A stretch of 64,000 nt of DNA from NCBI RefSeq assembly GCF_000421845.1, contig NZ_ATXU01000001.1, positions 1 through 64,000 of the forward strand. Reading direction: 5' to 3'. The notes under the pieces are model-generated. The model saw only the letters and a program-made list of their open reading frames with translations. It searched no databases and was not told the origin of the DNA. This document shows positions 1-64,000 of this stretch, one piece after another (the first letter of the stretch is position 1; each line of letters opens with the position of its first letter). The translations under genes were made by a program, and so were the position numbers. The DNA is from Leucobacter chironomi DSM 19883. GTDB lineage: Bacteria > Actinomycetota > Actinomycetes > Actinomycetales > Microbacteriaceae.

Positions 1-741
1 GACCGCGCACCAACTCAGCCTTGTAGTATCCGTTCACCGTCTCAGCGAGAGCATTGTCATAGCTGTCACCCACGGTCCCGATCGATGGCGTCGCTCCGAT
101 CTCGGCAAGACGCTCACCGTAACGAATCGATGTGAACTGGCTGCCCGCATCGCTGTGGCAACGCAAATCTGGAAGATGCCTGCCGCGCGACCATCGTGCC
201 ATCTCGATCGCGTCAAGCACCGTCTCGGTCTTCATGTTCGATGCACATCGCCAGCCCACAATCATGCGACTGTATGCGTCGATGATGAAGCACACGTATG
301 CAACACCCTGCCAGGTCGGCACGAACGTCAAATCGGTGACCCACAACTCGTTCGGCGCAGCAGCGTTGAACACGCGGTTTACGAGGTCAGGGTGCCTGGG
401 CATTCGCGGGTCGGGCTTCGTGGTCTTCACTCGCTTCTCACGGCGCACGCGCTCAATCCCGAGGACTTTCATGAGCCGGGCGACCTGGTCGCGACCGATC
501 TGGATACCTGCTCGCTGGGCGGCTTTCCAGAGCTTGCGCGCCCCATAGACGGAGTAATTGTCTTCCCAGAGTTCGAGCAGCCGCGGCGCGATTTCCGCGT
601 CGCGCCGCTGCCGGGCAGACGCTGGTCTGCTATTCGCTGCGTAATACGTGGACGGGCCACCTGCAATACCTTGCAGATGCGCTCGACCCCGAGCCTTCAA
701 CCGGCAACAACATCGTCCTTGTTGCCGTTGATAAATGCCAC
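1..741 (-). pseudogene. IS3-family transposase OrfB (DDE integrase), degenerate and truncated by window edge
   Basis: The reverse strand encodes a typical OrfB: an HTH_21-like part, then an rve integrase core with the catalytic triad visible as D in WVTDLTF, D in HSDAGSQFTS and E in DNALAETVNG. The presumed GTG start at 739-741 overlaps the orfA stop. The gene is broken twice near its start: an in-frame TGA about 15 codons in (around 697-699), and a one-base deletion near 656-662 that shifts frame just before the PSTYYAA motif. From about base 655 to base 1 the frame is open and continues out of the window. Programmed frameshifting normally joins OrfA and OrfB in IS3 elements, but it would not repair these two lesions. 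Confidence 0.8.
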
Positions 742-1073
742 TAGTTCTTGTGTTGGCGGTCGAGCTCCGCCCCGAAGAAAGACGCGGCCCGTTTCAGGAT
801 TTCATTCGCGCGCTTGAGCTCACGCACCTCTTGCTCAAGCTCTCGCATACGTGTCTGCTCGTCGGTCGTAACCCCAGCTTTCACACCGTCATCGATGTCA
901 GCTTGACGCACCCAGGAGCGCACTGACTCGACCCCGTAGCCGAGCTGCTCAGCCACCCGCGACGTCGTTCCCTGGCTCGTACCGAGCTCGGCGCGGAGAG
1001 TGCGCACCATCCGGACCGCTGCAGCCTTCTCCTCAGCGGAATAGCGGCGTCCCTTGTTCTTGTGTTGGGGCAT
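741..1073 (-). CDS. IS3-family transposase OrfA (HTH_Tnp_1)
   Basis: A 110-residue protein with the usual IS3 OrfA layout: a basic N-terminus (RRYSAEEKAAAVRMV), a helix-turn-helix around residues 10-60, and a C-terminal heptad/leucine-zipper helix (about residues 70-100, MRELEQEVRELKRANEILK) used for multimerisation. It binds the IS ends. The ATG at 1071-1073 is chosen over upstream in-frame starts because family members begin at the short basic segment. It ends one base into orfB. The gene looks intact while its orfB partner does not, so any product could act only as an inhibitor or in trans. Confidence 0.85.
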   Translation of the reverse strand: MPQHKNKGRRYSAEEKAAAVRMVRTLRAELGTSQGTTSRVAEQLGYGVESVRSWVRQADIDDGVKAGVTTDEQTRMRELEQEVRELKRANEILKRAASFFGAELDRQHKN

Positions 1074-1565
1074 GAATCCATTCTCCATCCGTAACTCTGG
1101 AGCCTCCAACAAACCCAGGGCGCTTCACATGCTGCTCGCTGCAGACAAAGAAACAAAGGCGGGGCTCGCGCGCCAACTCAAGCAACTGGAGGCACAAGAG
1201 GAGCGACTCATCGACTTGGCTGCGAACGGGACGTATGCAGTCCCGAAGCTCCGTGACAAGCTCGAAGAAACAACCCTTCAGAAAGGCGTCATCCAAGAGA
1301 AACTCGCCCGCACCATAGATCGACTCCGTTACAGCGCCGAAACGGCGCTGTCGCACCTTCAGCTGTTACGGAATCCTGGCGAGCTCTACCGCAATGCCCC
1401 AGACAGCGTCCGGCGCGATCTCCTCGAGGCGTTCTTCGTTCGGCTTCGCATCTACGAAGACGGTGAGAAGGTATACATCGAGGTGGAGCGAACGGAGGCG
1501 AATCAGTCCTTCCGCGACGTAGCCGCGACCGTGCGCACCGCACGCAGCAAGAAGGGCGCAGAGAA

Positions 1566-1597
1566 ACCAAAAACTCCCCGCAAGTCTGCGGAGAGTT
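1566..1597 (-). terminator. Rho-independent terminator downstream of tRNA-Gln
   Basis: Arms at 1572-1582 and 1587-1597 pair over 11 bp with one mismatch around a 4-nt loop. Read on the minus strand, the hairpin is followed directly by a T tract (GTTTTTGG). It lies ~58 nt past the tRNA-Gln 3' end, as expected for that transcript, but is embedded in the recombinase frame. Confidence 0.7.
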
Positions 1598-1654
1598 CGG
1601 ATTCTTTGGATGTAATGCCGGTTCACTTAGCCCTTGGTTTGAACAAGAGCACTA

Positions 1655-1729
1655 TGGCTGGGATACCAGGACTCGAACCTAGAATGACGGTACCAGAAAC
1701 CGTAGTGTTGCCAATTACACCATATCCCA
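1655..1729 (-). tRNA. tRNA-Gln (anticodon CTG)
   Basis: A full cloverleaf folds on the minus strand: acceptor TGGGATA/TATCCCA; D arm from GGTGTAATTGGCAACAC; anticodon stem ACGGT/ACCGT with loop TTCTGGT, giving anticodon CTG (reads CAG); and a T arm with GGTTCGAGTCC. The discriminator is G and the 3' CCA is encoded (1655-1657). The 3' end faces the serine-recombinase remnant, which suggests this tRNA was an integration target. Confidence 0.95.
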
Positions 1730-1743
1730 AGGCGGAAATCTGA

Positions 1744-1928
1744 ACTCCGGGGAGCTCAGCACCGAGAGATAACTCTACCCGATCGGCGAGCACAACTCCA
1801 AATCAGGCGGCCGTGGGCAGCAGGCCGGGCGCGCTGCCGGGCACGGCGCGGCGCAGGCCCGGAAGGCAGGGCCCGAAACGCAGGGCCCGGCACCAAGCCG
1901 GGCGCAGTACCCGCCGCACCGGCCCGCG
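1744..1928. other. Intergenic, no gene seen
   Basis: Very GC-rich sequence between tRNA-Gln and the 3' end of the next gene, with short repeats such as GCAGGGCCCG twice near 1867-1888. No coding frame with family resemblance and no convincing promoter was found; the open frames here look like composition artefacts. Confidence 0.5.
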
Positions 1929-2390
1929 CTACGCATAGTCGTCGGGGGTGAGCTGGCGCACGCCCTCGTCGTGGAGCACGAACTGCGCGCGCAGCCGGAG
2001 CCCCTGCTGCGCGGTCTCGTGCGCGAGCGCCCTGGCCCAGGCGCGATCCTGCGCATCGAATCGCTCGCTGCCGCGGCGCTCCCACACGAGCGCGATCGAG
2101 GCGGCGTCGAGCACTTCGCAGACCATGGCGGCGCGGTCGGCCAGCACGTGCGGGATCGACACGAGCCCGAGGTCTTCGGTCTCCACCAGCTCGTCGGGAC
2201 TCTCGGGGAGGTCTTCCATCGGCATCAGCGGGCCGAGCTGCCGCTGCCGATCGTCGAAGGCGAACAGCCAGAGCTGGCGCCGGCTGGCCCGGGCCAGGAG
2301 CAGCTCGACAAGCTCGTGCAGCTCGGCGTCGGTCGCGAAGACGCGGTGGCGGCTGAGGCGGGGATCATCGGGGCGCAGAGGAGAGGTCAT
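1929..2390 (-). CDS. Conserved hypothetical protein (153 aa)
   Basis: A soluble, acidic protein with no signal peptide or membrane segment. A central stretch (RRQLWLFAFDDRQRQLGPL) and a C-terminal WARALAHETAQQGLRL helix look conserved-protein-like, and I recall similar hypothetical proteins in Microbacteriaceae, but I do not recognise a function. The ATG at 2388-2390 is chosen because TGGAG lies just upstream; the frame stays open for another ~100 codons upstream but that extension is Arg/Gly/Ala-rich shadow sequence overlapping the USP gene. It stands alone: the gap to the USP gene is 140 bp. Confidence 0.65.
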   Translation of the reverse strand: MTSPLRPDDPRLSRHRVFATDAELHELVELLLARASRRQLWLFAFDDRQRQLGPLMPMEDLPESPDELVETEDLGLVSIPHVLADRAAMVCEVLDAASIALVWERRGSERFDAQDRAWARALAHETAQQGLRLRAQFVLHDEGVRQLTPDDYA

Positions 2391-2530
2391 GGCTCCAGCA
2401 TGCGCGTCCGCAACGGCCGACGGGCCGTGATCCACGCATCTGTGGAGAAGTCGCGTGAATCGCCGTCCGGGGCCGGGTTGTGAGCGGAGTGGGCCCCGAG
2501 TGCGACCCGCTCCGCTCTCAGCAGCGCGGC

Positions 2531-3466
2531 TCAGGCTGCGGCGGTCGAACGCCCCCGCGCGACGTAGTCGTCGGTGGCGCGACGGGGCACCACCACCACG
2601 GGCACGGGCGAGTGGCGCACGATCTTCACGGCGTGCGAGCCGAGCGAGATTCTCGCGATCGGCCCCAGGCTGCTCGAACCGACCACCAGCACCTCGGCCG
2701 CGAGCCACGGGATCGCGCGGAGCGCCGCACCCCAGCTGTCACCGGCGCCGACTGCTACCTCGACCGAGGCCGGCTGCCGTTCGAACTGCTCGATGCTGTT
2801 GAGGATCGACTCGGCATCCTCTCGGATCCGCGCCTCCCAGTCTTCGATGATCTCGTTCTCGACGTCGCGCCCCACCCGCGCGGTGAGGAAGGCGCGCGGG
2901 CGGGTGTGGAACGACGCGATGCGGATCCCCTCCCCCGCCTCGGCCGCGATCGCGGCGGCGCCGAGCACGAGCTCGGCCGAGGTCTCCGATCCGCTGTAGG
3001 CCGCGGTCACCCGCTGCAGCCGCGCCCCCGGTTCGGCCTCGAAGCCGTGCGGTGCGATGGCGACGGGCAGGTGCGCGCTCTGCAGAAGGCCCGTAACGAC
3101 GGATCCGAGCACCACCTCGCCCTCGGGCCCGGTCTCCTTCGCGCCCACGACGAGCCGCTGCGCGCCCACGTTCTCGCAGGCCGCGAGGAGGCCGCGCCGC
3201 GCGCTCGGCCCGTCATGCACGATGTAACTCGCGTCGATGTCTACCGGCACGAGCTCCCGCGCCTCGTCGAGGGCGGCCTCGGCCTGCTCGCGCACGAAGC
3301 GCTGGTACTCGCCGTCGACCCCGCTGAGCGGGCGCTGCGGCGGCCAGCCGGCGGCGTCGACCGCCACCACCACGAGCGGCAGCTCCGACGAGCGGGCGAG
3401 CAGCACCGCGAGACTCACGGCGGCGTGCGAGCAGTGCCCGGGCGCGACCCCGACCACGACGCTCAT
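2531..3466 (-). CDS. Universal stress protein, tandem UspA domains
   Basis: A 311-residue cytoplasmic protein with two UspA folds, about residues 1-145 and 150-300. Each half ends with a nucleotide-binding-type glycine motif: VGAKETGPEGEVVLGSVV in the first, VVGSSSLGPIARISLGSHA in the second. Tandem USPs of this length are common in actinobacteria and bind ATP or other ligands during stress, hypoxia or stationary phase. Its start overlaps the stop of the upstream permease by 4 nt (ATGA), so the two are translationally coupled. A USP fused in an operon with an amino-acid permease may report on or modulate the transporter; that role is inference. Confidence 0.9.
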   Translation of the reverse strand: MSVVVGVAPGHCSHAAVSLAVLLARSSELPLVVVAVDAAGWPPQRPLSGVDGEYQRFVREQAEAALDEARELVPVDIDASYIVHDGPSARRGLLAACENVGAQRLVVGAKETGPEGEVVLGSVVTGLLQSAHLPVAIAPHGFEAEPGARLQRVTAAYSGSETSAELVLGAAAIAAEAGEGIRIASFHTRPRAFLTARVGRDVENEIIEDWEARIREDAESILNSIEQFERQPASVEVAVGAGDSWGAALRAIPWLAAEVLVVGSSSLGPIARISLGSHAVKIVRHSPVPVVVVPRRATDDYVARGRSTAAA

Positions 3467-5064
3467 CGCTCGTCTCCGCGGTCGGCGGGCGAGGATCCGG
3501 GTCCGCCCGAGCGCTCAACGGTGTCCTCGCCCACCACCGGATCGCCGGCGGTGACGTCCGGGATGTCGAGCGTGCCGGTCTCGATGTGCGCGGCGGCGCG
3601 CTCCGCGTCGCCGTCGCGGTAGCGGCCGGGGCCGACGAGGCGGATCAGGCCGGTCTTGAGCTGCTCGCCGAGCACCGAGTTCTTGCGGCCGGTGAACCAC
3701 CACCACACGAGCACCACGAGCGTCCATCCGAGGAAGACGAAGATGGTAATGGGCCGCAGATCCTTGATGATCCAGAGGCAGCCGATGATCGAGAGGATCG
3801 GGATCACCGGATAGAGCGGCACGCGGAACTTGCGCTCCAGGTCGGGCTCGCGCTTGCGCAGCACCATCACCGCGACCGACACGACGGTGAACGCGGCGAG
3901 CGTGCCGATCGAGGTCATCTCGGCGAGGAAGTTGATGGGCAGCACGCCCGCGAGGATCGCGACGATCACCGAGACGATGACGGTGTTGGCCACCGGGGTC
4001 ATGGTGCGCGGGTTGACCTTCTGGAAGATCTTGGGCGCCATGCCGTCGCGCGACATCGCGAACAGGATGCGGGTCTGGCCATAGAGCACGACGAGGGTGA
4101 CGCTGAAGATCGAGATCACGGCGCCGGCCGCGACGAGCGTGCCGGGCCAGGACGCCCCGATGATGTTCTCGAGGATCTGCGAGAGACCGGCCGACTGCCC
4201 GTCGAACTCGGCGGTGGGCTGGGCGCCCAGCGCGGCGACGGCGACGAGCACGTACATGGTGGTCACCACGACGAGCGCGGCGACGAGAGCGATCGGCAGG
4301 TTGCGGCGGGGGTTCTTCGCCTCGTCGCCGGCGGTGGCGACGGCGTCGAGACCCACGAAGGAGAAGAAGATGAGGCCCGCGCCCGTCATCACGCCGCTGA
4401 ATCCGAAGGGCGCGAAGTCGGCGAAGTTGTTGGTGTTCCAGCCGGTGATGCCCACCGCGACGAAGAACAGCAGCACGGCGATCTTGATGAGCACCATGAT
4501 GGTGTTCGCCACGACCGAGTGCGAGGTGCCGCGCACGAGCAGGAACGCGCACATCGCGATCAGGATCACGGCCGGCAGGTTGATGATGCCGCCCTCTTCG
4601 GGGGCCGCCGACAGCGCGACCGGCAGCTGGAAGCCGAAGAGGTTGCCCATGAGCTGGTTCACGTACTGCGACCACCCCACGGCCACCGCCGCCGTCGACA
4701 CCCCGTACTCGAGCAGCAGACAGGCGGCCACGCCCATCGCGGGCAGCTCGCCGAGGGTGCTGTAGGCGTAGGAGTAGGAGGATCCCGACACCGGCACGCT
4801 GCTCGCCAGCTCGGCGTAGCAGAGCGCCGACAGCCCGGCGACGGTGGCCGCGATGATGAACGACCAGATCACGGCCGGGCCGGCGATCGGCACCGCTTCG
4901 GAGAGGATGAAGAAGATACCGGTGCCGATCGTGCCGCCGACGCCGATCAGCGTGAGCTGGAAGAGGCCGATGCTGCGCTTCAGCGGGCTGCCGCTCTCAC
5001 CGCCATCGCGAGGGACGGGCTTCACGCGGAAGAGCTGCTGGCGCAGCGTCTGCGGTGTGGACAT
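3463..5064 (-). CDS. APC-family amino acid permease
   Basis: A 533-residue polytopic membrane protein with about 12 transmembrane helices. The N-terminus has the APC signature (LKRSIGLFQLTLIGVGGTIGTGIFF, about residues 25-50, read in parts) followed by a substrate-binding unwound helix GTIGTG. A long hydrophilic C-terminal tail (about residues 470-533) is acidic and Pro-rich. The ATG at 5062-5064 is preceded by GGAGA at good spacing; a start five codons upstream lacks this. It lies 68 bp downstream of the decarboxylase gene on the same strand and overlaps the USP gene, suggesting a decarboxylase-permease-USP transcription unit. Pairing with a basic amino-acid decarboxylase suggests an amino acid/amine substrate, but the sequence does not fix it. 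Confidence 0.85.
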   Translation of the reverse strand: MSTPQTLRQQLFRVKPVPRDGGESGSPLKRSIGLFQLTLIGVGGTIGTGIFFILSEAVPIAGPAVIWSFIIAATVAGLSALCYAELASSVPVSGSSYSYAYSTLGELPAMGVAACLLLEYGVSTAAVAVGWSQYVNQLMGNLFGFQLPVALSAAPEEGGIINLPAVILIAMCAFLLVRGTSHSVVANTIMVLIKIAVLLFFVAVGITGWNTNNFADFAPFGFSGVMTGAGLIFFSFVGLDAVATAGDEAKNPRRNLPIALVAALVVVTTMYVLVAVAALGAQPTAEFDGQSAGLSQILENIIGASWPGTLVAAGAVISIFSVTLVVLYGQTRILFAMSRDGMAPKIFQKVNPRTMTPVANTVIVSVIVAILAGVLPINFLAEMTSIGTLAAFTVVSVAVMVLRKREPDLERKFRVPLYPVIPILSIIGCLWIIKDLRPITIFVFLGWTLVVLVWWWFTGRKNSVLGEQLKTGLIRLVGPGRYRDGDAERAAAHIETGTLDIPDVTAGDPVVGEDTVERSGGPGSSPADRGDER

Positions 5065-5132
5065 GGGTTCTCCAGACATCGTCGTCGTACGTGTTCGGTT
5101 CGGGCCGTTCGGCCGGTGGGCTGGGATTGAGT

Positions 5133-6731
5133 CTAAGCGGTGCGGGTGACGCGGAAGGAGGTCACCGCGGGGTTGACCGCGCCGCGCACATAGCCTGTCG
5201 GCGACGCCGCGACGGCCTGCAGGAAGGCGACGGTCTCGGCCGTGATCTCCTCGCCGGGGATGAGGTTCGGGATCCCGGGCGGGTAGGCGGCGAGAGTGTC
5301 GGCGGAGACCCGTCCGACCGCCTCGGCGGCCGGCACGAGCTCGGTCTGCGCGAAGAAGCCATCGCGGGGCGGCATGCGGAGCGCACCGGGCGCGGGCAGT
5401 GCGGGGAAGGACCCGGCGGCGGCGTGCGCCTCGCGCTCGACGGCGGCCGCGTCGGAGTCGACCGCCGCGACGAGAGCGCGGTGCACGAGCTCGTAGTCGG
5501 GCGTCTTGCCCGCGCCGATGACGGCGACCAGCGAGGTGGCGGTGGACATCTCGAAGTGGATGCCGTCGACGTCGATGAGCCGCTGCCGCAGCCAGTGGCC
5601 GCTCACCCCGGTCGCCGAGACGTCGATGGGCACGCGCAGCAGGTCGGTGTCCACGATGTCGTCGAAGCGGTCGAAGCCGTCGCTGACGACACCGAATCGG
5701 GGGTCGTCGCGCAGCATCTCGCGGAAGCGGCGGGCTCCGGCGATGGAGTGCCCGATCTCGGCCTCGCCGGTCATGAGCGAGTGGCGGGCGATGTCGAGGG
5801 AGGCTCGCAGGATCGCGCTCGTCGAGGTGGAAGCCGTCATCGTGAAGGCGCGCTCGATGAGCGGTTCGAGGCGGTCGGCGAAGAGGCCGTGGCCGAGGTG
5901 CAGCATGGCCGACTGCGTGAGGGAGCCGGCGAGCTTGTGCGTGCTCGACACGACGAGGTCGGCGCCGAGGCGGGCGGGCGACTCGGGCAGCTCGGGGTGG
6001 AAGCCGAAGTGCGGGCCCCAGGCGCCGTCGACGATGAGCGGTGCGCCATGTGCGTGGGCGACGTCGCTGAGGCCGCGCACGTCGGCGACGGAGCCGAAGT
6101 AGCTGGGCGAGATGATGTAGACGGCCGAAGCGGGACGCCCCTCGCGCGCGGCGGTCGTGAGCGCCTCGTCGAGCGCCGCCGGGGAGACGCCGTGCGACAT
6201 GCCGTGGAAGCCGTCGACGGAGGGGAAGACGAAGCCCGGGATCAGTCCGGCTGCGAGCACGCCGTCGCTGAAGCTGGAGTGCGCGCTGCGCTGCGAGACG
6301 ATGTGCTCGCCGAGACCGCGGGCGGCGAGCGCTGCGGTGCGGTTGGCCTGCGAGGCGCCGTTGGTGAGGAACCACGTGCGGCGCGCGCCCCAGGCCTCGG
6401 CGGCGAGCGCGAGCGCCCGGTCGAGCGGCGAGTCCGCGCCGAGGTCGACGTCGTCGATGAGCATGGGGATGTCGAGCTGCAGGGTGCGCTCGCCGAGGTA
6501 GTCGGCGAGGCGCGCTCCGAGCCCGCGGTCGCTGCCGCCGTGGCCGGGCACCATGAGCTGCACGGGGCCGCGCGCGACGTAGCGGTCGAGCGCGTCCGCG
6601 TAGGGGGTCTCGGCGTGCCGGCGCAGCACGGACTGCCGCTCGGCGGCGGGCGAGCGGGTCTCGGCGGGCGCTGACGAGCTCGTGGAGTGGTCGAGCGCGG
6701 GGAGGCCGACCGGGTCGGTGACGTGGAGCAT
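5133..6731 (-). CDS. Orn/Lys/Arg decarboxylase-type PLP enzyme
   Basis: A 532-residue fold-type-I PLP protein of the Orn/Lys/Arg decarboxylase major-domain family. Visible motifs: MVPGHGGS near residue 60, TNGASQANRTA (PLP phosphate region), VDGAWGPHFGF (PLP-binding Asp) and SSTHKLAG containing the Schiff-base lysine. It lacks the N-terminal wing domain of the long enterobacterial inducible enzymes and resembles the short Gram-positive type. It would decarboxylate a basic amino acid to a polyamine (cadaverine, agmatine or putrescine) in the cytoplasm; the substrate is not resolved. The next gene downstream is an APC permease, and the divergent gene is a LysR regulator sharing a 123-bp control region. 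The ATG directly follows GGAGGG, too close for a normal ribosome site; CACGAT six bases upstream could make it leaderless. Confidence 0.82.
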   Translation of the reverse strand: MLHVTDPVGLPALDHSTSSSAPAETRSPAAERQSVLRRHAETPYADALDRYVARGPVQLMVPGHGGSDRGLGARLADYLGERTLQLDIPMLIDDVDLGADSPLDRALALAAEAWGARRTWFLTNGASQANRTAALAARGLGEHIVSQRSAHSSFSDGVLAAGLIPGFVFPSVDGFHGMSHGVSPAALDEALTTAAREGRPASAVYIISPSYFGSVADVRGLSDVAHAHGAPLIVDGAWGPHFGFHPELPESPARLGADLVVSSTHKLAGSLTQSAMLHLGHGLFADRLEPLIERAFTMTASTSTSAILRASLDIARHSLMTGEAEIGHSIAGARRFREMLRDDPRFGVVSDGFDRFDDIVDTDLLRVPIDVSATGVSGHWLRQRLIDVDGIHFEMSTATSLVAVIGAGKTPDYELVHRALVAAVDSDAAAVEREAHAAAGSFPALPAPGALRMPPRDGFFAQTELVPAAEAVGRVSADTLAAYPPGIPNLIPGEEITAETVAFLQAVAASPTGYVRGAVNPAVTSFRVTRTA

Positions 6732-6785
6732 CCCTCCATCGTGGGGGTGCGGATCACGATCGTGAACCCCCGTATCGTCTCGGAA

Positions 6786-6806
6786 GTCACATATGCTGTA
6801 TGTGAC
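6786..6806. promoter_or_regulatory. Perfect 8-bp-arm dyad, probable LysR operator
   Basis: GTCACATA (6786-6793), 5-nt spacer TGCTG, then TATGTGAC (6799-6806). The arms are exact reverse complements. A further half-site GTATGTG follows at 6816-6822. It lies between the divergent decarboxylase and LysR genes, and spacing and symmetry fit a LysR-type recognition site with autoregulation. Confidence 0.7.
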
Positions 6807-6854
6807 AAACGTGCCGTATGTGCCTGAGTGTCAGATATGGGATAGTGGGATGCC

Positions 6855-7775
6855 ATGATCGACCTGCGTCAGCTCCAAGCCCTGCGGGCGGTGCACGCCG
6901 AGGGGTCCGTCACCGGGGCCGCCCGCCGCCTCGGCTGGAGCCAGCCCACGGTCGACTACCACCTCAAGAACCTCGACGGCCAGGTCGGCGCCGCGGTGAT
7001 CAACCGCTCCTCGCGCGGCAGCTCGCTCACGCCCGTGGGCGTGCTGCTGCTCGATCGCGGCGAGGAGATCCTCACCCTCACCGATCGCGCCCTGCGCGAC
7101 GCGCGCGAGCTCACCCAGATGGGGCGCGTGCGGTTGCGCTTCGGGACCTTCCCCACAGCCGCGGCGAAGCTGCTGCCTTCGATCGTCGCGCAGGTGACCG
7201 AGTTGGGGATCGAGCTGGACGCCGTGCTCGAAGAGGTGCCGCAGCTCGTCGAGCACGTCAACCGGAGACAGCTCGACGCCGCGATCGTGTACTCGGTGCC
7301 CGATCACGAGCTGGCGTTCCGCTCCGACATCGTCACCACCGAGGTGCTGCGCGATCCGCTCATGCTCGCCCTGCCGGAGGGGCACCCGCTCGCAGCGCGC
7401 GCCGCCATCGACCGCGCAGCCCTGCTCACGCTCAGCGGCGAGCGCTGGCTCTTCGCCGCCGCCTGGGACGACCCCATGGACGCGATGGTGATCGACGCTT
7501 TCGCGCAGGCCGGGCACACGCTCGACGTGGCGATCCGCACCGACGACTTCCAGGTCATGCTCGGCATGGTCGCCGCCCGCATGGCCGTCAGCTTCCTGCC
7601 CCGCCTCGCGAGCACCCGCGAGCACCCCGGCGTCGTGCTGCGCCCCATCGACGAGCCGTCGTTCGTGCGCTCGCTGCTCATCGCGGCGCCCGCGGACGGC
7701 GCCGGCAAGCAGCCCTCCGCGGCGGTGCGTCAGCTCGCCGAGGCGATCCGCGGCGCCGTCTCCGCGCTCGACTGA
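6855..7775 (+). CDS. LysR-family transcriptional regulator
   Basis: A 306-residue regulator. Residues 1-60 form the LysR winged HTH (MIDLRQLQALRAVHAEGSV, AARRLGWSQPTVDYHLKNL); residues ~90-300 form the periplasmic-binding-like effector domain starting at RLRFGTFPTAAAKLLP. HTH recognition helix residues QPTVDYHL differ from the common QPAVSxQI, as in a subset of actinobacterial members. It is transcribed away from the decarboxylase-permease-USP operon and is its likely activator; the perfect dyad 49-69 nt upstream is the likely site. The effector may be the decarboxylase substrate amino acid (inference). Confidence 0.9.
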   Translation: MIDLRQLQALRAVHAEGSVTGAARRLGWSQPTVDYHLKNLDGQVGAAVINRSSRGSSLTPVGVLLLDRGEEILTLTDRALRDARELTQMGRVRLRFGTFPTAAAKLLPSIVAQVTELGIELDAVLEEVPQLVEHVNRRQLDAAIVYSVPDHELAFRSDIVTTEVLRDPLMLALPEGHPLAARAAIDRAALLTLSGERWLFAAAWDDPMDAMVIDAFAQAGHTLDVAIRTDDFQVMLGMVAARMAVSFLPRLASTREHPGVVLRPIDEPSFVRSLLIAAPADGAGKQPSAAVRQLAEAIRGAVSALD

Positions 7776-7805
7776 GCGCCGCCGGGAGCCGAGATCGCGC
7801 GGTCG

Positions 7806-8237
7806 TCAGGCCTCGAGATCGCTCGGCCCGAACGCGAGCGGCAGCACCTCGTCGATCGTGCGCACTCCCGCAACGGTCTCGATCAAGAGACCGGGGGCGG
7901 CGTGCTCGGCCAGCAGCTGCCGACAGCGGCCGCAGGGCATGATCGTCGCCCCGTCGCCGTCGACGCACACGAACGCCGCGAGTCGCCCGCCCCCGCTCAT
8001 GTGCAGCGCCGAGACGAGCGCGCACTCCGCGCACAGCGTCAGCCCGTACGAGGCGTTCTCCACATTGCATCCCGCGACAATCCGGCCGTCGTCGACGAGC
8101 GCCGCAGCGCCTACGCGGTAGCGGGAGTAGGGGGCGTAGGCGCGATCCCGGGCCGCGTTCGCCGCGGCGCGCAGGGCGGGCCAGTCCACTCCCCCGTCGG
8201 GTTCCCGGCCCCCGGGCTCCTCCGGCGGGATGCTCAC
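7806..8237 (-). CDS. cdd: Cytidine deaminase
   Basis: A 143-residue homotetrameric-type cytidine deaminase: zinc-dependent deamination of (deoxy)cytidine to (deoxy)uridine in pyrimidine salvage. Visible features: YAPYSRYRVGAA near residue 34, the substrate loop CNVENASYG (57-65), zinc-ligand/catalytic C69-A-E71, and the second zinc motif PCGRC near residue 105. The GTG at 8235-8237 overlaps the stop of ppx by 4 nt (GTGA), implying coupling. The length agrees with family members; an ATG in the same frame far upstream would place most of the protein inside ppx and is rejected. Confidence 0.92.
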   Translation of the reverse strand: MSIPPEEPGGREPDGGVDWPALRAAANAARDRAYAPYSRYRVGAAALVDDGRIVAGCNVENASYGLTLCAECALVSALHMSGGGRLAAFVCVDGDGATIMPCGRCRQLLAEHAAPGLLIETVAGVRTIDEVLPLAFGPSDLEA

Positions 8238-9205
8238 CCGAGCTCCGGGGCGGGCTCCGAGACCGGCTCCGCGCCGCGGCCGTCGAGCGCGTCGATGTAG
8301 CGCAGCACGATGCCCTCGCGCAGCGCCCACGGCGAGATGGTGAGGGTGTCGACCTCGAACACCTTCATCGCGGTGCGCAGCACCACCGCACCGGCCATGA
8401 TCTGGTAGCCGCGCTCCGGGGTGATGCCCGGCAGGTACTCGCGCACCGATCCCGGCATGTCGCGCAGCGTGGGCTCCCACTCGCGCAGGCCCACGTAGTG
8501 CAGCTGCGCGAGATCGCCCGTGATGGGGTCTGCGGGCCCGCCCACGAGCCGGGCGAGCGAGCGGATCGTCTTCGAGGTGCCCACCACCCGCTTGGGCCTC
8601 GGGCGATCCGCGAAGACCTCATCGCGCACGCGCGTGAACTCGGCGCGCGCGTGCGCCCGCAGCCGCGAGACCGCCTCGCGCGTCGGCGGATCCTCGGGCA
8701 GGAAGTTGATGGTGGATCGGCCCGCGCCGAGCGGCAGCGACACCTGCACGTCGGGGTACTCGTCGGCTCCCTGGGCGATCTCGAACGAGCCGCCGCCGAT
8801 GTCGAAGAGCAGGATCTCCCCCGCCGACCAGCCGAGCCAGCGGCGCACCGCGAGCATCGTGATCCGCGCCTCGTCCTCGCCGGAGAGCACGCGCAGCACG
8901 ACGCCCGTCTCCCGGGTGATGCGGGCGAGCACCTCTTCGCCGTTGGCGGCCTCGCGGATCGCGCTGGTCGCGGTGGCGATCATGTCGTCGACGCCGATCT
9001 CGCGCACGGTGTCGGCGGCCTCGCGGATCGCATCGACGATGCGGCGCACGCCCTCCTCCACGATCGCGCCGTCGGCGTCGAGGTAGCGCATGAGCCGCAG
9101 CACCGAGCGCTGGGAGTGGTACGGGGCGGGGCTCGCACCCGGGTGGGCGTCGACCACCAGCAGATGGACGGTGTTGGATCCGACGTCGATCACTCCGAGG
9201 CGCAT
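8234..9205 (-). CDS. ppx: Ppx/GppA-family phosphatase (exopolyphosphatase / pppGpp hydrolase)
   Basis: A 323-residue ASKHA-fold enzyme. Motifs: phosphate-1 loop DVGSNTVHLLVVDA at the N-terminus, ATSAIREAANG, the catalytic-Glu segment LSGEDEARI, and the second phosphate loop FDIGGGSFEIA. It carries only the two core subdomains, as in the short actinobacterial Ppx/GppA proteins, and lacks the HD and C-terminal extensions of long Ppx. It hydrolyses terminal phosphates of polyphosphate and/or pppGpp in the cytoplasm. A TAGAAT box six bases before the ATG, and no Shine-Dalgarno, point to a leaderless mRNA. cdd is coupled downstream. Confidence 0.9.
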   Translation of the reverse strand: MRLGVIDVGSNTVHLLVVDAHPGASPAPYHSQRSVLRLMRYLDADGAIVEEGVRRIVDAIREAADTVREIGVDDMIATATSAIREAANGEEVLARITRETGVVLRVLSGEDEARITMLAVRRWLGWSAGEILLFDIGGGSFEIAQGADEYPDVQVSLPLGAGRSTINFLPEDPPTREAVSRLRAHARAEFTRVRDEVFADRPRPKRVVGTSKTIRSLARLVGGPADPITGDLAQLHYVGLREWEPTLRDMPGSVREYLPGITPERGYQIMAGAVVLRTAMKVFEVDTLTISPWALREGIVLRYIDALDGRGAEPVSEPAPELG

Positions 9206-9211
9206 GGGGAG

Positions 9212-9217
9212 ATTCTA
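9212..9217 (-). promoter_or_regulatory. -10 box (TAGAAT) of a leaderless ppx promoter
   Basis: Read on the minus strand, TAGAAT is separated from the ppx ATG by six bases (CTCCCC), which would put the transcription start at or next to the A of ATG. No clear -35. Confidence 0.6.
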
Positions 9218-9317
9218 GTGGGCGCGCCGCCCCGCGCGGCGGCCGGGTGCGGCGGCGCGGGAGGGCGGTGGGGCCCCAGCGGAAGGCGCCGGGGTCGCAC
9301 CGGGGCGGGCGGATCCT

Positions 9318-9351
9318 CTACCCCGTGGGTGAAAACTCCTACCGCGAGGGT
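9318..9351. promoter_or_regulatory. Two 13-bp direct repeats, 21 bp apart
   Basis: CTACCCCGTGGGT at 9318-9330 and CTACCGCGAGGGT at 9339-9351 match at 11 of 13 positions with a 21-bp period (two helical turns). They lie ~100-130 bp upstream of the polysaccharide operon, ahead of a possible -10 TAGGAT at 9404-9409. This fits tandem binding of a dimeric regulator such as an OmpR/SARP-type protein; the regulator is unknown. Confidence 0.45.
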
Positions 9352-9451
9352 CGTGATGCCGGGCAGGCGCGTCATTTGGTCGGATCTCACAAGCCGACAC
9401 CCGTAGGATTGCGGGGAGTTGCGTTTCTTCAGGGGGAAGGGCTGTCCGACG

Positions 9452-11749
9452 ATGAGCACATCCGCGCCGATTTCCGGTTCACACACCCGCGCCGCGGGGC
9501 ACTCGCGCCTGCGGCGTGCGCCCGCTGCGATCCTCTCGGGAGTCCTCGTGCTCGCGAGCCTCGGGGCCGGAGCCGCCCCGGCCCTCGCCCACGACGGCGC
9601 GGGCGCGAAGTCGCAGGTGTCGCCGGATCAGCCGAGCAATCCCGCCGACACCACGGCCCCGGCGCAGGCCGACGACACCGCCGACCGCGACAGCTCTGAC
9701 GAGCTATCCGGAGCGGACGCCGCGACCGGCCCCACCAGCGCGCAGTCCCGCTCGGAGCGGGCCGAACTCGCGAGCGGCGGCACGGTGTGGCTTCCCTTCT
9801 TCGTGCCGGACGGCACGACACCGCAGGAGTTCACCGCCCGCCTGTCGCTGCTCGCGGGCGACGGCGCCTCAGAGGTGCAGGTGAGCAGCGAACGTCGGCA
9901 CCTCGGCACCGTCACGCCCGCCGATGGCGAGATCAGCCTCGCGCTCAGCGAGGAGGACGTGGTCGACGGCCGCGTCAACCTCGCGTTCTCGCTGCCCTGG
10001 GACACCGGCCGCGTCTGCTGGGTCGCGAGCGACACCGCGCAGCGCGAGCAGAGCACTCGCGTCGCCATCGCCGACGCGGCGATCGACTCCGCGGGCGAGG
10101 CGACCCCGCCCGAGACCGTCGGCGCCTTCCTCGCGCCGTGGGTGGAGCAGGTCGAGGTGGTCACCGGCGGCGATCCGCAGCTGCTCGAAGCGGGCCTGAG
10201 CGCCGTTGCCGCGGCGACGCACCGCCTCGGCAGCGAGTCCTCGGTGTCGCTCGACGCTCCGGCCGCGGAGACGCCCGACCCCGTGACCCGGCGCGTCATC
10301 GCGTTCGAGGCCGGCAGCGGCCCCGCCGTCACCGGTATCGACGCCGACGAGCAGGGCGTGCCCCGCCTCGTCGTCTCAGGCGCCCCCGAGAAGCTCGCCG
10401 CCGCCGCGGCCGCGCTCGGCTCGGCCGGGCTCCCCCTCGCCTCCGCCGCGGAGACCGAGGGACTCGCCGCCGCAGCCGCCACGCAGCCGGACACCGCCCG
10501 CTCGCTCACGCTCGAAGACCTCGGCACCGCCAGCGTCTCGCTGCGCGGCTACGGCGTCACCGACGGCTTCATCGACGTGCCGCAGGACGCATTCGGCGGG
10601 CCGGTCGACGGCTACACCCTGCGTCTCACCGGCGCGGTCAGCACCGTCGACTCCGCCACTGTCGCCTCCGCGGAGGTGCTCTGGAACGACGTGCTCGTCG
10701 ACACGCTGCCGATCAGCGGCGACAAGCCGCGCATCGACCGCGAGATCGAGATCCCCGCGACGAGCGTGCGCGCCTCGAACGGCCTCGTAGTGCGCCTCAC
10801 GGCCGTCGCCGCCGGCGGCGCCTGCATCGACGAGTCGCTGCTGCCCCAGGTGCGCCTCGACCTCGACACCCGTGCCAGCACGGTCACCGCGCATCGCGGC
10901 CAGGCCGCACGACCCGGCTTCGACCGCTTCCCGCAGGCGCTCGGCGGCGCGCTCACCGTCGCGACCGGCTCCGACACCCCGGGCACCACCGAGGTGCAGG
11001 CCGCCGGGTCGGTCGTCGCAGCGCTGCAGCGCGTGTCGAGCCGGCAGCTCGACATCTCCGTCGATTCGGCGCAGCAGCTGATCGACTCGGCGATGCCCGG
11101 CCTGCTCGTGGGAGCGACCCCCGACCAGGCCAACGCGCTGCGCACCCCGCTGCGCCTCGACCGTTTCCGCACTCTCGCCCCCTCGGGCAGCACCGAGCTG
11201 ACCGTGGCAGTCGATCAGCCCTACGCCGCCCTCATGGCCTTCGAGTCGGGCGACCGCGACCTGCTGGTCGTCGGCGGCTGGGCGCCCGAGGGCGAAGCCC
11301 CCGACGCGCTGATCGCGAGCGTCGCCGGCGACCTCGATGGCACCGACTGGTACTCGCTCTCCGGTGTCCTGCGCTTCCAGGCCGAGAGCGACGAGGAGCC
11401 CGAGCTGCTCGACATCAACGCCGTGGTGCCGCAGCAGGAGTACCGCGACGACTACACCTGGCTCGCCTGGGTCGCGATCGGCGGCCTCGTGCTGCTGCTC
11501 GCGATCGTGGGGATCGCCGCCGCTGCGCGACGTCGTCGCCTGGTGGCGACGCGGCAGGTCGAGGCCGAGGCGGCTGAGGCCGCCGCGACCGACACCGCCG
11601 CAGCCGACGAGACCGCCTCGGCGGTCGGGGCCGAGCCGGTCTCCGGCGCAGATCCGCTGCCCGCGGATGCGGCCCCGAGCACCGCTCCGGCTCCCGACGC
11701 TGCGGCCGAGCCCGGATCGGACGCCGAGCGCCGCAGCGACGGCTCGTGA
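9452..11749 (+). CDS. BcsB-like exported membrane protein of a polysaccharide synthase
   Basis: A 765-residue protein with an N-terminal export signal (RRAPAAILSGVLVLASLGAG, residues ~22-45), a large extracytoplasmic region, one C-terminal transmembrane helix (about residues 670-692, WLAWVAIGGLVLLLAIVGIA), an Arg-rich stop-transfer, and a low-complexity Ala/Glu/Pro cytoplasmic tail. That topology, and the TVWLPFFVP... repeats of beta-rich modules, match the cellulose synthase regulatory subunit BcsB family (PF03170-like), the partner that guides the nascent glycan. It is the first gene of a coupled three-gene operon; the third gene is the family-2 synthase. The ATG at 9452 is chosen over TTG 9419; the purine tract AGGGGGAAGG is 11 nt upstream. 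Distant homology, so the family call is good but not certain. Confidence 0.72.
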   Translation: MSTSAPISGSHTRAAGHSRLRRAPAAILSGVLVLASLGAGAAPALAHDGAGAKSQVSPDQPSNPADTTAPAQADDTADRDSSDELSGADAATGPTSAQSRSERAELASGGTVWLPFFVPDGTTPQEFTARLSLLAGDGASEVQVSSERRHLGTVTPADGEISLALSEEDVVDGRVNLAFSLPWDTGRVCWVASDTAQREQSTRVAIADAAIDSAGEATPPETVGAFLAPWVEQVEVVTGGDPQLLEAGLSAVAAATHRLGSESSVSLDAPAAETPDPVTRRVIAFEAGSGPAVTGIDADEQGVPRLVVSGAPEKLAAAAAALGSAGLPLASAAETEGLAAAAATQPDTARSLTLEDLGTASVSLRGYGVTDGFIDVPQDAFGGPVDGYTLRLTGAVSTVDSATVASAEVLWNDVLVDTLPISGDKPRIDREIEIPATSVRASNGLVVRLTAVAAGGACIDESLLPQVRLDLDTRASTVTAHRGQAARPGFDRFPQALGGALTVATGSDTPGTTEVQAAGSVVAALQRVSSRQLDISVDSAQQLIDSAMPGLLVGATPDQANALRTPLRLDRFRTLAPSGSTELTVAVDQPYAALMAFESGDRDLLVVGGWAPEGEAPDALIASVAGDLDGTDWYSLSGVLRFQAESDEEPELLDINAVVPQQEYRDDYTWLAWVAIGGLVLLLAIVGIAAAARRRRLVATRQVEAEAAEAAATDTAAADETASAVGAEPVSGADPLPADAAPSTAPAPDAAAEPGSDAERRSDGS

Positions 11750-13413
11750 GCATCGCCGAGCCCGCGCCGGGTCGCCTCCGCGCGGCCTGGGCGGCGCTCG
11801 GCGCGCCCGCAACCGGGCGCCGCGTGCCCGGCACCCTCATCGTCGCAGCCATCGCGCTGATCGCCGGCACCATCGCCGCGTTCTGGAGCATCGGCACCGA
11901 GATGCAGTTCGCGTACGCCGACGCGCAGAGCCACCTCACCATCGCCCGACGCATCTTCGACAGCATGGCCCCCGGCTTCACCCAGCTCGGCACCGTGTGG
12001 CTGCCGCTGCCGAACCTGCTGCTGATGCCGTTCGTGGCCGTCGACTGGCTGTGGGCGACGGGCTGGGCGGCGGCGCTGCTCGGAATCGTCTGTCTCGTCG
12101 CGACGGCCTCGGCGAGCTACCGGATCGCGGCGCGCATCGGCCTGGGCCGCACCGCCCGCCTCGTGCTGGTCGGGCTCATCGTCACCAATCCGAGCCTGCT
12201 CTACGTGCACACGACCGCGCTCACCGAACCCGTGCTCATCGCGTTCCTCACCGCCGCCGTGGCGGGGCTCGCCTCGTGGGCGCTCTCGCCCCGCGAGCTC
12301 AGCGCGGGCGAGATGATGGTGTTCAGCGGCGCGCCCGCCGCGGGCGCCGTGCTTTCCCGCTACGAGGGCTGGGCACTCGTGGCGAGCGGCACGCTGTTCG
12401 TGATCATCGTCGCCTGGCGGCGCAAGCGCTCGCTGAAGCACGTCGTGAAACTGGCGTCGGCTTTCGCGCTGTGGCCCGCGCTCGGCGTGCTGTGGTGGGT
12501 CTCCTACAACTTCGCCGTCTACCAGAACCCGCTCGAGTTCTTGAACGGCCCCTACTCCGCCGCCGCGCTGCAGGCGCCGGTCTCCGAATCCGGGTTCCTC
12601 GCCTACAAGGGCTCGGTCGGCCTCACGCTCTGGGCCTACCACTGGGCCATCATCGGCACCGTCGGCGCCGTCACCCTCGCGGTCGCCGCCCTCGGACTTG
12701 TCGCGCTCTGCGCCCGGTTCCGGCTCGAGACGCGCGCGCTCATCGTCTGGCTGCTGGCCACCGGCTGGGCGTTCTCGCTGCTCAGCCTCTATCTCGGCCA
12801 GACCCACATGAACAACATGCACACGATGCCCACGAACTGGTGGAACAACCGGTACGCGCTCGTGTCGCTGACCTGGTTGGCGATGCTCTGCGCGGTGTGG
12901 ATCGACACTTGTCTGCGGTCGCGGCGGGTGCGCGTGCTCGGGATCACGGCGGCCGTCGCCACGATCGTCGCATTCGCGGGTCAGCTGGCCTGGTCGTTCG
13001 CCGACCTGCCGGGCCGCAGCGCCGTGCTCGCCGAGGGCGAGGGGTACCTGCAGATCAAACGCGGCAACGGCACCGACGCGGGGGCGCGCTACCTCGGAGA
13101 CCACTACGACGGCGGCGGGATCCTCATGGACGAGTCCGCGGCGGGCAACGCGGTGCTGCCGCAGATCGGCGTGCCGCTGCGCGAGTACTTCAACCGCTCC
13201 ACGGGTGAGTTCTTCGACGAGGCGCTGCGCGATCCCGCCGGCCACGCCCGCTGGATCTTCTACACGGTGGCCGACGCCCCGTCCCTGTCGAGCGCGGCGG
13301 TCGCCGACCAGGTGTACGCGACGCTCCTCGAGAACCCCGCAGTGCTCGCGCAGTACGAGCTCGTGTTCTCCGAGGGCGACATCCGCATCCTCCGACGATT
13401 GGACGGCTCATGA
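11746..13413 (+). CDS. PMT/ArnT-like membrane glycosyltransferase (GT-C fold)
   Basis: A 555-residue protein with about 11 transmembrane helices. After the first helix comes FAYADAQSHLTIARRIFDS, an acidic first external loop of the kind that holds the catalytic Asp of polyprenyl-phosphate-sugar-dependent GT-C enzymes, then GTVWLPLPNLLLMPF. The last ~110 residues form an external domain. Such enzymes transfer a sugar from a lipid-phosphate carrier to protein or glycan outside the membrane. The GTG start overlaps the BcsB-like stop by 4 nt and its own stop overlaps the synthase start by 4 nt, so all three are made together. The DPA lipid-sugar pathway encoded 2-6 kb away could provide its donor (inference). 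Confidence 0.72.
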   Translation: MSIAEPAPGRLRAAWAALGAPATGRRVPGTLIVAAIALIAGTIAAFWSIGTEMQFAYADAQSHLTIARRIFDSMAPGFTQLGTVWLPLPNLLLMPFVAVDWLWATGWAAALLGIVCLVATASASYRIAARIGLGRTARLVLVGLIVTNPSLLYVHTTALTEPVLIAFLTAAVAGLASWALSPRELSAGEMMVFSGAPAAGAVLSRYEGWALVASGTLFVIIVAWRRKRSLKHVVKLASAFALWPALGVLWWVSYNFAVYQNPLEFLNGPYSAAALQAPVSESGFLAYKGSVGLTLWAYHWAIIGTVGAVTLAVAALGLVALCARFRLETRALIVWLLATGWAFSLLSLYLGQTHMNNMHTMPTNWWNNRYALVSLTWLAMLCAVWIDTCLRSRRVRVLGITAAVATIVAFAGQLAWSFADLPGRSAVLAEGEGYLQIKRGNGTDAGARYLGDHYDGGGILMDESAAGNAVLPQIGVPLREYFNRSTGEFFDEALRDPAGHARWIFYTVADAPSLSSAAVADQVYATLLENPAVLAQYELVFSEGDIRILRRLDGS

Positions 13414-15368
13414 TCGGTTTGCCCGGCCGTGACCGGCGCCGGATCGGCGAGATCCTCCTCGACCGCGGACTCATCACCGAGTCGCAGCTCGACGACGCGC
13501 TCGCGGCGCAGCGCGCGGGCGGAGGCCCGCTGGGGCGCCACCTCATCCTGAACGGCGCCGTGCAGCGCCTGGAGATGTATCGCGCGCTCGCCGAGCAGTG
13601 GCGCGCCCCGTTCGTCGACCTCGTCGAGCTCGACGAGCAGGGCGAGGTCGACGCCGAGCACATCCTGGCGGAACCCGCGGAGACGTGGATCGAGCGCGGC
13701 TGGCTGCCGCTCGGCGTCGAGCGCCCGTCGCACGCGCCGTCCGCGGTCACCGTCGCCACGACCATCCCGCTCTCCGAAGAGGCGGCCGCCGAGATCGTCG
13801 CCCGATACGGGGTCGACGAGCTGCGGCTCGTCACGACCACCGACTGGGATCTCGTGCGCGTGGTGCAGTCGATCTGCCGCGCGGCGCTCGTCTTCGGCGC
13901 CGCCGAGTCGCTGGCGAGCACCGACAACTCCGCGTCGGCGAAGGACGGGCTCAACCGCTGGCAGCGCGCTCTCCCCGTGATCGCGGTCGCGATCGTCGTC
14001 ATCGGCGCGTTGCTGGATCCGCTCATCACCGCGATCACGGTGCTCGCCTTCGCCAACGCGATGTTCCTCATCAACGTCGGATTCAAGGTGCTCGCCGGTG
14101 TGCGCGGCAGCATCAGGCGCGTCTGGCGGCGCCGCCTCGCCGCGGAGGTGCACCGACAGCGCGAGGCCCGGGGCCTGCCCGAGCCCGAGTCCGCGATCCC
14201 CGACGACGACCTGCCGATCTACACGATCCTCGTGCCCGCGTACCGCGAGGCCAACATCATCACGAAGCTGGTCGCGAATCTCGGCGCGCTCGACTACCCC
14301 AAGTCGAAGCTCGACGTGCTGCTGCTGCTCGAAGAGGACGACGACGAGACGATCGCCGCGGTGAAGGCGATGCGCCCGCCCGAGTACGTGCGCATGCTCA
14401 TCGTGCCGCCTGGCGGCCCCCAGACGAAGCCGCGCGCCTGCAACTACGGGCTGGCCTTCGCACGGGGCGAGTTCGTCGTCATCTACGATGCCGAGGACCG
14501 GCCGCAGCCGCGGCAGCTGCGGCAGGTCGTGGAGCGGTTCCGCTCCGAGCAGCACTCGGAGACCCGCGATCCGCGCCCGCTCATCTGCGTGCAGGCGGCG
14601 CTCAACTACTTCAACGCCGACTACAACGTGCTCACGCGCCTCTTCGCGGTGGAGTACGCGCACTGGTTCGACTCGATGCTGCCCGGCATGGACGACTGGC
14701 ACGTGCCGATCCCCCTCGGCGGCACCTCGAACCACTTCGTCACCGAGCAGTTGCGCAACCTCGGCGCCTGGGATCCGTACAACGTCACCGAGGACGCCGA
14801 CCTCGGCATGCGCATCGCCGTGCACGGCGGACGCGTCGGCGTCGTCGACTCCGTCACCTGGGAGGAGGCGTGCGCCGAGGTGCCCGCCTGGGTGAAGCAG
14901 CGCACCCGTTGGATCAAGGGGTACATGATGACCGGCGCGGTCAACGCCCGGCACCCGGTCGCGTGGTTGAAGCAGAACGGGCTGCCCGGCTTCATCACGC
15001 TCACCGCGCTCATCATCGGCACGCCGCTCGCGTTCCTCGCCTACCCGCTCGTGCTCGGCTTCACCATCATCACCTACGTGGGGGTGCACGTCATCGGTCT
15101 CGACCTGCCCGACTGGCTCGTGATCGGCGGCACCATCAATATGCTGGCCTCGAACGCGCTGATGATCATGTTCGCGGGTGCGGCGGCCTGGCGCCGCTAC
15201 AACTGGCGCATCGCCGTGTTCGCGCTGCTCAATCCGCTCTACTGGATCCTGCACTCCGTCGCGGCGTGGCGAGCGGCCTGGCAGATGTACTTCAGCCCGC
15301 ACCGCTGGGAGAAGACCCCGCACGGGCTGACCGAGGAGTACGAGGACTCCTCGGTGGTCGCCGAGTAG
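13410..15368 (+). CDS. Family-2 processive glycosyltransferase with N-terminal MshEN domain
   Basis: A 652-residue cellulose-synthase-like enzyme. Residues ~9-160 form a GspE_N/MshEN domain: R11-I-G13, L16-L17, G20-L21-I22, L27, L31, Q34 fit the first c-di-GMP-binding motif of MshEN domains, and L41-G42, L45-I46, G49, L60, Q63 fit the second copy (its Arg is Pro40). Two membrane helices follow (~185-225), then a cytoplasmic GT2 domain with Y359-D-A-E-D363 (UDP/metal), T460-E-D462 (catalytic base) and Q497-R-T-R-W501 (processive-synthase motif), then about four C-terminal helices. It polymerises a nucleotide sugar and exports the chain. In BcsA the c-di-GMP sensor is a C-terminal PilZ; here an N-terminal MshEN seems to replace it. 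The polymer is unknown. Confidence 0.85.
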   Translation: MIGLPGRDRRRIGEILLDRGLITESQLDDALAAQRAGGGPLGRHLILNGAVQRLEMYRALAEQWRAPFVDLVELDEQGEVDAEHILAEPAETWIERGWLPLGVERPSHAPSAVTVATTIPLSEEAAAEIVARYGVDELRLVTTTDWDLVRVVQSICRAALVFGAAESLASTDNSASAKDGLNRWQRALPVIAVAIVVIGALLDPLITAITVLAFANAMFLINVGFKVLAGVRGSIRRVWRRRLAAEVHRQREARGLPEPESAIPDDDLPIYTILVPAYREANIITKLVANLGALDYPKSKLDVLLLLEEDDDETIAAVKAMRPPEYVRMLIVPPGGPQTKPRACNYGLAFARGEFVVIYDAEDRPQPRQLRQVVERFRSEQHSETRDPRPLICVQAALNYFNADYNVLTRLFAVEYAHWFDSMLPGMDDWHVPIPLGGTSNHFVTEQLRNLGAWDPYNVTEDADLGMRIAVHGGRVGVVDSVTWEEACAEVPAWVKQRTRWIKGYMMTGAVNARHPVAWLKQNGLPGFITLTALIIGTPLAFLAYPLVLGFTIITYVGVHVIGLDLPDWLVIGGTINMLASNALMIMFAGAAAWRRYNWRIAVFALLNPLYWILHSVAAWRAAWQMYFSPHRWEKTPHGLTEEYEDSSVVAE

Positions 15369-15385
15369 TCGGGTCCGGGGAGCGG

Positions 15386-15415
15386 AACCTGAACCTGAAC
15401 CTGAACCTGAACCTG
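15386..15415. repeat. Hexanucleotide tandem repeat (AACCTG)5
   Basis: Five perfect copies of AACCTG between the synthase stop and the convergent dprE2 gene. A simple-sequence tract prone to slippage; no function evident. Confidence 0.9.
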
Positions 15416-15450
15416 ATCCGGATACCGCGGAGCGGCTGAGCGCGGATCGG

Positions 15451-15469
15451 GGCGCGTCCGGAACGCGCC
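15451..15469. terminator. Hairpin between convergent synthase and dprE2 genes
   Basis: GGCGCGT and ACGCGCC are perfect complements around loop CCGGA. No T tract, but placement between two convergent 3' ends suggests transcription termination for one or both operons. Confidence 0.4.
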
Positions 15470-15485
15470 GCGTCCGGCCCTCGCC

Positions 15486-16235
15486 CTACAGCGAGGTGCG
15501 CTCGAACAGCGCCCGCGGTGCGAGCCGCACGGCGAGCATGATCCACCGCCAGAGCCCCGGCGCGTAGACCAGGGGCCGGCCCGCGGCGATGGCGCGCACC
15601 ACGATGCCCGCGACCGCGTCGGCGCTCGCGAGCCTGGCGCCCGACTCCTGCAGCGGGGCCGTCATCGGCGTCGCCGTCGGCCCCGGCTTCACGAGCGTGA
15701 CGCGACGGCCCGTGCCGTGCAGACGGTGCTGCTCGCCCTGGGCGGCCCGCTCCACCATGCCCTTCGCCGAGCCGTAGAGGAAATTGCTCGCGCGCCCGCG
15801 ATCCCCCGCCACCGAGCCGATCACCGCGATCCGCGTCGCCCGCGTACGGCCGACTGCCGCATCGAGCCACAGCGTCGGTGACACGCCCGTCGCTTCGAGC
15901 TGGTCCTTCGCGAGCGCGAGATCCTGCTGCATGCGCTGCTGCTCGTGCATGGCGCCGTGCGCGATGAGCACGGTGTCGGGGTCGGCCTGCTCGGCCGCAT
16001 CGGCGACGGCCCGCCCGATCTCGTCCGGGTCGAGCAGGTCGAGGGCGACGACCGACACCTCGGGCGAGGTGCCGCGCACCCGCAGGTCGGCGGCGACGCG
16101 TTCCAGGCGCTCCTCGCTGCGCCCGACGATCACGAAGCGGGTGGCGCCCGCGTCGGCCCAGCGGCGCATGATGTGCTGCGCGATGACCGAGGTCGCGCCG
16201 ACGACGAGCGCCGAGCGGGTGGTGTGCCGGGTCAT
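15486..16235 (-). CDS. dprE2: DprE2-like short-chain dehydrogenase (decaprenylphosphoryl-2-keto-erythro-pentose reductase)
   Basis: A 249-residue SDR. NAD(P)-binding glycine motif VVGATSVIAQHI near the N-terminus (the GATSxIA form is typical of DprE2 rather than the classical GxxxGIG), DLLDPD for the adenine ring, IGSVAGDRG for the catalytic Ser region, and YGSAKGMVE (Tyr-Lys). With DprE1 it epimerises decaprenylphosphoryl-ribose to decaprenylphosphoryl-arabinose (DPA) at the cell membrane. The ATG overlaps the dprE1 stop by 4 nt. The identity rests on the family plus gene order GtrA-DprE1-DprE2. Confidence 0.85.
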   Translation of the reverse strand: MTRHTTRSALVVGATSVIAQHIMRRWADAGATRFVIVGRSEERLERVAADLRVRGTSPEVSVVALDLLDPDEIGRAVADAAEQADPDTVLIAHGAMHEQQRMQQDLALAKDQLEATGVSPTLWLDAAVGRTRATRIAVIGSVAGDRGRASNFLYGSAKGMVERAAQGEQHRLHGTGRRVTLVKPGPTATPMTAPLQESGARLASADAVAGIVVRAIAAGRPLVYAPGLWRWIMLAVRLAPRALFERTSL

Positions 16236-17530
16236 GAGATGAGCCTCCTCGCGAGGTCGGATTCGATGCCCGGATCCCGGAACGGCAGGAACTCGGGCAG
16301 TCTCGGATAGCCCGCTTCGAAGAGCTCGCGCGGCATACGGGCGTCCTTCGCGGGGTACAGGCGGCCGCCGACCTCGGCCACGATGCGGTCGAGTTCGGCG
16401 AAGAGCCGCAGCGTGCGCTCGCCGAGGTCGGGGAAGTCGAGGGCGAAGCAGACGCCCGGGGCCGGGAAGCTCAGCATGCCGGGCGACGGGGTGTCGCCGA
16501 AGGTCTTGAGCACGCCCAGGAAGGAGCCCTGCCCCGAACGCGCGATGCGGTGCAGCATCTCGGCCGTCGCCTCCTGCGCGCCCTCCCACGGGATGGTGCT
16601 CTGGTACTGGTAGAAGCCGCGCGGCCCGTACATGCGGTTCCAGCCGCGGATCGCGTCGAGCTGGTAGTCGTAGTCGCGGTAGTGCTCGATCCGCGTGCCG
16701 ACACCCGCCCGCTGCCACCAGTAGTAGGCCTTGTTGAGCGCGGGCAACGTCGCCCGGCCCACGAGCGAGAACGGCGGCGTGAACGGCACCGTGAGGGCGC
16801 GCTCGGGGGGCGCCGCCGGCAGGGCGGCCGTCTGCTCGGCCGAGCAGGGGCGGGCTGTCGTGAAGATACCGCGGCGGCCGCCGCCGGTGACCACGTCGAT
16901 CCAGCCCACCGAGAAGGGCTCGGCGGTCTCGCGCACCAGCGAGAAGTACTCGGAGAGCGAACCGAACGCCACACGGCGGGTCTCGAGCCACGGCCCCGCC
17001 ACCCGCTCCAGGCGGATCGTGGCCTCCACGATCACGCCCGTGAGACCGAGGCCGCCCACGGTCGCCGCGAACCAGTCGGCGCGCTCGCGAGGGCCGCAGA
17101 CGATGCGCTCGCCGTCGGTGCGGATCAGCACGATGCGTTCGACGTGCCCGCCGAAGGTGCCGGCGACGGCGTGGTTCTTGCCGTGCACGTCGTTCGCGAT
17201 CGCACCGCCCACGGTCACGTTCTGGGTGCCGGGCGTCACCGCGAGCATCCAGCCGCGGCGCGAGAACACCCGCTGGATCTCGCCGAGCGGGACACCCGCC
17301 TCGCAGCGCAGCAGGCCCGACTCCTCGTCGAAGTCGATGAACGCGTCGAGCGCGGTCAGATCCCACGCCGTGCCGCCGGAGTTGAGCGCCGCATCGCCGT
17401 AGCTGCGTTCGAGGCCGACCGCGAGACCGGGGTGCCCGGTCGTGATCGCGTCGGCGACGCCGCCGGGATCCGCCGGCCGCACTACGCGGTGCGGGTGCAT
17501 GCCGCGACGCCCCCAGGAGACCAGATCCAT
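16232..17530 (-). CDS. dprE1: DprE1-like FAD-dependent decaprenylphosphoryl-ribose 2'-oxidase
   Basis: A 432-residue VAO-fold flavoprotein. FAD-binding parts include GLERSYGDAALNSGG and GGAIANDVHGKNHAVAGTFG, with the His-Gly-Lys conserved in mycobacterial DprE1. Substrate-pocket residues recognisable from DprE1: YQYQ (the two Gln), VLKTFG (Lys) and YPAKDAR (Lys). The position equivalent to Mycobacterium tuberculosis Cys387, target of benzothiazinones, is Ala363 here (in VCFALDFP), and the Asn385 position is Cys. The enzyme oxidises decaprenylphosphoryl-ribose to the 2-keto intermediate, which DprE2 reduces. It follows gtrA by 4 nt and overlaps dprE2, one operon. Confidence 0.88.
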   Translation of the reverse strand: MDLVSWGRRGMHPHRVVRPADPGGVADAITTGHPGLAVGLERSYGDAALNSGGTAWDLTALDAFIDFDEESGLLRCEAGVPLGEIQRVFSRRGWMLAVTPGTQNVTVGGAIANDVHGKNHAVAGTFGGHVERIVLIRTDGERIVCGPRERADWFAATVGGLGLTGVIVEATIRLERVAGPWLETRRVAFGSLSEYFSLVRETAEPFSVGWIDVVTGGGRRGIFTTARPCSAEQTAALPAAPPERALTVPFTPPFSLVGRATLPALNKAYYWWQRAGVGTRIEHYRDYDYQLDAIRGWNRMYGPRGFYQYQSTIPWEGAQEATAEMLHRIARSGQGSFLGVLKTFGDTPSPGMLSFPAPGVCFALDFPDLGERTLRLFAELDRIVAEVGGRLYPAKDARMPRELFEAGYPRLPEFLPFRDPGIESDLARRLIS

Positions 17531-17534
17531 CTGC

Positions 17535-17936
17535 CTACCCCTCCCTCTCGACGAAAGTGTAGCGGCGATCCAGCTGGTACTTCGCCGCGTATCCGATCCC
17601 GAGCCCGATGACCGCGCCTGTGTAGCGGGCCGCCTCGGTGCCGAAGATCCAGTCGAAGCCGAACTCGAAGCCCCAGAAGATGACGGTCGTCACGACGCTG
17701 AACAGCGTGTACATGACGACGGTGCGCAGATTGCCGGACAGGCTCTTGGAGCGGTAGCGGAAGATGTACCGCCGATCCAGCACGTACTTGACGGAGAGCC
17801 CCGCGATGGTGCCGGCGAGCACGCCCGCCGCGACCGCCCACGTTCCGTCGAGCATCCGCACGACGGCGGCCTGCGCGAGCAGGTTCGTGAGCGTGGCGAT
17901 CGCCGCGAAGAGCAGGTACAACAGCGCGATGCGCAC
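17535..17936 (-). CDS. GtrA-like four-helix membrane protein
   Basis: A 133-residue protein with four transmembrane segments (starting LLYLLFAAIATLTNLLAQ) and the GtrA-family endings KYVLDRRYIF and KYQLDRRYTF, i.e. two copies of the K-Y-x-L-D-R-R-Y motif. GtrA proteins act with lipid-linked sugars; the mycobacterial neighbour of dprE1 (Rv3789) is in this family and has been linked to DPA translocation or to recruiting arabinosyltransferases. The GTG at 17934-17936 has GGAGA just upstream; longer frames would run into the divergent ubiA promoter. First gene of the gtrA-dprE1-dprE2 operon. Confidence 0.85.
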   Translation of the reverse strand: MRIALLYLLFAAIATLTNLLAQAAVVRMLDGTWAVAAGVLAGTIAGLSVKYVLDRRYIFRYRSKSLSGNLRTVVMYTLFSVVTTVIFWGFEFGFDWIFGTEAARYTGAVIGLGIGYAAKYQLDRRYTFVEREG

Positions 17937-18007
17937 ATCGTCTCCGTTCTGGGACTCGGTGCCCGCCTGACCCCGATTCGGCCGCTCGACCCCCGAGAAT
18001 AGAGTGT

Positions 18008-18898
18008 ATGCGCTCACTCTTCCAAGCACTGCGCCCTCGGCAGTGGGTCAAGAATCTGCTCGTGTTCGCGGTGCCCCTCGCGGCGGGCCGACTCTTCGAA
18101 CCGCAGGTGCTGCTGCAGTCGATCGCGGGCTTCGCGGTGTTCTGCGCCGCATCGTCCACGGTGTACCTCGTGAACGACCTCATGGACCGGGAGTCGGACC
18201 GCATCCACCCGTCGAAGCGGTACCGCCCGATCGCGAGCGGGCGCGTATCGCCCCGCACGGCCACCGTCACCGCGGGAGTGCTCGGCGTCGGAGCCGTCGT
18301 CACGCCCTTCGCCACGGGGGCCGTGGGGCTCGGAGCCGTCGTCATCGCCTACCTCGCGCTGCAGGCGCTCTACGTCACCTGGGCGAAGCACCGCAAGGTG
18401 GTCGACATGCTCTCCGTGGCGACGGGCTTCTGCCTCCGCGGCATCGCGGGCGCCGCCGCGACCGGTATCCCCGTGAGCGCCTGGTTCATGCTCGTCATCA
18501 TGGCGGGCTCGCTCTTCATGGTCGCCGGCAAGCGATACTCGGAGCTGCTGGCGGCTCAGCACGCCCCCACGGCGTACACGCGTTCGACGCTCGCGCAGTA
18601 CTCGGTGACGTTCCTGCAGTTCGTCTGGGCGATGTCGGGCACGATGCTCGTGCTCGGCTACTCCCTCTGGGCGTTCCAGATCGCGGGCTTCAACCAGGTC
18701 TTCACGGTCTCCTCGGTCGTGCCGTTCCTCGCGATCGTGCTCTACTACGCCTCCGACATCGACAAGGGCCGCGCCGAGGGCCCCGAGATGGTGCTCTTCC
18801 GCAACCGCAGCGTGCAGTTCGCGGCGGTGGCCTGGTTCGGGCTCTTCGCGGCAGCGGTGCTCGTGCCGTCCGACGGCATGACCCTCTTCGGGGCGTAG
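18008..18898 (+). CDS. ubiA: UbiA-type decaprenyl-phosphate phosphoribosyltransferase (DPPR synthase)
   Basis: A 296-residue UbiA-superfamily membrane protein with about nine helices. Mg-diphosphate motif one is NDLMDRESDRIHPSKR (N-D-x-x-D-x-x-x-D, about residues 57-72); the second is YYASDIDKGRAEGPEM (about 247-262). RPRQWVKNLLVFAVP at the N-terminus is typical of DPPR synthases (Rv3806c type). It transfers phosphoribose from PRPP to decaprenyl phosphate, the first committed step to DPA. It is divergent from gtrA-dprE1-dprE2 with a 71-bp shared region; a DprE3-type phosphatase is not seen nearby. GAGAAT seven bases before the ATG may be the -10 of a leaderless mRNA. Confidence 0.88.
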   Translation: MRSLFQALRPRQWVKNLLVFAVPLAAGRLFEPQVLLQSIAGFAVFCAASSTVYLVNDLMDRESDRIHPSKRYRPIASGRVSPRTATVTAGVLGVGAVVTPFATGAVGLGAVVIAYLALQALYVTWAKHRKVVDMLSVATGFCLRGIAGAAATGIPVSAWFMLVIMAGSLFMVAGKRYSELLAAQHAPTAYTRSTLAQYSVTFLQFVWAMSGTMLVLGYSLWAFQIAGFNQVFTVSSVVPFLAIVLYYASDIDKGRAEGPEMVLFRNRSVQFAAVAWFGLFAAAVLVPSDGMTLFGA

Positions 18899-18899
18899 C

Positions 18900-21503
18900 T
18901 CAGCCGAGCGGGCCGACCCGCTGCACGCGCACCGCCGGTTCGCCTTCGGCCTCGGAGTCGGCGAGGTCGACCACGCCTTCGATCCCCCAGTCGCGGTCGC
19001 CCGCGGGGTCGAGCAGCACCTGGCGGAAGCGCCAGACCCCCTCGGCGACGGCCTCGGCACCGCGGTCGATTTCGAGGAGCCCGGCGGCCCGGGCGTCCGC
19101 GTCGATGCGGATCTCGTCGTACTCGGTGAAGTATCCGGCCAGCGCGTCGCGCCAGCGCTGCTCGCCGAAGCCGCCCGCCCCGGAGCCGTCGAGCTCGCCG
19201 AGCAGCTCGTAGCGTTCGTGAGCCGCGGCCTGCACTCTGAGGAAGAGCGCGTTCCGCAGCATGACCGTGAACGCCCGCTCGTTGCGCAGCACGGATCGGG
19301 TGGGCGGCGCGACCGTCGCCCCGGTGGCTTCCGCCCGTGCGAGCGCTGCGGCGTGAGCCGCAGCGGCCTCGGGGTTCGAGAGCTCTTCCCACTCGTCGAT
19401 GAGGCTCGAATCGACCTGCCGCACGAGCTCGCCCAGCCAGTCGATGAGCTCGTCGAGCTCGGGGGTCTTCGCCTGCTCGGGGATGGTGCGTTCGAGCGCG
19501 CGGTAGGCGTCGCTGAGGTAGCGCAGCACCCCGCCCTCGGCACGACCGAGCTGGTAGAAGGAGACCAGGTCGCGGAAGCCGAAGGCGCGCTCCACCATGT
19601 CGCGCACCACCGACTTGGGCCGCAGCTCGTAGTCGCGCGCCCACGGCACCTCCTGCGTGTACGCGTTGAAGGCCTCGTCGAGCAGCTCTTTGAGCGGCTG
19701 CGGGTGAGTGATCTCTTCGAGCAGCTCCATGCGCTCGTCGTACTCGATGCCCTCGGCCTTCATGGCGGCGACGGCTTCGCCGCGTGCCTTGTGCTCCTGC
19801 GCACGCACGATGGCTCGCGGATCCTCGAGGGTGGCCTCGATGATCGAGATCACGTCGAGGGCGTAGCCGTCGGACTCGGGATCGAGCAGTTCGATCGCGG
19901 CGAGCGCGAACGGCGAGAGCGGCTGGTTGAGCGCGAAGTTCGCCTGCAGTTCGACGGTGAGGCGCAGCAGGCGCTCGCCCCGCTCGTTCTCGTGCACCTC
20001 GACGATGCCGCCGTTGCGCAGCGTACGGAAGATGTCGATCGCGGTGCGGGCGTGCTCGTACTGGCGCGCCTGCGGTTCGTGGCTCTCGAAGATGAGCATC
20101 TGCATCGTGTTCAGAGCTTCGCCCTCCCACTCCTCACCGCGACCGATGACGCCGAGCACCATCGAGTGGCTCACGCGCATGCGGCTCACGAGAGGTTCGG
20201 GCTGCGAGCCGACGAGCTTTTCGAGCGTCTGCTCGCTCCACCCCACGAAGCCCTGCGGCGGCGATTTCTTCTTCGGCCCCTTGCCGACCTTCTTGCCCGC
20301 GGCGGCCTTCGCCTGCGCCTTCGCGCTCTGCTTCGCGTTCTCGACCTCGTGCTCGGGGGCGAGGGCGATCACGTCGCCCTCGGTGTCGAAGCCGGCCCGG
20401 CCCGCGCGCCCGGCGATCTGGTGGAACTCGCGGGCGCTCAGGCGGCGCATCTTCTCGCCGTCGAACTTGGTGAGCGCGGTGATGACGACGGTGCGGATGG
20501 GCACGTTGATGCCGACCCCCAGCGTGTCGGTGCCGCAGATCACGCGCAGCAGGCCCCGCTGGGCGAGCTGCTCGACGAGGCGCCGGTAGCGGGGCAGCAT
20601 GCCCGCGTGGTGCACGCCGATGCCCGCGCGAACGAGCCGCGAGAGCGTCGAACCGAAGCCCGTCGAGAAGCGGAAGCCGCCGATCGCCGCGGCGATCTCA
20701 TCGCGGCCCGCACGGTCGACGACGCGGATGCTCGCGAGGGCCTGGGCCTGCTCGACCGCGTGCGACTGGTTGAAGTGCACGAGGTAGGCGGGCGTCTGCC
20801 GCTGCTCGATGAGCTGCTCGACCACCTCGTGGGCGGGCGCCACCGCGTAGCTGAAGCTGAGCGGCACGGGCCGCTCGACCCCCGTGACGAGGGCGGTGTC
20901 GCGACCGGTGGCGTCGCTGAGATCGGCCGCGAGCTCGGTCACGTCGCCGAGCGTCGCCGACATCAGCAGGAACTGCGCGTCGTGCATGAGCAGCAGCGGC
21001 ACCTGCCACGCCCAGCCCCGGTCGGGGTCTGCGTAGTAGTGGAACTCGTCCATGATCACCTGGGTGATGCCGCCGGCCTCGGGGTTGTCGACGTCCTTGT
21101 CGCGAATGGCGAGGTTCGCCAGGATCTCGGCGGTGCAGCAGAGGATCGGCGCGTCGGCATTGATCGAGGTGTCGCCGGTGACCATGCCGACGTTGGCGGC
21201 CCCGAACACCTCGACGAGGTCGAAGAACTTCTCGCTCACGAGGGCTTTGATGGGCGCGGTGTAGACGGTGCGCCGGTGCTCTGCGAGTGCGATGAAGTGG
21301 GCGCCGAGCGCCACGAGCGATTTGCCGGTGCCCGTGGGCGTTGCGAGGATCACGTTGCTGCCGAGCGCGATGCCGAGCACCGCCTCCTCCTGGGCCGGGT
21401 AGAGGCGCAGGCCGCGCTCCTCCCACGCCCACTCCTCGAATGCGGCGAAGGCCTCGTCCGCCTCCGCGAAGGTGGAGGTGTCGAGGATCGATCCCAGGTT
21501 CAT
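18900..21503 (-). CDS. DEAD/DEAH-box helicase with DUF3516 (Ski2-like)
   Basis: An 867-residue SF2 helicase. N-terminal RecA lobe: Walker A ATPTGTGKS (about residue 50), TAPIKALVSEKF (Ia), DEFHYYAD (Walker B in DEFH form), LMSATLG (III). Second lobe ends in HQIAGRAGRAGFDTEG (VI). A Lys-rich stretch (KKVGKGPKKKS) precedes a long helical C-terminal DUF3516 domain, an actinobacterial Ski2-like architecture presumed to act on RNA or DNA duplexes. The ATG at 21503 has GGGAAGG upstream; a GTG at 21527 overlapping the DUF2130 stop is the alternative start. Follows the DUF2130 gene almost without gap. It ends 1 nt from the convergent ubiA stop. Confidence 0.85.
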   Translation of the reverse strand: MNLGSILDTSTFAEADEAFAAFEEWAWEERGLRLYPAQEEAVLGIALGSNVILATPTGTGKSLVALGAHFIALAEHRRTVYTAPIKALVSEKFFDLVEVFGAANVGMVTGDTSINADAPILCCTAEILANLAIRDKDVDNPEAGGITQVIMDEFHYYADPDRGWAWQVPLLLMHDAQFLLMSATLGDVTELAADLSDATGRDTALVTGVERPVPLSFSYAVAPAHEVVEQLIEQRQTPAYLVHFNQSHAVEQAQALASIRVVDRAGRDEIAAAIGGFRFSTGFGSTLSRLVRAGIGVHHAGMLPRYRRLVEQLAQRGLLRVICGTDTLGVGINVPIRTVVITALTKFDGEKMRRLSAREFHQIAGRAGRAGFDTEGDVIALAPEHEVENAKQSAKAQAKAAAGKKVGKGPKKKSPPQGFVGWSEQTLEKLVGSQPEPLVSRMRVSHSMVLGVIGRGEEWEGEALNTMQMLIFESHEPQARQYEHARTAIDIFRTLRNGGIVEVHENERGERLLRLTVELQANFALNQPLSPFALAAIELLDPESDGYALDVISIIEATLEDPRAIVRAQEHKARGEAVAAMKAEGIEYDERMELLEEITHPQPLKELLDEAFNAYTQEVPWARDYELRPKSVVRDMVERAFGFRDLVSFYQLGRAEGGVLRYLSDAYRALERTIPEQAKTPELDELIDWLGELVRQVDSSLIDEWEELSNPEAAAAHAAALARAEATGATVAPPTRSVLRNERAFTVMLRNALFLRVQAAAHERYELLGELDGSGAGGFGEQRWRDALAGYFTEYDEIRIDADARAAGLLEIDRGAEAVAEGVWRFRQVLLDPAGDRDWGIEGVVDLADSEAEGEPAVRVQRVGPLG

Positions 21504-21523
21504 GCGTGCGCCTTCCCGCCCCT

Positions 21524-22936
21524 TCACTCGGCCGCGGGTGCGCCGGTGCCGCCCTCGAGCTCGGCGAATTTGGCCGCCATCGTCGGGTTCTTGCGGGTGA
21601 GCTTCTTGATGGTAACGCCCTGCGCCTTGTCGTTCGCCAGGCGCAGGTTGCGCTCGGAGCCCAGCAGTTCGTCCTTGACCTTCTGCAGCCGCGCGATCGC
21701 CTTGTCGATCTCCTCGATCGCAGTGTGGAACTTGCGCGTCGCGAGCTCGTAGTTGCGACCGAACGCTCCCTTGAAGGCGTCGAGCTCCGACTCGAAGTTG
21801 GTGATGTCGATGTTCTGCGCCTTCACCTGTTCGAGCTCGGCCTTGTACTTTAGCGCGTTCAGCGCGCCGTTGCGCAGGAGCGTGATGAGCGGCAGGAAGA
21901 ACTGCGGCCGCACCACGTACATCTTGGGGTAGCGGTGCGAGACGTCGACGATGCCGTCGTTGTAGTACTCGTTCTCGGGCTCCAGCAGCGACACGAGCAC
22001 CGCGTACTCGCAGCCCTTCTCGGTGCGGTCCTTGTCGAGCTCTTTGAAGAAGTCCTCGTTCTTCTTCTTCGTCGCCGTCGTGTCGGCCTCGTTCTTCATC
22101 TCGAACATGATCGAGACGATCTCGACGCCGGCCGGGTCCAGGTCTCGGAAGATGTAGTCGCCCTTGCTGCCGGAGCTCGCGTCGTTGTCCTTCTCGAAAT
22201 AGGCGCTCGGGAAAGCCATGGCGCGGTAGCGGTTGAAGGTGTTCTCGCAGTGCAGTTCGAGGGTCTCGCCGAGCATCTTGGTCGATAGGCGGGCCTTCAT
22301 GTCGCGCAGGCGCTCGATCTCGACCTCGCGGTCCCGCAGCTGCGTCTCGTAGCGGTCCTTCAAGGACTGCTCCGCGAGCTGCTTCTCGAGCTCGGCGCGC
22401 GCGAGCCCGCTCTGCAGCTCATCGCGCTCCCGTTCCACGCTGCCGACCGCCTCGGCGAGGGCGAGCTTCTGTGCGAGCTCGACGGCTCCCAGCTGCGACC
22501 GCAGCTCCTGGATCTGCGAGTCCTTCGCAGCGGCGGCGCGCTGCAGCTCGGCCACGAGCTTCGCCTCGGCGAGATCCACGGCCGCCTGCGTCTCCTGCCT
22601 CGCCTGCTCGAGCTCGCTCGCGAGCGCGTCGCGCTCCTTCTCGACCGCGCCGAGGGCCTCGGCGACCGCGAGCCGTCGCGCGGTCTCACCCGCCTCGACC
22701 CGTGCCCGCAGCTCCTGGATCTCCGAGTCCTTCGCAGCCGCGGCGCGCTGCAGCTCGCCCGCCGACTGCGCCGCCGCGAGCTCGAGGGCCCTCGCCTTGT
22801 CCTGCTCGGCCAGTTCGAGCCGTTCGTGCAGCTGCTGCTCGAACTCGTGGTCGCGCACCTGTTTCAGGATGTCGGCGTACCCGGCCTCATCGACGGTGAA
22901 CGCCCTGCCGCAGTGCGGGCACTTGATCTCATGCAT
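21524..22936 (-). CDS. DUF2130 protein: zinc knuckle, coiled coil, nuclease-like domain
   Basis: A 470-residue soluble protein. Residues 1-15 hold a CPHC zinc motif, residues ~25-235 a long Ala/Glu/Arg-rich coiled coil with an internal duplication ([10 protein letters not shown] followed by E/QIQELR occurs twice), and residues ~240-430 the DUF2130 domain. The latter contains GDYIFRD followed by FEMKNE, a D...ExK arrangement like PD-(D/E)XK nucleases, which I know has been proposed for this family. Function unproven; nuclease or nucleic-acid maintenance is inference. It abuts the DUF3516 helicase, suggesting the two act together. Confidence 0.8.
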
Positions 22937-23031
22937 CCGGAGCCTCCCTCGACCTGTCTCGGAACCCTACTAACCCTCCCACAGACCACCGACATTCCCG
23001 TTCGACGGCCCCGTGCCGGGCCGGCGGCGTT

Positions 23032-23152
23032 GCCGGAGCGGAGCAAGACGAGGCCGGACCGGAGCCGGACCGGAGCGGAGCAAGACGAGGCCGGAGCGGA
23101 GCAAGACGATGCCGGAGCGGAGCAAGACGAGGTCGGAGCGGAGCCGGACCGG
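23032..23152. repeat. 21-bp tandem repeat, about four copies plus fragments
   Basis: GCCGGAGCGGAGCAAGACGA(G/T) occurs at 23032-23052, 23090-23110 and 23111-23131, with an expanded 37-bp variant at 23053-23089 and a partial copy after 23132. The 21-bp unit is a multiple of three, so it stays open in the frame of the downstream oxidoreductase and encodes PERSKTR repeats if translated. Confidence 0.85.
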
Positions 23153-23170
23153 AGCGTCAGGGGTGGCCGA

Positions 23171-23176
23171 TACACT
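23171..23176 (+). promoter_or_regulatory. -10 box (TACACT) of a leaderless oxidoreductase promoter
   Basis: TACACT is followed by seven bases and then the ATG at 23184; there is no Shine-Dalgarno. This supports starting the protein here rather than in the upstream repeat. Confidence 0.6.
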
Positions 23177-23183
23177 GCGGCAC

Positions 23184-24278
23184 ATGGCAGATCCGATTCT
23201 CTTCCGTCCCATCCGGCTCCGCGATCTCGAGGTGCGCAACCGGCTCTGGGCCTCCCCCATGTGCCAGTACTCGGTCGAGCAGCAGGACGGCGTGCCCCGC
23301 GAATGGTATCTGCAGCACATCGGCGCGCTCGCGCGCGGCGGGGCCGGTCTCGTGGTCGTCGAGGCGACGGCCGTGACGCCGGAGGGCCGCATCTCTCCGC
23401 GAGACCTGGGGCTCTGGAACGACGAGCAGACCGCGGCCTTCGCCCGCCTCGCAGGGATCGCGCACGCCCACGGCGCCCGCATCGCGGTGCAGCTCGCGCA
23501 CGCCGGGCGCAAAGCCTCGACGCAGCCGTGGCTGCCCGGCATGCCCGACGGCTCGGTCCCGATCGGCGCGGGCGGTTGGCCGACCGTCGCCCCCTCAGAG
23601 GTGGGCTTCGGCGAGTTCACGGCGCCCCGCGCGCTCGGGATCGATGAGATCGCGGGCGTCGTCGCGTCGTTCGCGGCGGCCGCCGACCGCGCAGTCGCCG
23701 CCGGCTTCGACGCCGTCGAGGTGCACGCCGCGCACGGCTACCTGCTGCACGAGTTCCTGTCGCCGCTCTCGAATCTGCGCGGCGACGGCTACGGCGGCGA
23801 TCTCGAACGACGCGCGCGGCTGCTGCGCGAGGTCGTGCGCGCGATCCGGATCCGCCACCCCGAGCTGCCGATCCTCGTGCGCATCTCGGCCACCGAGTGG
23901 ACCGCGGGCGGTTTCGACGCCGACGAAGCGCAGCAGGTCTCGGCCTGGCTCGTCGAGGACGGCGCCGATCTCATCGATGTCTCCTCCGGCGGAAACACCC
24001 CGACCGCGCCCATCCCGGTCGGACCCGCCTACCAGACCCCGCTCTCCGCACGGCTGCGCCGCGAGCTCCCCGCCGACGCGGTCGCGATCGGAGCGGTCGG
24101 GCTCATCACGGCGGCCGCCCAGGCGGAAACGATCCTCGTCACCGGGCAGGCCGATGTGATCTTCGTGGGGCGCCCCCTCCTCGCCGACCCGCACCTGCCG
24201 CTGCGGTGGGCGCACGAGCTGCGCGCCTCCTCCGCCGAGAGCCTCGTGCCTGCCCCGTACCACCGCGCCCGGTTCTGA
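23184..24278 (+). CDS. Old yellow enzyme, YqjM-type NADH:flavin oxidoreductase
   Basis: A 364-residue FMN TIM barrel. Motifs: RLRDLEVRNRLWASPMCQYS near the N-terminus, with the Cys that tunes FMN in thermophilic-like OYEs; QLAHAGRKAST; VEVHAAHGYLLHEFLSPLSN (substrate His pair); DVSSGG; and FVGRPLLADP. Length and PMCQYS mark the YqjM (class II) group rather than classical OYE. It reduces activated C=C bonds of enals, enones or nitro compounds with NAD(P)H. The frame extends ~57 codons upstream through a tandem repeat; the ATG at 23184 fits family N-termini. Confidence 0.92.
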   Translation: MADPILFRPIRLRDLEVRNRLWASPMCQYSVEQQDGVPREWYLQHIGALARGGAGLVVVEATAVTPEGRISPRDLGLWNDEQTAAFARLAGIAHAHGARIAVQLAHAGRKASTQPWLPGMPDGSVPIGAGGWPTVAPSEVGFGEFTAPRALGIDEIAGVVASFAAAADRAVAAGFDAVEVHAAHGYLLHEFLSPLSNLRGDGYGGDLERRARLLREVVRAIRIRHPELPILVRISATEWTAGGFDADEAQQVSAWLVEDGADLIDVSSGGNTPTAPIPVGPAYQTPLSARLRRELPADAVAIGAVGLITAAAQAETILVTGQADVIFVGRPLLADPHLPLRWAHELRASSAESLVPAPYHRARF

Positions 24279-24369
24279 CAGGGCCGGCAACCCCACCGGT
24301 GCCGGGAGCCGGGTCGGTGCCGGGAGCCGGGGCGGTTGCGGCCATCGCATCAGTGTCGGTGGCCCGGTC

Positions 24370-24375
24370 TACACT
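24370..24375 (+). promoter_or_regulatory. -10 box (TACACT) of a leaderless promoter
   Basis: TACACT is separated by six bases (GACCGC) from the ATG at 24382. Upstream, a GGTGCCGGGAGCCGGG duplication (about 24298-24333) lies between the two genes. Confidence 0.6.
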
Positions 24376-24381
24376 GACCGC

Positions 24382-25575
24382 ATGACCGACACGATCACCG
24401 CAGCAGAGCTGCTGCGACTGCGCATGCGCGCGCTGGGCCTCACCGGTGCGGGCGCGGAACCCGCCGATGCATCCGAGGCCGACGGGGCGCGGCGGATCGC
24501 GGCGGTCGCGCGACGCATGCTCGCGACGCAGGGGCAGGATTGGCGCTCCTCCCGCTGGGCGTTCGGGGTGCGAGCGCCGGGCACCGGGATCGCCGACGTG
24601 CACGCGGCCTTCGACGCGGGCCTCATCGTGCGCTCGTGGCCCATGCGCGGCACCATCCACGTCGTCGCGGCCGAGGACATCGGCTGGATGCAGCGCGCCA
24701 CCTCCCACCGCGTGCTCGCCGGCGCACCGAAGCGGAGGCAGTTCCTCGGCATGAGCGACGCAGTGCTCGACCGGCTGGTCGACGTGTCGCTGGAGGCCCT
24801 CACCGGGCTCGCCGCCGAGGGCCGCGGGCTCGACCGCGACTCGCTTGCCGCCGCCTGGACCGACGCGGGCATCGAGTGGAGCAGCAACTGGCGCTACCAC
24901 CTCATCTGGTGGCTGTGCCAGAACGGGCTCGCCGTCTTCGGTCCCGTGCGCGGCGCCGAGCCGCTGCTGGTGCGGGCCGACGAGTGGATCCACGACGCCC
25001 GCGATCTCGAGGGCGACGACGCGCTCGCCGAGCTCGCGGCCGGATACGCCGTGGCCCGCGGCCCCGTGCGCGAGCGCGACCTCGCCTGGTGGACGGGCCT
25101 CACCGTGCGCGAGGCGCGTCGCGCCATCGCGCTCGCAACCGAGAGCGGTCGCCTGGTGCCGCTGCGGCTCGACGCGGTCGAGGGTGCGGCGGGCGCGCTC
25201 TGGGTCGATCCCGAACTGCTCGGAGATCCGCTCTCCCGGGCCGCCGCCGAGACCTCCGAGTGGCTGCTACTGCCCGCGTTCGACGAGCATCTGCTCGGCT
25301 ACACCGACCGCGAGGCGCAGCTCGACCCCGAGCACCTCGACCGCATCCTGCCCGGCCGTAACGGCATGTTCCTCGCGACCGTGGTCGCCGACGGCCGGGT
25401 GCTCGGCACCTGGCGGCGAGGCACGCGGAAGGGCGCCGGGCTCGAGCTCTCACCTTTCCCGGAGGCGCGCATCGACCTCGGAGCCCTCGAACCGTCGGCC
25501 GCGCGCTGGGGCGCCTTCCACACCCAGCAGCCGCCCGTGCTCAGCCTCGCCGAGACCGTGGCGGTGCCCTCGTGA
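24382..25575 (+). CDS. Winged-helix DNA-binding protein (HTH_42 / AlkX-YcaQ-like)
   Basis: A 397-residue protein of the PF06224 family. RSSRWAFGVRAPG, SWPMRGTIHVVAAEDIGWM and LLPAFDEHLLGYTDR are recognisable parts; family members such as YcaQ/AlkX are DNA glycosylases for crosslinks or alkylated bases. The conserved QxQ catalytic motif of YcaQ is not evident (LATQGQDWR is the nearest), so glycosylase activity is not assured. It is a stand-alone gene with its own leaderless-type promoter. Confidence 0.8.
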   Translation: MTDTITAAELLRLRMRALGLTGAGAEPADASEADGARRIAAVARRMLATQGQDWRSSRWAFGVRAPGTGIADVHAAFDAGLIVRSWPMRGTIHVVAAEDIGWMQRATSHRVLAGAPKRRQFLGMSDAVLDRLVDVSLEALTGLAAEGRGLDRDSLAAAWTDAGIEWSSNWRYHLIWWLCQNGLAVFGPVRGAEPLLVRADEWIHDARDLEGDDALAELAAGYAVARGPVRERDLAWWTGLTVREARRAIALATESGRLVPLRLDAVEGAAGALWVDPELLGDPLSRAAAETSEWLLLPAFDEHLLGYTDREAQLDPEHLDRILPGRNGMFLATVVADGRVLGTWRRGTRKGAGLELSPFPEARIDLGALEPSAARWGAFHTQQPPVLSLAETVAVPS

Positions 25576-25659
25576 TCCCCGTGCCGCGACGGTGCGGGGG
25601 CGCGCCGCCCGGGCCTGCCGCCCGAGCAGGCGGAGCCGCAGACGTGAGAGCCTAGAGCC

Positions 25660-27459
25660 ATGGAATTCGGGCTCCTCTCAGTGATCGCGGTGATCCTCCT
25701 CGTCGGAGCGTCGATCGTCGGCAGCAAGATCCGCGTGGCGGCCCCGCTGCTGCTCGTCGTCATCGGCATCGGCATCGGCTATCTGCCCTTCGTACCGCTC
25801 ATCGACATCGACCCCGAGATCATCCTCCTCGTCGTGCTGCCTCCGCTGCTCTACGCCGCAGCGGTCAACGTGCCGATCGTCGACTTCCGGCGCAACTTCC
25901 GCCCCGTCATCGGGCTCTCGGTGCTGCTCGTCGTCATCTCGGCCCTCGCCGTCGGATTCCTCGTGCACTGGTTCGTCCCGGCGATCCCGCTCGCCGCCGC
26001 GATCGCCCTCGGCGCCGTCATCAGCCCCACCGACGCGGTCGCGGCCACCTCGATCGGCAAACGACTCGGCATGCCCGAGCGGGTCGTCTCCATCCTCGAA
26101 GGCGAGAGCCTCGTCAACGACGCGACCTCGCTCGTGCTGCTGAAGACCGCGATCGCCGCAGTGGCAGGCAGCTTCGCGCTCTCCTCGGCGACGGGCTCGT
26201 TCTTCTATTCGGTCGTGGTGGCCCTCGTCGTCGGGCTGATCATCGGCGCGCTCACCGTGTGGATCCGCTCCAAGCTCACCAGCCCGGTGCACGACACGAT
26301 CATCTCGTTCATCGTGCCCTTCGTCGCATTCATCCCGGCCGAGGAGCTGCAGGCCTCCGGCGTGCTGGCCGTCGTCGTCACGGGCCTCTACACCGGCCAC
26401 CACGCGTCCCGGCGGTTCAGCGCCTCGGCCCGCACCAACGAACGGCTGAACTGGCGCACCGTGCAGTTCCTGCTCGAGAACGGCGTCTTCCTCATCATGG
26501 GCCTGCAGCTGCACTCGCTCGTGGCCCAGGTCGGCGCGAGCGAGCTGCGACTCCCCCACATCGGCATGCTCGCGCTCGGGCTCGTCGCGCTGCTCATCCT
26601 CTGCCGTTCGGCGTTCATGGTGCCGCTCATCGCGGGCATGCAGCGAGTGACCCGACGCTACGAACGGCGCAATGCCGGCTACAACCATCTCACCGAGCGT
26701 GTGCAGAACTCCGGCATGGTCGAGAAAGACGACGGCCGCTTCCGCGACCGACTGCGCAAGCTCGACATCCGCACGCGGCGCTCGGCCGCCGACCTCGAGC
26801 ACGAGCGCGAGCGGCAGCTCGGATGGCGCGACGGCGTCGTGCTCTCCTGGAGCGGCATGCGCGGCGTGGTGACGCTCGCCGCCGCGCAGTCGATCCCCAC
26901 CACCGTCCCCTACCGGCCGCAGATCGTGCTCGCCGCCTTCGCGGTCGCCGTCATCACCCTGCTGCTGCACGGGCTCACGCTTCCGGCGTTCATCCGCAAG
27001 CTCTGGCCCGACGGCGCCGGCACCGGGCAGGAGAAGAAGGAGCTGATCTCGCTCAGCCGCGACCTCTACGAAGCCGCCGACGAGGCCATCGACGAGGCGA
27101 TCGATGAGCAGGCGCGCGAAGACGAGCGGGCGCGCGAGACCGAGCATGATCCGCGACCTCCCCTCGATCCCCGGCTGCAGGAGCAGACCGACATCGCGGT
27201 GCAGCGGGCGCGCGCGAGCTCGCGCAGCGCGCTCCTCCCCCTCGCCGCGGCCGCCGCGCCCACGCTGCCCGTCGAGACGCAGGGCGCCGAGCATCCGGCG
27301 CAGACCTACCAGCGGCTGGTGAGGCTCGCCCTGGAGGCGCAGCGCGAGACGCTGCTCGAAGAACGCGCGATCGGGCGCTACAGCTCGCAGGCCATCCGGG
27401 CCGCCGAGCTCGCGCTCGACGCCTACGAGACGAGGCTGCTGCCCCCGACGGCGCACTGA
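25660..27459 (+). CDS. Na+/H+ antiporter, CPA1 family
   Basis: A 599-residue protein with about 12 transmembrane helices in the first 450 residues and a ~150-residue cytoplasmic tail. Signature segments: LPPLLYAAAVNVP, GAVISPTDAVAATSI (ion-binding helix), and EGESLVNDATSLVLL (conserved acidic pair of CPA1). SGMRGVVTLAAAQSIP in helix 11 is also typical. It exchanges cytoplasmic Na+ (or K+) for protons. The tail has an acidic AIDEAIDEQAREDERARE stretch that may regulate activity. A large hairpin after the stop separates it from the convergent aldR. Confidence 0.92.
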   Translation: MEFGLLSVIAVILLVGASIVGSKIRVAAPLLLVVIGIGIGYLPFVPLIDIDPEIILLVVLPPLLYAAAVNVPIVDFRRNFRPVIGLSVLLVVISALAVGFLVHWFVPAIPLAAAIALGAVISPTDAVAATSIGKRLGMPERVVSILEGESLVNDATSLVLLKTAIAAVAGSFALSSATGSFFYSVVVALVVGLIIGALTVWIRSKLTSPVHDTIISFIVPFVAFIPAEELQASGVLAVVVTGLYTGHHASRRFSASARTNERLNWRTVQFLLENGVFLIMGLQLHSLVAQVGASELRLPHIGMLALGLVALLILCRSAFMVPLIAGMQRVTRRYERRNAGYNHLTERVQNSGMVEKDDGRFRDRLRKLDIRTRRSAADLEHERERQLGWRDGVVLSWSGMRGVVTLAAAQSIPTTVPYRPQIVLAAFAVAVITLLLHGLTLPAFIRKLWPDGAGTGQEKKELISLSRDLYEAADEAIDEAIDEQAREDERARETEHDPRPPLDPRLQEQTDIAVQRARASSRSALLPLAAAAAPTLPVETQGAEHPAQTYQRLVRLALEAQRETLLEERAIGRYSSQAIRAAELALDAYETRLLPPTAH

Positions 27460-27502
27460 GGCGCGGCGGCCGCCCTGCTGCGGCTCGGGCTGCCGCCGCG
27501 CC
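27460..27502. terminator. Hairpin between convergent antiporter and aldR genes
   Basis: GGCGCGGCGGC (27460-27470) and GCCGCCGCGCC (27492-27502) pair perfectly over 11 bp around a 21-nt loop, immediately after the antiporter stop. No T tract; probable bidirectional terminator. Confidence 0.5.
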
Positions 27503-27510
27503 TGCCGAGC

Positions 27511-27996
27511 TCAGGCCTGGACGGGGTTCTGGTGGTGGCTGAAGACGATGCTGGTGCGCGTCGACGAGACCGCTGGGTGCGCCGAGAGGTGCTCCATGAC
27601 GAAGTCGCGCACGTGATCCGAGTCCCGCGCGGCGAGATGGATGATGAAGTCCTCGACGCCGCCGAGGAAGAAGAGCTGCATCACCTCGGGCAGCGACCGC
27701 AGTTCCTCGCTCAGCTCCGCGATCCGCTGCCGCGCGCCCGATCTCACCGTCACGCTCACGAGCACTTGCAACCCGAGCCCCATGGCGCGCGGATCGACCG
27801 AGGCCGTGAAGCCCGTGATGATGCCGCGGGTGACGAGGCTGCGCACGCGGGCGATGCAGGTGGATGCGGCGACGCCCACGCGCTCCGCGAGTTCGGCGTT
27901 CGTGATGCGCCCGTTCGTCTGCAGTTCTTCCACGATCTTGCGGTCGACCTGATCCAGACCCATATCCGGGCGCAGATTCTTCGAATCCTCAGTCAT
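27511..27996 (-). CDS. aldR: Lrp/AsnC-family regulator, AldR-like
   Basis: A 161-residue Lrp/AsnC protein: HTH at ~15-70 (LDQVDRKIVEELQTNGRITNAE in part, CIARVRSLVTRGII) and RAM effector domain at ~75-150 (ASVDPRAMGLGLQV, FFLGGVEDFIIHLAARD). It is divergent from ald; in mycobacteria the equally placed AldR controls ald in response to alanine. The ATG at 27996 has GGAG five bases upstream and is preferred to the adjacent GTG at 27999. The dyad at 28036-28057 is the likely site. Confidence 0.88.
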   Translation of the reverse strand: MTEDSKNLRPDMGLDQVDRKIVEELQTNGRITNAELAERVGVAASTCIARVRSLVTRGIITGFTASVDPRAMGLGLQVLVSVTVRSGARQRIAELSEELRSLPEVMQLFFLGGVEDFIIHLAARDSDHVRDFVMEHLSAHPAVSSTRTSIVFSHHQNPVQA

Positions 27997-28035
27997 CACA
28001 GCTCCGTTTTCGCTCCGTTCTCCCCCACTTTAGCG

Positions 28036-28057
28036 ATGAATTCCGAAGAGAATTCAT
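28036..28057. promoter_or_regulatory. Perfect dyad, probable AldR operator
   Basis: ATGAATTC (28036-28043), 6-nt spacer, GAATTCAT (28050-28057). AT-rich arms in a GC-rich background, placed just upstream of the ald -10, as expected for an Lrp/AsnC binding site. Confidence 0.7.
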
Positions 28058-28078
28058 GTTTCTTTTGCGGAAAGCGAA

Positions 28079-28084
28079 TATACT
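28079..28084 (+). promoter_or_regulatory. -10 box (TATACT) of the ald promoter
   Basis: TATACT lies ~95 bp before the ald start and 21 bp after the dyad, so the operator overlaps the -35 region. A leader of ~85 nt with a normal TGGAG ribosome site follows. Confidence 0.6.
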
Positions 28085-28177
28085 GCACAATCGAAGACAT
28101 CCCGTGCCGCGATCCCTCTGCCGAGGGTCGCGGTGCGTCCGGACCACACCGCACTTCCGAACACTCTGGAGCAGATC

Positions 28178-29305
28178 ATGCGCGTCGGTATTCCCACCGA
28201 AATCAAGAACAACGAGAACCGCGTCGCCATCACGCAGGCGGGCGTCTACGAGCTGGCCCGCCGCGGCCACGAGGTGCTGGTGCAGGCCGGCGCCGGCCTC
28301 GGCTCGGCCATCACCGACGAGGAGTACGCCGCCGCCGGCGCCAAGATCGTCGAGAGCGCCGACCAGGTCTGGGCCGATTCGGACATGATCCTCAAGGTCA
28401 AGGAGCCCATCGCCTCCGAGTACGACAAGCTGCGCAAGGGCCAGGTGCTCTTCACCTACCTGCACCTCGCCGCTGAGAAGGCCCTCACCGAGGCCGTGCT
28501 CGCCTCGGGCACCACCGCCATCGCCTACGAGACCGTGCAGCTGCCCAACCGCGGCCTGCCGCTCCTCGCCCCCATGTCCGAGGTCGCCGGTCGTCTCTCG
28601 GTGCAGGTCGGCGCCTACTCGCTCATGAAGGCGAACGGCGGCCGCGGCATCCTCCTCGGCGGAGTGACCGCGACCCGTCGCGGCAAGGTCGTCGTGATCG
28701 GCGGCGGCGCTGCCGGCGAGCAGGCCGCCCGCATCGCCTACGGCATGGGCGCAGAGGTCACCGTGATCGACATCGCGATCCCCCGCCTCAAGCAGCTCGA
28801 GGACGAGTTCAACGGTCGCATCCAGACCCGCACCTCGAACGCGCACAACATCACCGAGGCGCTCAAGGACGCCGACCTCGTCATCGGCTCCGTGCTGATC
28901 CCGGGCGAGAAGGCTCCGAAGCTCGTCACCGACGAGATGGTCGCGCAGATGAAGCAGGGCTCCGTGCTCGTCGACATCGCCATCGACCAGGGCGGCTGCT
29001 TCGAGAACTCGAAGCCCACCACCCACGACAACCCCACCTTCGAGGTGCACAACTCGATCTACTACTGCGTCGCCAACATGCCCGGCGCGGTGCCCGAGAC
29101 CTCGACCGCGGCGCTCACCAACGCGACGCTCCCCTACGTCGTCGCGCTCGCCGACAAGGGCTGGGTCAAGGCGCTGAACGACGACGCGTCGCTCGCCAAG
29201 GGCCTCAACGCTCACGAGGGCGTCATCACCAACCACGGCGTCGCCCTGGCGTTTCCCGAGCTCGCCTCGGCTGCGCTCGAGGACACCCTCGCCGCCCAGG
29301 CGTAA
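28178..29305 (+). CDS. ald: Alanine dehydrogenase
   Basis: A 375-residue NAD-dependent L-alanine dehydrogenase: L-alanine to pyruvate and ammonia, reversible, cytoplasmic hexamer. N-terminal [17 protein letters not shown] with the substrate Arg, KVKEP (catalytic Lys ~74), YLHLAA (catalytic His ~95), NAD loop [21 protein letters not shown], and [12 protein letters not shown] with the catalytic Asp. The ATG at 28178 has TGGAG upstream. Codon use is markedly C/G-ending, as for a well-expressed gene. It is regulated by the divergent aldR and ends in a strong terminator. Confidence 0.97.
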
Positions 29306-29322
29306 GCTCCGGCATCCGTCAC

Positions 29323-29356
29323 AGTGGGCCCCGCTTCTTCGGAAGCGGGGCCCACT
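29323..29356. terminator. Strong bidirectional terminator after ald
   Basis: A perfect 15-bp stem (29323-29337 with 29342-29356) closed by a TTCG tetraloop, 17 nt past the ald stop and 13 nt before the convergent CMD-AhpD gene end. Confidence 0.85.
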
Positions 29357-29369
29357 GGCGTTTCAGCGC

Positions 29370-30695
29370 TCAGAGCGTGGGCTCGCCGATCGAGAGCATG
29401 AGGCGGTTCGCCCAGTTGAAGAACGCCCCCGCCTGGATCACGTCGAGCAGCGAGAGTTCGTCGAGGCCCGCCTCCCGCAGCGCGGCGATCTCGGCCGCGC
29501 CGAAGCGCGACGGCGTGGCGGTCAGCGCAACGGTCGCGTCGACGATCGCGTCGAGCCGGGGCGACAGCCGCACCGACACCCCGTCGTCGAGCAGACGCTG
29601 CACCTCCGCGCGGTCGGCGCCGTTCTCGCTCGCGAAGCGCGCGTGCACCGAGGCGCAGAAGACGCAGCCGTTGAAGCGCGACGCCGCGGCGGCCGCGAGT
29701 TCGCGCTCGGCGCGGGGCAGCCCGGCGTCGGTGTTGGTGAAGATGTCGAGGTCGGTCAGGGTGCGCTCGCGGAGCGCTTCGGGGTCCCGCGCGAGCAGCC
29801 TGAAGTAGGGCATGTGCACGCGGTCGCGCTGCACGAGCGCGTCGTAGTGGCGCTCGGTGAACTCGGCGACGGGCAGCGGTTCCAGCCACGGCTTCCAGCC
29901 GAGCGCCTCCTGGGTGAACCGCGGCGGCTCCTGCACCTCGGGGGCCGGGGGCAGCTGCTCTCCGGGGCCGGCGGTCGCGGCTTCGGCGCTCCCGTCGGCC
30001 GTTCGGGTTTCCGCTGCGCGCGCCACCTCGGCGGCGAGCGCGGGCAGCGACGCCGAGCCCTCGCCCGCGCTCAGCCGTCCGAGCCCGTGCACGACTCGCA
30101 ACTGAAAGGTGAGGAACGAGACCAGCTGCGAGAGCGTGACGACCCCGGTGGTGCTCCAGCCTGCGTCGAGCAGCTGCTGCAGCGGCTCGCGCGCGGCGTC
30201 GCGAGGGTGCAGCACGAGCAGGTGGGCGTGTTCGAGCGCGGCGGCGAGGCGGTCTCCGAGCGCGTAGGCGGCCTCCACCGACGAGACGCGGTAGACGGGG
30301 CCTTCGGTGCTCTCGGGCGCGTTGTCGGCGCGGAAGGCGCCGTAGGGCCCGGATCCCGCTGCGCGCTCCGCCTCGGCGACGATCAGCGGCTCGAGCGCTT
30401 CGCCGGCGCCGGCGCCGAGGCCCTTGCCGGTCTCGCGCAGCAGGGCTCCGTAGAACTCGACCGCGGGCGCCTGCTGGTGGAGTCGTGCCACGAAGAGGGC
30501 CACGGCTGCGCGCTCGGCGAGGGTGACGTGGGACGGGTCGTCTGGCACGAAGAGCGCGTCGAAGCTGCCCTGGGCGTGGGTGCGCGCCTCGGGCCGCCGC
30601 CTGCGCGCCTCGTCGAGGGTGTCGCCGGGGGCGATGCCCGCGAGCGCGTCGATGATGTCGGTGGTCGGGGATACGGTCGGGGTGTTCGATGACAT
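29370..30695 (-). CDS. Fused CMD-domain / alkylhydroperoxidase-like protein (Avi_7170 + Avi_7169 types)
   Basis: A 441-residue protein joining two carboxymuconolactone-decarboxylase-like parts. Residues ~1-205 lack a CxxC and resemble the CMD protein family named after Avi_7170; residues ~255-441 resemble the AhpD-like family named after Avi_7169, with [13 protein letters not shown] carrying the CxxC...H peroxidatic motif. A Pro/Ala/Glu-rich linker (~215-250) joins them. These are usually separate neighbouring genes beside a peptide-type ABC importer; here they follow such an importer by 83 bp on the same strand. A thiol peroxidase or redox step acting on the imported compound is inference. 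Confidence 0.78.
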
Positions 30696-30778
30696 GGGAT
30701 TCCGTTCGAAAGGAGATGAAGATGGAGCAGTCGGATCGCGACGGCCGGGTGCGGGATCCGCCTCCGCACCGCGTCGCC

Positions 30779-32725
30779 TCAGATCACCCAGTGGCCCGAG
30801 GCGAGCGAGGCGCCAGGGATCGCGTCGATGAGCTGGCGCGTGTACGGATGACGGGCGTTGCCGAAGACCTCTTCGGTGTCGCCGTGCTCGACCTGCCGGC
30901 CGCGCTGCAGCACCGACACGGTGTCGGCGATCTGACGCACCACTGCGAGGTCGTGGGAGATGAACACGTAGGTGAGGCCCAGCTCGGCCTGCAGTCGGGC
31001 GAGCAGCCGCAGGATCTGCGCCTGCACCGTCACGTCGAGCGCTGACACCGCTTCGTCGAGCACCACGAGTTCGGGTTCCACGATGAGCGCGCGGGCGATC
31101 GCGACGCGCTGCCGTTGACCGCCGGAGAGTTCCCGGGGCTGGCGATGCGCGAAGTCGGCGGGCAGGGCGACGAGTTCGAGCGCGTGGGCCACCCGGTCGG
31201 CCTGGTCGCTCCGCGACCCGATCGCGAAGTTGCGCAGCGGCTCGGCGAGCGTCTGCCCGATCGAGAGCCGCGGATCGAGCGAGCCGTACGGGTTCTGGTA
31301 GACGAGCTGGGTGGTGCGGCGGAACTCGCGCAGCGCCCGACCGCGCAGGGTCGTGACTTCGACAGGGCCGCGCGCGGAGGAGCCGGCCGCGGAAGAGCGG
31401 ATCGTGCCGGAGCCGGCCGCGGAAGGTCCGGCCGCGGAAGGCCCGGCCGCGGAAGGTCCGGCCGCGGAACCAGCGGTCGCACCGGCGTCGATGCGGATGC
31501 TGCCCGCGGTGGGTTTCGCGAAGCCGGCGATCGCGCGACCGGTGGTGGTCTTGCCGGATCCGGACTCCCCGACCAGCGCGTGCGTGGTGCCCCGGGCCAC
31601 CGTGAAGGAGACGTCGTCGACGGCCACGAAGGCGTCGGGGCCGTGCCCGAACTCCTGACGCAGCCCGCGCACCTCCAGCAGGGGCGGTGCGGCGACCGCG
31701 CCCGATGCTAGGTCCGCGCTCGCCGCGCGATCCGCACCCGGGCCGCGATCCGCACCCGGGTCGCGATCCGCCACGGTGATCGTCAGACCCGCCGCACCCA
31801 GGGCATCCCGGCGCGCCGTATCCCCGCCGATCGCGGACGACAGCTCGATGCTCTCACGCTCACCATCCGCCACGACCGCCCGCTCACCGTCCAGGTCGAC
31901 GGCGCGGTCGACGACACGGCCGAAGGAGGGCGCATCGTGCATGAGCCGCTTCGTGTACTCCGACTCGGGTTGGGCGAGCACGCGATCGCTGGGTCCGGAT
32001 TCCTGCACCTCGCCGCCGCGCATCACCACGACGCTGTCGGCGCGATCCGCCGCCACAGCAAGATCGTGCGTGATGAACAGCACGCCCGTGCCGGTCTCGC
32101 GTCGCAGCGTGTCGAGCAGGTCGAGCACGGTGCGCTGCACGGTGACGTCGAGCGCCGAGGTGGGTTCGTCCGCGATGATCAGTTCGGGGTTGTTCGCGAT
32201 GGCGGCCGCGATGAGCACCCGCTGCCGCATGCCGCCCGAGAACTCGTGCGGGTACTGCTTCGCGCGGCGCACCGGATCGTCGATGCCGACCTGTTCGAGC
32301 AGGGCGTGCACCCGCTCGCGCACCTCCTCCCGGCTCGGGCGGCCGTGGATGCGCAACGACTCGCTGATCGAGTGCCCCACGGTGCGCACGGGGTTGAGCG
32401 AGTTGCCGGGGTCCTGCGGGATGAGCCCCACGCAGCGGCCGCGCAGATCCTGCCAGCGCCGCTCCGAGAGCCCCACCAGCTCGGTCGTGCCGAGACGGCG
32501 CTCATTCAGCAGGATCGACCCCCGAGAGATGCTGCCGTTCGACGCGAGCAGGCCGATCACCGACTGGGCGACGGTGGTCTTGCCCGACCCGGACTCCCCC
32601 ACGACCGCCGTGACCTTGCCGGCCTCGATGTCGAAGCTCACGCCGCGCACCGCGTCGACGTGGCTGTGACGGGTGCGGTACCGCACCGCGAGATCGCGGA
32701 TGCTGAGCAGTGGCTGCTCGCTCAT
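30779..32725 (-). CDS. ABC importer ATPase, two fused nucleotide-binding domains (Opp/Dpp type)
   Basis: A 648-residue protein with two Opp/Dpp-type ATPases in tandem. NBD1 (~1-265): Walker A VGESGSGKTTVAQ, signature SGGMRQRVL, Walker B ADEPTSALD. NBD2 (~350-648): Walker A VGESGSGKTTTGR, signature SGGQRQRVAI, Walker B VLDEAVSALD (Ala replaces Pro of the usual DEPT/DEAVS). Between lies a variable linker, and NBD2 carries a Ser/Ala/Gly/Pro low-complexity insert between Walker A and the Q loop. It powers import through the two permeases encoded upstream. The ATG overlaps the permease stop by 4 nt. Confidence 0.93.
   Translation of the reverse strand: MSEQPLLSIRDLAVRYRTRHSHVDAVRGVSFDIEAGKVTAVVGESGSGKTTVAQSVIGLLASNGSISRGSILLNERRLGTTELVGLSERRWQDLRGRCVGLIPQDPGNSLNPVRTVGHSISESLRIHGRPSREEVRERVHALLEQVGIDDPVRRAKQYPHEFSGGMRQRVLIAAAIANNPELIIADEPTSALDVTVQRTVLDLLDTLRRETGTGVLFITHDLAVAADRADSVVVMRGGEVQESGPSDRVLAQPESEYTKRLMHDAPSFGRVVDRAVDLDGERAVVADGERESIELSSAIGGDTARRDALGAAGLTITVADRDPGADRGPGADRAASADLASGAVAAPPLLEVRGLRQEFGHGPDAFVAVDDVSFTVARGTTHALVGESGSGKTTTGRAIAGFAKPTAGSIRIDAGATAGSAAGPSAAGPSAAGPSAAGSGTIRSSAAGSSARGPVEVTTLRGRALREFRRTTQLVYQNPYGSLDPRLSIGQTLAEPLRNFAIGSRSDQADRVAHALELVALPADFAHRQPRELSGGQRQRVAIARALIVEPELVVLDEAVSALDVTVQAQILRLLARLQAELGLTYVFISHDLAVVRQIADTVSVLQRGRQVEHGDTEEVFGNARHPYTRQLIDAIPGASLASGHWVI
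31413..31472. repeat. 15-bp in-frame tandem repeat inside the ABC ATPase gene
   Basis: Four copies of CCGGCCGCGGAAGG(T/C) encode a Ser-Ala-Ala-Gly-Pro repeat inside NBD2. A second, imperfect repeat near 31720-31772 encodes Ala-Asp-Arg-Gly-Pro-like units in the inter-domain linker. Copy number can change without breaking frame. Confidence 0.85.
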
Positions 32726-33597
32726 GATCGTCCTCCTGAGCTGATGGCCTGGCTGAGCCGGTTGGTGGCGACCACGATGAGCACCACGACGAGGCCGGGC
32801 AGGGTCGTCAGCCACCAGGCGGTGGCGACGTAGTTGCGGCCCTCGGCGATGAGCAGTCCCCACTCGGGGGTGGGCGGCGGTGCCCCGTAACCGAGGAATC
32901 CGAGAGTGGAGATCTGCAGGATGGCGGATCCCAGTTGCAGGGCGGCGAGCGCGATCACAGGGGTGAGCGAGTTCGGGATCACGTGCCGGCGCAGCACGCT
33001 GAAGAAGGTGCCGCCCGAGCCGTACGCGGCCTCGACGAACTCGCTGGCCCGCACGCTCATCACCTGGGAGCGCGACAGCCTCGCGAACACCGCCACCGAG
33101 GTGACGCCGACCGCGATCGCCGCGTTCGCGGTGCCGAAGCCGAGCAGGATCACCACGCTGAGCGAGAGCAGCAGGGTGGGGATCGCGAGCAGCACCTCGA
33201 CGAGACGCATGAACACGTCGTCGATCCAGCCGCCGACGGCGCCCGCCGAGACGCCGATGAGCGTTCCGAAGGCGAAGCCCACGAACACCGCGAGCAGCGC
33301 GGCCGAGATCGACTGGGAGGCGCCGTGCACGACCCGCGAGAAGAGGTCTCGGCCGGTCGCATCGGTGCCGAACCAGTGCTCGGCGCTCGGCGCCTGCAGC
33401 GCGGGGGCGACGGTCTCCGTGGGGCTCTGCGAGGTGAAGAGCCCGGGAGCGACGGCCCACGCGAGTGCGATGAGCAGCACCAGGAGCGGCACGATCAGGC
33501 CGGGCCGCAGCAGCGCCCTCCAGGGGGCCGCGGATCGCACGGCGCTCGGGCTTCCGCTTGCCGGGCCGAGGCCCGTCGCGGTTTCGACGGCGGTCAT
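32722..33597 (-). CDS. ABC importer permease (DppC/OppC type)
   Basis: A 291-residue permease: one N-terminal helix, the OppC_N segment, HWFGTDATGRDLFSRVVHGA (signature of the DppC group), then five helices with the EAA loop VEAAYGSGGTFFSVLRRHVIPNS. It forms the channel with the DppB-type permease. Four-nucleotide overlaps link it to both neighbours. Confidence 0.93.
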   Translation of the reverse strand: MTAVETATGLGPASGSPSAVRSAAPWRALLRPGLIVPLLVLLIALAWAVAPGLFTSQSPTETVAPALQAPSAEHWFGTDATGRDLFSRVVHGASQSISAALLAVFVGFAFGTLIGVSAGAVGGWIDDVFMRLVEVLLAIPTLLLSLSVVILLGFGTANAAIAVGVTSVAVFARLSRSQVMSVRASEFVEAAYGSGGTFFSVLRRHVIPNSLTPVIALAALQLGSAILQISTLGFLGYGAPPPTPEWGLLIAEGRNYVATAWWLTTLPGLVVVLIVVATNRLSQAISSGGRS

Positions 33598-34607
33598 CGC
33601 GGTGCTCCTGAGGGTTCGTGGGTGTCGGATGCGGGCTGGGCCGCGCTCCCGGTGCCGGCGGCCCGCGTGCGGCCCCGCGCCTGGCGCAGGCGCGGATCGA
33701 GCACGGGGTAGAGCAGGTCGACGATGAGGTTGATGGTGACGTAGACCACAGTCGCGATCACCACGACCGCGAGCAGCACCGGGGTGTCGCGGTTCGCGAC
33801 GGCCTGGGCGGTGAGGCTGCCGATGCCGGTGCGGCCGAAGACGGCCTCCGTGACGATCGCCCCGCCGACCAGCTCGCCGAAGAGCAGACCCGCCATGGTG
33901 AGCACCGGCAGCAGCGCGTTGGGGGCGACGCCGCGCCACAGCAGCCAGCTCGTGCTGGCGCCCCGCGCCTTCACGACCGACACGAAGGGCTGCTCGCGCA
34001 CCTCGTCGATGCTGCGCAGGAAGACCTGCGCGAGCGGCGCGGCGATGGGGATCGTGAGGGTGAGCGCGGGCAGGATGAGCGCCTGCGCATCGCTCGCGCC
34101 GATGACGGGGACGAGCCCCAACTGGAACGAGAAGATCTGCACCAGCACGATGCCGATCCAGAACACCGGCACCGACACGAACAGCGGCGGCAGGTTGCGG
34201 AACAGCCGTCGCAGCCACGCGCCCTTGCCGTATGAGGCGGTGAAGGCGATGACCACGGCGAGGAACACGGCGCCCGCGAGCCCGAGGCCCGCGAGCGTCA
34301 GCGTCGAGGGCAGCGCCTCGGCGAGCAGGTCGGAGACGGACGCGCCGCTCTGCACCGAATAGCCGAGGTCGCCGCTCAGGAACGCGCCGATCGATTCGAA
34401 GTAGCGCACGATCAGCGGGCGATCGACGCCGTACGAGGCCCGGATCTGCTCGAGCTGATCCGGGGTGAGGCCCAGGTCGGGGTTGCCGAACCGGGCCATC
34501 ACCGCGTCTCCGGGCAGCGCCGCGAGCAGCACGAAGGCGCCCGTGTAGGCCAGCCAGAGCACGAGCACGGCCTGGCCTACACGTCGCAGCACTGCGCCTC
34601 GGGTCAT
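33594..34607 (-). CDS. ABC importer permease (DppB/OppB type)
   Basis: A 337-residue permease with six helices. N-terminal LLAALPGDAVMARFG, the DppB ruler ESIGAFLSGDLGYSVQSGASV, and the EAA loop VVKARGASTSWLLWRGVAPNA. An Ala/Arg/Thr-rich C-terminal tail of ~30 residues follows the last helix. Stop and start overlap with both neighbours by 4 nt, giving one polycistron from the binding protein to the ATPase. Confidence 0.93.
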   Translation of the reverse strand: MTRGAVLRRVGQAVLVLWLAYTGAFVLLAALPGDAVMARFGNPDLGLTPDQLEQIRASYGVDRPLIVRYFESIGAFLSGDLGYSVQSGASVSDLLAEALPSTLTLAGLGLAGAVFLAVVIAFTASYGKGAWLRRLFRNLPPLFVSVPVFWIGIVLVQIFSFQLGLVPVIGASDAQALILPALTLTIPIAAPLAQVFLRSIDEVREQPFVSVVKARGASTSWLLWRGVAPNALLPVLTMAGLLFGELVGGAIVTEAVFGRTGIGSLTAQAVANRDTPVLLAVVVIATVVYVTINLIVDLLYPVLDPRLRQARGRTRAAGTGSAAQPASDTHEPSGAPR

Positions 34608-36238
34608 CGCTGCAGCGTCACTTCGTAGAACGACGGCCGACCGATCGACTCGGTCTTGAAGCCTTCGACCTGCGAACGCAGCCCGAACACCTGCGGCTCC
34701 TCGAAGAGGGGCAGCACGTAGGCCTGCTCGGCGAGACGCTGCTGGGCGGCCGCGGAGGCCTGCTGGCGCTCCTCGGTGGTCGGCACCGACGCGATCTGCG
34801 AGAGCAGCCCGTCGAGTTCGGCGTCGTGCAGCTCCTTCGTGGCGGGGTCGAGGTTGAGCAGCGCGTTGCGGTTCGTGGAGAAGAACTGCGACTTGAGCAC
34901 GTCGAAGTCGGCGCGTCCGACCATGGAGTGGTAGACCTGGATGGTGTCGAGTTCGAGGCGCGCTGCGTCCTGCGCGGCCTGGTCGCCGGCGAAGAGCTCG
35001 ACGCCCACGCCGATCTCACCCAGCTGCTCCTGGATGAGGGTGACGACCTCCTTGGAGCGAGGCTGCGGCAGCGCCTCGTTGAAGGTGAGCACGAGCTTCT
35101 CGCCGTCCTTCTCGCGGATGCCGTCGCTGCCGACGGTCCACCCGGCCTCGTCGAGCAGCTGCGCTGCGCGATCGGGGTCGTAGGCGTAGTCGTCGGAGGT
35201 GTCGGTGTAGCCGAGCGCGGTCTTCGCGAGGATGCCGGTCGCGAGCGGGTAGCTGTCGCTGAACAGGGTGTCGACGATCTCCTCGCGGTCGATGCCGGCG
35301 ATGAGCGCCTGACGCACCCGGATGTCCTGCAGCAGCGGGTGCGCGAAGCGAAAGCTCAGGCTGTTGTTCACGCCGTTGGTGGAGGCGGCGACCAGTTCGA
35401 GGCCGTCGGCGTCGAACTGCGCTTCGTCGGGGGCGGGGATGGTGCGGGCGATGTCGGCCTGCCCCGAGGTGACGGTGCCCACGCGCACGCTCGCCTCGCC
35501 GGCGACGATGAAGTCGACGCCGTCGATCTGCGCGGCGCCCTGGTGCTCGAGCGACGGCGGCGCCCAGTCGTAGTCGTCGCGGGTGGTGAGCGAGAGCTCG
35601 GCTCCGATCTTCTCGTCGTCGATCACGAACGGCCCGCTGCCGACGATGTCGGCCGCGTTGCCCGGCCCGAACTCCTCGTTGCTGCGGTCGAGCGTGGCGT
35701 TCGAGAGCAGGCCGGAGTTGATGGTCGAGACGGCCTGCGCGAAGCCGGGCGACGGGGCGGTGAAGAAGAACTTGACGGTGCGCTCGTCGACGGCCTCGCC
35801 GTGATCGTAGTTGTTGATCGCCTCCGAGACGGAGAGTGCGCGGTCGGTGTCGCCCTTGCCGAAGAGGTCGAAGTTCTTCACGACGTTCTCGGCGTCGAGC
35901 GGCGTGCCGTCGGAATAGGTGACCCCCTCGCGCAGCGTGAAGGTGTACTCGGTGGCGTCGGCGTTGATCTCGGGCAGCTCCGCGGCGATCCAGGGCTCGA
36001 GCTCGAGGGTCTCGGGGTTCTGGTAGAGCAGGCGGTCGGTGATCTGGTTGAGCACGCCCCCGTTGGGGTAGAAGCCGCCGGCCGGCGGGTAGAGCGTGTT
36101 CCAGGTCTGCGGTTCGAGGTAGGTGAGGGTGCCGCCGCCGTCCGCGCCGTTGTCGTTCCCCCCGCTCGCGGAGCAGCCGGTCATCGCGATCGCGACGGCG
36201 GCCAGCGCTCCGATCCAGGCGATACGGCGTGTTCTCAT
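34604..36238 (-). CDS. ABC importer substrate-binding lipoprotein (family 5, KPN_01854-like)
   Basis: A 544-residue SBP_bac_5 lipoprotein. Lipobox AMTGC with the lipidated Cys at ~22 follows a short signal peptide. The mature start GGTLTYLEPQTWNTLYPPAG and VLNQITDRLLYQNPETLELEP resemble the KPN_01854 subfamily as I remember it, which co-occurs with CMD/AhpD-like proteins. It captures the substrate outside the membrane; family 5 proteins bind peptides, nickel chelates or opines, so the ligand is unknown. ATG 36236-36238 has GAGGAG upstream. First gene of the operon; divergent from the FAD/NAD(P) protein. Confidence 0.9.
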   Translation of the reverse strand: MRTRRIAWIGALAAVAIAMTGCSASGGNDNGADGGGTLTYLEPQTWNTLYPPAGGFYPNGGVLNQITDRLLYQNPETLELEPWIAAELPEINADATEYTFTLREGVTYSDGTPLDAENVVKNFDLFGKGDTDRALSVSEAINNYDHGEAVDERTVKFFFTAPSPGFAQAVSTINSGLLSNATLDRSNEEFGPGNAADIVGSGPFVIDDEKIGAELSLTTRDDYDWAPPSLEHQGAAQIDGVDFIVAGEASVRVGTVTSGQADIARTIPAPDEAQFDADGLELVAASTNGVNNSLSFRFAHPLLQDIRVRQALIAGIDREEIVDTLFSDSYPLATGILAKTALGYTDTSDDYAYDPDRAAQLLDEAGWTVGSDGIREKDGEKLVLTFNEALPQPRSKEVVTLIQEQLGEIGVGVELFAGDQAAQDAARLELDTIQVYHSMVGRADFDVLKSQFFSTNRNALLNLDPATKELHDAELDGLLSQIASVPTTEERQQASAAAQQRLAEQAYVLPLFEEPQVFGLRSQVEGFKTESIGRPSFYEVTLQR

Positions 36239-36325
36239 GGGGTACTCCTCGTGATGGTCAGGGGTGGATCGCGACCGGCGATCCGCCGTTTCAGGATTCG
36301 GTGCGAACCTCGCACCGAAAGCTAT

Positions 36326-36344
36326 TGTTATGGCTCGCATAACA
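36326..36344. promoter_or_regulatory. Perfect dyad between divergent transporter and oxidoreductase operons
   Basis: TGTTATG (36326-36332), spacer GCTCG, CATAACA (36338-36344). AT-rich 7-bp arms. It lies ~90 bp from the lipoprotein gene and ~120 bp from the FAD/NAD(P) gene. The AT-rich arms could also contain the -10 of the transporter promoter. No regulator gene is adjacent. Confidence 0.6.
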
Positions 36345-36465
36345 CCAGTGAAAGTCGCCGCGTAACAGAAGTTCACACATGACACGCTCCGACGATCGGC
36401 CGTCGAGCCGTCACATTCGGTCATCTGCCGCCCCTTCTCACGGCGAACGGGCCTATAACGGAACC

Positions 36466-38556
36466 ATGTCCACTGCGAACCGAGCCACCATCGCGATCGT
36501 GGGAGCCGGCCCGCGCGGCGCCTCGCTCATCGAACGCATCGGCGCCCAACTGGGCGACGATGCGCCGCCGATCGACGTGCACGTCATCGATCCGGCACCC
36601 TCCGGGGCGGGCAGGATCTGGCGCCCCGATCAGCACCGCGAACTGTGCATGAACACGCTCTCGCACGCCGTGACGCTGTTCACCGAACCGGGCAGCACCG
36701 TCTCCGGTCCCGTGATCCCCGGCCCCACCCTCTACGAGTGGAGCGTGCTGAGCCTGCACGCCGGGTTCCCCTCGGACCGCACCACCGAGACCGTCTCCGG
36801 AATCCCCGACGCCCACCTCGCGGCCTTCTCGGCCTTCCCGCCCCGCCCGGAACTCGCCGTCGACTACCGCGACGAGCTCGAGGCGACGCTGCCGGAGTCG
36901 CACCCCAGCCGTGCCCTCTACGGCGAGTACCTGAGCTGGTGCTACGAACGGGCCGTCGCCGCGCTCCCGCCGGGGGCGCGCGTGATCCGCCACCGCACGA
37001 GTGCCATCGGCATCGAGCGCGACGGCGCACGCGAGCGCGTCGAGCTCGCGTCGCCGGGCGCCCACGGCGGGCGGTGGATCGAGGCCGACGCCGTCATCCT
37101 CGCCACCGGCTGGATGCCCCGCTCGGACACCCCCGCCGAGCGCGCCCTCTCGCATGAGCTGGAGCGGCGGCCCGAGCTCGTCTGGGTGCGTCCGGCGAGC
37201 CCCGTCGAGCAGGATCTGAGCCGGGTGCCCGCCGGCGAGCCCGCCATCGTGCGCGGACTCGGCATGGGATTCTTCGACGCCATGGCGCTGCTCACGCTCG
37301 GCCGCGGCGGCGAGTTCGTGCCCGATCCTGAAGCCAGCCACGGTCTGCGCTACCTGCCGTCTGGCCGTGAGCCCGTGCTGCACGCCACCTCGCACCGCGG
37401 CGTCCCGTTCCGCGCAAAATCGCTCTACCGGTCCCTCCCGCCGAGTCCGGAGCAGCGTCTGCTGCTCGGCGTCGACTGGGCTGCGGCCCACCGACCGATC
37501 GACTTCGACCGCGCGGTCTGGCCCCGCATCGTCGCCGACGCCTTCATCGACCACGCCGAGACGCTGCACCGGGTGCGGCCCGCCGCGGTGACCGGGACGC
37601 CGCAGGAGATCCGCGACGCGATCGCCCAAACCCTCGACGAGCTGCTGCGGGCCGCGACCCCCGACCCTGCCCCCGGCGGCGACGACCTCGACCGCGCCCC
37701 CGCCCGCATCGCCGCCGCCGTCGCGCCCTTCATCCCCGACCCCGCCGACCGCTTCGACCTGCTCGGCGAGATGCACCCGGCCGAGCGCGACTTCGCCTCA
37801 CCCGCCGAGTTCGACGCCTTCGTGCGCGAGCGCACCGCGGCCGACCTGCACGAGGCCGAGCTGGGGCGCGACAGCGCGGTGAAAGCCGGACTCTGGTCGA
37901 TCAGCGCGGCGCGCGGCGCTGCCGCCCGGATCGGCGCCCTCGGCGGATTCGACGCCGAGTCGCGCGGCTCGGGCTACGCCCTCCTCACCTCGCTCGGAGG
38001 CATGGTCGGATCCGGGCCGCCCGCGTTCCGGAACCGCCAGCTGCTGGCGCTCGCCGACGCCGGCCTCGCCCGCTTCGTGGGTCCGCACGCCTCGGTGCAC
38101 GTCGGCGACGAGGGCTTCGTCGTCGAGTCGCCGCGGGTCGCGGGCTCCCGGGTCGTCGCGCCCGCCCTCGTCGACGGCTGGATGCACTTCCACCGTCTCG
38201 ACGAGACGACCGACCCGCTGGCCCGCAGCCTCCTCGACGCCGGCCGCGCACGCCCCTTCCGGGTGGCCGCACGAGACGGCGCCCCGCTCGTCACGGGCGC
38301 CTTCGACATCGACTTCGCCAGCGGACGGCTCATCGGCCGCGACGGCGCCCTCGATCCAGCCGTTCACGTCGCCGGCATCCCCGTCGACGAACAACTGCAC
38401 GGCACTATCATCAGCCCCATGCCCGGCACCGATCCGCCCATGCTGCGGGAGACCGACAGGATCGCGCGCAGCGCACTCGGGATCGCGCTCGCGCGCACCC
38501 GGCCGGCCCGCGGCACCGACCCGCACCCCGAACTCGAAGGAGCACTCCATGCCTGA
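36466..38556 (+). CDS. FAD/NAD(P)-binding protein (NAD_binding_9 type)
   Basis: A 696-residue protein with an N-terminal Rossmann dinucleotide fold (ATIAIVGAGPRGASLIERI, GxGxxG) of the PF13454 type, LCMNTLSHAVTLF, an ATGWMPR second motif typical of flavin N-hydroxylating or related oxidoreductases, and a long C-terminal region I cannot assign. Proteins of this size are often called FAD/NAD(P)-binding or lysine-hydroxylase-like; substrate unknown. ATG at 36466 is preceded by TATAAC at a six-base distance, favouring it over an upstream ATG at 36379. The downstream SDR overlaps it by 8 nt. Divergent to the importer; likely processes the imported compound. Confidence 0.75.
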   Translation: MSTANRATIAIVGAGPRGASLIERIGAQLGDDAPPIDVHVIDPAPSGAGRIWRPDQHRELCMNTLSHAVTLFTEPGSTVSGPVIPGPTLYEWSVLSLHAGFPSDRTTETVSGIPDAHLAAFSAFPPRPELAVDYRDELEATLPESHPSRALYGEYLSWCYERAVAALPPGARVIRHRTSAIGIERDGARERVELASPGAHGGRWIEADAVILATGWMPRSDTPAERALSHELERRPELVWVRPASPVEQDLSRVPAGEPAIVRGLGMGFFDAMALLTLGRGGEFVPDPEASHGLRYLPSGREPVLHATSHRGVPFRAKSLYRSLPPSPEQRLLLGVDWAAAHRPIDFDRAVWPRIVADAFIDHAETLHRVRPAAVTGTPQEIRDAIAQTLDELLRAATPDPAPGGDDLDRAPARIAAAVAPFIPDPADRFDLLGEMHPAERDFASPAEFDAFVRERTAADLHEAELGRDSAVKAGLWSISAARGAAARIGALGGFDAESRGSGYALLTSLGGMVGSGPPAFRNRQLLALADAGLARFVGPHASVHVGDEGFVVESPRVAGSRVVAPALVDGWMHFHRLDETTDPLARSLLDAGRARPFRVAARDGAPLVTGAFDIDFASGRLIGRDGALDPAVHVAGIPVDEQLHGTIISPMPGTDPPMLRETDRIARSALGIALARTRPARGTDPHPELEGALHA

Positions 38557-39244
38557 CCCCCGGCCCGTCGCCATCATCACCGGCGCATCGAGCGGCATGG
38601 GCCGCGAGATCGCCCGCGAACTCGCCGGCAGCCACCGCGTCGTCGCAGTCGGACGCGACGCTGCGAGGCTCGACGCCGTCGCGCACGAGACCGGCGCCGA
38701 GACGTGGCGACTCGACGTGACCGAGGAGGAAGCCTTCGCACAGCGGATCGCGGGGCTCGACCGCCTCGATGTGCTCGTGCACGCAGCGGCGGTCTCGCAG
38801 CAGCGCGCCGTCGCAGACGCGAGCGCCGACGACTGGAACGAGCAGCTGTCCGTCAACGTGGTCGCGCCCGCGCTCATCACGAAGCACGCGCTGCCGCTGC
38901 TGCGCGAGGCGCAGGGCACCGTGATCTTCATCGGCTCCGGAGCCGGCACCAGGCCCGTGCCGGGCAACGCGATCTACACCGCGGCGAAGCACGCGCTCCG
39001 CGCCGTCGCCGATGTGCTGCGCATCGATGAGGAGCCCCACCGCGTGCGCGTCGCGACCATCGCCCCCGGCCAGACCGACACCGACATGCTGCGCCGGCTG
39101 ATCCCCGCCGACGCCTACACGCCCGAACGCTACATCCGGCCCTCCTCCGTGGCAGGCGCCGTGCGCTTCGTCGTCGACGCACCCGCCGACGTGCAGATCA
39201 CGGACCTCGCCGTGCGCCCCCGGCAGGAGATCGCCCGTATCTGA
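38549..39244 (+). CDS. Short-chain dehydrogenase/reductase
   Basis: A 231-residue classical SDR: NAD(P) motif TGASSGMGREIA, LDVTEEE, HAAAVSQ (the NNAG position), IGSGAG (Ser), and YTAAKHALR (catalytic Tyr-Lys). Cytoplasmic. Its ATG lies 8 nt inside the preceding gene with GGAG upstream, so both are expressed together. The substrate is unknown; it is the second enzyme of the pair divergent from the importer. Confidence 0.9.
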   Translation: MPDPRPVAIITGASSGMGREIARELAGSHRVVAVGRDAARLDAVAHETGAETWRLDVTEEEAFAQRIAGLDRLDVLVHAAAVSQQRAVADASADDWNEQLSVNVVAPALITKHALPLLREAQGTVIFIGSGAGTRPVPGNAIYTAAKHALRAVADVLRIDEEPHRVRVATIAPGQTDTDMLRRLIPADAYTPERYIRPSSVAGAVRFVVDAPADVQITDLAVRPRQEIARI

Positions 39245-39261
39245 CGTGCTTCTCGCACGCC

Positions 39262-39321
39262 CGTGCTTCCTGCGCTCGTGCTTCCGGCGCCCGTGCTTCC
39301 GGCGCTCGTGCTTCCGGCGCG
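39262..39321. repeat. 15-bp tandem repeat, four copies
   Basis: CGTGCTTCCGGCGC(T/C/G) at 39262-39276 (one mismatch), 39277-39291, 39292-39306 and 39307-39321, starting just after the SDR stop. Confidence 0.9.
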
Positions 39322-39351
39322 ACCACGTGGAACCGCGACCGGCTCCCGCGC

Positions 39352-39440
39352 GGGCGCAGGGCCGCGCGGGCGCAGGGCCGCGCCGTGGCAGGGCCGCGCC
39401 GTGGCAGGGCCGCGCGGTCGCGGGACCGCAGGGCCGCGCG
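39352..39440. repeat. ~16-bp imperfect tandem repeats (CAGGGCCGCGC type)
   Basis: CAGGGCCGCGC recurs five times with alternating GGG, CGTGG and GGTCG extensions. Creates long open frames on both strands that I regard as artefacts. Confidence 0.8.
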
Positions 39441-39529
39441 GTCGCAGCGGACCAACGCTGGCATTCCGGATCCGCCGCATTCGCTGCGTCCACACCGGGC
39501 CTGCCAGACCGGACGTCCTCCCCGGCCCC

Positions 39530-39594
39530 GCAAATCGGGGTCACTCTTTGCCGTGTCGCAGAGCGACACGCGACCAGAAGTGACCCCGATTGGC
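39530..39594. repeat. Nested inverted repeat (large hairpin)
   Basis: Outer arms AATCGGGGTCACT (39533-39545) and AGTGACCCCGATT (39579-39591) are exact complements and extend to 16 bp with one mismatch. Inside, CGTGTCGC (39552-39559) and GCGACACG (39563-39570) form an 8-bp hairpin with an AGA loop. It would fold as a two-level stem in DNA or RNA. Confidence 0.85.
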
Positions 39595-39742
39595 GTTAGG
39601 CAGCGGCGGTCGCGGCTGCCAGCAGCAACGATCACAGCAAGAACGACCGCTGCAGAGACGGCGAGTCCAGGAAAGCACGGCCGCGTTTGAGAGCGGGCGC
39701 GCGGCCCGGAGGCCAGAGGCCGAAGTCCGGAGCCCGGAGCCC

Positions 39743-39770
39743 GGAATCCGGAATCCGGAATCCGGAATCC
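39743..39770. repeat. Heptanucleotide tandem repeat (GGAATCC)4
   Basis: Four perfect GGAATCC units, preceded by GGAGCCC variants. Part of a ~680-bp stretch (39245-39927) where I see repeats and hairpins but no gene. Confidence 0.9.
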
Positions 39771-39914
39771 GGAGCAAGCCTGAGCCGAGAGCAAGCGCTG
39801 AGCCGGGAACGAACGCCGTTCCAGAAGCAAGCGAGGCGCGGGCAGATGCGGGTCGAGGACGGGCGCCGAGCGGACATCGTGCCGGGTGCGGTCGGCCGGG
39901 CCTGGAGGCGGGCG

Positions 39915-39920
39915 TAGGCT
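39915..39920 (+). promoter_or_regulatory. -10 box (TAGGCT) of a leaderless promoter
   Basis: TAGGCT is seven bases upstream of the ATG at 39928; no clear Shine-Dalgarno. Confidence 0.5.
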
Positions 39921-39927
39921 GGTGGGC

Positions 39928-40398
39928 ATGGATCTGAAGTTCACCTTCAACGGCGGTTCGGCGGCGTCGGAGCACTCTCACGACGCGGGCGCCGGGGCCG
40001 CCCCCGGTATTCCGCTCCCCTTCACGACGACGCCCGCGGCGTCGAGCAGCGTGCTCGAACTGCACGCCCGCCTGAGCGGGGGCACGGTCGTGGCCGAGGC
40101 GCTCTCCGGCGACGGCGTGAACTACGCGAGCGCCGAGGTCGGGGCCGCTGCGGGGGCGGATGACGCTGTCGCGCTGGGCAAGGCCGTGCGATCCGCGCTC
40201 GCCCGAGCCGTCGCGGGGCTCGAGGGGCCGCTGTCGGAGGCGGTCACCGCACTGGTGCTCGATCTCGGCGGGGCCGAGGCCGAGGCGCTGCGATCGCTCG
40301 GCATCGCGGTGGACGAGACGGCGGATCCGCGCGCGGTCGCCGACGACGCCCTGCAGCGCCGTGTCGGCGTGGCCGCCGGAACCCCGATCCGCTTCTGA
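39928..40398 (+). CDS. Hypothetical protein (156 aa)
   Basis: A small, Ala/Gly/Val-rich soluble protein, not recognised. It starts MDLKFTFNGGSAASEHSHDAG and has a helical middle (ALGKAVRSALARAVAGLEG) and a central VTALVLDLGG segment faintly recalling the N-terminus of sugar kinases, too weak for a call. No signal or membrane segment. Isolated between a repeat-rich stretch and a large hairpin; its TAGGCT box and normal codon bias support it being a real gene. Confidence 0.55.
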   Translation: MDLKFTFNGGSAASEHSHDAGAGAAPGIPLPFTTTPAASSSVLELHARLSGGTVVAEALSGDGVNYASAEVGAAAGADDAVALGKAVRSALARAVAGLEGPLSEAVTALVLDLGGAEAEALRSLGIAVDETADPRAVADDALQRRVGVAAGTPIRF

Positions 40399-40420
40399 CG
40401 TCTCGACTCGCACCCCCGCC

Positions 40421-40492
40421 ATCGAGTCGGCCTATTCGTAGCGAGTAGGCCCGATATTTGCGTGAATACTGGGCCGACTCGATACGAATAGG
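40421..40492. repeat. Large inverted repeat between convergent genes
   Basis: 40431-40451 and 40472-40492 are inverted copies matching at 19 of 21 positions around a 20-nt loop. The preceding ATCGAGTCGG (40421-40430) is also an exact complement of 40474-40483, so two alternative foldings compete. It sits between the hypothetical gene and the convergent aminotransferase, where a terminator is expected, but lacks a T tract. Confidence 0.8.
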
Positions 40493-40548
40493 CTGCCTGG
40501 ACGCGAGCCGGCTCGAGCCTGAGCCGGTGAGAGACCGAACGGGCCGGC

Positions 40549-41823
40549 TCAGCGTTGGAAGTCGATGATGCGGTTGAGCGCCTCGGCCACGGCGGCCTCG
40601 CCGGCTGCGTAGGAGAGGCGCACGGCCCGGGCTCCTCTGATCGGGTCGAAGTCGATGCCGGGCACTACGGCGACGTCGGCGCCTTCGAGGAGGGCCCTGG
40701 CATAGGCCACGGAGTCGCCGTAGCGTTCGAGCTGCGGGCCGAGCTCGGAGTAGTAGTAGAAGGCGCCGTCTGACGGCGCTGCGACCCCCCAGTCGAGCTG
40801 CGGCTGCGCTTCGAGGATGAGGGCGCGTGCGCGCGCGAAGCCCTCGACGACGGCGTCGCGCTGCGCGTAGCTCTCGTCGGTGAACGCCGACAGGGCGAGC
40901 TCCTGCGCCGGGGCCGGCGGCGAGAGCGCGAAGTTCGAGGCGAGCGCTTCGAAGGGGGCGACGAGCGACGCCGGCAGCAGTGCCCAGCCGAGCCGCCAGC
41001 CGGTCATGCCCCAGTACTTCGAGAAGGAGTTGATGACGATCGCGTCGGCGTCGAGCTCGCGCACCGACACCCCTCGCGGGTCAGGATCGCCAGGCTGCGG
41101 GAAGGTGATGCCGTGGTAGATCTCGTCGCTGATGAGCCGCGCGTGATGCGCGCGGCACCACGAGACGAGGGCTTGCAGCTCGGACCGGCCGAGCATCGTG
41201 CCGGTGGGGTTCGCGGGCGAGGCGATGACGAGGCCGGCGAGCGGCCCGTGCTCCCGAACGGCGGCGTCGAGCAGGGCCGGGGTCGGCTGGTAGCGGGTGT
41301 CGGGGCCGGTGGGGATCTCGACGACCTGTACGCCGAGCGCCGCGAGGATGTTGCGGTAGGCCGGGTAGCCGGGACTCGCGAGCGCCACCCGGTCGCCAGG
41401 GTCGAACGCCGCGAGGAACACCAGCTGGAAGGCTCCGGAGGAGCCGGTGGTCACGGCGACGGTGCCGGGATCCACCTCGACGCCGTACCAGGCCCGGTAG
41501 TGGCCCGCGATCGCCTCGCGCAGAGGTGCGGTGCCGAGCGGTCCGGTGTAGCCGGCGGGCTTGAGCGTGCCGGGGGCCGGGCGGGCGCTGGGCTCCCCCG
41601 CGCAGAGCGACACCACGTCGTGCCCCGCGGCGCGGCGGCGTGCGATCTCGTCGGTGATGCGCATGACTTCGAAGGCCGGGATGCCCGATCGGGCCGAAGC
41701 CCGCAACACCGATTCTGGCTCCGCCTGCCCGGGCGTCGGCGTCGGCGTCAGCGTCAGCGCCGGCGCCGGCGGTTCGAGCCGTCGCGACGGTGGGGTCTTG
41801 AATGGGCCTCCGGGTCTCACCAT
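40549..41823 (-). CDS. Class I/II pyridoxal-phosphate aminotransferase
   Basis: A 424-residue fold-type-I aminotransferase. Motifs: SLCAGEPSARPAP, TTGSSGAFQLV (PLP phosphate), SPANPTGT (Asn), SDEIYHGI (Asp/Tyr), SFSKYWGMTGWRLGW with the Schiff-base Lys and phosphate Arg, and a C-terminal substrate Arg in ARAVRLSYA. Aspartate/aromatic-type; substrate not resolved. The first ~35 residues are a Pro/Thr-rich extension encoded by GTCGGC/GTCAGC repeats, so the true start may be downstream. Its ATG lies within the last codons of the upstream nuclease-helicase gene. Confidence 0.88.
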   Translation of the reverse strand: MVRPGGPFKTPPSRRLEPPAPALTLTPTPTPGQAEPESVLRASARSGIPAFEVMRITDEIARRRAAGHDVVSLCAGEPSARPAPGTLKPAGYTGPLGTAPLREAIAGHYRAWYGVEVDPGTVAVTTGSSGAFQLVFLAAFDPGDRVALASPGYPAYRNILAALGVQVVEIPTGPDTRYQPTPALLDAAVREHGPLAGLVIASPANPTGTMLGRSELQALVSWCRAHHARLISDEIYHGITFPQPGDPDPRGVSVRELDADAIVINSFSKYWGMTGWRLGWALLPASLVAPFEALASNFALSPPAPAQELALSAFTDESYAQRDAVVEGFARARALILEAQPQLDWGVAAPSDGAFYYYSELGPQLERYGDSVAYARALLEGADVAVVPGIDFDPIRGARAVRLSYAAGEAAVAEALNRIIDFQR

Positions 41824-44800
41824 GCCTCCAAACTAGCGCGCCGGGACGGATCCGGCACGGGCGCAGCCTCCGACGGTTCCGGCTGGGCGGCCGACACCGG
41901 CTCCGCCTGCCGCGTCGTCCGCTCCGCTCGCGTGGCGCGCTCGGTGAGCCGCAGGTAGCCGGACAGGGCAACGAGCCCCTCGGAGGTGGTGGGGAGGCCG
42001 ACACCGAGACGATCGGAGGAGACGAGGTGCGCCGCCCACTGCGCTCGGCTGATCGCGACGTTGAGCCGGTTGCGCATGAGCAGGAACTCGAGCCCGCGCG
42101 GCACGTCGTCGGGGCTCGATGCGGCGAGTGTCACGATCGCGATCGCGGCCTCTTGCCCCTGGAACTTGTCGACGGTGCCCACGCGCACCCCGCCGAAGCC
42201 GGCTGACGCCAATGCTTCGCCGACCACCTCGACCTGCGCGTTGTATGCGGCGACGACGATCAGATCGTCCGGGGCGAGCGGCCTGCCCGACGCGTCAGGA
42301 TCCGCGGCAGCGGCAGCGCCCGCACCAGCGACAGCGCCAACCACGGCACCCGCGAGCGATTCGCGCACGATGCGCACCACCTCGGCGGCCTCCTCCGGCG
42401 AGCTGGTGGAGTTGCCGCGGTGCTCGACGGGGTGCCACACGAGCCCCGCGGGGCCGGCTCCGTGCACGCCGCGCTGGGCCGCGCTGGGATGGGCATGCAG
42501 GCGCCCCTCGTAGGCGAGCTCGGAGACGACGTCGGCGAGTTCGGGCCTCATGCGTCGGGTCTCGGCCAGAAAGTAGCCGAGATCGTCGGGGATCGTCTCG
42601 AAGTCGCCGAGCAGCCAGCCGAGCGCCGAGGTGTCGACCGGCTCGGGGTGGTTGCCCTGCGAGACCTGCGGCAGCTGCTGGGGGTCGCCGAGCAGCAGCA
42701 GGCGCTCGGCGGAGACCGAGGCGGCGATCGTGGGAGCGAGTGAGAACTGTCCGGCTTCGTCGATCACCAGCAGGTCGAGCGATGCGCGGTCGAAGCGGCC
42801 GGGGTTGCTGAAATCCCAGGCCGTGCCCCCGACCACGCAGCCGCGGCCGAGGTCGCGGTGCGCGGCGAGGAAGCGCGCGTGCGCATTGCGGGGCAGCACC
42901 GTGTAGACGGGAGCCGGGTCGCCCTCGCCGAGTGCGCCGCCCTGGGGCACCTTGCCGACCTGCGCGGCGGGCAGGCCGGCCTCAACGACGCCGTCGAGCA
43001 CGTTCTCGACCACGCGGTGCGACTGGGCCACCACTCCGATGCGCCAGCCGTGCTGTTCGACGAGCCGGCGGATCACCCGGGCGGCGAGGTAGGTCTTGCC
43101 GGTGCCGGGCGGACCCTGCACCGCGAGGTAGCTGCGGTCGAGGCGCAGCAGGCTGAGCACGACGGCGCCGATGACATCGGCATCGCCGTCGGACCCGTCC
43201 ACGGGTACGGGTTGCGTAAGCGTCCCGTCGCCTGCGAGCCTGGGCGGCGTCCTGCGGATGAGGTCGACCACGGGATCGGCCGGGAAGCTGCCCGCGTCGA
43301 GCGCTGCGGCAAGCCTGGCGCCCCACTCCTCGATCGCCGCCTTCTGCGCACCGGCTGGCGGCGGAGGACCGGGCACGAGAGCGATCGGCAGCCCCGAGTA
43401 GGGCTCGGCGTCTCCGACTGGTTCGTCGATGACGGCGCCGTCGTCGAGGCGTTCGACGATGCGCACGCGCCGTGCACCGCGCGCACCGGGTGCAGAGCCC
43501 CGCTGCGGGAAGGGCGCCGGGTGCTCGTAGAGCGCATAGACCTCGCCGCCCACGCGCAGCGCGCTGCCGGGAGCGATCTCGCCGCGCAGCCGTAATCGCC
43601 GCCGCAGCACGCGCGCCCGCTGCGGCATCGACCACCCCGAGACGACCCCGCTGCGCGCGGCGTCGACGATCAGCACGTCTCGGGTCTCGGCCCAGTCCTC
43701 GACGGGGTCGATGAGTCTCGCGAAGTGCGCCCACCAGAACGATTTCTGCTCTCGCTGGTGGTAGTCGATCGCGCTGGAGGCGAGCGCGGCGGCCGCGCGA
43801 TCGCGCGGCTCGGCCGTGTCAGCGTGCGCCGTCAGCGCCCGCGCGACGGGACTGGCCTCGATCACGGGTCCGGTGTCTGCTGCGTCGCCCTCGGCGGCGA
43901 AGGGCGCGACACCCCGCTCGGCGGCGAGCGCGAGCAGCCAGTCTCGCAGACGCAGCGTGGACACGCAGTCGTAGCGGTTGTAGTCGGCGATCGCATCGAG
44001 CCGGCGCTGCCCCTCGGCGCACTGCGTCTCGGTGTCCGAGGCGAGCTGGGCGCTCGCCTCGGCGTACTCGGCGACGGACTGCGCACCGCTCGTCACCCCG
44101 CTGTCATCGCGCAGTTCGTCACCCATGTAGAGCGGTTCGAGCTTCTTGATCGAGTAGGAGCGGGAGCCGACGCGCAGCGCCTGGCGCACGATCGGGTAGA
44201 GGTCGACGAGCACGTGCTCTCGGAGCAGTTGGTCGACCTCGGCCTCGCCGACGCCGTGCCGTGCCGCGATCGACAGGAGGTGCGTGCGCTCATAGGCGGC
44301 GTAGTGGTAGATGCGCATCCCGGGGAAGCGCGCCCGGCGGTCCGCCACGAAGGCGAGGAACTGTTCGAGCGCACGCCGTTCCTCTGCGAGGTCGTGCGCC
44401 CAGATCGGGGTGAAACGCTCGCTCACGTCGACCATGCCGAAGAGGTAGTCGATACCCCAGCGTGCGGAGTCGTCGGGCCCCGGCTCGCGGTACATGGGGT
44501 CGCCCTCGAAGTCGAAGAAGAGATCGCCGGGGTCGGGCTGGGGCAGTGCGGCGAGCGCGGTCGGGTCGATGACCCGGTAGGGCGGCACCGCGGCGTCGTC
44601 GCCCTCGAGCTGCAGCGCAGCCTGCCAGATGAGCCGTTCGAGCACGGCGGTGGTGACCCCGTCGACGGCGGCGCCATCGGCCCCGAGCGCCGGCAGCAGG
44701 GCCGCAACGCTCTCGATCGTGCCGTACCCGGCCAGGACGAGAGCGTCGCGCTGGGCGCGGCGGATCCCGGCGATGAGCAGCGGATCCCGTGCCAGCTCGA

Positions 44801-45623
44801 TCTCGGGCTCGCACACCTCGCAGCGGCCGCACGCCATCACTCCGTCGGCGAGCCAGGCCACGGGGGCCGCGCTCTCGCGGCGCCCGTCGGGGCCCGCAGC
44901 GGCCAGGCGGTCGCGCAGCAGGCGGTGCAGCCGTGCCCGGCGGGCCCGGAACACCGGCGCGATGTCGGCGATGCGGTGCCGGGAGCGCGCTCCGTCACCG
45001 AGGATCAGCACGGCTTCGCGGGCGACCGGCACGCCGAGGCGTTCGAGCTGCTCGGCGTAGGCCGCGAGCTGCATGAGCGCGGTCGCCTTCGCCCGGCGGG
45101 CGAGCTTCGTGTCTTGCACCTCGTAGCTGCCGTCGGGCTGCTGCCGGAGGAAGTCTGCGAAGCCGACGAAGCCGATCTCCGGGAGGCCGGGCTCCTCGTC
45201 TCGGCCCGCCTCGTTGCCTGCAGACGGCACAGCCTCCGCGATCCGCGGTTCGAAGAACGTCGCCTGAAACACCACCTCAGCGGCCCCGAGCAGCGCCACC
45301 CTGGTCTGCTCGGCCACCTCGCCGAGCGCGGCCTCGCTCATCGAGGCTGGGCGCGGGATCTCGACGACGCCGCCCGGCTCCCCCGCGCTGCCCTCGCCCA
45401 GCCTGGCCCGGTACGTCGCGAGCGTGCGCTCCTCGTGCGCGTCGCCCAGCTTCGCCGCACGCGCCAGCATCGGGTCGTCGTCCGGCGGCACCGCGATGTC
45501 TCGGCCCAGCTTCGCATCGACGCGCCGCAGAAACGCGAACTCGCACTTGCTCGCCGCGGTCAGGTCGCTCGCGCTCGTGACGACGCGCTGCCCGAGGCCG
45601 TCGGCTCGATCCTGCAAGAACAT
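41817..45623 (-). CDS. TM0106-family RecB-like nuclease fused to SF1 helicase
   Basis: A 1268-residue protein. Residues ~15-290: RecB-type nuclease (TSASDLTAASKCEFAFL; GFADFL...YEVQDTKLAR holding the D...xK pair) and a CGRCEVC cysteine cluster typical of iron-sulfur or zinc-bound RecB nucleases. Residues ~380-560: RNase H-like (FFDFEGDPMY, YNRYDCVSTLRL), as in the TM0106 family. Residues ~850-1230: UvrD/Dna2-like SF1 helicase with Walker A QGPPGTGKTYLA, DEAGQF (II), GDPQQLP (III), VDKFQGQEA (V) and NVAISRAQ (VI). A DNA-processing enzyme of unproven role. ATG 45623 has AAAGGAG upstream. Confidence 0.9.
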   Translation of the reverse strand: MFLQDRADGLGQRVVTSASDLTAASKCEFAFLRRVDAKLGRDIAVPPDDDPMLARAAKLGDAHEERTLATYRARLGEGSAGEPGGVVEIPRPASMSEAALGEVAEQTRVALLGAAEVVFQATFFEPRIAEAVPSAGNEAGRDEEPGLPEIGFVGFADFLRQQPDGSYEVQDTKLARRAKATALMQLAAYAEQLERLGVPVAREAVLILGDGARSRHRIADIAPVFRARRARLHRLLRDRLAAAGPDGRRESAAPVAWLADGVMACGRCEVCEPEIELARDPLLIAGIRRAQRDALVLAGYGTIESVAALLPALGADGAAVDGVTTAVLERLIWQAALQLEGDDAAVPPYRVIDPTALAALPQPDPGDLFFDFEGDPMYREPGPDDSARWGIDYLFGMVDVSERFTPIWAHDLAEERRALEQFLAFVADRRARFPGMRIYHYAAYERTHLLSIAARHGVGEAEVDQLLREHVLVDLYPIVRQALRVGSRSYSIKKLEPLYMGDELRDDSGVTSGAQSVAEYAEASAQLASDTETQCAEGQRRLDAIADYNRYDCVSTLRLRDWLLALAAERGVAPFAAEGDAADTGPVIEASPVARALTAHADTAEPRDRAAAALASSAIDYHQREQKSFWWAHFARLIDPVEDWAETRDVLIVDAARSGVVSGWSMPQRARVLRRRLRLRGEIAPGSALRVGGEVYALYEHPAPFPQRGSAPGARGARRVRIVERLDDGAVIDEPVGDAEPYSGLPIALVPGPPPPAGAQKAAIEEWGARLAAALDAGSFPADPVVDLIRRTPPRLAGDGTLTQPVPVDGSDGDADVIGAVVLSLLRLDRSYLAVQGPPGTGKTYLAARVIRRLVEQHGWRIGVVAQSHRVVENVLDGVVEAGLPAAQVGKVPQGGALGEGDPAPVYTVLPRNAHARFLAAHRDLGRGCVVGGTAWDFSNPGRFDRASLDLLVIDEAGQFSLAPTIAASVSAERLLLLGDPQQLPQVSQGNHPEPVDTSALGWLLGDFETIPDDLGYFLAETRRMRPELADVVSELAYEGRLHAHPSAAQRGVHGAGPAGLVWHPVEHRGNSTSSPEEAAEVVRIVRESLAGAVVGAVAGAGAAAAADPDASGRPLAPDDLIVVAAYNAQVEVVGEALASAGFGGVRVGTVDKFQGQEAAIAIVTLAASSPDDVPRGLEFLLMRNRLNVAISRAQWAAHLVSSDRLGVGLPTTSEGLVALSGYLRLTERATRAERTTRQAEPVSAAQPEPSEAAPVPDPSRRASLEAW

Positions 45624-45760
45624 GGGCGCTCCTTTCGATGCCTACGACGCTATCGGCAGCCTCTGACATTCGTGGGCGGCCCAGCACGGAACCCGGCTCA
45701 GGTCACGCGAGCGGTCGTCGGAGAACTCTCGAAACGACCACACGCGTGACCTCGATGACA

Positions 45761-45806
45761 GAGCCAGACAGAGACAGACAGAGCCAGACAGAGCCAGACA
45801 GAGAAA
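45761..45806. repeat. 10-bp tandem repeat (GAGCCAGACA)4
   Basis: Units at 45761, 45771 (GAGACAGACA), 45781 and 45791, then a diverging copy; located between the GNAT-AAA+ 3' end and the nuclease-helicase start. The rest of 45624-45827 shows nothing gene-like. Confidence 0.85.
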
Positions 45807-45827
45807 GAAGAGGCGCGAAGGACCCTC

Positions 45828-47117
45828 CTACAGCCGAGCGAGCGTCTCGATATCCTCGAGGAACGTCGCCAGCTGCGCCTCCGACACGGTTGCGCGGGTC
45901 ACCGCGAGCGCGGCCAGGTAGTCGTCGGTCGCGAGGTCGGTGCGGGCTTCCGAGCCGGATCCGCCCTCCCCCGCCCGCAGCGCCCGCGCCAGCGCCTCCT
46001 GCGAGGCGCGCCGCGCAGCGTACTCGATGTCGGCCGGGGTGAGCCCGGCGCTCTCGGCGACGAGACTGCCGAAGTCGATGTCGCTCGCGAGGTGCGTCGG
46101 CACGTACCGCCGCCAGATCGCCTCGCGCGCCTCGTCGTCGGGCAGGCCGATGGGCAGCACGTAGTCGAAGCGGCCGTGCCGCAGGAACGCGGCATCGAGC
46201 CCGCGCACGAAGTTCGTGGCGCACACGAGCAGCAGCCCTTCGCGCGCCCGGAAGTCGGCCACGATCTTCAGCAGCTCGTTCGTCACGCCCTGCGTGGGCG
46301 TGGGCGGATCACTGCGCTGCGACGCGATCTCCTCGACCTCGTCGATGAAGACGACCCCGTGCTCGAGCTCGCCGATCTGCTCGAAGACGGCGCGCAACGA
46401 CGCCGCCACGCTCGCCTTGCCGTCGCCGAGCCGCGACGGGAACACCTCGACGAAGGGCCAGTCGAGCCGCGACGCGACCGCCTTCGCGAACGTGGTCTTG
46501 CCGGTGCCGGGCGGGCCGAACAGCATCACCGCGTGCGGTGGCACGACGCCGTAGCGATCCGCAAGATCGGGCTGCGCGAGCGGCGCGACGAGCCGCTCCT
46601 CGAGCAGCTGCTTCTCGCGGCGCATGCCGGCGACGTTCTCCCAGAGGTGCCGCGGCAGCACGCGCCCGCCCACATCCTTCAGCAGGTCCAGCTCGCGCCG
46701 TTGCACCGGCATCTGCCGTTCGAGGTAGCGCAGGCTGTGCTGCACCTGGAAGCCGTTCGAGGTGAGCAGATCGAGGCGGCTGCCCTCGGGCATCAGCACC
46801 GACAGCGTCGAGAGGCCGAGCGGCGCCATCTTGCGTTCGAGCGCATCGAGCAGCGCGCCCGACACGTTGCCCGAACGGGACTCCTCGGCCACGCCGAAGA
46901 ACACGATCCAGCCCTGCGCGTGCGCGGCCCGGCCGACCGCGGCGGCGACCACCTTCTCGTCGCGCACGGCGACCACCGCGTGGTCCTCGCGGCAGGACGC
47001 CGTCACCTCGGCGAGCGAGTACACCGGCTGCTCGGCCGAAGACCGCGCCTCCCACCAGAGCTGCACGACCGCGTCGAGGTCGTCGTCGTGGAAATCCCGA
47101 ATCGTGATGCGTCCCAT
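45828..47117 (-). CDS. GNAT acetyltransferase-like domain fused to AAA+ ATPase
   Basis: A 429-residue fusion. Residues 1-~155 have the GNAT fold pattern (ITIRDFHDDDLDAVVQLWW; HAVVAVRDEKVVAAAVGRA; GVAEESRSGNVSGALLDALE as a degenerate acetyl-CoA loop; NGFQVQHSLRYLERQM). Residues ~170-400 are a SpoVK/FtsH-like AAA+ module: Walker A FGPPGTGKTTFAKA, Walker B VVFIDEVEEI, sensor-1 CATN, Arg-finger region LRHGRFD, sensor-2 TPADIEYAARRA. The weak acetyl-CoA loop suggests a binding rather than catalytic GNAT. Function unknown; the AAA+ unit may remodel a target chosen by the GNAT part. ATG at 47117 follows CATGAT by six bases. Confidence 0.85.
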   Translation of the reverse strand: MGRITIRDFHDDDLDAVVQLWWEARSSAEQPVYSLAEVTASCREDHAVVAVRDEKVVAAAVGRAAHAQGWIVFFGVAEESRSGNVSGALLDALERKMAPLGLSTLSVLMPEGSRLDLLTSNGFQVQHSLRYLERQMPVQRRELDLLKDVGGRVLPRHLWENVAGMRREKQLLEERLVAPLAQPDLADRYGVVPPHAVMLFGPPGTGKTTFAKAVASRLDWPFVEVFPSRLGDGKASVAASLRAVFEQIGELEHGVVFIDEVEEIASQRSDPPTPTQGVTNELLKIVADFRAREGLLLVCATNFVRGLDAAFLRHGRFDYVLPIGLPDDEAREAIWRRYVPTHLASDIDFGSLVAESAGLTPADIEYAARRASQEALARALRAGEGGSGSEARTDLATDDYLAALAVTRATVSEAQLATFLEDIETLARL

Positions 47118-47123
47118 GGGCCG

Positions 47124-47129
47124 ATCATG
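47124..47129 (-). promoter_or_regulatory. Possible -10 box (CATGAT) of the GNAT-AAA+ gene
   Basis: Minus strand CATGAT, six bases (CGGCCC) before ATG; fits the leaderless spacing though the first base is C. Confidence 0.4.
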
Positions 47130-47261
47130 CCAGAGGGACGCGCCTTTCGGCGGGCTCCCACCCGCAGCCGACGCGTGCAGATCGACGTTTCTTCTGCTGC
47201 GGGGCAGAACGGTCGTGTTTCTCCCGCCGAGATCGATCACCTGTTTCCGGGCTGGACCCGC

Positions 47262-47267
47262 TAGGCT
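47262..47267 (+). promoter_or_regulatory. Candidate -10 box (TAGGCT) for the DEAD-box helicase
   Basis: TAGGCT lies ten bases before the hairpin at 47277-47295; if used, the transcript begins almost at the hairpin and carries a ~225-nt untranslated leader. The remainder of 47118-47496 shows no gene. Confidence 0.35.
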
Positions 47268-47276
47268 GGGTGGCAC

Positions 47277-47295
47277 GGGCCGGTCGCACCGGCCC
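47277..47295 (+). promoter_or_regulatory. Leader hairpin upstream of DEAD-box helicase
   Basis: GGGCCGGT and ACCGGCCC pair perfectly around loop CGC. On the plus strand it would sit at the 5' end of the helicase mRNA and could stabilise it or act in regulation. Confidence 0.45.
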
Positions 47296-47496
47296 TATCG
47301 TCGCTGATGTTCAAGCGTGATCCCCGCAGACCGGCGGATCCGCACCGGTGCCCCCGCACCGCGACTCTCCGCGGCGAACGGATGCGCGATCCCGCGCACT
47401 CGCCGATGACCGCAGCGACGCACGGCCCGGGCCCGCCCGCATCCACGATGCCGGCTCGTCACCCCGCCGCGTGCTGCACCGCACAGAAAGGTCCCC

Positions 47497-49095
47497 GTGA
47501 CCGACACCACTGCACCCACGTTCGAATCGCTCGGCGTTCCCGCGCCCATCGCGCACGCGCTCGACAAGAACGGCAAGACCTCCCCCTTCCCCATCCAGCG
47601 CGACACGCTGCCCGACACGCTCGCCGGCCGCGATGTGCTCGGCCGCGGCCGCACCGGCTCGGGCAAGACGATCGCGTTCGGCATCCCGCTGGTCGCGAAT
47701 CTCGCCGACGGCGCCGCCGCGAAGCGCCGCCCCAGCCGCCCCCGCGGCATCGTGCTCGCCCCCACCCGCGAGCTCGTCACCCAGATCGCCGAGACCATCA
47801 AGATGCTCGCCGACCCCGTCGGCGTCAAGGTGACCACCATCTTCGGAGGCGTGCCGCAGCGCCGCCAGGAGGCCGCGCTCGAAGCCGGCGTCGACATCGT
47901 CGTGGCCGCGCCCGGCCGTCTCGACGACCTCATGAAGCAGGGCCTCGTGCATCTCGACGGCGTCGAGATCACGGTTCTCGACGAGGCCGACCACATGGCC
48001 GACATGGGCTTCCTGCCCGTGGTCACGCGCATTCTCAACAAGACCCCGAGGGTGGGCCAGCGCCTGCTGTTCAGCGCGACCCTCGACAATGGGGTCGACA
48101 ACCTCGTGAAGAAGTACCTGCACGATCCGATCCTGCACTCGGTCGACAGCGCCGAGAGCCCGGTGCCGCAGCTCACCCACCACGTCTTCGAGGTGGCGGG
48201 CAAGGATCAGAAGGACGCCCTCATCGAGGCGCTCGCCTCGGGCACCGCCCGCCGCATCTTCTTCACCCGCATGAAGCACCAGGCGAAGAAGCTCGCGAAG
48301 CAGCTCACCGCGCGCGGCATCCCCGCTGTGGAGCTGCAGGGCAACCTGTCGCAGAACGCCCGCGACCGCAACCTCGCCGAGTTCGTGAGCGGCGAGGCGC
48401 GGGTGCTCGTGGCGACCGACGTCGCGGCCCGCGGCGTGCACGTCGACGGCGTCGACCTGGTGGTGCACGTCGACCCGCCGGTCGAGCACAAGGCCTACCT
48501 GCACCGCTCCGGCCGCACCGCGCGCGCCGGCAACGAGGGCGACGTGGTCACCCTCGTGCTGCCCGAGCAGCGCGGCGAGATGAAGCAGATCATGCGCGCC
48601 GCGAAGATCCGCGTCGCCCCGAAGCAGGTCAACCCGATGGCTCAGAACGTCGATCCCGAGGTGCTCGCGCTGATCGGCGAGGTCGCACCGAAGGTGGATC
48701 CGCGCGTCACCGAGCAGAAGCGCGCCTCCGCTCAGGCCGCGCAGCAGCGCGCCGCGGGCCACGCGCCGGCGGGCGAGGGCAAGAGCTCGGGCGCCAACGC
48801 GAAGCGCAAGCGCTCGCGCGGCGGCCGGGGTCGCGCAGCGGGCCAGGGATCCGGATCGACCTCGGGCGGCCAGCAGGGTGCGCGCCAGGGCGGTCAGGAT
48901 CGCGCGGCGCAGTCGCAGGGCCAGCGCCGGGGCGGATCGCAGCAGGGTCAGCGTCAGCGTCAGGGCCAGCAGGGTCAGCGCCAGCAGGCTCAGGTCCACT
49001 CGGCGGGCGGCGACTCGGCCGGCCGTCGTCGCAGCGGCCGCCGGGCGCAGAGCTCGGGCGGCACCGTCTACTCGACGAGCTCGCCGGGAGCCTGA
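47497..49095 (+). CDS. DEAD-box RNA helicase with Gln/Gly/Arg-rich tail
   Basis: A 532-residue ATP-dependent RNA helicase. Q motif PFPIQRDTLP, Walker A GRTGSGKT (I), PTRELV (Ia), DEADHMADMGF (II), FSATLD (III), HRSGRTARAG (VI). After ~residue 400 the protein turns into a disordered tail rich in Gln, Gly, Arg and Ser, encoded by CAGGGTCAGC-like repeats, probably RNA binding. Acts in RNA remodelling, ribosome assembly or cold adaptation. GTG start at 47497 with an AAAGG site upstream. The long leader (see 47277-47295) is common for cold-responsive helicase genes. Confidence 0.92.
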   Translation: MTDTTAPTFESLGVPAPIAHALDKNGKTSPFPIQRDTLPDTLAGRDVLGRGRTGSGKTIAFGIPLVANLADGAAAKRRPSRPRGIVLAPTRELVTQIAETIKMLADPVGVKVTTIFGGVPQRRQEAALEAGVDIVVAAPGRLDDLMKQGLVHLDGVEITVLDEADHMADMGFLPVVTRILNKTPRVGQRLLFSATLDNGVDNLVKKYLHDPILHSVDSAESPVPQLTHHVFEVAGKDQKDALIEALASGTARRIFFTRMKHQAKKLAKQLTARGIPAVELQGNLSQNARDRNLAEFVSGEARVLVATDVAARGVHVDGVDLVVHVDPPVEHKAYLHRSGRTARAGNEGDVVTLVLPEQRGEMKQIMRAAKIRVAPKQVNPMAQNVDPEVLALIGEVAPKVDPRVTEQKRASAQAAQQRAAGHAPAGEGKSSGANAKRKRSRGGRGRAAGQGSGSTSGGQQGARQGGQDRAAQSQGQRRGGSQQGQRQRQGQQGQRQQAQVHSAGGDSAGRRRSGRRAQSSGGTVYSTSSPGA

Positions 49096-49105
49096 GACAC
49101 GTCCC

Positions 49106-49172
49106 GCGCGCGGTGAACCGCGCGCATCGGGGGCGCTGCGGATGCTCGCACCGAGCATCCGCAGCGCCCCCG
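49106..49172 (+). terminator. Double hairpin terminator after DEAD-box helicase
   Basis: A first stem, GCGCGCGGT/ACCGCGCGC (49106-49125), is followed at once by a perfect 19-bp stem (49129-49147 with 49153-49171, plus one outer pair) and then TTGT. Confidence 0.85.
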
Positions 49173-49296
49173 TTGTCATGTGCGGCCACCTCTCGCCTTC
49201 TGGCGCGCCGTCCGCTTCTCGCGATATCCGCAGCGCTGAGGCCATGTCGCCCGTGATTCCGTAGCTGTGCGTGCTGTACTCGCGCGATCCCGGCCG

Positions 49297-49302
49297 TATA
49301 CT
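49297..49302 (+). promoter_or_regulatory. -10 box (TATACT) of a leaderless MFS promoter
   Basis: TATACT is six bases before the ATG at 49309, with CTGTAC at the -35 distance. No Shine-Dalgarno. Confidence 0.65.
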
Positions 49303-49308
49303 GATCTG

Positions 49309-50538
49309 ATGGGCATTTACGGGGCGTTGGCGCAGCAACCGGGCGTCGTCCGCGTGCTCGTCTCGCAGCTGCTCGCCCGTTTCCCGTTCGGGATGCTCTC
49401 GATCATCCTGCTGCTGCACGTGCAGCTGGCCTTCGGCGATTTCACCTCGGCGGGCGTCGTGCTGGCCGCGCAGAGCGTCGGCCAGGCGGTCTCCGGGCCG
49501 CTGAGCGGGCGCATCATGGGCCGCTTTGGCATGCGCCCCGTGCTGGCGATCACTTCGCTCGTCTGCACTGCACTGCTCGTGGTCATCGCCCTCGCGCACA
49601 TGCCGCTCGCCGCGGTGGCGTGCGTCGCCGGCCTCATCGGCCTCACGACGCCGCCCGTCACGCCCGCGGTGCGCACCCTGTACCCGAAGCTCGTGCCCAG
49701 CAAGCAGCTCTCGGCGCTGTTCTCCCTCGACGCCTCGGCGCAGGAGATCATCTGGGTGCTCGGCCCCGTCGTCGCGGTCTTCGTCTCGTCGCAGTTCGGC
49801 ACCACCGTGGGCCTGTGCGTCGCCGCCGGGTTCATGCTGCTGGGCGGCGCGTGGTTCATCATGAGCCCCGCCGTGGGCGAGGTGAAGCTCAAGCAGTCGA
49901 AGCACCGCTTCGGCGCCGTGCTGCGCTACCCGACAGTGGTCATCGCGACCGCGGTGGGCCTCTTCTTCGTGGCCTCGATGTCGGCGGTCGAGGCCGGCGT
50001 GGTGGCGGCGTTCGCGCAGGACGGGCACGGCGGCGGCCACGGCAGCATCGAGTCGGGCATCGTGCTCGCGCTCTTCGCCGGCGGGTCGCTCGTGGGCGGG
50101 CTCCTGATCGGGCATCGCGAGATGCGGCCGTGGTCGCTCGCGCTGCGCATCGGGATCGTGCTGCTCGGCGTGGCCGGTGCGCTTGTCAGCCTCAACATCT
50201 GGTGGCTGAGCACGCTGCTGTTCCTCGGAGGGCTGGGCACGGCCCCGGCTTTCGCGTCGCTGTCGAACATCGTCGCCTCCACAGTGAAGTTCTCGGAGAC
50301 CGCGGAGGCCTACGGCTGGGTGGGCATGGGTCAGCTCGTGGGCGTGGCCGCCGGTTCGGCCTTCGGCGGCATCGCCATCGACCTGCTCGGTGCGCGCGGC
50401 GCGATCCTGGTGGCGGCCATCGTGCTGCTGGTCGCCGCGCTGCTCTCGCTCGCCACGATGCGATGGATCCCGGATCTGCGCGGTCGCACGATCGAGCCGC
50501 CGCCCGAGACCGGCACCCTGTCGATCCCCCTCAACTAG
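49309..50538 (+). CDS. MFS transporter
   Basis: A 409-residue major-facilitator protein with about 12 helices. Loop 2-3 has SGRIMGRFGMRPVL, a form of the MFS G-x-x-x-D-R motif A; a central cytoplasmic loop lies near residue 195 (VKLKQSKHRFGA). It looks like a sugar/drug-efflux type without a clear substrate. The ATG at 49309 is set by the -10 spacing; a start 14 codons upstream would cover the promoter. Confidence 0.88.
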   Translation: MGIYGALAQQPGVVRVLVSQLLARFPFGMLSIILLLHVQLAFGDFTSAGVVLAAQSVGQAVSGPLSGRIMGRFGMRPVLAITSLVCTALLVVIALAHMPLAAVACVAGLIGLTTPPVTPAVRTLYPKLVPSKQLSALFSLDASAQEIIWVLGPVVAVFVSSQFGTTVGLCVAAGFMLLGGAWFIMSPAVGEVKLKQSKHRFGAVLRYPTVVIATAVGLFFVASMSAVEAGVVAAFAQDGHGGGHGSIESGIVLALFAGGSLVGGLLIGHREMRPWSLALRIGIVLLGVAGALVSLNIWWLSTLLFLGGLGTAPAFASLSNIVASTVKFSETAEAYGWVGMGQLVGVAAGSAFGGIAIDLLGARGAILVAAIVLLVAALLSLATMRWIPDLRGRTIEPPPETGTLSIPLN

Positions 50539-50627
50539 CGGACCCCGCGGGCGCCGGCGCAGATAACGATCTCGCCACGCACAGCTCGGGTGCAGGAGCC
50601 TGACGCCCTCGTGCGCCTCGCTCGTCG

Positions 50628-50633
50628 TAGGGT
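50628..50633 (+). promoter_or_regulatory. -10 box (TAGGGT) of a leaderless promoter
   Basis: TAGGGT is six bases (GTGGTC) before the ATG at 50640. Confidence 0.6.
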
Positions 50634-50639
50634 GTGGTC

Positions 50640-51707
50640 ATGAAACGCCGCATCGCACTCCCGCTGGTCCTCGCGACCGTCCTCGTCGTCCCCCTGGCCG
50701 CGTGCTCGGCGCTGCCCGGCGCCGGCGGCCCCTCCTCGCAGCCGATCCCCGGCCCGTTCACGCAGCTGGACGACGCCGCGATCGCTCCGGAGGCGCAGGG
50801 CCCGCAGCCCGCCACCGGCGGCACCTCGGGCAGCATGGCAGGCCGCTCCGTGATCCGCACCGCCGATGTCGCACTCGAGGTCTCCGACCCCCGGGCCGCA
50901 GCCGAGGAGGTGGCTGAGGTCGCGCAGGAGCTCGACGGTCGCGTGGAGTCGTCGACGGTGCAGCGATCCGGCGGAGACGCGGGCGATCAGGGCGCCTCCG
51001 CGAGCGTCACGATCCGGGTGCCCGAGGATCGCCTCGACGAGGCGTTCGACGAGCTCTCGGACGTCGGAGAGGTGGTGTCGCAGAGCCGCTCCGAGTTCGA
51101 CGTGACGCGGGAGCATGTCGACCTGGAGGCGCGGGTCACCGCTCTCGAGGAGTCGGTGGATCGACTCACCGAGCTGATGGCGGACGCCACCACCACGAGC
51201 GAGCTGCTCGAGGCCGAGGCCGCGCTGTCGCAGCGGCAGCAGGAGCTCGACGGGCTGCGCGCCCAGCTCAAGTCGCTCGAGGGTCAGGTGGACGAGGCGA
51301 CGATCCTCGTGTCGCTGCAGACGCGTTCGGCGCTGCCGGGCGGCGGTCCCGCGAACTTCTGGGAGGGCGTGCTCGCGGGCATCGGCTCGCTCGGCTCCGC
51401 TGCTGCGGGCGCGCTCGTGCTCGCGGGCATCCTGCTGCCATGGCTGCTCGTCGCCGGAGTGGTGGCGCTCGTGGTGGTGCTCATCGTGCGGGCGGCGAGG
51501 CGACGCGGCTCCCATCGCGCGGCTGGCAGCCAGACCCCGCCGCAGGCCGCCCAGACCCCCGCCTCGGATCAGGCTCGGGACGCCGCGGCTCCCGCGCCGC
51601 AGGCCCCGGCTCCGGCTCCGGCTCCGCCTCAGGCCTCGCAGGCCTCGCACACGCCGCAGACCCCGCAGATCCCGCCGACTCAGTTCCCGCCGTACAGCGA
51701 GCTGTAG
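50640..51707 (+). CDS. DUF4349 lipoprotein
   Basis: A 355-residue protein: signal peptide with lipobox LAAC (Cys ~22), a DUF4349 extracytoplasmic domain (RSVIRTADVALEVSDPRAAA), a coiled coil (~155-215), a C-terminal transmembrane helix (~250-280), then a Gln/Pro/Ala-rich cytoplasmic tail. So it is tied to the membrane at both ends. Family function unknown. The last 28 bp overlap the 3' end of the convergent amine oxidase gene. Confidence 0.88.
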   Translation: MKRRIALPLVLATVLVVPLAACSALPGAGGPSSQPIPGPFTQLDDAAIAPEAQGPQPATGGTSGSMAGRSVIRTADVALEVSDPRAAAEEVAEVAQELDGRVESSTVQRSGGDAGDQGASASVTIRVPEDRLDEAFDELSDVGEVVSQSRSEFDVTREHVDLEARVTALEESVDRLTELMADATTTSELLEAEAALSQRQQELDGLRAQLKSLEGQVDEATILVSLQTRSALPGGGPANFWEGVLAGIGSLGSAAAGALVLAGILLPWLLVAGVVALVVVLIVRAARRRGSHRAAGSQTPPQAAQTPASDQARDAAAPAPQAPAPAPAPPQASQASHTPQTPQIPPTQFPPYSEL

Positions 51708-53041
51708 GGCAGCTCCCGGCCGAGGATCCGCTCGGCCGCGCGGTGTCCGGAGGCGAGGGCCGCCGTGACCGTGGCCGGGTCTTCGGTCCAGGTCGCCTCG
51801 CCGGCGAGGTGCAGCACGCCGTCGATCGGGGTCGCCAGCAGGTCGTGATCCTCGGGCTTCGATCCGACAGTCATGTAGGCGTAGGCTCCGCCTGCCCAGG
51901 GATCCTGCTGCCAGCGGGTGATCTGCGCGTGCACGGGATCCGGCACGCCGGCACCGTAGAGCTCCCGCAGGCCCGCCATGACCGACGCCACGATGCGCTC
52001 GTCGCTCCAGTCCCGGATCTGCTGCGCGCACTCCCCCGCCGCGAAGGTGAGCAGCGTCGGTTCGCCGTGCAGCGCGGTGAGGTCGTACCAGGAGTGCCAC
52101 CAGGCCGCCGCTTCGCCCTGCCGGCGGATCGCGTACACGTCGCTCTCCCAGAAGCGCTCGGGAAAGCGCAGGAAGACCTTCTCGAAGGCGTTCATCTCGA
52201 GCCCCGCGAGCGCCTCGGCGACGTGCCCGGGCAGCGGCGGCTCGAACACGATCCCGCCGCCGCGCAGCACCCCGACGGGCACGGTCACGACCGCCTGCGA
52301 CGCCGTGAAGCGCCCGCGCTCGGTCTCGATCTCGACGCCGGCCGGAGCCGTCTCGCCGCTGCGACGGGTCACGCCCGTGACGACGTGCTCGAGCCGCACG
52401 TCCAGCCCCCCGGCGAGGTGCGAGGCGAGGCTGTCGTACCCCTCGGGGAACACCACCTCGTCGCCTTCGATGGCGTCGTCGTCGAGGCCGTGGGCGTCGA
52501 GCAGGCTCGCGTCGGCCCCGTACTGCTCTTCGGAGCGGTGCCGCAGGTACTCCAGCACGCGCGCGCCGCGATCCTCGGGCCATCCGCGCTCGGCGGCTGC
52601 CCGCGCGACCGCGGTCTCGGCCGCCGACTCGTAGCTCGTCGCGGGCGCCGCCGCAGCGATCACCTCCGCGAGATGCCCGTCCACGACGGCCGCGTCGGCG
52701 ATGAACTCGGCGGTGGCGTCGGCGTCGAGCCGCTCGCCGTCGGGGCCGTAGTAGGCGATGGGGCGCCCGCCGGCCTGGTAGCTGCCGACGGTGAACTCGA
52801 CGGTCGGCATGCCGAACGCAGCGGTGGTCTCGGCGAGCGGACTGTGCTCGATGCCGTGGATCCAGGATGCGCCGAGATCGGTGACCCTGCCGCCCGAGCG
52901 CTCGGTGTGCACACGGCCGCCGATCCGCTCTCGCGCTTCGAGCAGCACGACCCGCTGACCTGCCCCCGCCAGCAGCCGCGCGGCGGCGAGCCCAGCCACA
53001 CCCGCGCCCACCACGATCGTGTCGAAACGCTCCACCGTCAT
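51680..53041 (-). CDS. Flavin monoamine oxidase (putrescine-oxidase-like)
   Basis: A 453-residue FAD amine oxidase. N-terminal VVGAGVAGLAAARLL dinucleotide loop and LEARERIGGRVHTE, mid-domain VVFPEGYDSLASHLAGG, and C-terminal HLAGEATWTEDPATVTAALASG that closes over FAD. Length and N-terminal layout match actinobacterial putrescine oxidases and polyamine oxidases; it oxidises an amine to an aldehyde, NH3 and H2O2. ATG 53041 has GGGAG upstream. With the APC permease and the succinate-semialdehyde-type dehydrogenase downstream it forms a plausible amine catabolic set. Substrate not proven. Confidence 0.85.
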   Translation of the reverse strand: MTVERFDTIVVGAGVAGLAAARLLAGAGQRVVLLEARERIGGRVHTERSGGRVTDLGASWIHGIEHSPLAETTAAFGMPTVEFTVGSYQAGGRPIAYYGPDGERLDADATAEFIADAAVVDGHLAEVIAAAAPATSYESAAETAVARAAAERGWPEDRGARVLEYLRHRSEEQYGADASLLDAHGLDDDAIEGDEVVFPEGYDSLASHLAGGLDVRLEHVVTGVTRRSGETAPAGVEIETERGRFTASQAVVTVPVGVLRGGGIVFEPPLPGHVAEALAGLEMNAFEKVFLRFPERFWESDVYAIRRQGEAAAWWHSWYDLTALHGEPTLLTFAAGECAQQIRDWSDERIVASVMAGLRELYGAGVPDPVHAQITRWQQDPWAGGAYAYMTVGSKPEDHDLLATPIDGVLHLAGEATWTEDPATVTAALASGHRAAERILGRELPYSSLYGGN

Positions 53042-53128
53042 CGTCCGCTCCCGCACTCATCCCAAGGCGGGCGCCGCCGTGACGCCCCCATGGAGTCAGG
53101 ATAGCGGCGGCCCGAGGCCGCGTCGCGC

Positions 53129-53800
53129 TCAGCGCCGCGCCTCACCGGGACGCCGCGCCGCGGCGGCCCGCGAGTCGAGCGCCTCGAGCAGCGACCGCTC
53201 CGTGCGGATCGCCCCCGGGTTGCGGCGCAGCCAGGGTCGCAGCACCCGCGTCACGGCCGGCATCATCACGAAGGTCATGAGCGGGGCGAGCACCGTCACT
53301 GCGAGCGCCGAACGCAGCAGCACGGGCGCGTCCCCCCACCACGGCAGCATCGAGATCACCCACGACGAAGCGACGTTCACGGGGTACATGCCCACCCAGA
53401 TGGCCATCGCCTGCTTCCAGCGCTGCGGCGCCGAGTACACCACCACAGTGCGCCCGCCACCCGTTCCCGCGTCGAAGCTGCGCCGCAGCTGCGGACCGTC
53501 GAACCAGCCCTCGATGCCGGTGCGACGCTGCACCCGGGCATCGAGGACGAAGGGGGAACCCGCTTCGAGCCAGCGCCGGCGCTGCTCCGAGCGCTCCCAG
53601 CCGCCGAGCGCCGCCTCATCGGCGAAGCGGTAGATCGCGTGCAGCACGTTCTCGTCGCCGCTGTCGCGCAGCACCCCGCCGCCCAGGCACCCGTCGAAGC
53701 CGCGGGCGAGCCGCAGGCCCTCCTCGACCCACGCGACCGCATCGCCGCTGCGGGCCGGCATCGTCTGCCGCCTGACCGCTACCGTGACCGGGGTTCCCAT
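53129..53800 (-). CDS. Antibiotic-biosynthesis-monooxygenase (ABM) domain protein with C-terminal membrane helices
   Basis: A 223-residue protein. Residues 1-~105 form an ABM dimeric alpha-beta barrel (ARSGDAVAWVEEGLRLARGF; NVLHAIYRFADEAALGGWE). Residues ~125-200 hold two transmembrane helices (WKQAMAIWVGMYPVNVASS; LLRSALAVTVLAPLMTFVMM) typical of the ABM proteins with a DUF-like membrane tail. Function unknown. It follows the APC permease on the same strand but after a hairpin and 220 bp, so is probably separately expressed. Confidence 0.82.
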   Translation of the reverse strand: MGTPVTVAVRRQTMPARSGDAVAWVEEGLRLARGFDGCLGGGVLRDSGDENVLHAIYRFADEAALGGWERSEQRRRWLEAGSPFVLDARVQRRTGIEGWFDGPQLRRSFDAGTGGGRTVVVYSAPQRWKQAMAIWVGMYPVNVASSWVISMLPWWGDAPVLLRSALAVTVLAPLMTFVMMPAVTRVLRPWLRRNPGAIRTERSLLEALDSRAAAARRPGEARR

Positions 53801-53821
53801 GCCGTCTATTGCAGCGCGGGC

Positions 53822-53851
53822 GCGTGACGGGTGCGTTACGCCCCGTCACGC
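53822..53851 (-). terminator. Hairpin between APC permease and ABM gene
   Basis: GCGTGACGGG and CCCGTCACGC pair perfectly over 10 bp around a 10-nt loop that itself contains GCG/CGC. No T tract; likely terminates the APC permease transcript (minus strand). The rest of 53801-54020 shows no gene. Confidence 0.45.
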
Positions 53852-54020
53852 TCCGGTGAAGACCGAGTTACGATTCGGCTCGGATGCCGCCCCCCGGGGG
53901 GCCGATCGGGCACTCCAGGCGCCGCGGCACCCCCTTCACGACACCGCCTCCGAGGGTCCCGCACCCGGGCTCAGGAGCCGTCGCCCGCGCGCCCTCCGAG
54001 CCTCCGAGCCACGGCCCCGC

Positions 54021-55559
54021 TCACTCGTCCGGCACCAGCACCGGGGTGTCCCGGTTCAGGCTCTCACCGCGGAAGAACGGCTTCGAGTTCGGGCGCAGCC
54101 ACCAGATCCCCATCAGCACAAAGCCGAGCAGGATCGCGCCGATGCCGATCACGAACGCGCCGCCGACGCCGAGCAGAACCGTCTCGCTGTAGTCGGTGCT
54201 CCACATGTCGATCGCCGACTGCACGAAGGCGTAGGCGAGCATGAGGCCGCCGAGGGCCGGCAGGATGCCCCGCATCCACAGATTGCGGGCGCTGTCGCGC
54301 AGGGTGTCGCGGAAGTACCAGACGCAGGCGAAGGAGGTGATCGCGTAGTAGAGCGCGACCGCGAGGCCCATCGAGGTGAGCGAGTCGGCGAGCATGTCCT
54401 CCGAGAGGATCGACATGCCGACGTAGTAGATGATCGCGGCGGCACCCATGAGCGTGGTCGAGAACCACGGCGTCTTGAACTTCGGGTGCAGTTCGGCGAA
54501 CTTCGCCGGCAGCGCCCGGTAGACCGCCATGGAGAGGGTGCCGCGCGCGGTGGGCAGGATCGTCGTCTGCGTCGACGACGCGGCCGAGAGCATCACGCCG
54601 AGGATCAGGAACCAGCCCCAGGGACCGAACAGCGCACCGCCCAGCACTGAGAACACGTCGTCGAGGCTCTCGGGGTTGGTGAGCCCGTAGCCGGTGTCGC
54701 CGAAGCCGGCGAACATCATGACCGCGATCGAGATGCCGACGTAGAGCACGATGAGCACGACGATGCTCGACAGCGCCGCCCGGCCGGGCGTCTTGCGGGG
54801 GTTCTTGGTCTCCTCGTTGAGGGCGAGGCAGGTGTCCCAGCCCCAGTAGATGAAGAGCGCGAGCAGCACCGCCTCGATGAACCCCGACCACGAGGTGAGC
54901 TCGGCGGGGTTGAACCACTGCCAGTCGAAGGCGATCGAGCCGGCGTTGCTGCCGTCGAGCGCGTGCCAGAGGGCGAGAACGCCGAAGAGCACCATCGCGA
55001 CGATCTGGATGGTCATGAGCACCATCTGCAGCTTCTCGCCGATCTGCACGCCGACGGTGCTGACGAAGGTCATGATCGCCATGAACACCACGGAGGTGGC
55101 GACGACGATGACCCGGTTGTCGGCGAACTCCTGGTTGCCGAGCAGCAGCCAGAAGTACTTGCCGGTGATCTCGCCGACGTTGGCGAGCACCATGATCGCC
55201 GAGACCGCCACGGCCCAGCCGCCGATCCAGCCCACCACCGGGCCGAAGCCCTTGGTGCCCCAGACGAAGGTGGTGCCGCAATCGGGCATCTCGCGATTGA
55301 GCTCCTGGTAGGCGAAGGCGGCGAAGATCATGGGCACGCAGGCGATGATGAACACGAGCGGCGCCTGCGCGCCGACGGCCAGGATCACGTAGCCGAGCGT
55401 GGCCGCGAGCGAGTAGAGGGGTGCGGTGGAGGCGAGGCCGATCACCGTCGATCCGACGACGCCGAGCGCGCCCTCGTTGAGGCCCTTGCCGACGTGGATG
55501 TGACCGGTGTCGGTGGCGTTGCCCAGCGTGTGCTTCTCCATGGGGTCATTCTGCTGCAT
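54021..55559 (-). CDS. APC-family amino acid/amine permease
   Basis: A 512-residue permease with about 12 helices. EGALGVVGSTVIGLASTAPLYSLAA is an APC helix-1 variant resembling the amino-acid/polyamine/ GABA-type transporters; NEETKNPRKTPGRAA occupies the conserved cytoplasmic loop. Start 55559 chosen; ATG 55541 is an equally short alternative. It is divergent from the aldehyde dehydrogenase and near the amine oxidase, suggesting uptake of an amine or gamma-amino acid (inference). Confidence 0.85.
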   Translation of the reverse strand: MQQNDPMEKHTLGNATDTGHIHVGKGLNEGALGVVGSTVIGLASTAPLYSLAATLGYVILAVGAQAPLVFIIACVPMIFAAFAYQELNREMPDCGTTFVWGTKGFGPVVGWIGGWAVAVSAIMVLANVGEITGKYFWLLLGNQEFADNRVIVVATSVVFMAIMTFVSTVGVQIGEKLQMVLMTIQIVAMVLFGVLALWHALDGSNAGSIAFDWQWFNPAELTSWSGFIEAVLLALFIYWGWDTCLALNEETKNPRKTPGRAALSSIVVLIVLYVGISIAVMMFAGFGDTGYGLTNPESLDDVFSVLGGALFGPWGWFLILGVMLSAASSTQTTILPTARGTLSMAVYRALPAKFAELHPKFKTPWFSTTLMGAAAIIYYVGMSILSEDMLADSLTSMGLAVALYYAITSFACVWYFRDTLRDSARNLWMRGILPALGGLMLAYAFVQSAIDMWSTDYSETVLLGVGGAFVIGIGAILLGFVLMGIWWLRPNSKPFFRGESLNRDTPVLVPDE

Positions 55560-55600
55560 CGGATCGAATCTGGGAAATGGCGGGGCGGATCCGGCACGTC

Positions 55601-55650
55601 GCACCATACCCCTCGATCTACCGCGGATTCCGAAGCGTTCTGCACCATAC
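55601..55650. promoter_or_regulatory. Two direct repeats GCACCATAC in a divergent control region
   Basis: Exact copies at 55601-55609 and 55642-55650, 41 bp apart. Read on the minus strand each contains TATGGT, a -10-like box, so they may be two promoters for the permease, or regulator sites. Confidence 0.4.
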
Positions 55651-55785
55651 GCTGTCGAGATCGGCACCCGATACGGGCTTGGGCGACGCGAAGAGGAGCG
55701 CCCCCTCCGCTAGTGCTCGACTCCGAGGTGTGCCAGACTTGGCAGTGTCCGACACCCGACGAAGTCACTAAGGAGTGAGTCATCT

Positions 55786-57141
55786 ATGGGCACCTTCGCC
55801 GTAATCAATCCGGCCACGGGCGAGACCGTCGCCGAGTACCCCGACGCGACGGCCGAAGAGATCGAGGCCAGCCTGGCTTCGGCTCACAAGGCCTACCAGG
55901 AGTGGGCTCGCAAGACCACCGTCGCCGAGCGCGCCGCACTGGCGAAGCGTGCCGCTGAGCTCTTCGACGAGCGCAAGGACGAGCTGGGCGCGATCATCAA
56001 CCGCGAGATGGGCAAGCCCCTCGACCAGTCGGTGGGCGAGGCCGAGTTCTCGGGTGCGATCACCGCCGCCTTCGCCGACAATGCGGAGAAGTGGCTGGCC
56101 GACGAGCCGCTCGAGGTCGAAGACGGTCTGAAGACCTTCTTCCGCTACCAGGGCACCGGCGTGATCCTCGGCATCATGCCGTGGAACTACCCCTACTACC
56201 AGGTCGCCCGCTTCGCGGTGCCGAACCTGATCCTCGGCAACACGATCGTGCTCAAGCACGCCGCGCAGTGCCCCGAGTCGGCACTCGCGCTTGAGCAGCT
56301 CTTCCGCGACGCCGGCTTCCCCGAGGGTGCCTACGTCAACGTGTTCGCCACCCACGAGCAGCTCGCCGACATCATCGCCGACGACCGCATTCAGGGCGTC
56401 TCGCTCACCGGTTCCGAGCGTGCCGGCGCGATCGTCGCCGAGCAGGCCGGCCGCGCGCTCAAGAAGTGCGTGCTTGAGCTGGGCGGCTCGGACGTCTTCC
56501 TCGTGCTCGACACCGACGACCTCGACCACGCGGTCGAGCACGCCGTGGGCGGCCGCATGGAGAACACCGGCCAGGCCTGCAACGGCTCGAAGCGCATCGT
56601 CGTCATGGACAAGCACTTCGAAGAGTTCAAGGAGAAGTTCGTCGCGGCGATCGGCGGCCAGAGCTACGGCGACGACTTCGGTCCGCTGTCCTCGGCCCAG
56701 GCCACCAAGAACCTCGCCAGCCAGGTGCAGGGCGCGATCGACCAGGGCGCCGAGGTGCTCGTGGGCGACAACACCCCCGAGGGCAACCTCTTCACGCCCA
56801 CGGTGCTCACCGGCATCACCCCGTCGATGGACGTCTACAGCCAGGAGCTCTTCGGCCCCGTCGCGCAGCTCTACAAGGTGTCGAGCGACGAAGAGGCGAT
56901 CGAGCTCGCCAACTCCTCGCCCTACGGCCTCGGCTCCGTCGTGATCTGCGATGATCTCGAGCGCGCCGAGCAGGTCGGCAACCAGCTCGACGTGGGCATG
57001 GTCTTCATCGGCGCTGCCGGCCTCGAGGGCGCCGACGTGCCCTTCGGCGGCGTGAAGAAGTCGGGCTACGGCCGCGAGCTGGGCAAGGTCGGCATGCTCG
57101 AGTTCGCGAACAAGAAGCTCTTCCGCTTCGCCGCGAAGTAA
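55786..57141 (+). CDS. NAD(P)-dependent succinate-semialdehyde/aminoaldehyde dehydrogenase
   Basis: A 451-residue aldehyde dehydrogenase. PWNYPYYQVAR, GSERAGAIVAEQAG, LELGGSD (general-base Glu ~229-233) and NTGQACNGSKR (catalytic Cys ~263) are present. Its length (~450) and the compact form match the SSADH/GabD2 group of actinobacteria. Oxidises succinate semialdehyde or a related aldehyde. AAGGAG upstream of ATG 55786 gives a normal ribosome site. Strong codon bias suggests high expression. Followed by a terminator. Confidence 0.88.
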   Translation: MGTFAVINPATGETVAEYPDATAEEIEASLASAHKAYQEWARKTTVAERAALAKRAAELFDERKDELGAIINREMGKPLDQSVGEAEFSGAITAAFADNAEKWLADEPLEVEDGLKTFFRYQGTGVILGIMPWNYPYYQVARFAVPNLILGNTIVLKHAAQCPESALALEQLFRDAGFPEGAYVNVFATHEQLADIIADDRIQGVSLTGSERAGAIVAEQAGRALKKCVLELGGSDVFLVLDTDDLDHAVEHAVGGRMENTGQACNGSKRIVVMDKHFEEFKEKFVAAIGGQSYGDDFGPLSSAQATKNLASQVQGAIDQGAEVLVGDNTPEGNLFTPTVLTGITPSMDVYSQELFGPVAQLYKVSSDEEAIELANSSPYGLGSVVICDDLERAEQVGNQLDVGMVFIGAAGLEGADVPFGGVKKSGYGRELGKVGMLEFANKKLFRFAAK

Positions 57142-57165
57142 GTCTCACCGCAGGCCTCGCGTCTG

Positions 57166-57207
57166 AACGGACGGTCCCGGGAACCTTACGGTTCCCGGGG
57201 CCGTTCG
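57166..57207 (+). terminator. Terminator after aldehyde dehydrogenase
   Basis: Stem 57172-57185/57190-57203 of 14 bp with one G-T pair, loop TTAC, extended by a further GAACGG/CCGTTC pairing. Confidence 0.75.
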
Positions 57208-57238
57208 CGTGTTCCCCCGCGCCTGGGCCCGGGAACGC

Positions 57239-57324
57239 CGCAGTTCAGGCAGTGGATCGCAGTTCAGGCAGTAGCTTCTCGGCAAAAAGCTCCGTTTGAA
57301 CTGCGATCCACTGCCTGAACTGCG
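57239..57324. repeat. Perfect 28-bp inverted repeat with 30-nt loop
   Basis: 57239-57266 and 57297-57324 are exact reverse complements. The loop contains an inner AGCTT...AAGCT pairing. GCAGTTCAGGCAGT occurs twice in the left half (57240 and 57259). It lies between convergent genes after a terminator, so it is extra to that role. Confidence 0.95.
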
Positions 57325-57382
57325 TCAGAGTGGGAGCGGCGTTTCCGGGCTTGGGGGCAGGGTTCAGGGCCGGGGCAGGGGT

Positions 57383-58543
57383 TCAGGGCTTGGGGGCAGA
57401 GGGTGAGGCGTGGGAGCCGAGCCTGAAGGGCTCGGGCGGCAGCGCTTCGCCCAGGGTGGCGTCGGCGAGCACGCGGCCGATGGCGGGCACGAATTTGAAG
57501 CCCTGCCCGGAGAAACCCGCGGCGATCGTGAGCGGCCCGCTCTGGTCGAGCACGAAGCGTTCGCTCTCCGTCGAGGTGTAGGTGCAGCTGATCTCCTCGG
57601 CCGTGTCGGGGTCGAGGCCGGGAAACCACTCGGCGACGTGCGCTCGCAGCTCGCGGCGCAGCTCGTCGGTCGCGCGGAAGTCGCGCGCGTCCGGGTCGAC
57701 GGCCTCTCCGGTCAGGTGCAGGCCGACCTTCACCCCTTCGCCGGGGGTGAGCATGCCGTAGACGGTGCCACGGCTGCCGCCCCGCACATCGAGCTCGGGC
57801 GGGAAGTGGTTGAACGACGGCCAGGCGGCCGACTCGTAGCCCGCGCGGATCGCGAAGTGCGCAGGGTGCTCTTCGGTGACGGTGAGCGGCGGCAGCCCGA
57901 CGAGCTCGCCGAGCAGCGGCGCGGTCCACGCGCCCGCAGCGACGACGGCGCGCTCCGCGTCGATCCGCACCAGGCCGTCCGGCCCTTCGGCGGTCACCGT
58001 CACGCGATCCGCACCCGGCTCGATCCCCACGACCCGGTGCCCGTAGCGCAGCTCGGCGCCGTGCTGCCGGGCGAGCCCGGCGAGCGCCTCCAGTGCGTCG
58101 GCCGCGTAGACGCGCCCCGCCTCGCGGTTCACGAGCGCGTCGGTCTCGAAGCGCAGCCCGGGCCACCGCTCGCGGGCGGTGGCGGCCGACACCATCTCGG
58201 CCGCCGCGCCGCGGGCGCGCAGGGCCTCGTAGCTGCGCTGCACCCGCTGCTCGGCACCGTGCGTGACGAGACCGTCGAGCACGAGCAGCTCGCGCCCGGA
58301 GCGCCGTTCGAGTTCCCGGAAGAGACGCAGGGCCTCGTCGTAGAGGTCGAGGAAGTGGTCGTCGGCGTAGGCGTTGTTCATGTTGCGCGTGGCGCCGTGG
58401 GAGGCGCCGCGCGCGTGGCCGGGCTCGAAGCGTTCGAGCAGCACTACCCGGATGCCGCGCTGCGCCAGCTGCCAGGCGGCGGCGAGGCCCATGGCCCCGC
58501 CGCCGATCACGACGCGGTCGAAACGCTCGGTGCTTCGGCTCAA
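57383..58543 (-). CDS. FAD-dependent amine oxidase (monomeric sarcosine / N-methyltryptophan oxidase type, DAO fold)
   Basis: A 386-residue DAO-family flavoprotein: VVIGGGAMGLAAAWQLAQRG, LLERFEPGHARGASHGATR (the S-H-G with a nearby Arg typical of MSOX/SolA), and AAGFSGQGFKFVPAIG near the C-terminus. The conserved Cys of covalent-FAD monomeric sarcosine oxidases is not evident near the C-terminus, so flavin may be non-covalent. It would oxidise an N-methyl or secondary amine with O2, giving an aldehyde (formaldehyde for N-methyl groups) and H2O2. The TTG start overlaps the MBL stop and has AGGGGG upstream. Confidence 0.8.
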   Translation of the reverse strand: MSRSTERFDRVVIGGGAMGLAAAWQLAQRGIRVVLLERFEPGHARGASHGATRNMNNAYADDHFLDLYDEALRLFRELERRSGRELLVLDGLVTHGAEQRVQRSYEALRARGAAAEMVSAATARERWPGLRFETDALVNREAGRVYAADALEALAGLARQHGAELRYGHRVVGIEPGADRVTVTAEGPDGLVRIDAERAVVAAGAWTAPLLGELVGLPPLTVTEEHPAHFAIRAGYESAAWPSFNHFPPELDVRGGSRGTVYGMLTPGEGVKVGLHLTGEAVDPDARDFRATDELRRELRAHVAEWFPGLDPDTAEEISCTYTSTESERFVLDQSGPLTIAAGFSGQGFKFVPAIGRVLADATLGEALPPEPFRLGSHASPSAPKP

Positions 58544-59166
58544 TGCCCCCTCGCGACCCACTCGTCGAGGTGCGGCGCCTCCTCGCCGATGACGGTGGTG
58601 TCGCCGTGACCGGTGTGCACGACCGTCTCGGCGGGCAGCGTGAAGAGCCGGTCCCGGATCGACTCGATGATCGTGGGGAAGTCGCTGTAGGAGCGGCCGG
58701 TCGCGCCGGGCCCTCCGTTGAACAGGGTGTCCCCCGTGAACACGGCGCCGAGGGCGGGAACCGAGAAGCACGTCGAGCCCGGCGAGTGCCCCGGTGTGTG
58801 CAGGGCCGTGAGGCGCACGCCCGCCACCTCGAACACATCGCCGTCGGTGATCTCGACGTCGGGTGCCTCGTCGTACACGGCGTCCCACAGCACGCGGTCG
58901 TCCGGGTGCAGGTGCAGCGGCGCGCCGAGCTTCGCGGCGGTCTCGCGCGCGGCCCGGATGTGGTCGTCGTGCCCGTGGGTGAGCAGGATCGCGCGCACCT
59001 CGCGCTCCCCCACGGCCGCGGCGACCGCGTCGGCGTCGTGGGCGGGGTCGATCACGATCACCTCGGCGTCGTCGCCCACGATCCACACATTGTTGTCGAC
59101 GTCCCAGCTGCCGCCGTCGAGCGAGAAGGTGCCGCTGGTGACCAGGTTCTCGATGCGGGCGGCCAT
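58540..59166 (-). CDS. MBL-fold metallohydrolase (glyoxalase II-like)
   Basis: A 208-residue metallo-beta-lactamase-fold enzyme: VIDPAHD, the metal motif THGHDDH (T-H-x-H-x-D-H), HTPGHSPGS, FTGDTLFNG with the bridging Asp, and HTGHGDTT. It resembles the MBL protein often encoded beside mscR in actinobacteria, presumed to release formate from S-formyl-mycothiol-like thioesters. Its ATG shares an A with the mscR stop (TGATG). Confidence 0.88.
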   Translation of the reverse strand: MAARIENLVTSGTFSLDGGSWDVDNNVWIVGDDAEVIVIDPAHDADAVAAAVGEREVRAILLTHGHDDHIRAARETAAKLGAPLHLHPDDRVLWDAVYDEAPDVEITDGDVFEVAGVRLTALHTPGHSPGSTCFSVPALGAVFTGDTLFNGGPGATGRSYSDFPTIIESIRDRLFTLPAETVVHTGHGDTTVIGEEAPHLDEWVARGH

Positions 59167-60251
59167 CAGAGCACCACCACCGATCGCAGCACGTTGCCGC
59201 CGCTCATCTTCGCGAAGGCGGCCTCGACGTCGCCGAGGCCGATGCGCTCGGTGACGAAGCCCTCGAGGTCGAGGCGGCCCAGCCGGTACTGGTCGATGAG
59301 CATCTGGAAGTCGCGGCTGGGCAGGCAGTCGCCGTACCACGACGACTTCAGCGAGCCGCCGCGTCCGAAGACGTCGAGCAGGGGCAGGTCGAGCCGCATC
59401 TCCGGGGTGGGCACGCCGACGAGCACCACGCGCCCGGCGAGATCGCGGGCGTAGAACGCCTGCTGGTAGGTCTCGGGCCGGCCCACGGCGTCAATCACCA
59501 CGTCGGCGCCGAAGCCGCCGGTGAGGGCGCGGATCGCCTCGACGGCATCCTCATCGCGCGAGTTGACGGTGTGGGTCGCGCCGAAGCGCTTCGCCTGTTC
59601 GAGCTTCGCGTCGTCGATGTCGACGGCGACGATGGTGGTCGCGCCGGCGAGCTGGGCGCCGGCGATCGCAGCGGTTCCGACGCCGCCGCAGCCGATCACG
59701 GCGACCGACTCGCCGCGGCGCACCTCGCCGGTGTTGATCGCGGCGCCGATACCGGCCATGATGCCGCAGCCGAGCAGGCCGACGGCGGCCGCGTCGGACT
59801 CCTCGTCGATCTTCGTGCACTGGCCGGCGGCGACAAGGGTCTTCTCGGCGAAGGAGCCGATGCCGAGCGCGGCCGACAGCTCCGTCCCGTCTTCGAGCGT
59901 CATCTTCTGCTTCGCGTTGTGGGTGGCGAAGCAGTACTGCGGCTGCCCCTTGGCGCAGGCGCGGCACTGGCCGCACACGGCGCGCCAGTTCAGGATCACC
60001 CGGTCGCCGATCGCGACCTCGGTGACGCCCTCGCCGATCGCGGCGACGCGCGCCGTCGATTCGTGGCCGAGCAGGTAGGGGAACTCGTCGCCGATGCCGC
60101 CCTGCTGGTAGTGGTAGTCGGTGTGGCAGACGCCGCAGCTGAGCACGTCGACCACCACCTCGCCCGGCCCCGGATCGGGCACGATCACCGTCTCGATGGT
60201 GGCGGGCGCGTACTTCTCGCGCACCACCACTCCCTGCACTCGATAGACCAC
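59166..60251 (-). CDS. mscR: S-(hydroxymethyl)mycothiol dehydrogenase (formaldehyde dehydrogenase)
   Basis: A 361-residue class-III-type zinc alcohol dehydrogenase. Catalytic zinc: CGVCHTDYH and GHESTARV; structural zinc: [30 protein letters not shown]. Presence of [23 protein letters not shown], and the family layout, match mycothiol-dependent formaldehyde dehydrogenase / MSNO reductase. Oxidises the formaldehyde-mycothiol adduct. GTG start at 60249-60251 with AGGGGG upstream. First gene of an mscR-MBL-amine-oxidase operon. Confidence 0.92.
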
Positions 60252-60362
60252 GCGATCCCCCTTCGTCTGGCGGCGCCCGGGTCACGGCGCCGTGCTCCCT
60301 CGAGCCTAGGCCGTCAGGGGCGATTCCTCATCTCCGCGGTGCGCGCGGGCGCGGAAAATGCA

Positions 60363-60400
60363 CGCAGGCCCCGGGTCCGCGATGGGATCCGGGGCCTGCG
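60363..60400 (-). terminator. Terminator downstream of the hydroxybenzoate monooxygenase
   Basis: CGCAGGCCCCGG and CCGGGGCCTGCG pair over 12 bp, continuing with GTCC/GGAT, loop GCGATG. On the minus strand it is followed by TGCATTTTCC. Confidence 0.75.
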
Positions 60401-60441
60401 GCCGGGCGCTGCGGGCGCTCAGCGGGTGCGTCGCGGTGCGC

Positions 60442-62346
60442 TCAGCGCGCGAGGAAGATCGACTCGAAGTAGGCGCCGAGCTGCTCGGGCGCGTCGAGCG
60501 GCAGGATCGCCGACACGTACTGGTCGGGGCGCACCACGACCACCGCGCCGTCGCGGCTGATCTCGCGCTGCTCGAAGATGTCGTCGCCGGGCTTCGCCGC
60601 GTAGATCTTCTCGTAGTCGACGAGCTGGAACGGGCCGGACAGCGGCCGGAAGAGCTCATCGAGGGCCATGATGTCGACCTCGTGGTGCTCCTGCTGCAGC
60701 ACCGCCTTCACGTCGAAGTACGCGTCGATGTCGGCCCCCTCGGGCGTGAAGCGCGTCACCGGCGACTGCTCGGCGGTGCGCAGCCACTCGGCCCAGCGCG
60801 CGAGTGCGGATCCCGAGGCGTCTGCGAAGGCGTAGACGCGGAATCGGCCGTCGGAGCGGTGGTGGTGGCCGAGGTGGATGTCGACGGCGTCGGCGACGCG
60901 GGTGGTCATCACCGACTTGAAGCGCTTGCCGATCGGGAAGCCAGGGGCGAGCTCCTGGTGATCCTTCTCGGAGGTGAGCATCGACGGCTCGTACTCGGTC
61001 ATGAAGCCGGCGGGGAACTCGGCGGTCTGCACGTAGAAGTCGCGCAGCTGCGACGGCGAGTCGAACTCCTCCGGCTTCTTCGCCATGAGCGTCGACCACT
61101 CCAGGTCGAAGTCGATGAGGTTCTTCGCGGTGACCTGGCGCTCGTCCGAGTAGGTGCGCAGCAGCGACTCGGGGCTGCGGCCCTCGAGCACGTAGCCGAG
61201 CTTCCAGCCCAGGTTCCAGCCGTCCTGCATCGAGACGTTCATGCCCTGGCCGGCCTTGGCGCTGTGCGTGTGGCAGGCGTCGCCCATCAGGAACACGCGG
61301 GGCTTGCCGTCGGGCGAGGTCGCGGCGTCGTCGAAGCGGTCGGTGAGGCGGTGGGCCACCTCGTAGACGCTGTGCCAGGGCACGTCGCGCACTTCGAGGG
61401 TGTAGGGGTGCAGGATCGCGTTCGCCTGCGCGATGACGTCCTCGAGGGGCGTCTCGCGCACCTTGCCGCCGTCGTGCTCGTCGGTCTCGCCGAGGTCGAC
61501 GTAGATGCGGCAGAGGTGGTTGCCCTCGCGCGGGATGTGCAGGATGGAGCCGGCCTCGGAGTTGATGATGCACTTCTTGCGGATGTCGGGGAAGTCGGTG
61601 CTCGGGAGCACGTCCATGACGCCCCAGGCGTGCATGGAGGCGCCGCCGCGGAGGGAGCCTCCGATCGAGCGGCGCACGCTCGACCGGGCGCCGTCGGCGC
61701 CGATCACGTACTTCGCGTGCACGACGATCTCGGCACCGGTGCTCGCGTCGGCGTCTTCGGCGGCGTTGATGCCCGCTCCGGTGCGGCCCGAGACCCGGCG
61801 CAGGGTCACGGCGACGGGGTACTCCCCCTCACCGACTTCGAGGTCGACGAACTCGTAGCCGTAGTCGACGTCGCCGCGGGCCGGGGCGCGGCGCGCGTAC
61901 TCGGCGAAGTAGTCGATGACGCGGGCCTGGTTCACGATGAGGTGCGGGAACTCGCTGATGCCGTGGGGGTCGTCGGGCGTGAAGCCGGTTCGCACGATGT
62001 TCTGCGGGTTCTCCGGGTCCGGGTTCCAGAACGCGGTCTCGGTGATGCGGTAGGCCTCTTTGATGATCTCCTCGGCGAATCCGAAGGCCTGGAAGGTCTC
62101 GACGCTGCGCGCCTGGATGCCGTCGGCCTGGCCGAGCACGAGCCGGCCGTCGCGTCGCTCCACGGTGCGGGTGACGATGTTCGGGAACTGGGCGAGCTGG
62201 GCAGCTGCGGTGATGCCGGCCGGGCCGGATCCGACGATGAGCACGTCGATCTCGGAGGGGAGATCCGCCGGGCGGTCGAGGCCGACGCCGGCGGCGGGCT
62301 GGACGCGCGGATCGGTGGAGACGTATCCGTGGTGATGGAACTGCAC
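60442..62346 (-). CDS. mobA: FAD aromatic monooxygenase, 3-hydroxybenzoate 4-monooxygenase-like
   Basis: A 634-residue class A flavoprotein monooxygenase. VLIVGSGPAGITAAAQLA (FAD loop), VIGADGARSSVRR (DG motif), FLMGDACHTHSAKAGQGMN (GD motif), and a C-terminal thioredoxin-like phenol-hydroxylase dimer domain ending VVVRPDQYVSAILPL. The N-terminus (MQFHHHGY), lengths and layout match MobA, which makes protocatechuate from 3-hydroxybenzoate; phenol 2-monooxygenase is the alternative. Divergent from the IclR regulator that likely controls it. Confidence 0.82.
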   Translation of the reverse strand: MQFHHHGYVSTDPRVQPAAGVGLDRPADLPSEIDVLIVGSGPAGITAAAQLAQFPNIVTRTVERRDGRLVLGQADGIQARSVETFQAFGFAEEIIKEAYRITETAFWNPDPENPQNIVRTGFTPDDPHGISEFPHLIVNQARVIDYFAEYARRAPARGDVDYGYEFVDLEVGEGEYPVAVTLRRVSGRTGAGINAAEDADASTGAEIVVHAKYVIGADGARSSVRRSIGGSLRGGASMHAWGVMDVLPSTDFPDIRKKCIINSEAGSILHIPREGNHLCRIYVDLGETDEHDGGKVRETPLEDVIAQANAILHPYTLEVRDVPWHSVYEVAHRLTDRFDDAATSPDGKPRVFLMGDACHTHSAKAGQGMNVSMQDGWNLGWKLGYVLEGRSPESLLRTYSDERQVTAKNLIDFDLEWSTLMAKKPEEFDSPSQLRDFYVQTAEFPAGFMTEYEPSMLTSEKDHQELAPGFPIGKRFKSVMTTRVADAVDIHLGHHHRSDGRFRVYAFADASGSALARWAEWLRTAEQSPVTRFTPEGADIDAYFDVKAVLQQEHHEVDIMALDELFRPLSGPFQLVDYEKIYAAKPGDDIFEQREISRDGAVVVVRPDQYVSAILPLDAPEQLGAYFESIFLAR

Positions 62347-62378
62347 TGTTTCTCCTCACTGAGCGGGGCCCGAGCCCC

Positions 62379-62399
62379 AATGTTCACTATTCGAACATT
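62379..62399. promoter_or_regulatory. Perfect dyad, probable IclR operator
   Basis: AATGTTC (62379-62385), 7-nt spacer, GAACATT (62393-62399). It lies just downstream of the monooxygenase -10, so a bound protein would block its transcription start. Confidence 0.65.
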
Positions 62400-62406
62400 A
62401 AGTTTG

Positions 62407-62412
62407 ATTATC
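62407..62412 (-). promoter_or_regulatory. -10 box (GATAAT) for the monooxygenase gene
   Basis: Minus strand GATAAT about 60 nt before the ATG, 8 nt upstream of the dyad. The region is unusually AT-rich. Confidence 0.5.
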
Positions 62413-62487
62413 GCACACTCAGAATAAACTGCGGCACGCGATCGCACAACACCGCGGCGAAACAATTCCTACGGAAGAATATGCCTC

Positions 62488-63204
62488 ATGAACACTTCCG
62501 CCGCGAGCGGGTCGGCGACCGCCGGATCGCAGACGCTCTCACGAGGACTCCAGGCGCTCGAACTGCTCGCCGAAGCGGAGGCTCCCCTCACGATCAACGA
62601 GCTCGCCGAGGGCCTGGGGATCCACCGATCCAACGCCTACCGCATCCTCCGCACCCTCGAGCAGCGCCGCTTCGTCGCCCGCGACGAAGCGGGGCGGATC
62701 CGCCTCGGCCCCAAGCTGACCGCGCTCGCCCGCGGCGTCGCCCCCGCCCTGCACACGGCCGCCACCCCCGCGATCACCGATCTCGCCTACCGGCTCGGTA
62801 TGACCGCGTTCCTCACCGTGCTCGACATCGACGAGGTGGTCACGCTGATCACCGTCGAACCGTCGAACGCGACCGCGATCGCGCGAAACCCCGGCGTGCG
62901 CCACCCCGTCGAACGCGGCGCCCCCGGGCACGCGATGGAGGCCTCCCTCTCCGCCGCCGAACGCGAGCGCCTGCTCGGCAGCCCCGAGTTCGGCGAGGCG
63001 GCGCTCACCGCGAAGCGTGAGGGCTACGCGATGAGCCGCCACGAGGTCGTCGAGGGCGTGATGGGCGTCGCCGTGCCGCTGCGCATCCCCGGCGAACCGC
63101 CCGCCGCCGTGGCCGTCGTGCACTTCTCGCTGCCCGAGACGCTCGACGACGTCGTCGAGGCCCTGCAGGGCGCGGCGCGCGAGATCGCGCAGAGTTACGC
63201 CTGA
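62488..63204 (+). CDS. IclR-family transcriptional regulator
   Basis: A 238-residue IclR protein: winged HTH at ~15-75 (SRGLQALELLAEAEAPLTI, GIHRSNAYRILRTLEQRRF), effector domain at ~90-235 (RLGMTAFLTVLDIDEVVTL). It probably represses the divergent monooxygenase and responds to the aromatic substrate (inference). GGAAG ten bases before the ATG is a modest ribosome site. Confidence 0.9.
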   Translation: MNTSAASGSATAGSQTLSRGLQALELLAEAEAPLTINELAEGLGIHRSNAYRILRTLEQRRFVARDEAGRIRLGPKLTALARGVAPALHTAATPAITDLAYRLGMTAFLTVLDIDEVVTLITVEPSNATAIARNPGVRHPVERGAPGHAMEASLSAAERERLLGSPEFGEAALTAKREGYAMSRHEVVEGVMGVAVPLRIPGEPPAAVAVVHFSLPETLDDVVEALQGAAREIAQSYA

Positions 63205-63221
63205 GCCGCCGGTTTTGTCAC

Positions 63222-63368
63222 TAGAATAGGTCCGTCCAGCTCGGTCGGCGCATCCGACCCGGCCGGCTAAGGCGCTCGAAAAAGGGGCGCTGCTGTCGCG
63301 GAGGCACGGTTGCCGCCCGACGAGACATACACGGTTCCCAATTCCCTCGAATCTGTCAAGGATCTGTG
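63222..63368 (+). promoter_or_regulatory. Promoter-like TAGAAT and structured leader of the TPP enzyme gene
   Basis: TAGAAT at 63222-63227, then a ~130-nt leader with GGTCGG/CCGACC (63243-63259) and further GC-rich pairings, then the ATG at 63369. No known riboswitch class was recognised; AAGGAT before the ATG may serve as ribosome site. Confidence 0.35.
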
Positions 63369-64000
63369 ATGTCCGATTCCACCACCACCTCGCTCACCCG
63401 CGCCCTCGCATCGGCTCTGGCCCGCCACGCCGACCAGAGCTTCGGCCTCATGGGCAACGGCAACGCCCACCTCATCGAGCACCTCGCCCAAGTCGGCGTG
63501 CCCTACACCGCCGTGCGGCACGAAGCCGGCACCGTCGCCGCAGCCGACGCCTACACCCGGGTGAGCGGCAAGCTCGCGATCGCCACCACCACCTACGGCG
63601 CCGGCTTCACCAACACGCTCACCGCGCTCGCCGAGGCCGCGCAGGCCCGCACCCCGATGCTGGTCGTCGTGGGCGATGCGCCGAGCGCCGGCCCCCGTCC
63701 CTGGGACGTCGACCAGGAGATGCTCGCCGCCGCCCTCGGCGTGCGCACCCACATGCTCTCGGTCACCAACATCGATCGCACGGTGGATCGGGCCGTCGCC
63801 TACGCGCGGCGCGTGCGACGCCCCGTCGTGCTCGGCATCCCCTACGACCTCGTCAACGCGCCCGCCGTCGCCCCGCCTGTCGAAGGCGCGGGCCAGGGCG
63901 CCTCGGGATCCGCCGGCATCGACCTCAACGACCCCGCCGTGCTGGCCGCGCTCAGCGCCTCCGTCGCCGAGGTCGCAGCGCCCGCACCGGCCCCCGTCGT
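63369..64000 (+). CDS. Thiamine-pyrophosphate-binding enzyme, acetolactate-synthase-like (partial)
   Basis: The first 210 residues of a TPP-dependent enzyme; the gene runs off the right edge. GNGNAHLIEHLAQVGVPYTAVRHEAGTVAAADAYTRVSGK is the Pyr domain, with the Glu in RHEAG that activates TPP; ARTPMLVVVGDAP and RRPVVLGIPYDL are also typical. Related proteins include acetolactate synthase, benzaldehyde lyase and benzoylformate decarboxylase; the N-terminal part does not separate them. Same strand as the IclR gene but with its own leader. Confidence 0.85.
   Translation, partial: MSDSTTTSLTRALASALARHADQSFGLMGNGNAHLIEHLAQVGVPYTAVRHEAGTVAAADAYTRVSGKLAIATTTYGAGFTNTLTALAEAAQARTPMLVVVGDAPSAGPRPWDVDQEMLAAALGVRTHMLSVTNIDRTVDRAVAYARRVRRPVVLGIPYDLVNAPAVAPPVEGAGQGASGSAGIDLNDPAVLAALSASVAEVAAPAPAPV

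Follow-up and report, generated by a model that had tools for sequence, protein, structure and literature searches.

The last gene of a three-gene operon in Leucobacter chironomi DSM 19883 probably encodes the catalytic subunit of a BcsA/BcsB-like polysaccharide synthase, with an N-terminal MshEN domain acting as the c-di-GMP sensor in place of a C-terminal PilZ domain; we put the probability of this reading at roughly 0.7. The operon lies in a 64,000-nucleotide stretch of contig NZ_ATXU01000001.1 (the window; Table 1), and the gene product probably makes an exported polysaccharide under c-di-GMP control. The model is based on the MshEN and GT2 scores, profile matches to PDB chains, the BcsB match of an upstream product and the 4-base overlaps between the genes, as well as on the excess of GGDEF genes near related operons, the seven GGDEF domains and lack of a PilZ match in the genome, and the precedent of NfrB. 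It also draws on a tree group of 22 rows that all have a GT-C relative near the GT2 and on the worn motif in non-operon rows.

Table 1. Features of the operon and its neighborhood (window positions).
Feature	Position	Strand	Evidence
BcsB-like exported subunit, 765 aa	9452..11749	+	Pfam BcsB PF03170, 32.1 bits (over cut-off 21); hydropathy
GT-C type polytopic membrane glycosyltransferase, 555 aa	11746..13413	+	Hydropathy; marginally PMT-like
MshEN-GT2 synthase, 652 aa	13410..15368	+	ATG start; ORF call and domain searches
MshEN_N, two 24-residue motifs, residues 11-34 and 40-63	13440..13598	+	NF053729, 58.3 bits; relaxed motif, 22/22 positions
MshEN_C-like stretch, residues 67-156	13608..13877	+	Pfam MshEN, 19.6 bits, below gathering cut-off 23.1; PDB profile matches
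GT2 catalytic domain, residues 271-504	14220..14921	+	PF13641, 91.3 bits (cut-off 27); motifs; profile matches to BcsA chains (PDB)
DAED, residues 360-363	14487-14498	+	GT2 motif; kept in 11/12 rows of alignment A1
TED, residues 460-462	14787-14795	+	GT2 motif; kept in 12/12 rows of A1
QRTRW, residues 497-501	14898-14912	+	GT2 motif; kept in 12/12 rows of A1
DprE2-like short-chain dehydrogenase, 249 aa	15486..16235	-	NF053786, 139.5 bits, below equivalog cut-off 250; PDB match
DprE1-like oxidase, 432 aa	16232..17530	-	NF053785, 324.6 bits, below equivalog cut-off 500; PDB match
GtrA-family membrane protein	17535..18029	-	NF037976, 165.7 bits (cut-off 50)
UbiA-type decaprenyl-phosphate phosphoribosyltransferase, 296 aa	18008..18898	+	NF008978, 313.1 bits (cut-off 207); PDB 8j8j

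The front of the synthase carries a tandem MshEN motif, which the NCBIfam model NF053729 ('c-di-GMP_motif, MshE-related'; cut-off 38 bits) spans end to end over residues 11-63 at E 4.8e-16. Compared with the relaxed motif of Wang et al. (PMC5013675), copy 1 agrees at every one of the 11 fixed positions (R11, I12, G13, L16, L17, G20, L21, I22, L27, L31 and Q34), and so does copy 2 (P40, L41, G42, L45, I46, G49, A50, V51, M56, L60 and Q63). The preliminary description had claimed both the two-copy motif and a Pro at the Arg position of the second copy, and both were found: Arg opens copy 1 only. Since R, K, P and N are all allowed at the first position of the relaxed motif (PMC5013675), P40 is no bar to MshEN membership. 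Across the six frames of the window, the tandem motif, 5-residue spacer included, is found a single time, at the synthase site, and it turned up in 0 of 20,000 shuffles of the synthase protein; the synthase's motifs are also the only ones in the genome above cut-off. A profile search of the PDB with alignment A2 matched the synthase front to MshE, PilF and PilB chains. In G218, a genome of the same genus, the 22 fixed positions are all retained, and dN/dS between the two genes comes to 0.19 over residues 1-66 and 0.11 over the GT domain.

One alternative is that the MshEN region does not bind c-di-GMP and is instead a structural docking module, with activity set by transcription or partner proteins. 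Xanthomonas XpsE/GspE is reported to have lost binding through changes in key residues (PMC5013675), and besides the Pro at position 40, the operon is kept by relatives with degenerate motifs (Arthrobacter rows and L067). Near relatives have Leu where the window's synthase has P40, and in five Arthrobacter/Paenarthrobacter rows R11 is replaced by Ser or Ala and Q34 by Ala. Because of the latter changes, c-di-GMP sensing may not be clade-wide; a GGDEF match lies within 11 kb in four of these five rows. We nevertheless consider a docking module unlikely, given that the published motif allows Pro, that the full set of fixed positions has been maintained in G218 at a dN/dS of 0.19, and that GGDEF genes are found near related operons.

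The catalytic part has the DxD-like, TED and QxxRW motifs and, by hydropathy, hydrophobic helices on either side of the GT domain, as is characteristic of processive, BcsA-like GT2 enzymes. The GT2 domain and its D/DxD-like, TED and QRTRW motifs had been noted previously and hold up here. The CelA model scored 29.6 on the synthase versus a cut-off of 699.1. Antisense ORFs over the gene (e.g., 13260-15323, minus strand) were taken as high-GC shadows. It could also be argued that the enzyme is non-processive, transferring sugars one at a time to a lipid carrier or a polymer of the cell wall, as the adjoining GT-C and polyprenyl-phosphate sugar genes would suit a lipid-linked route. Such an activity is quite improbable in view of the QRTRW and TED motifs, the flanking helices, the BcsA profile match and the BcsB-like partner, all of which argue for a processive polysaccharide synthase.

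The genes for the BcsB-like protein, the GT-C and the synthase follow one another in that order, each overlapping the next by 4 bases. The BcsB-like gene has an ATG at 9452 (earliest possible start, TTG 9419), and hydropathy of its product revealed a hydrophobic segment at residues 27-45, probably a signal peptide, and a single C-terminal TM at residues 674-692. PF03170 was matched at E <= 0.1 in 14 of the 18 rows of the protein's alignment; there was no match in NCBIfam, and the best profile match in the PDB was not significant (E 0.19). We take the middle gene product to be a GT-C enzyme from its hydropathy and motifs. Its Pfam PMT score of 18.9 bits is below the gathering cut-off of 22.7, and among 16 rows at E <= 0.01, PMT was matched in three and PMT_2 in three. 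Residues D59 and H63 are invariant in 16 of 16 rows. A PDB search with its profile gave no match at E 10 or below, and no solved relative can therefore indicate the sugar donor. A lone weak GT-C match raised the idea of plasmid carriage, which was rejected: the record is an 11.8 Mb Nonomuraea sequence of chromosome-like size. The preliminary description included neither the BcsB-like partner, the GT-C nor the arabinose-donor genes.

The three-gene set recurs within one synthase clade, a single group of 22 rows in the tree, every one of which has a GT-C relative near the GT2. A GT2 relative was likewise nearby in all nine class-level GT-C matches, own genome included. Of the 26 distinct loci where a GT-C relative lies near the GT2, a BcsB-like gene was present in 24 and a GGDEF match within 11 kb in 16, whereas each was found in only 5 of the 75 other GT2 loci. 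All nine non-operon Microbacteriaceae rows examined had a worn MshEN motif, with 7 to 9 of 11 positions per copy. A beta-helix (pectate-lyase-like) gene near related operons had no match in the window's genome in a search that had no positive control.

A genome-wide search for PilZ found no match, whereas the same search was positive in 5 of 14 control genomes. The genome encodes seven GGDEF domains, six with an intact GGDEF motif, and two EAL domains, and so the cell can probably make c-di-GMP. Around the operon, about 10 kb in the window and 9 kb in G218 contain no match to either domain. Within the reach of sequence analysis, the proposal that this is a c-di-GMP-gated polysaccharide synthase operating without PilZ is supported: a GT2 of the polysaccharide-synthase type, an intact tandem MshEN motif and a genome with no PilZ match. 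Rather than opening the active site, c-di-GMP might inhibit the synthase or steer its location or partner contacts, and both GGDEF and EAL domains do occur near related operons. That would be most surprising, as c-di-GMP activates BcsA and, as proposed from genetics, NfrB (PMC8669469, PMC8669472).

How might a c-di-GMP-gated BcsA/BcsB-like synthase operate? We suggest that c-di-GMP from one of the cell's GGDEF enzymes would bind between the two MshEN motifs, and that binding would open the GT2 active site. The GT2 domain would then polymerize a nucleotide sugar, and the synthase's own membrane helices would let the chain pass, while the exported BcsB-like protein, anchored by one helix, would dock on the outside and guide the chain. 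The GT-C may add a side sugar, perhaps D-arabinose, outside the membrane from a polyprenyl-phosphate donor. Counted against this model were P40 (Leu in near relatives), the altered Arthrobacter rows, the absence of GGDEF/EAL near the window's operon, the sub-threshold Pfam MshEN score, the PDB E value of the BcsB-like protein and the mostly silent changes in the MshEN of NfrB.

The neighboring genes resemble a route to activated D-arabinose. The UbiA-type protein matched PDB 8j8j at E 2.6e-66, and its NF008978 score is that expected of the phosphoribosyltransferase of the decaprenylphosphoryl-arabinose pathway. The top PDB matches of the DprE1-like and DprE2-like proteins, whose genes overlap by 4 bases, were DprE1 (E 7e-69) and DprE2 (E 1.3e-24), and neither protein reaches its equivalog cut-off; for the latter, a general SDR model outscored the DprE2 model (194.8, itself below a cut-off of 267). 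The GtrA-family protein, presumably a flippase, has an uncertain start codon, and its annotated start would overlap UbiA. Such UbiA, DprE1, DprE2 and GtrA genes accompany the operon in the window's subclade. DprE1 is rare in the Microbacteriaceae (8 of 199 genomes), and five of these eight genomes are among the ten with the closer synthase. The idea that arabinose genes are common to the whole operon clade was rejected: at E 1e-40, DprE1 had no match in several genomes, among them those of the five Arthrobacter/Paenarthrobacter rows and of Pseudoclavibacter caeni. We raise tentatively the possibility that the exopolysaccharide is switched by c-di-GMP and carries D-arabinofuranose from decaprenylphosphoryl-arabinose, added by the operon's GT-C or a partner. 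If true, a mycobacterial-type arabinan donor pathway would serve second-messenger-controlled matrix synthesis in some Microbacteriaceae, giving a concrete reason why a few of them retain a route to a D-arabinose donor that is familiar mainly from mycobacteria. Both ideas, MshEN control and the arabinose donor, are testable within one small operon.

We take IPR007831 to be the MshEN family. One of the closest arrangements is that of Sfz1/Sfz2 of stalk-forming Zetaproteobacteria, likened to the Xanthomonas xag genes, where a BcsB-like gene adjoins a GT2 whose N-terminal domain is EpsE-like/IPR007831 (PMC8250860). That system is proteobacterial, and the passages cited here name no GT-C; the front domain of Sfz2 was read as perhaps a translocation part, and c-di-GMP sites were placed in the BcsB-like protein (PMC8250860). 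A Xanthomonas row in our tree (L125) falls outside the operon group. Escherichia coli NfrB also combines GT2 and MshEN in one protein, binds c-di-GMP with a Kd of 1.0 uM and needs it for its product; the MshEN change G491L abolished or strongly lowered function, while most single changes had no effect, and nfrB of Achromobacter has a BcsB homologue in its gene cluster (PMC8669469, PMC8669472). In NfrB, however, the MshEN is C-terminal, the reverse of the order seen here, and the protein works with the outer-membrane protein NfrA; the NfrB equivalog model scored 32.5 bits on the window's synthase versus a cut-off of 1170. Pseudomonas TfpW is a GT-C that uses D-Araf, with ubiA in its gene set (PMC11841053, PMC12369383), and may be comparable to the operon's GT-C, though its target is pilin. 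MshEN fusions to glycosyltransferases were already named by Wang 2016 (PMC5013675), and with NfrB and Sfz2 as precedents the MshEN-GT2 fusion itself is not new; our limited search of the openly accessible literature found no actinobacterial MshEN-GT2/BcsB-like operon or arabinose link. The window's proteins share with BcsA/BcsB cellulose synthase the GT2 motifs, a BcsB-like partner and presumed c-di-GMP control, but differ in the sensor. If our reading is true, a Gram-positive cellulose-synthase-like pair uses MshEN where cellulose synthase has PilZ in BcsA, and c-di-GMP control of matrix synthesis has therefore been assembled from different sensors.

The GT2 synthase gene is a real reading frame, as the preliminary description had it: it starts with ATG, encodes 652 residues and looks coding, with a third-position GC content of 0.96. 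The two-copy MshEN motif claimed to lie ahead of the GT2 domain was recovered as well, with residues 11-63 aligning to the full length of the NCBIfam MshEN c-di-GMP motif model (58.3 bits; cut-off 38) and residues 271-504 matching the Pfam GT2 model at 91.3 bits (cut-off 27). The second copy does have proline at the arginine position, a substitution that Wang et al. 2016 allow in their relaxed motif; both 24-residue copies agree with that motif at all fixed positions. The tandem motif arose in none of 20,000 shuffles and occurs once in the six-frame translation of the window (126,400 residues); the separate Pfam MshEN model scored 19.6 bits, below its cut-off of 23.1. The c-di-GMP motif model was matched at E <= 0.01 by 43 of the 45 rows in an alignment of relatives of the synthase.

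What the sequence analysis establishes is the domain content, the motifs, the arrangement of the operon and its conservation. By analogy with NfrB and BcsA, c-di-GMP would probably activate the synthase. The 2.96-Mb genome (27 contigs) encodes seven GGDEF domains, six with an intact motif, and two EAL domains, and contains neither a PilZ match nor a second MshEN motif above the cut-off. Several observations count against control by c-di-GMP. The second-motif arginine is replaced, and no GGDEF gene lies within 10 kb of the operon in the window or within 9 kb in G218, a same-genus genome that carries the operon. In Arthrobacter rows the first-copy motif residues R11 and Q34 are also replaced, yet four of these five loci have a GGDEF match no more than 11 kb away.

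The synthase gene is the last of three plus-strand genes in series, each overlapping the next by 4 bases (see the table).

Genes and a repeat at the operon in the window
Feature	Position	Strand	Remark
BcsB-like protein	9452-11749	+	Pfam BcsB
GT-C type membrane protein	11746-13413	+	operon middle gene
GT2 synthase	13410-15368	+	NCBIfam MshEN motif and Pfam GT2
Perfect 6-base tandem repeat GAACCT	15385-15416		5.3 copies, between convergent GT2 and DprE2-like genes
DprE2-like, DprE1-like and GtrA genes	beyond GT2	-	opposite strand
UbiA-type phosphoribosyltransferase gene	beyond GT2	+	

The BcsB-like protein, in its 765-residue form, scored 32.1 bits with Pfam BcsB (cut-off 21), a model matched by 14 of 18 rows at E <= 0.1. 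Like BcsB, it carries a hydrophobic segment near the N-terminus and a single helix at the C-terminus. In a profile search of the PDB, BcsB chains scored no better than E 0.19, and NCBIfam gave no match for the protein; the relation to BcsB is therefore remote. The GT-C family was not recognised in PDB and Pfam PMT-type comparisons, a further item of counter-evidence to the overall reading.

In 199 family genomes, counting the window's own and with a subset of candidates scored in each, a GT2 match at E <= 1e-20 was found in 44; ten carry the closer type, at 47-64% identity apart from the window's own. Loci were compared in 103 rows, comprising 20 regions from the family list, the best 80 of 587 confirmed matches in one scan of a named collection, G218, a further same-genus genome (G247) and the window; short contigs and several close-kin rows are included. 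Within this set, whose scan part is the best 80 of 587, a GT-C relative (>100 bits) lies near GT2 in 28 rows, or 26 distinct loci since two genomes were seen twice (L045/L066 and L046/L067), and a BcsB-like gene is present in 24 of the 26 and in 5 of the 75 other rows, all five Chloroflexota. The two GT-C loci that lack it are L070 and L075, where the contig extends just 2.1 and 0.6 kb upstream of GT-C; L047, cut by a contig end, is counted among the 75. With the same best-80-of-587 limit, 16 of the 26 have a GGDEF match no farther than 11 kb away, versus 5 of the 75, with queries cut from operon loci and thus biased toward those rows, and DprE1 lies near GT2 in 7 of the 26 versus 0 of the 75. 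Pfam GGDEF was verified in the seven cut proteins (L040, L041, two in L043, L044, L045 and L048) and also in L062 and L072. A class-wide search of 394 genomes with GT-C gave matches in nine, the window's own included, each with a GT2 relative nearby; in the five weakest, GT2 similarity sets in no earlier than residue 200, and these may therefore lack MshEN.

Some loci have features of their own. Two genomes carry two copies of the operon (G083 at L043 and L048; G146 at L049 and L050). At the G218 locus (L143, about 4963-13464) GT2 reads as two overlapping pieces, and the matches to the BcsB-like protein and to GtrA are each split in two as well, which may reflect sequencing error or decay. A pectate-lyase/epimerase-like beta-helix protein, whose substrate may be the polymer, is encoded near related operons at L040 and L060 (Pfam) and at L041, L042 and L044 (similarity to L040). 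At L089 and L117 the Gemmatimonadota operons are preceded by a PEP-CTERM protein gene. A second, non-operon Microbacteriaceae GT2 group (L051-L059; same family, about 40% identity) has worn MshEN motifs in all nine rows examined; seven of the nine loci lie near a gene that, from its start, looks like ThrS, and seven of the nine lie near a gene for a protein of about 394 residues, whose L051 copy had no Pfam match.

A tree of 88 GT2 proteins was built by a quick method with SH-aLRT support and no bootstrap; it excludes L087, which has an internal stop, eight rows whose ends are uncertain or absent, L045 and L046 as duplicates, and L056, L058 and L143. One group of 22 rows (SH-aLRT 96) has a GT-C relative near GT2 throughout, present only as an end in L047 and without a BcsB-like gene in L070, and is adjoined by the Acidobacteria row L075 (97). 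The window falls in a group of nine (98) that includes Rathayibacter iranicus and Subtercola. Long branches make the placement of some rows (L067, L069, L070, L075) unsure. Because Gemmatimonadota rows with all three genes fall apart from the main group, the trio would be either old or moved.

DprE1 (E <= 1e-40) is rare in the family, at 8 of 199 genomes, five of which are among the ten with the closer GT2 (Fisher p = 5e-6, kinship ignored); the other five of the ten lack it, and the remaining DprE1 genomes are G066 and G163 (>530 bits) and G064 (207 bits). Of 54 same-genus genomes, two have DprE1, and it is these two that carry the operon, at a shared chromosomal position. In another, G247, the GT2 match is missing residues 1-160, and the 18 kb examined contain no gene of the operon. 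In the window's tree group, eight of nine rows come from genomes with DprE1 above 490 bits, adjacent or elsewhere, and G083 has none. Against a general link, DprE1 at E <= 1e-40 occurred in 5 of 16 further genomes with operon genes versus 5 of 17 without (above 490 bits, 3 of 16 versus 0 of 17), and none was found in five Arthrobacter/Paenarthrobacter genomes and P. caeni. Because this 33-genome comparison speaks against a general link, the arabinose link is, judged from gene content, a feature of the window's subclade only. The DprE1- and DprE2-like proteins fall below their respective equivalog cut-offs, which is further counter-evidence. Perhaps GT-C uses decaprenylphosphoryl-arabinose, a suggestion drawn from the neighbourhood and from the precedent of TfpW, a GT-C transferase that uses D-Araf (PMC11841053, PMC12369383).

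The literature searches turned up no description of the three-gene set in actinobacteria or of the arabinose genes beside it. The MshEN-GT2 combination is already known. Glycosyltransferase fusions to MshEN were named by Wang et al. 2016 (PMC5013675), and rare homologues in Gram-positive bacteria (Eggerthella) are mentioned in one of the NfrB papers (PMC8669469/PMC8669472). In NfrB, G491L abolishes or strongly lowers function, and most other changes in one study were without effect (PMC8669469, PMC8669472). In stalk-forming bacteria, a BcsB-like gene lies next to a gene for a GT2 with an N-terminal MshEN-family domain (PMC8250860).
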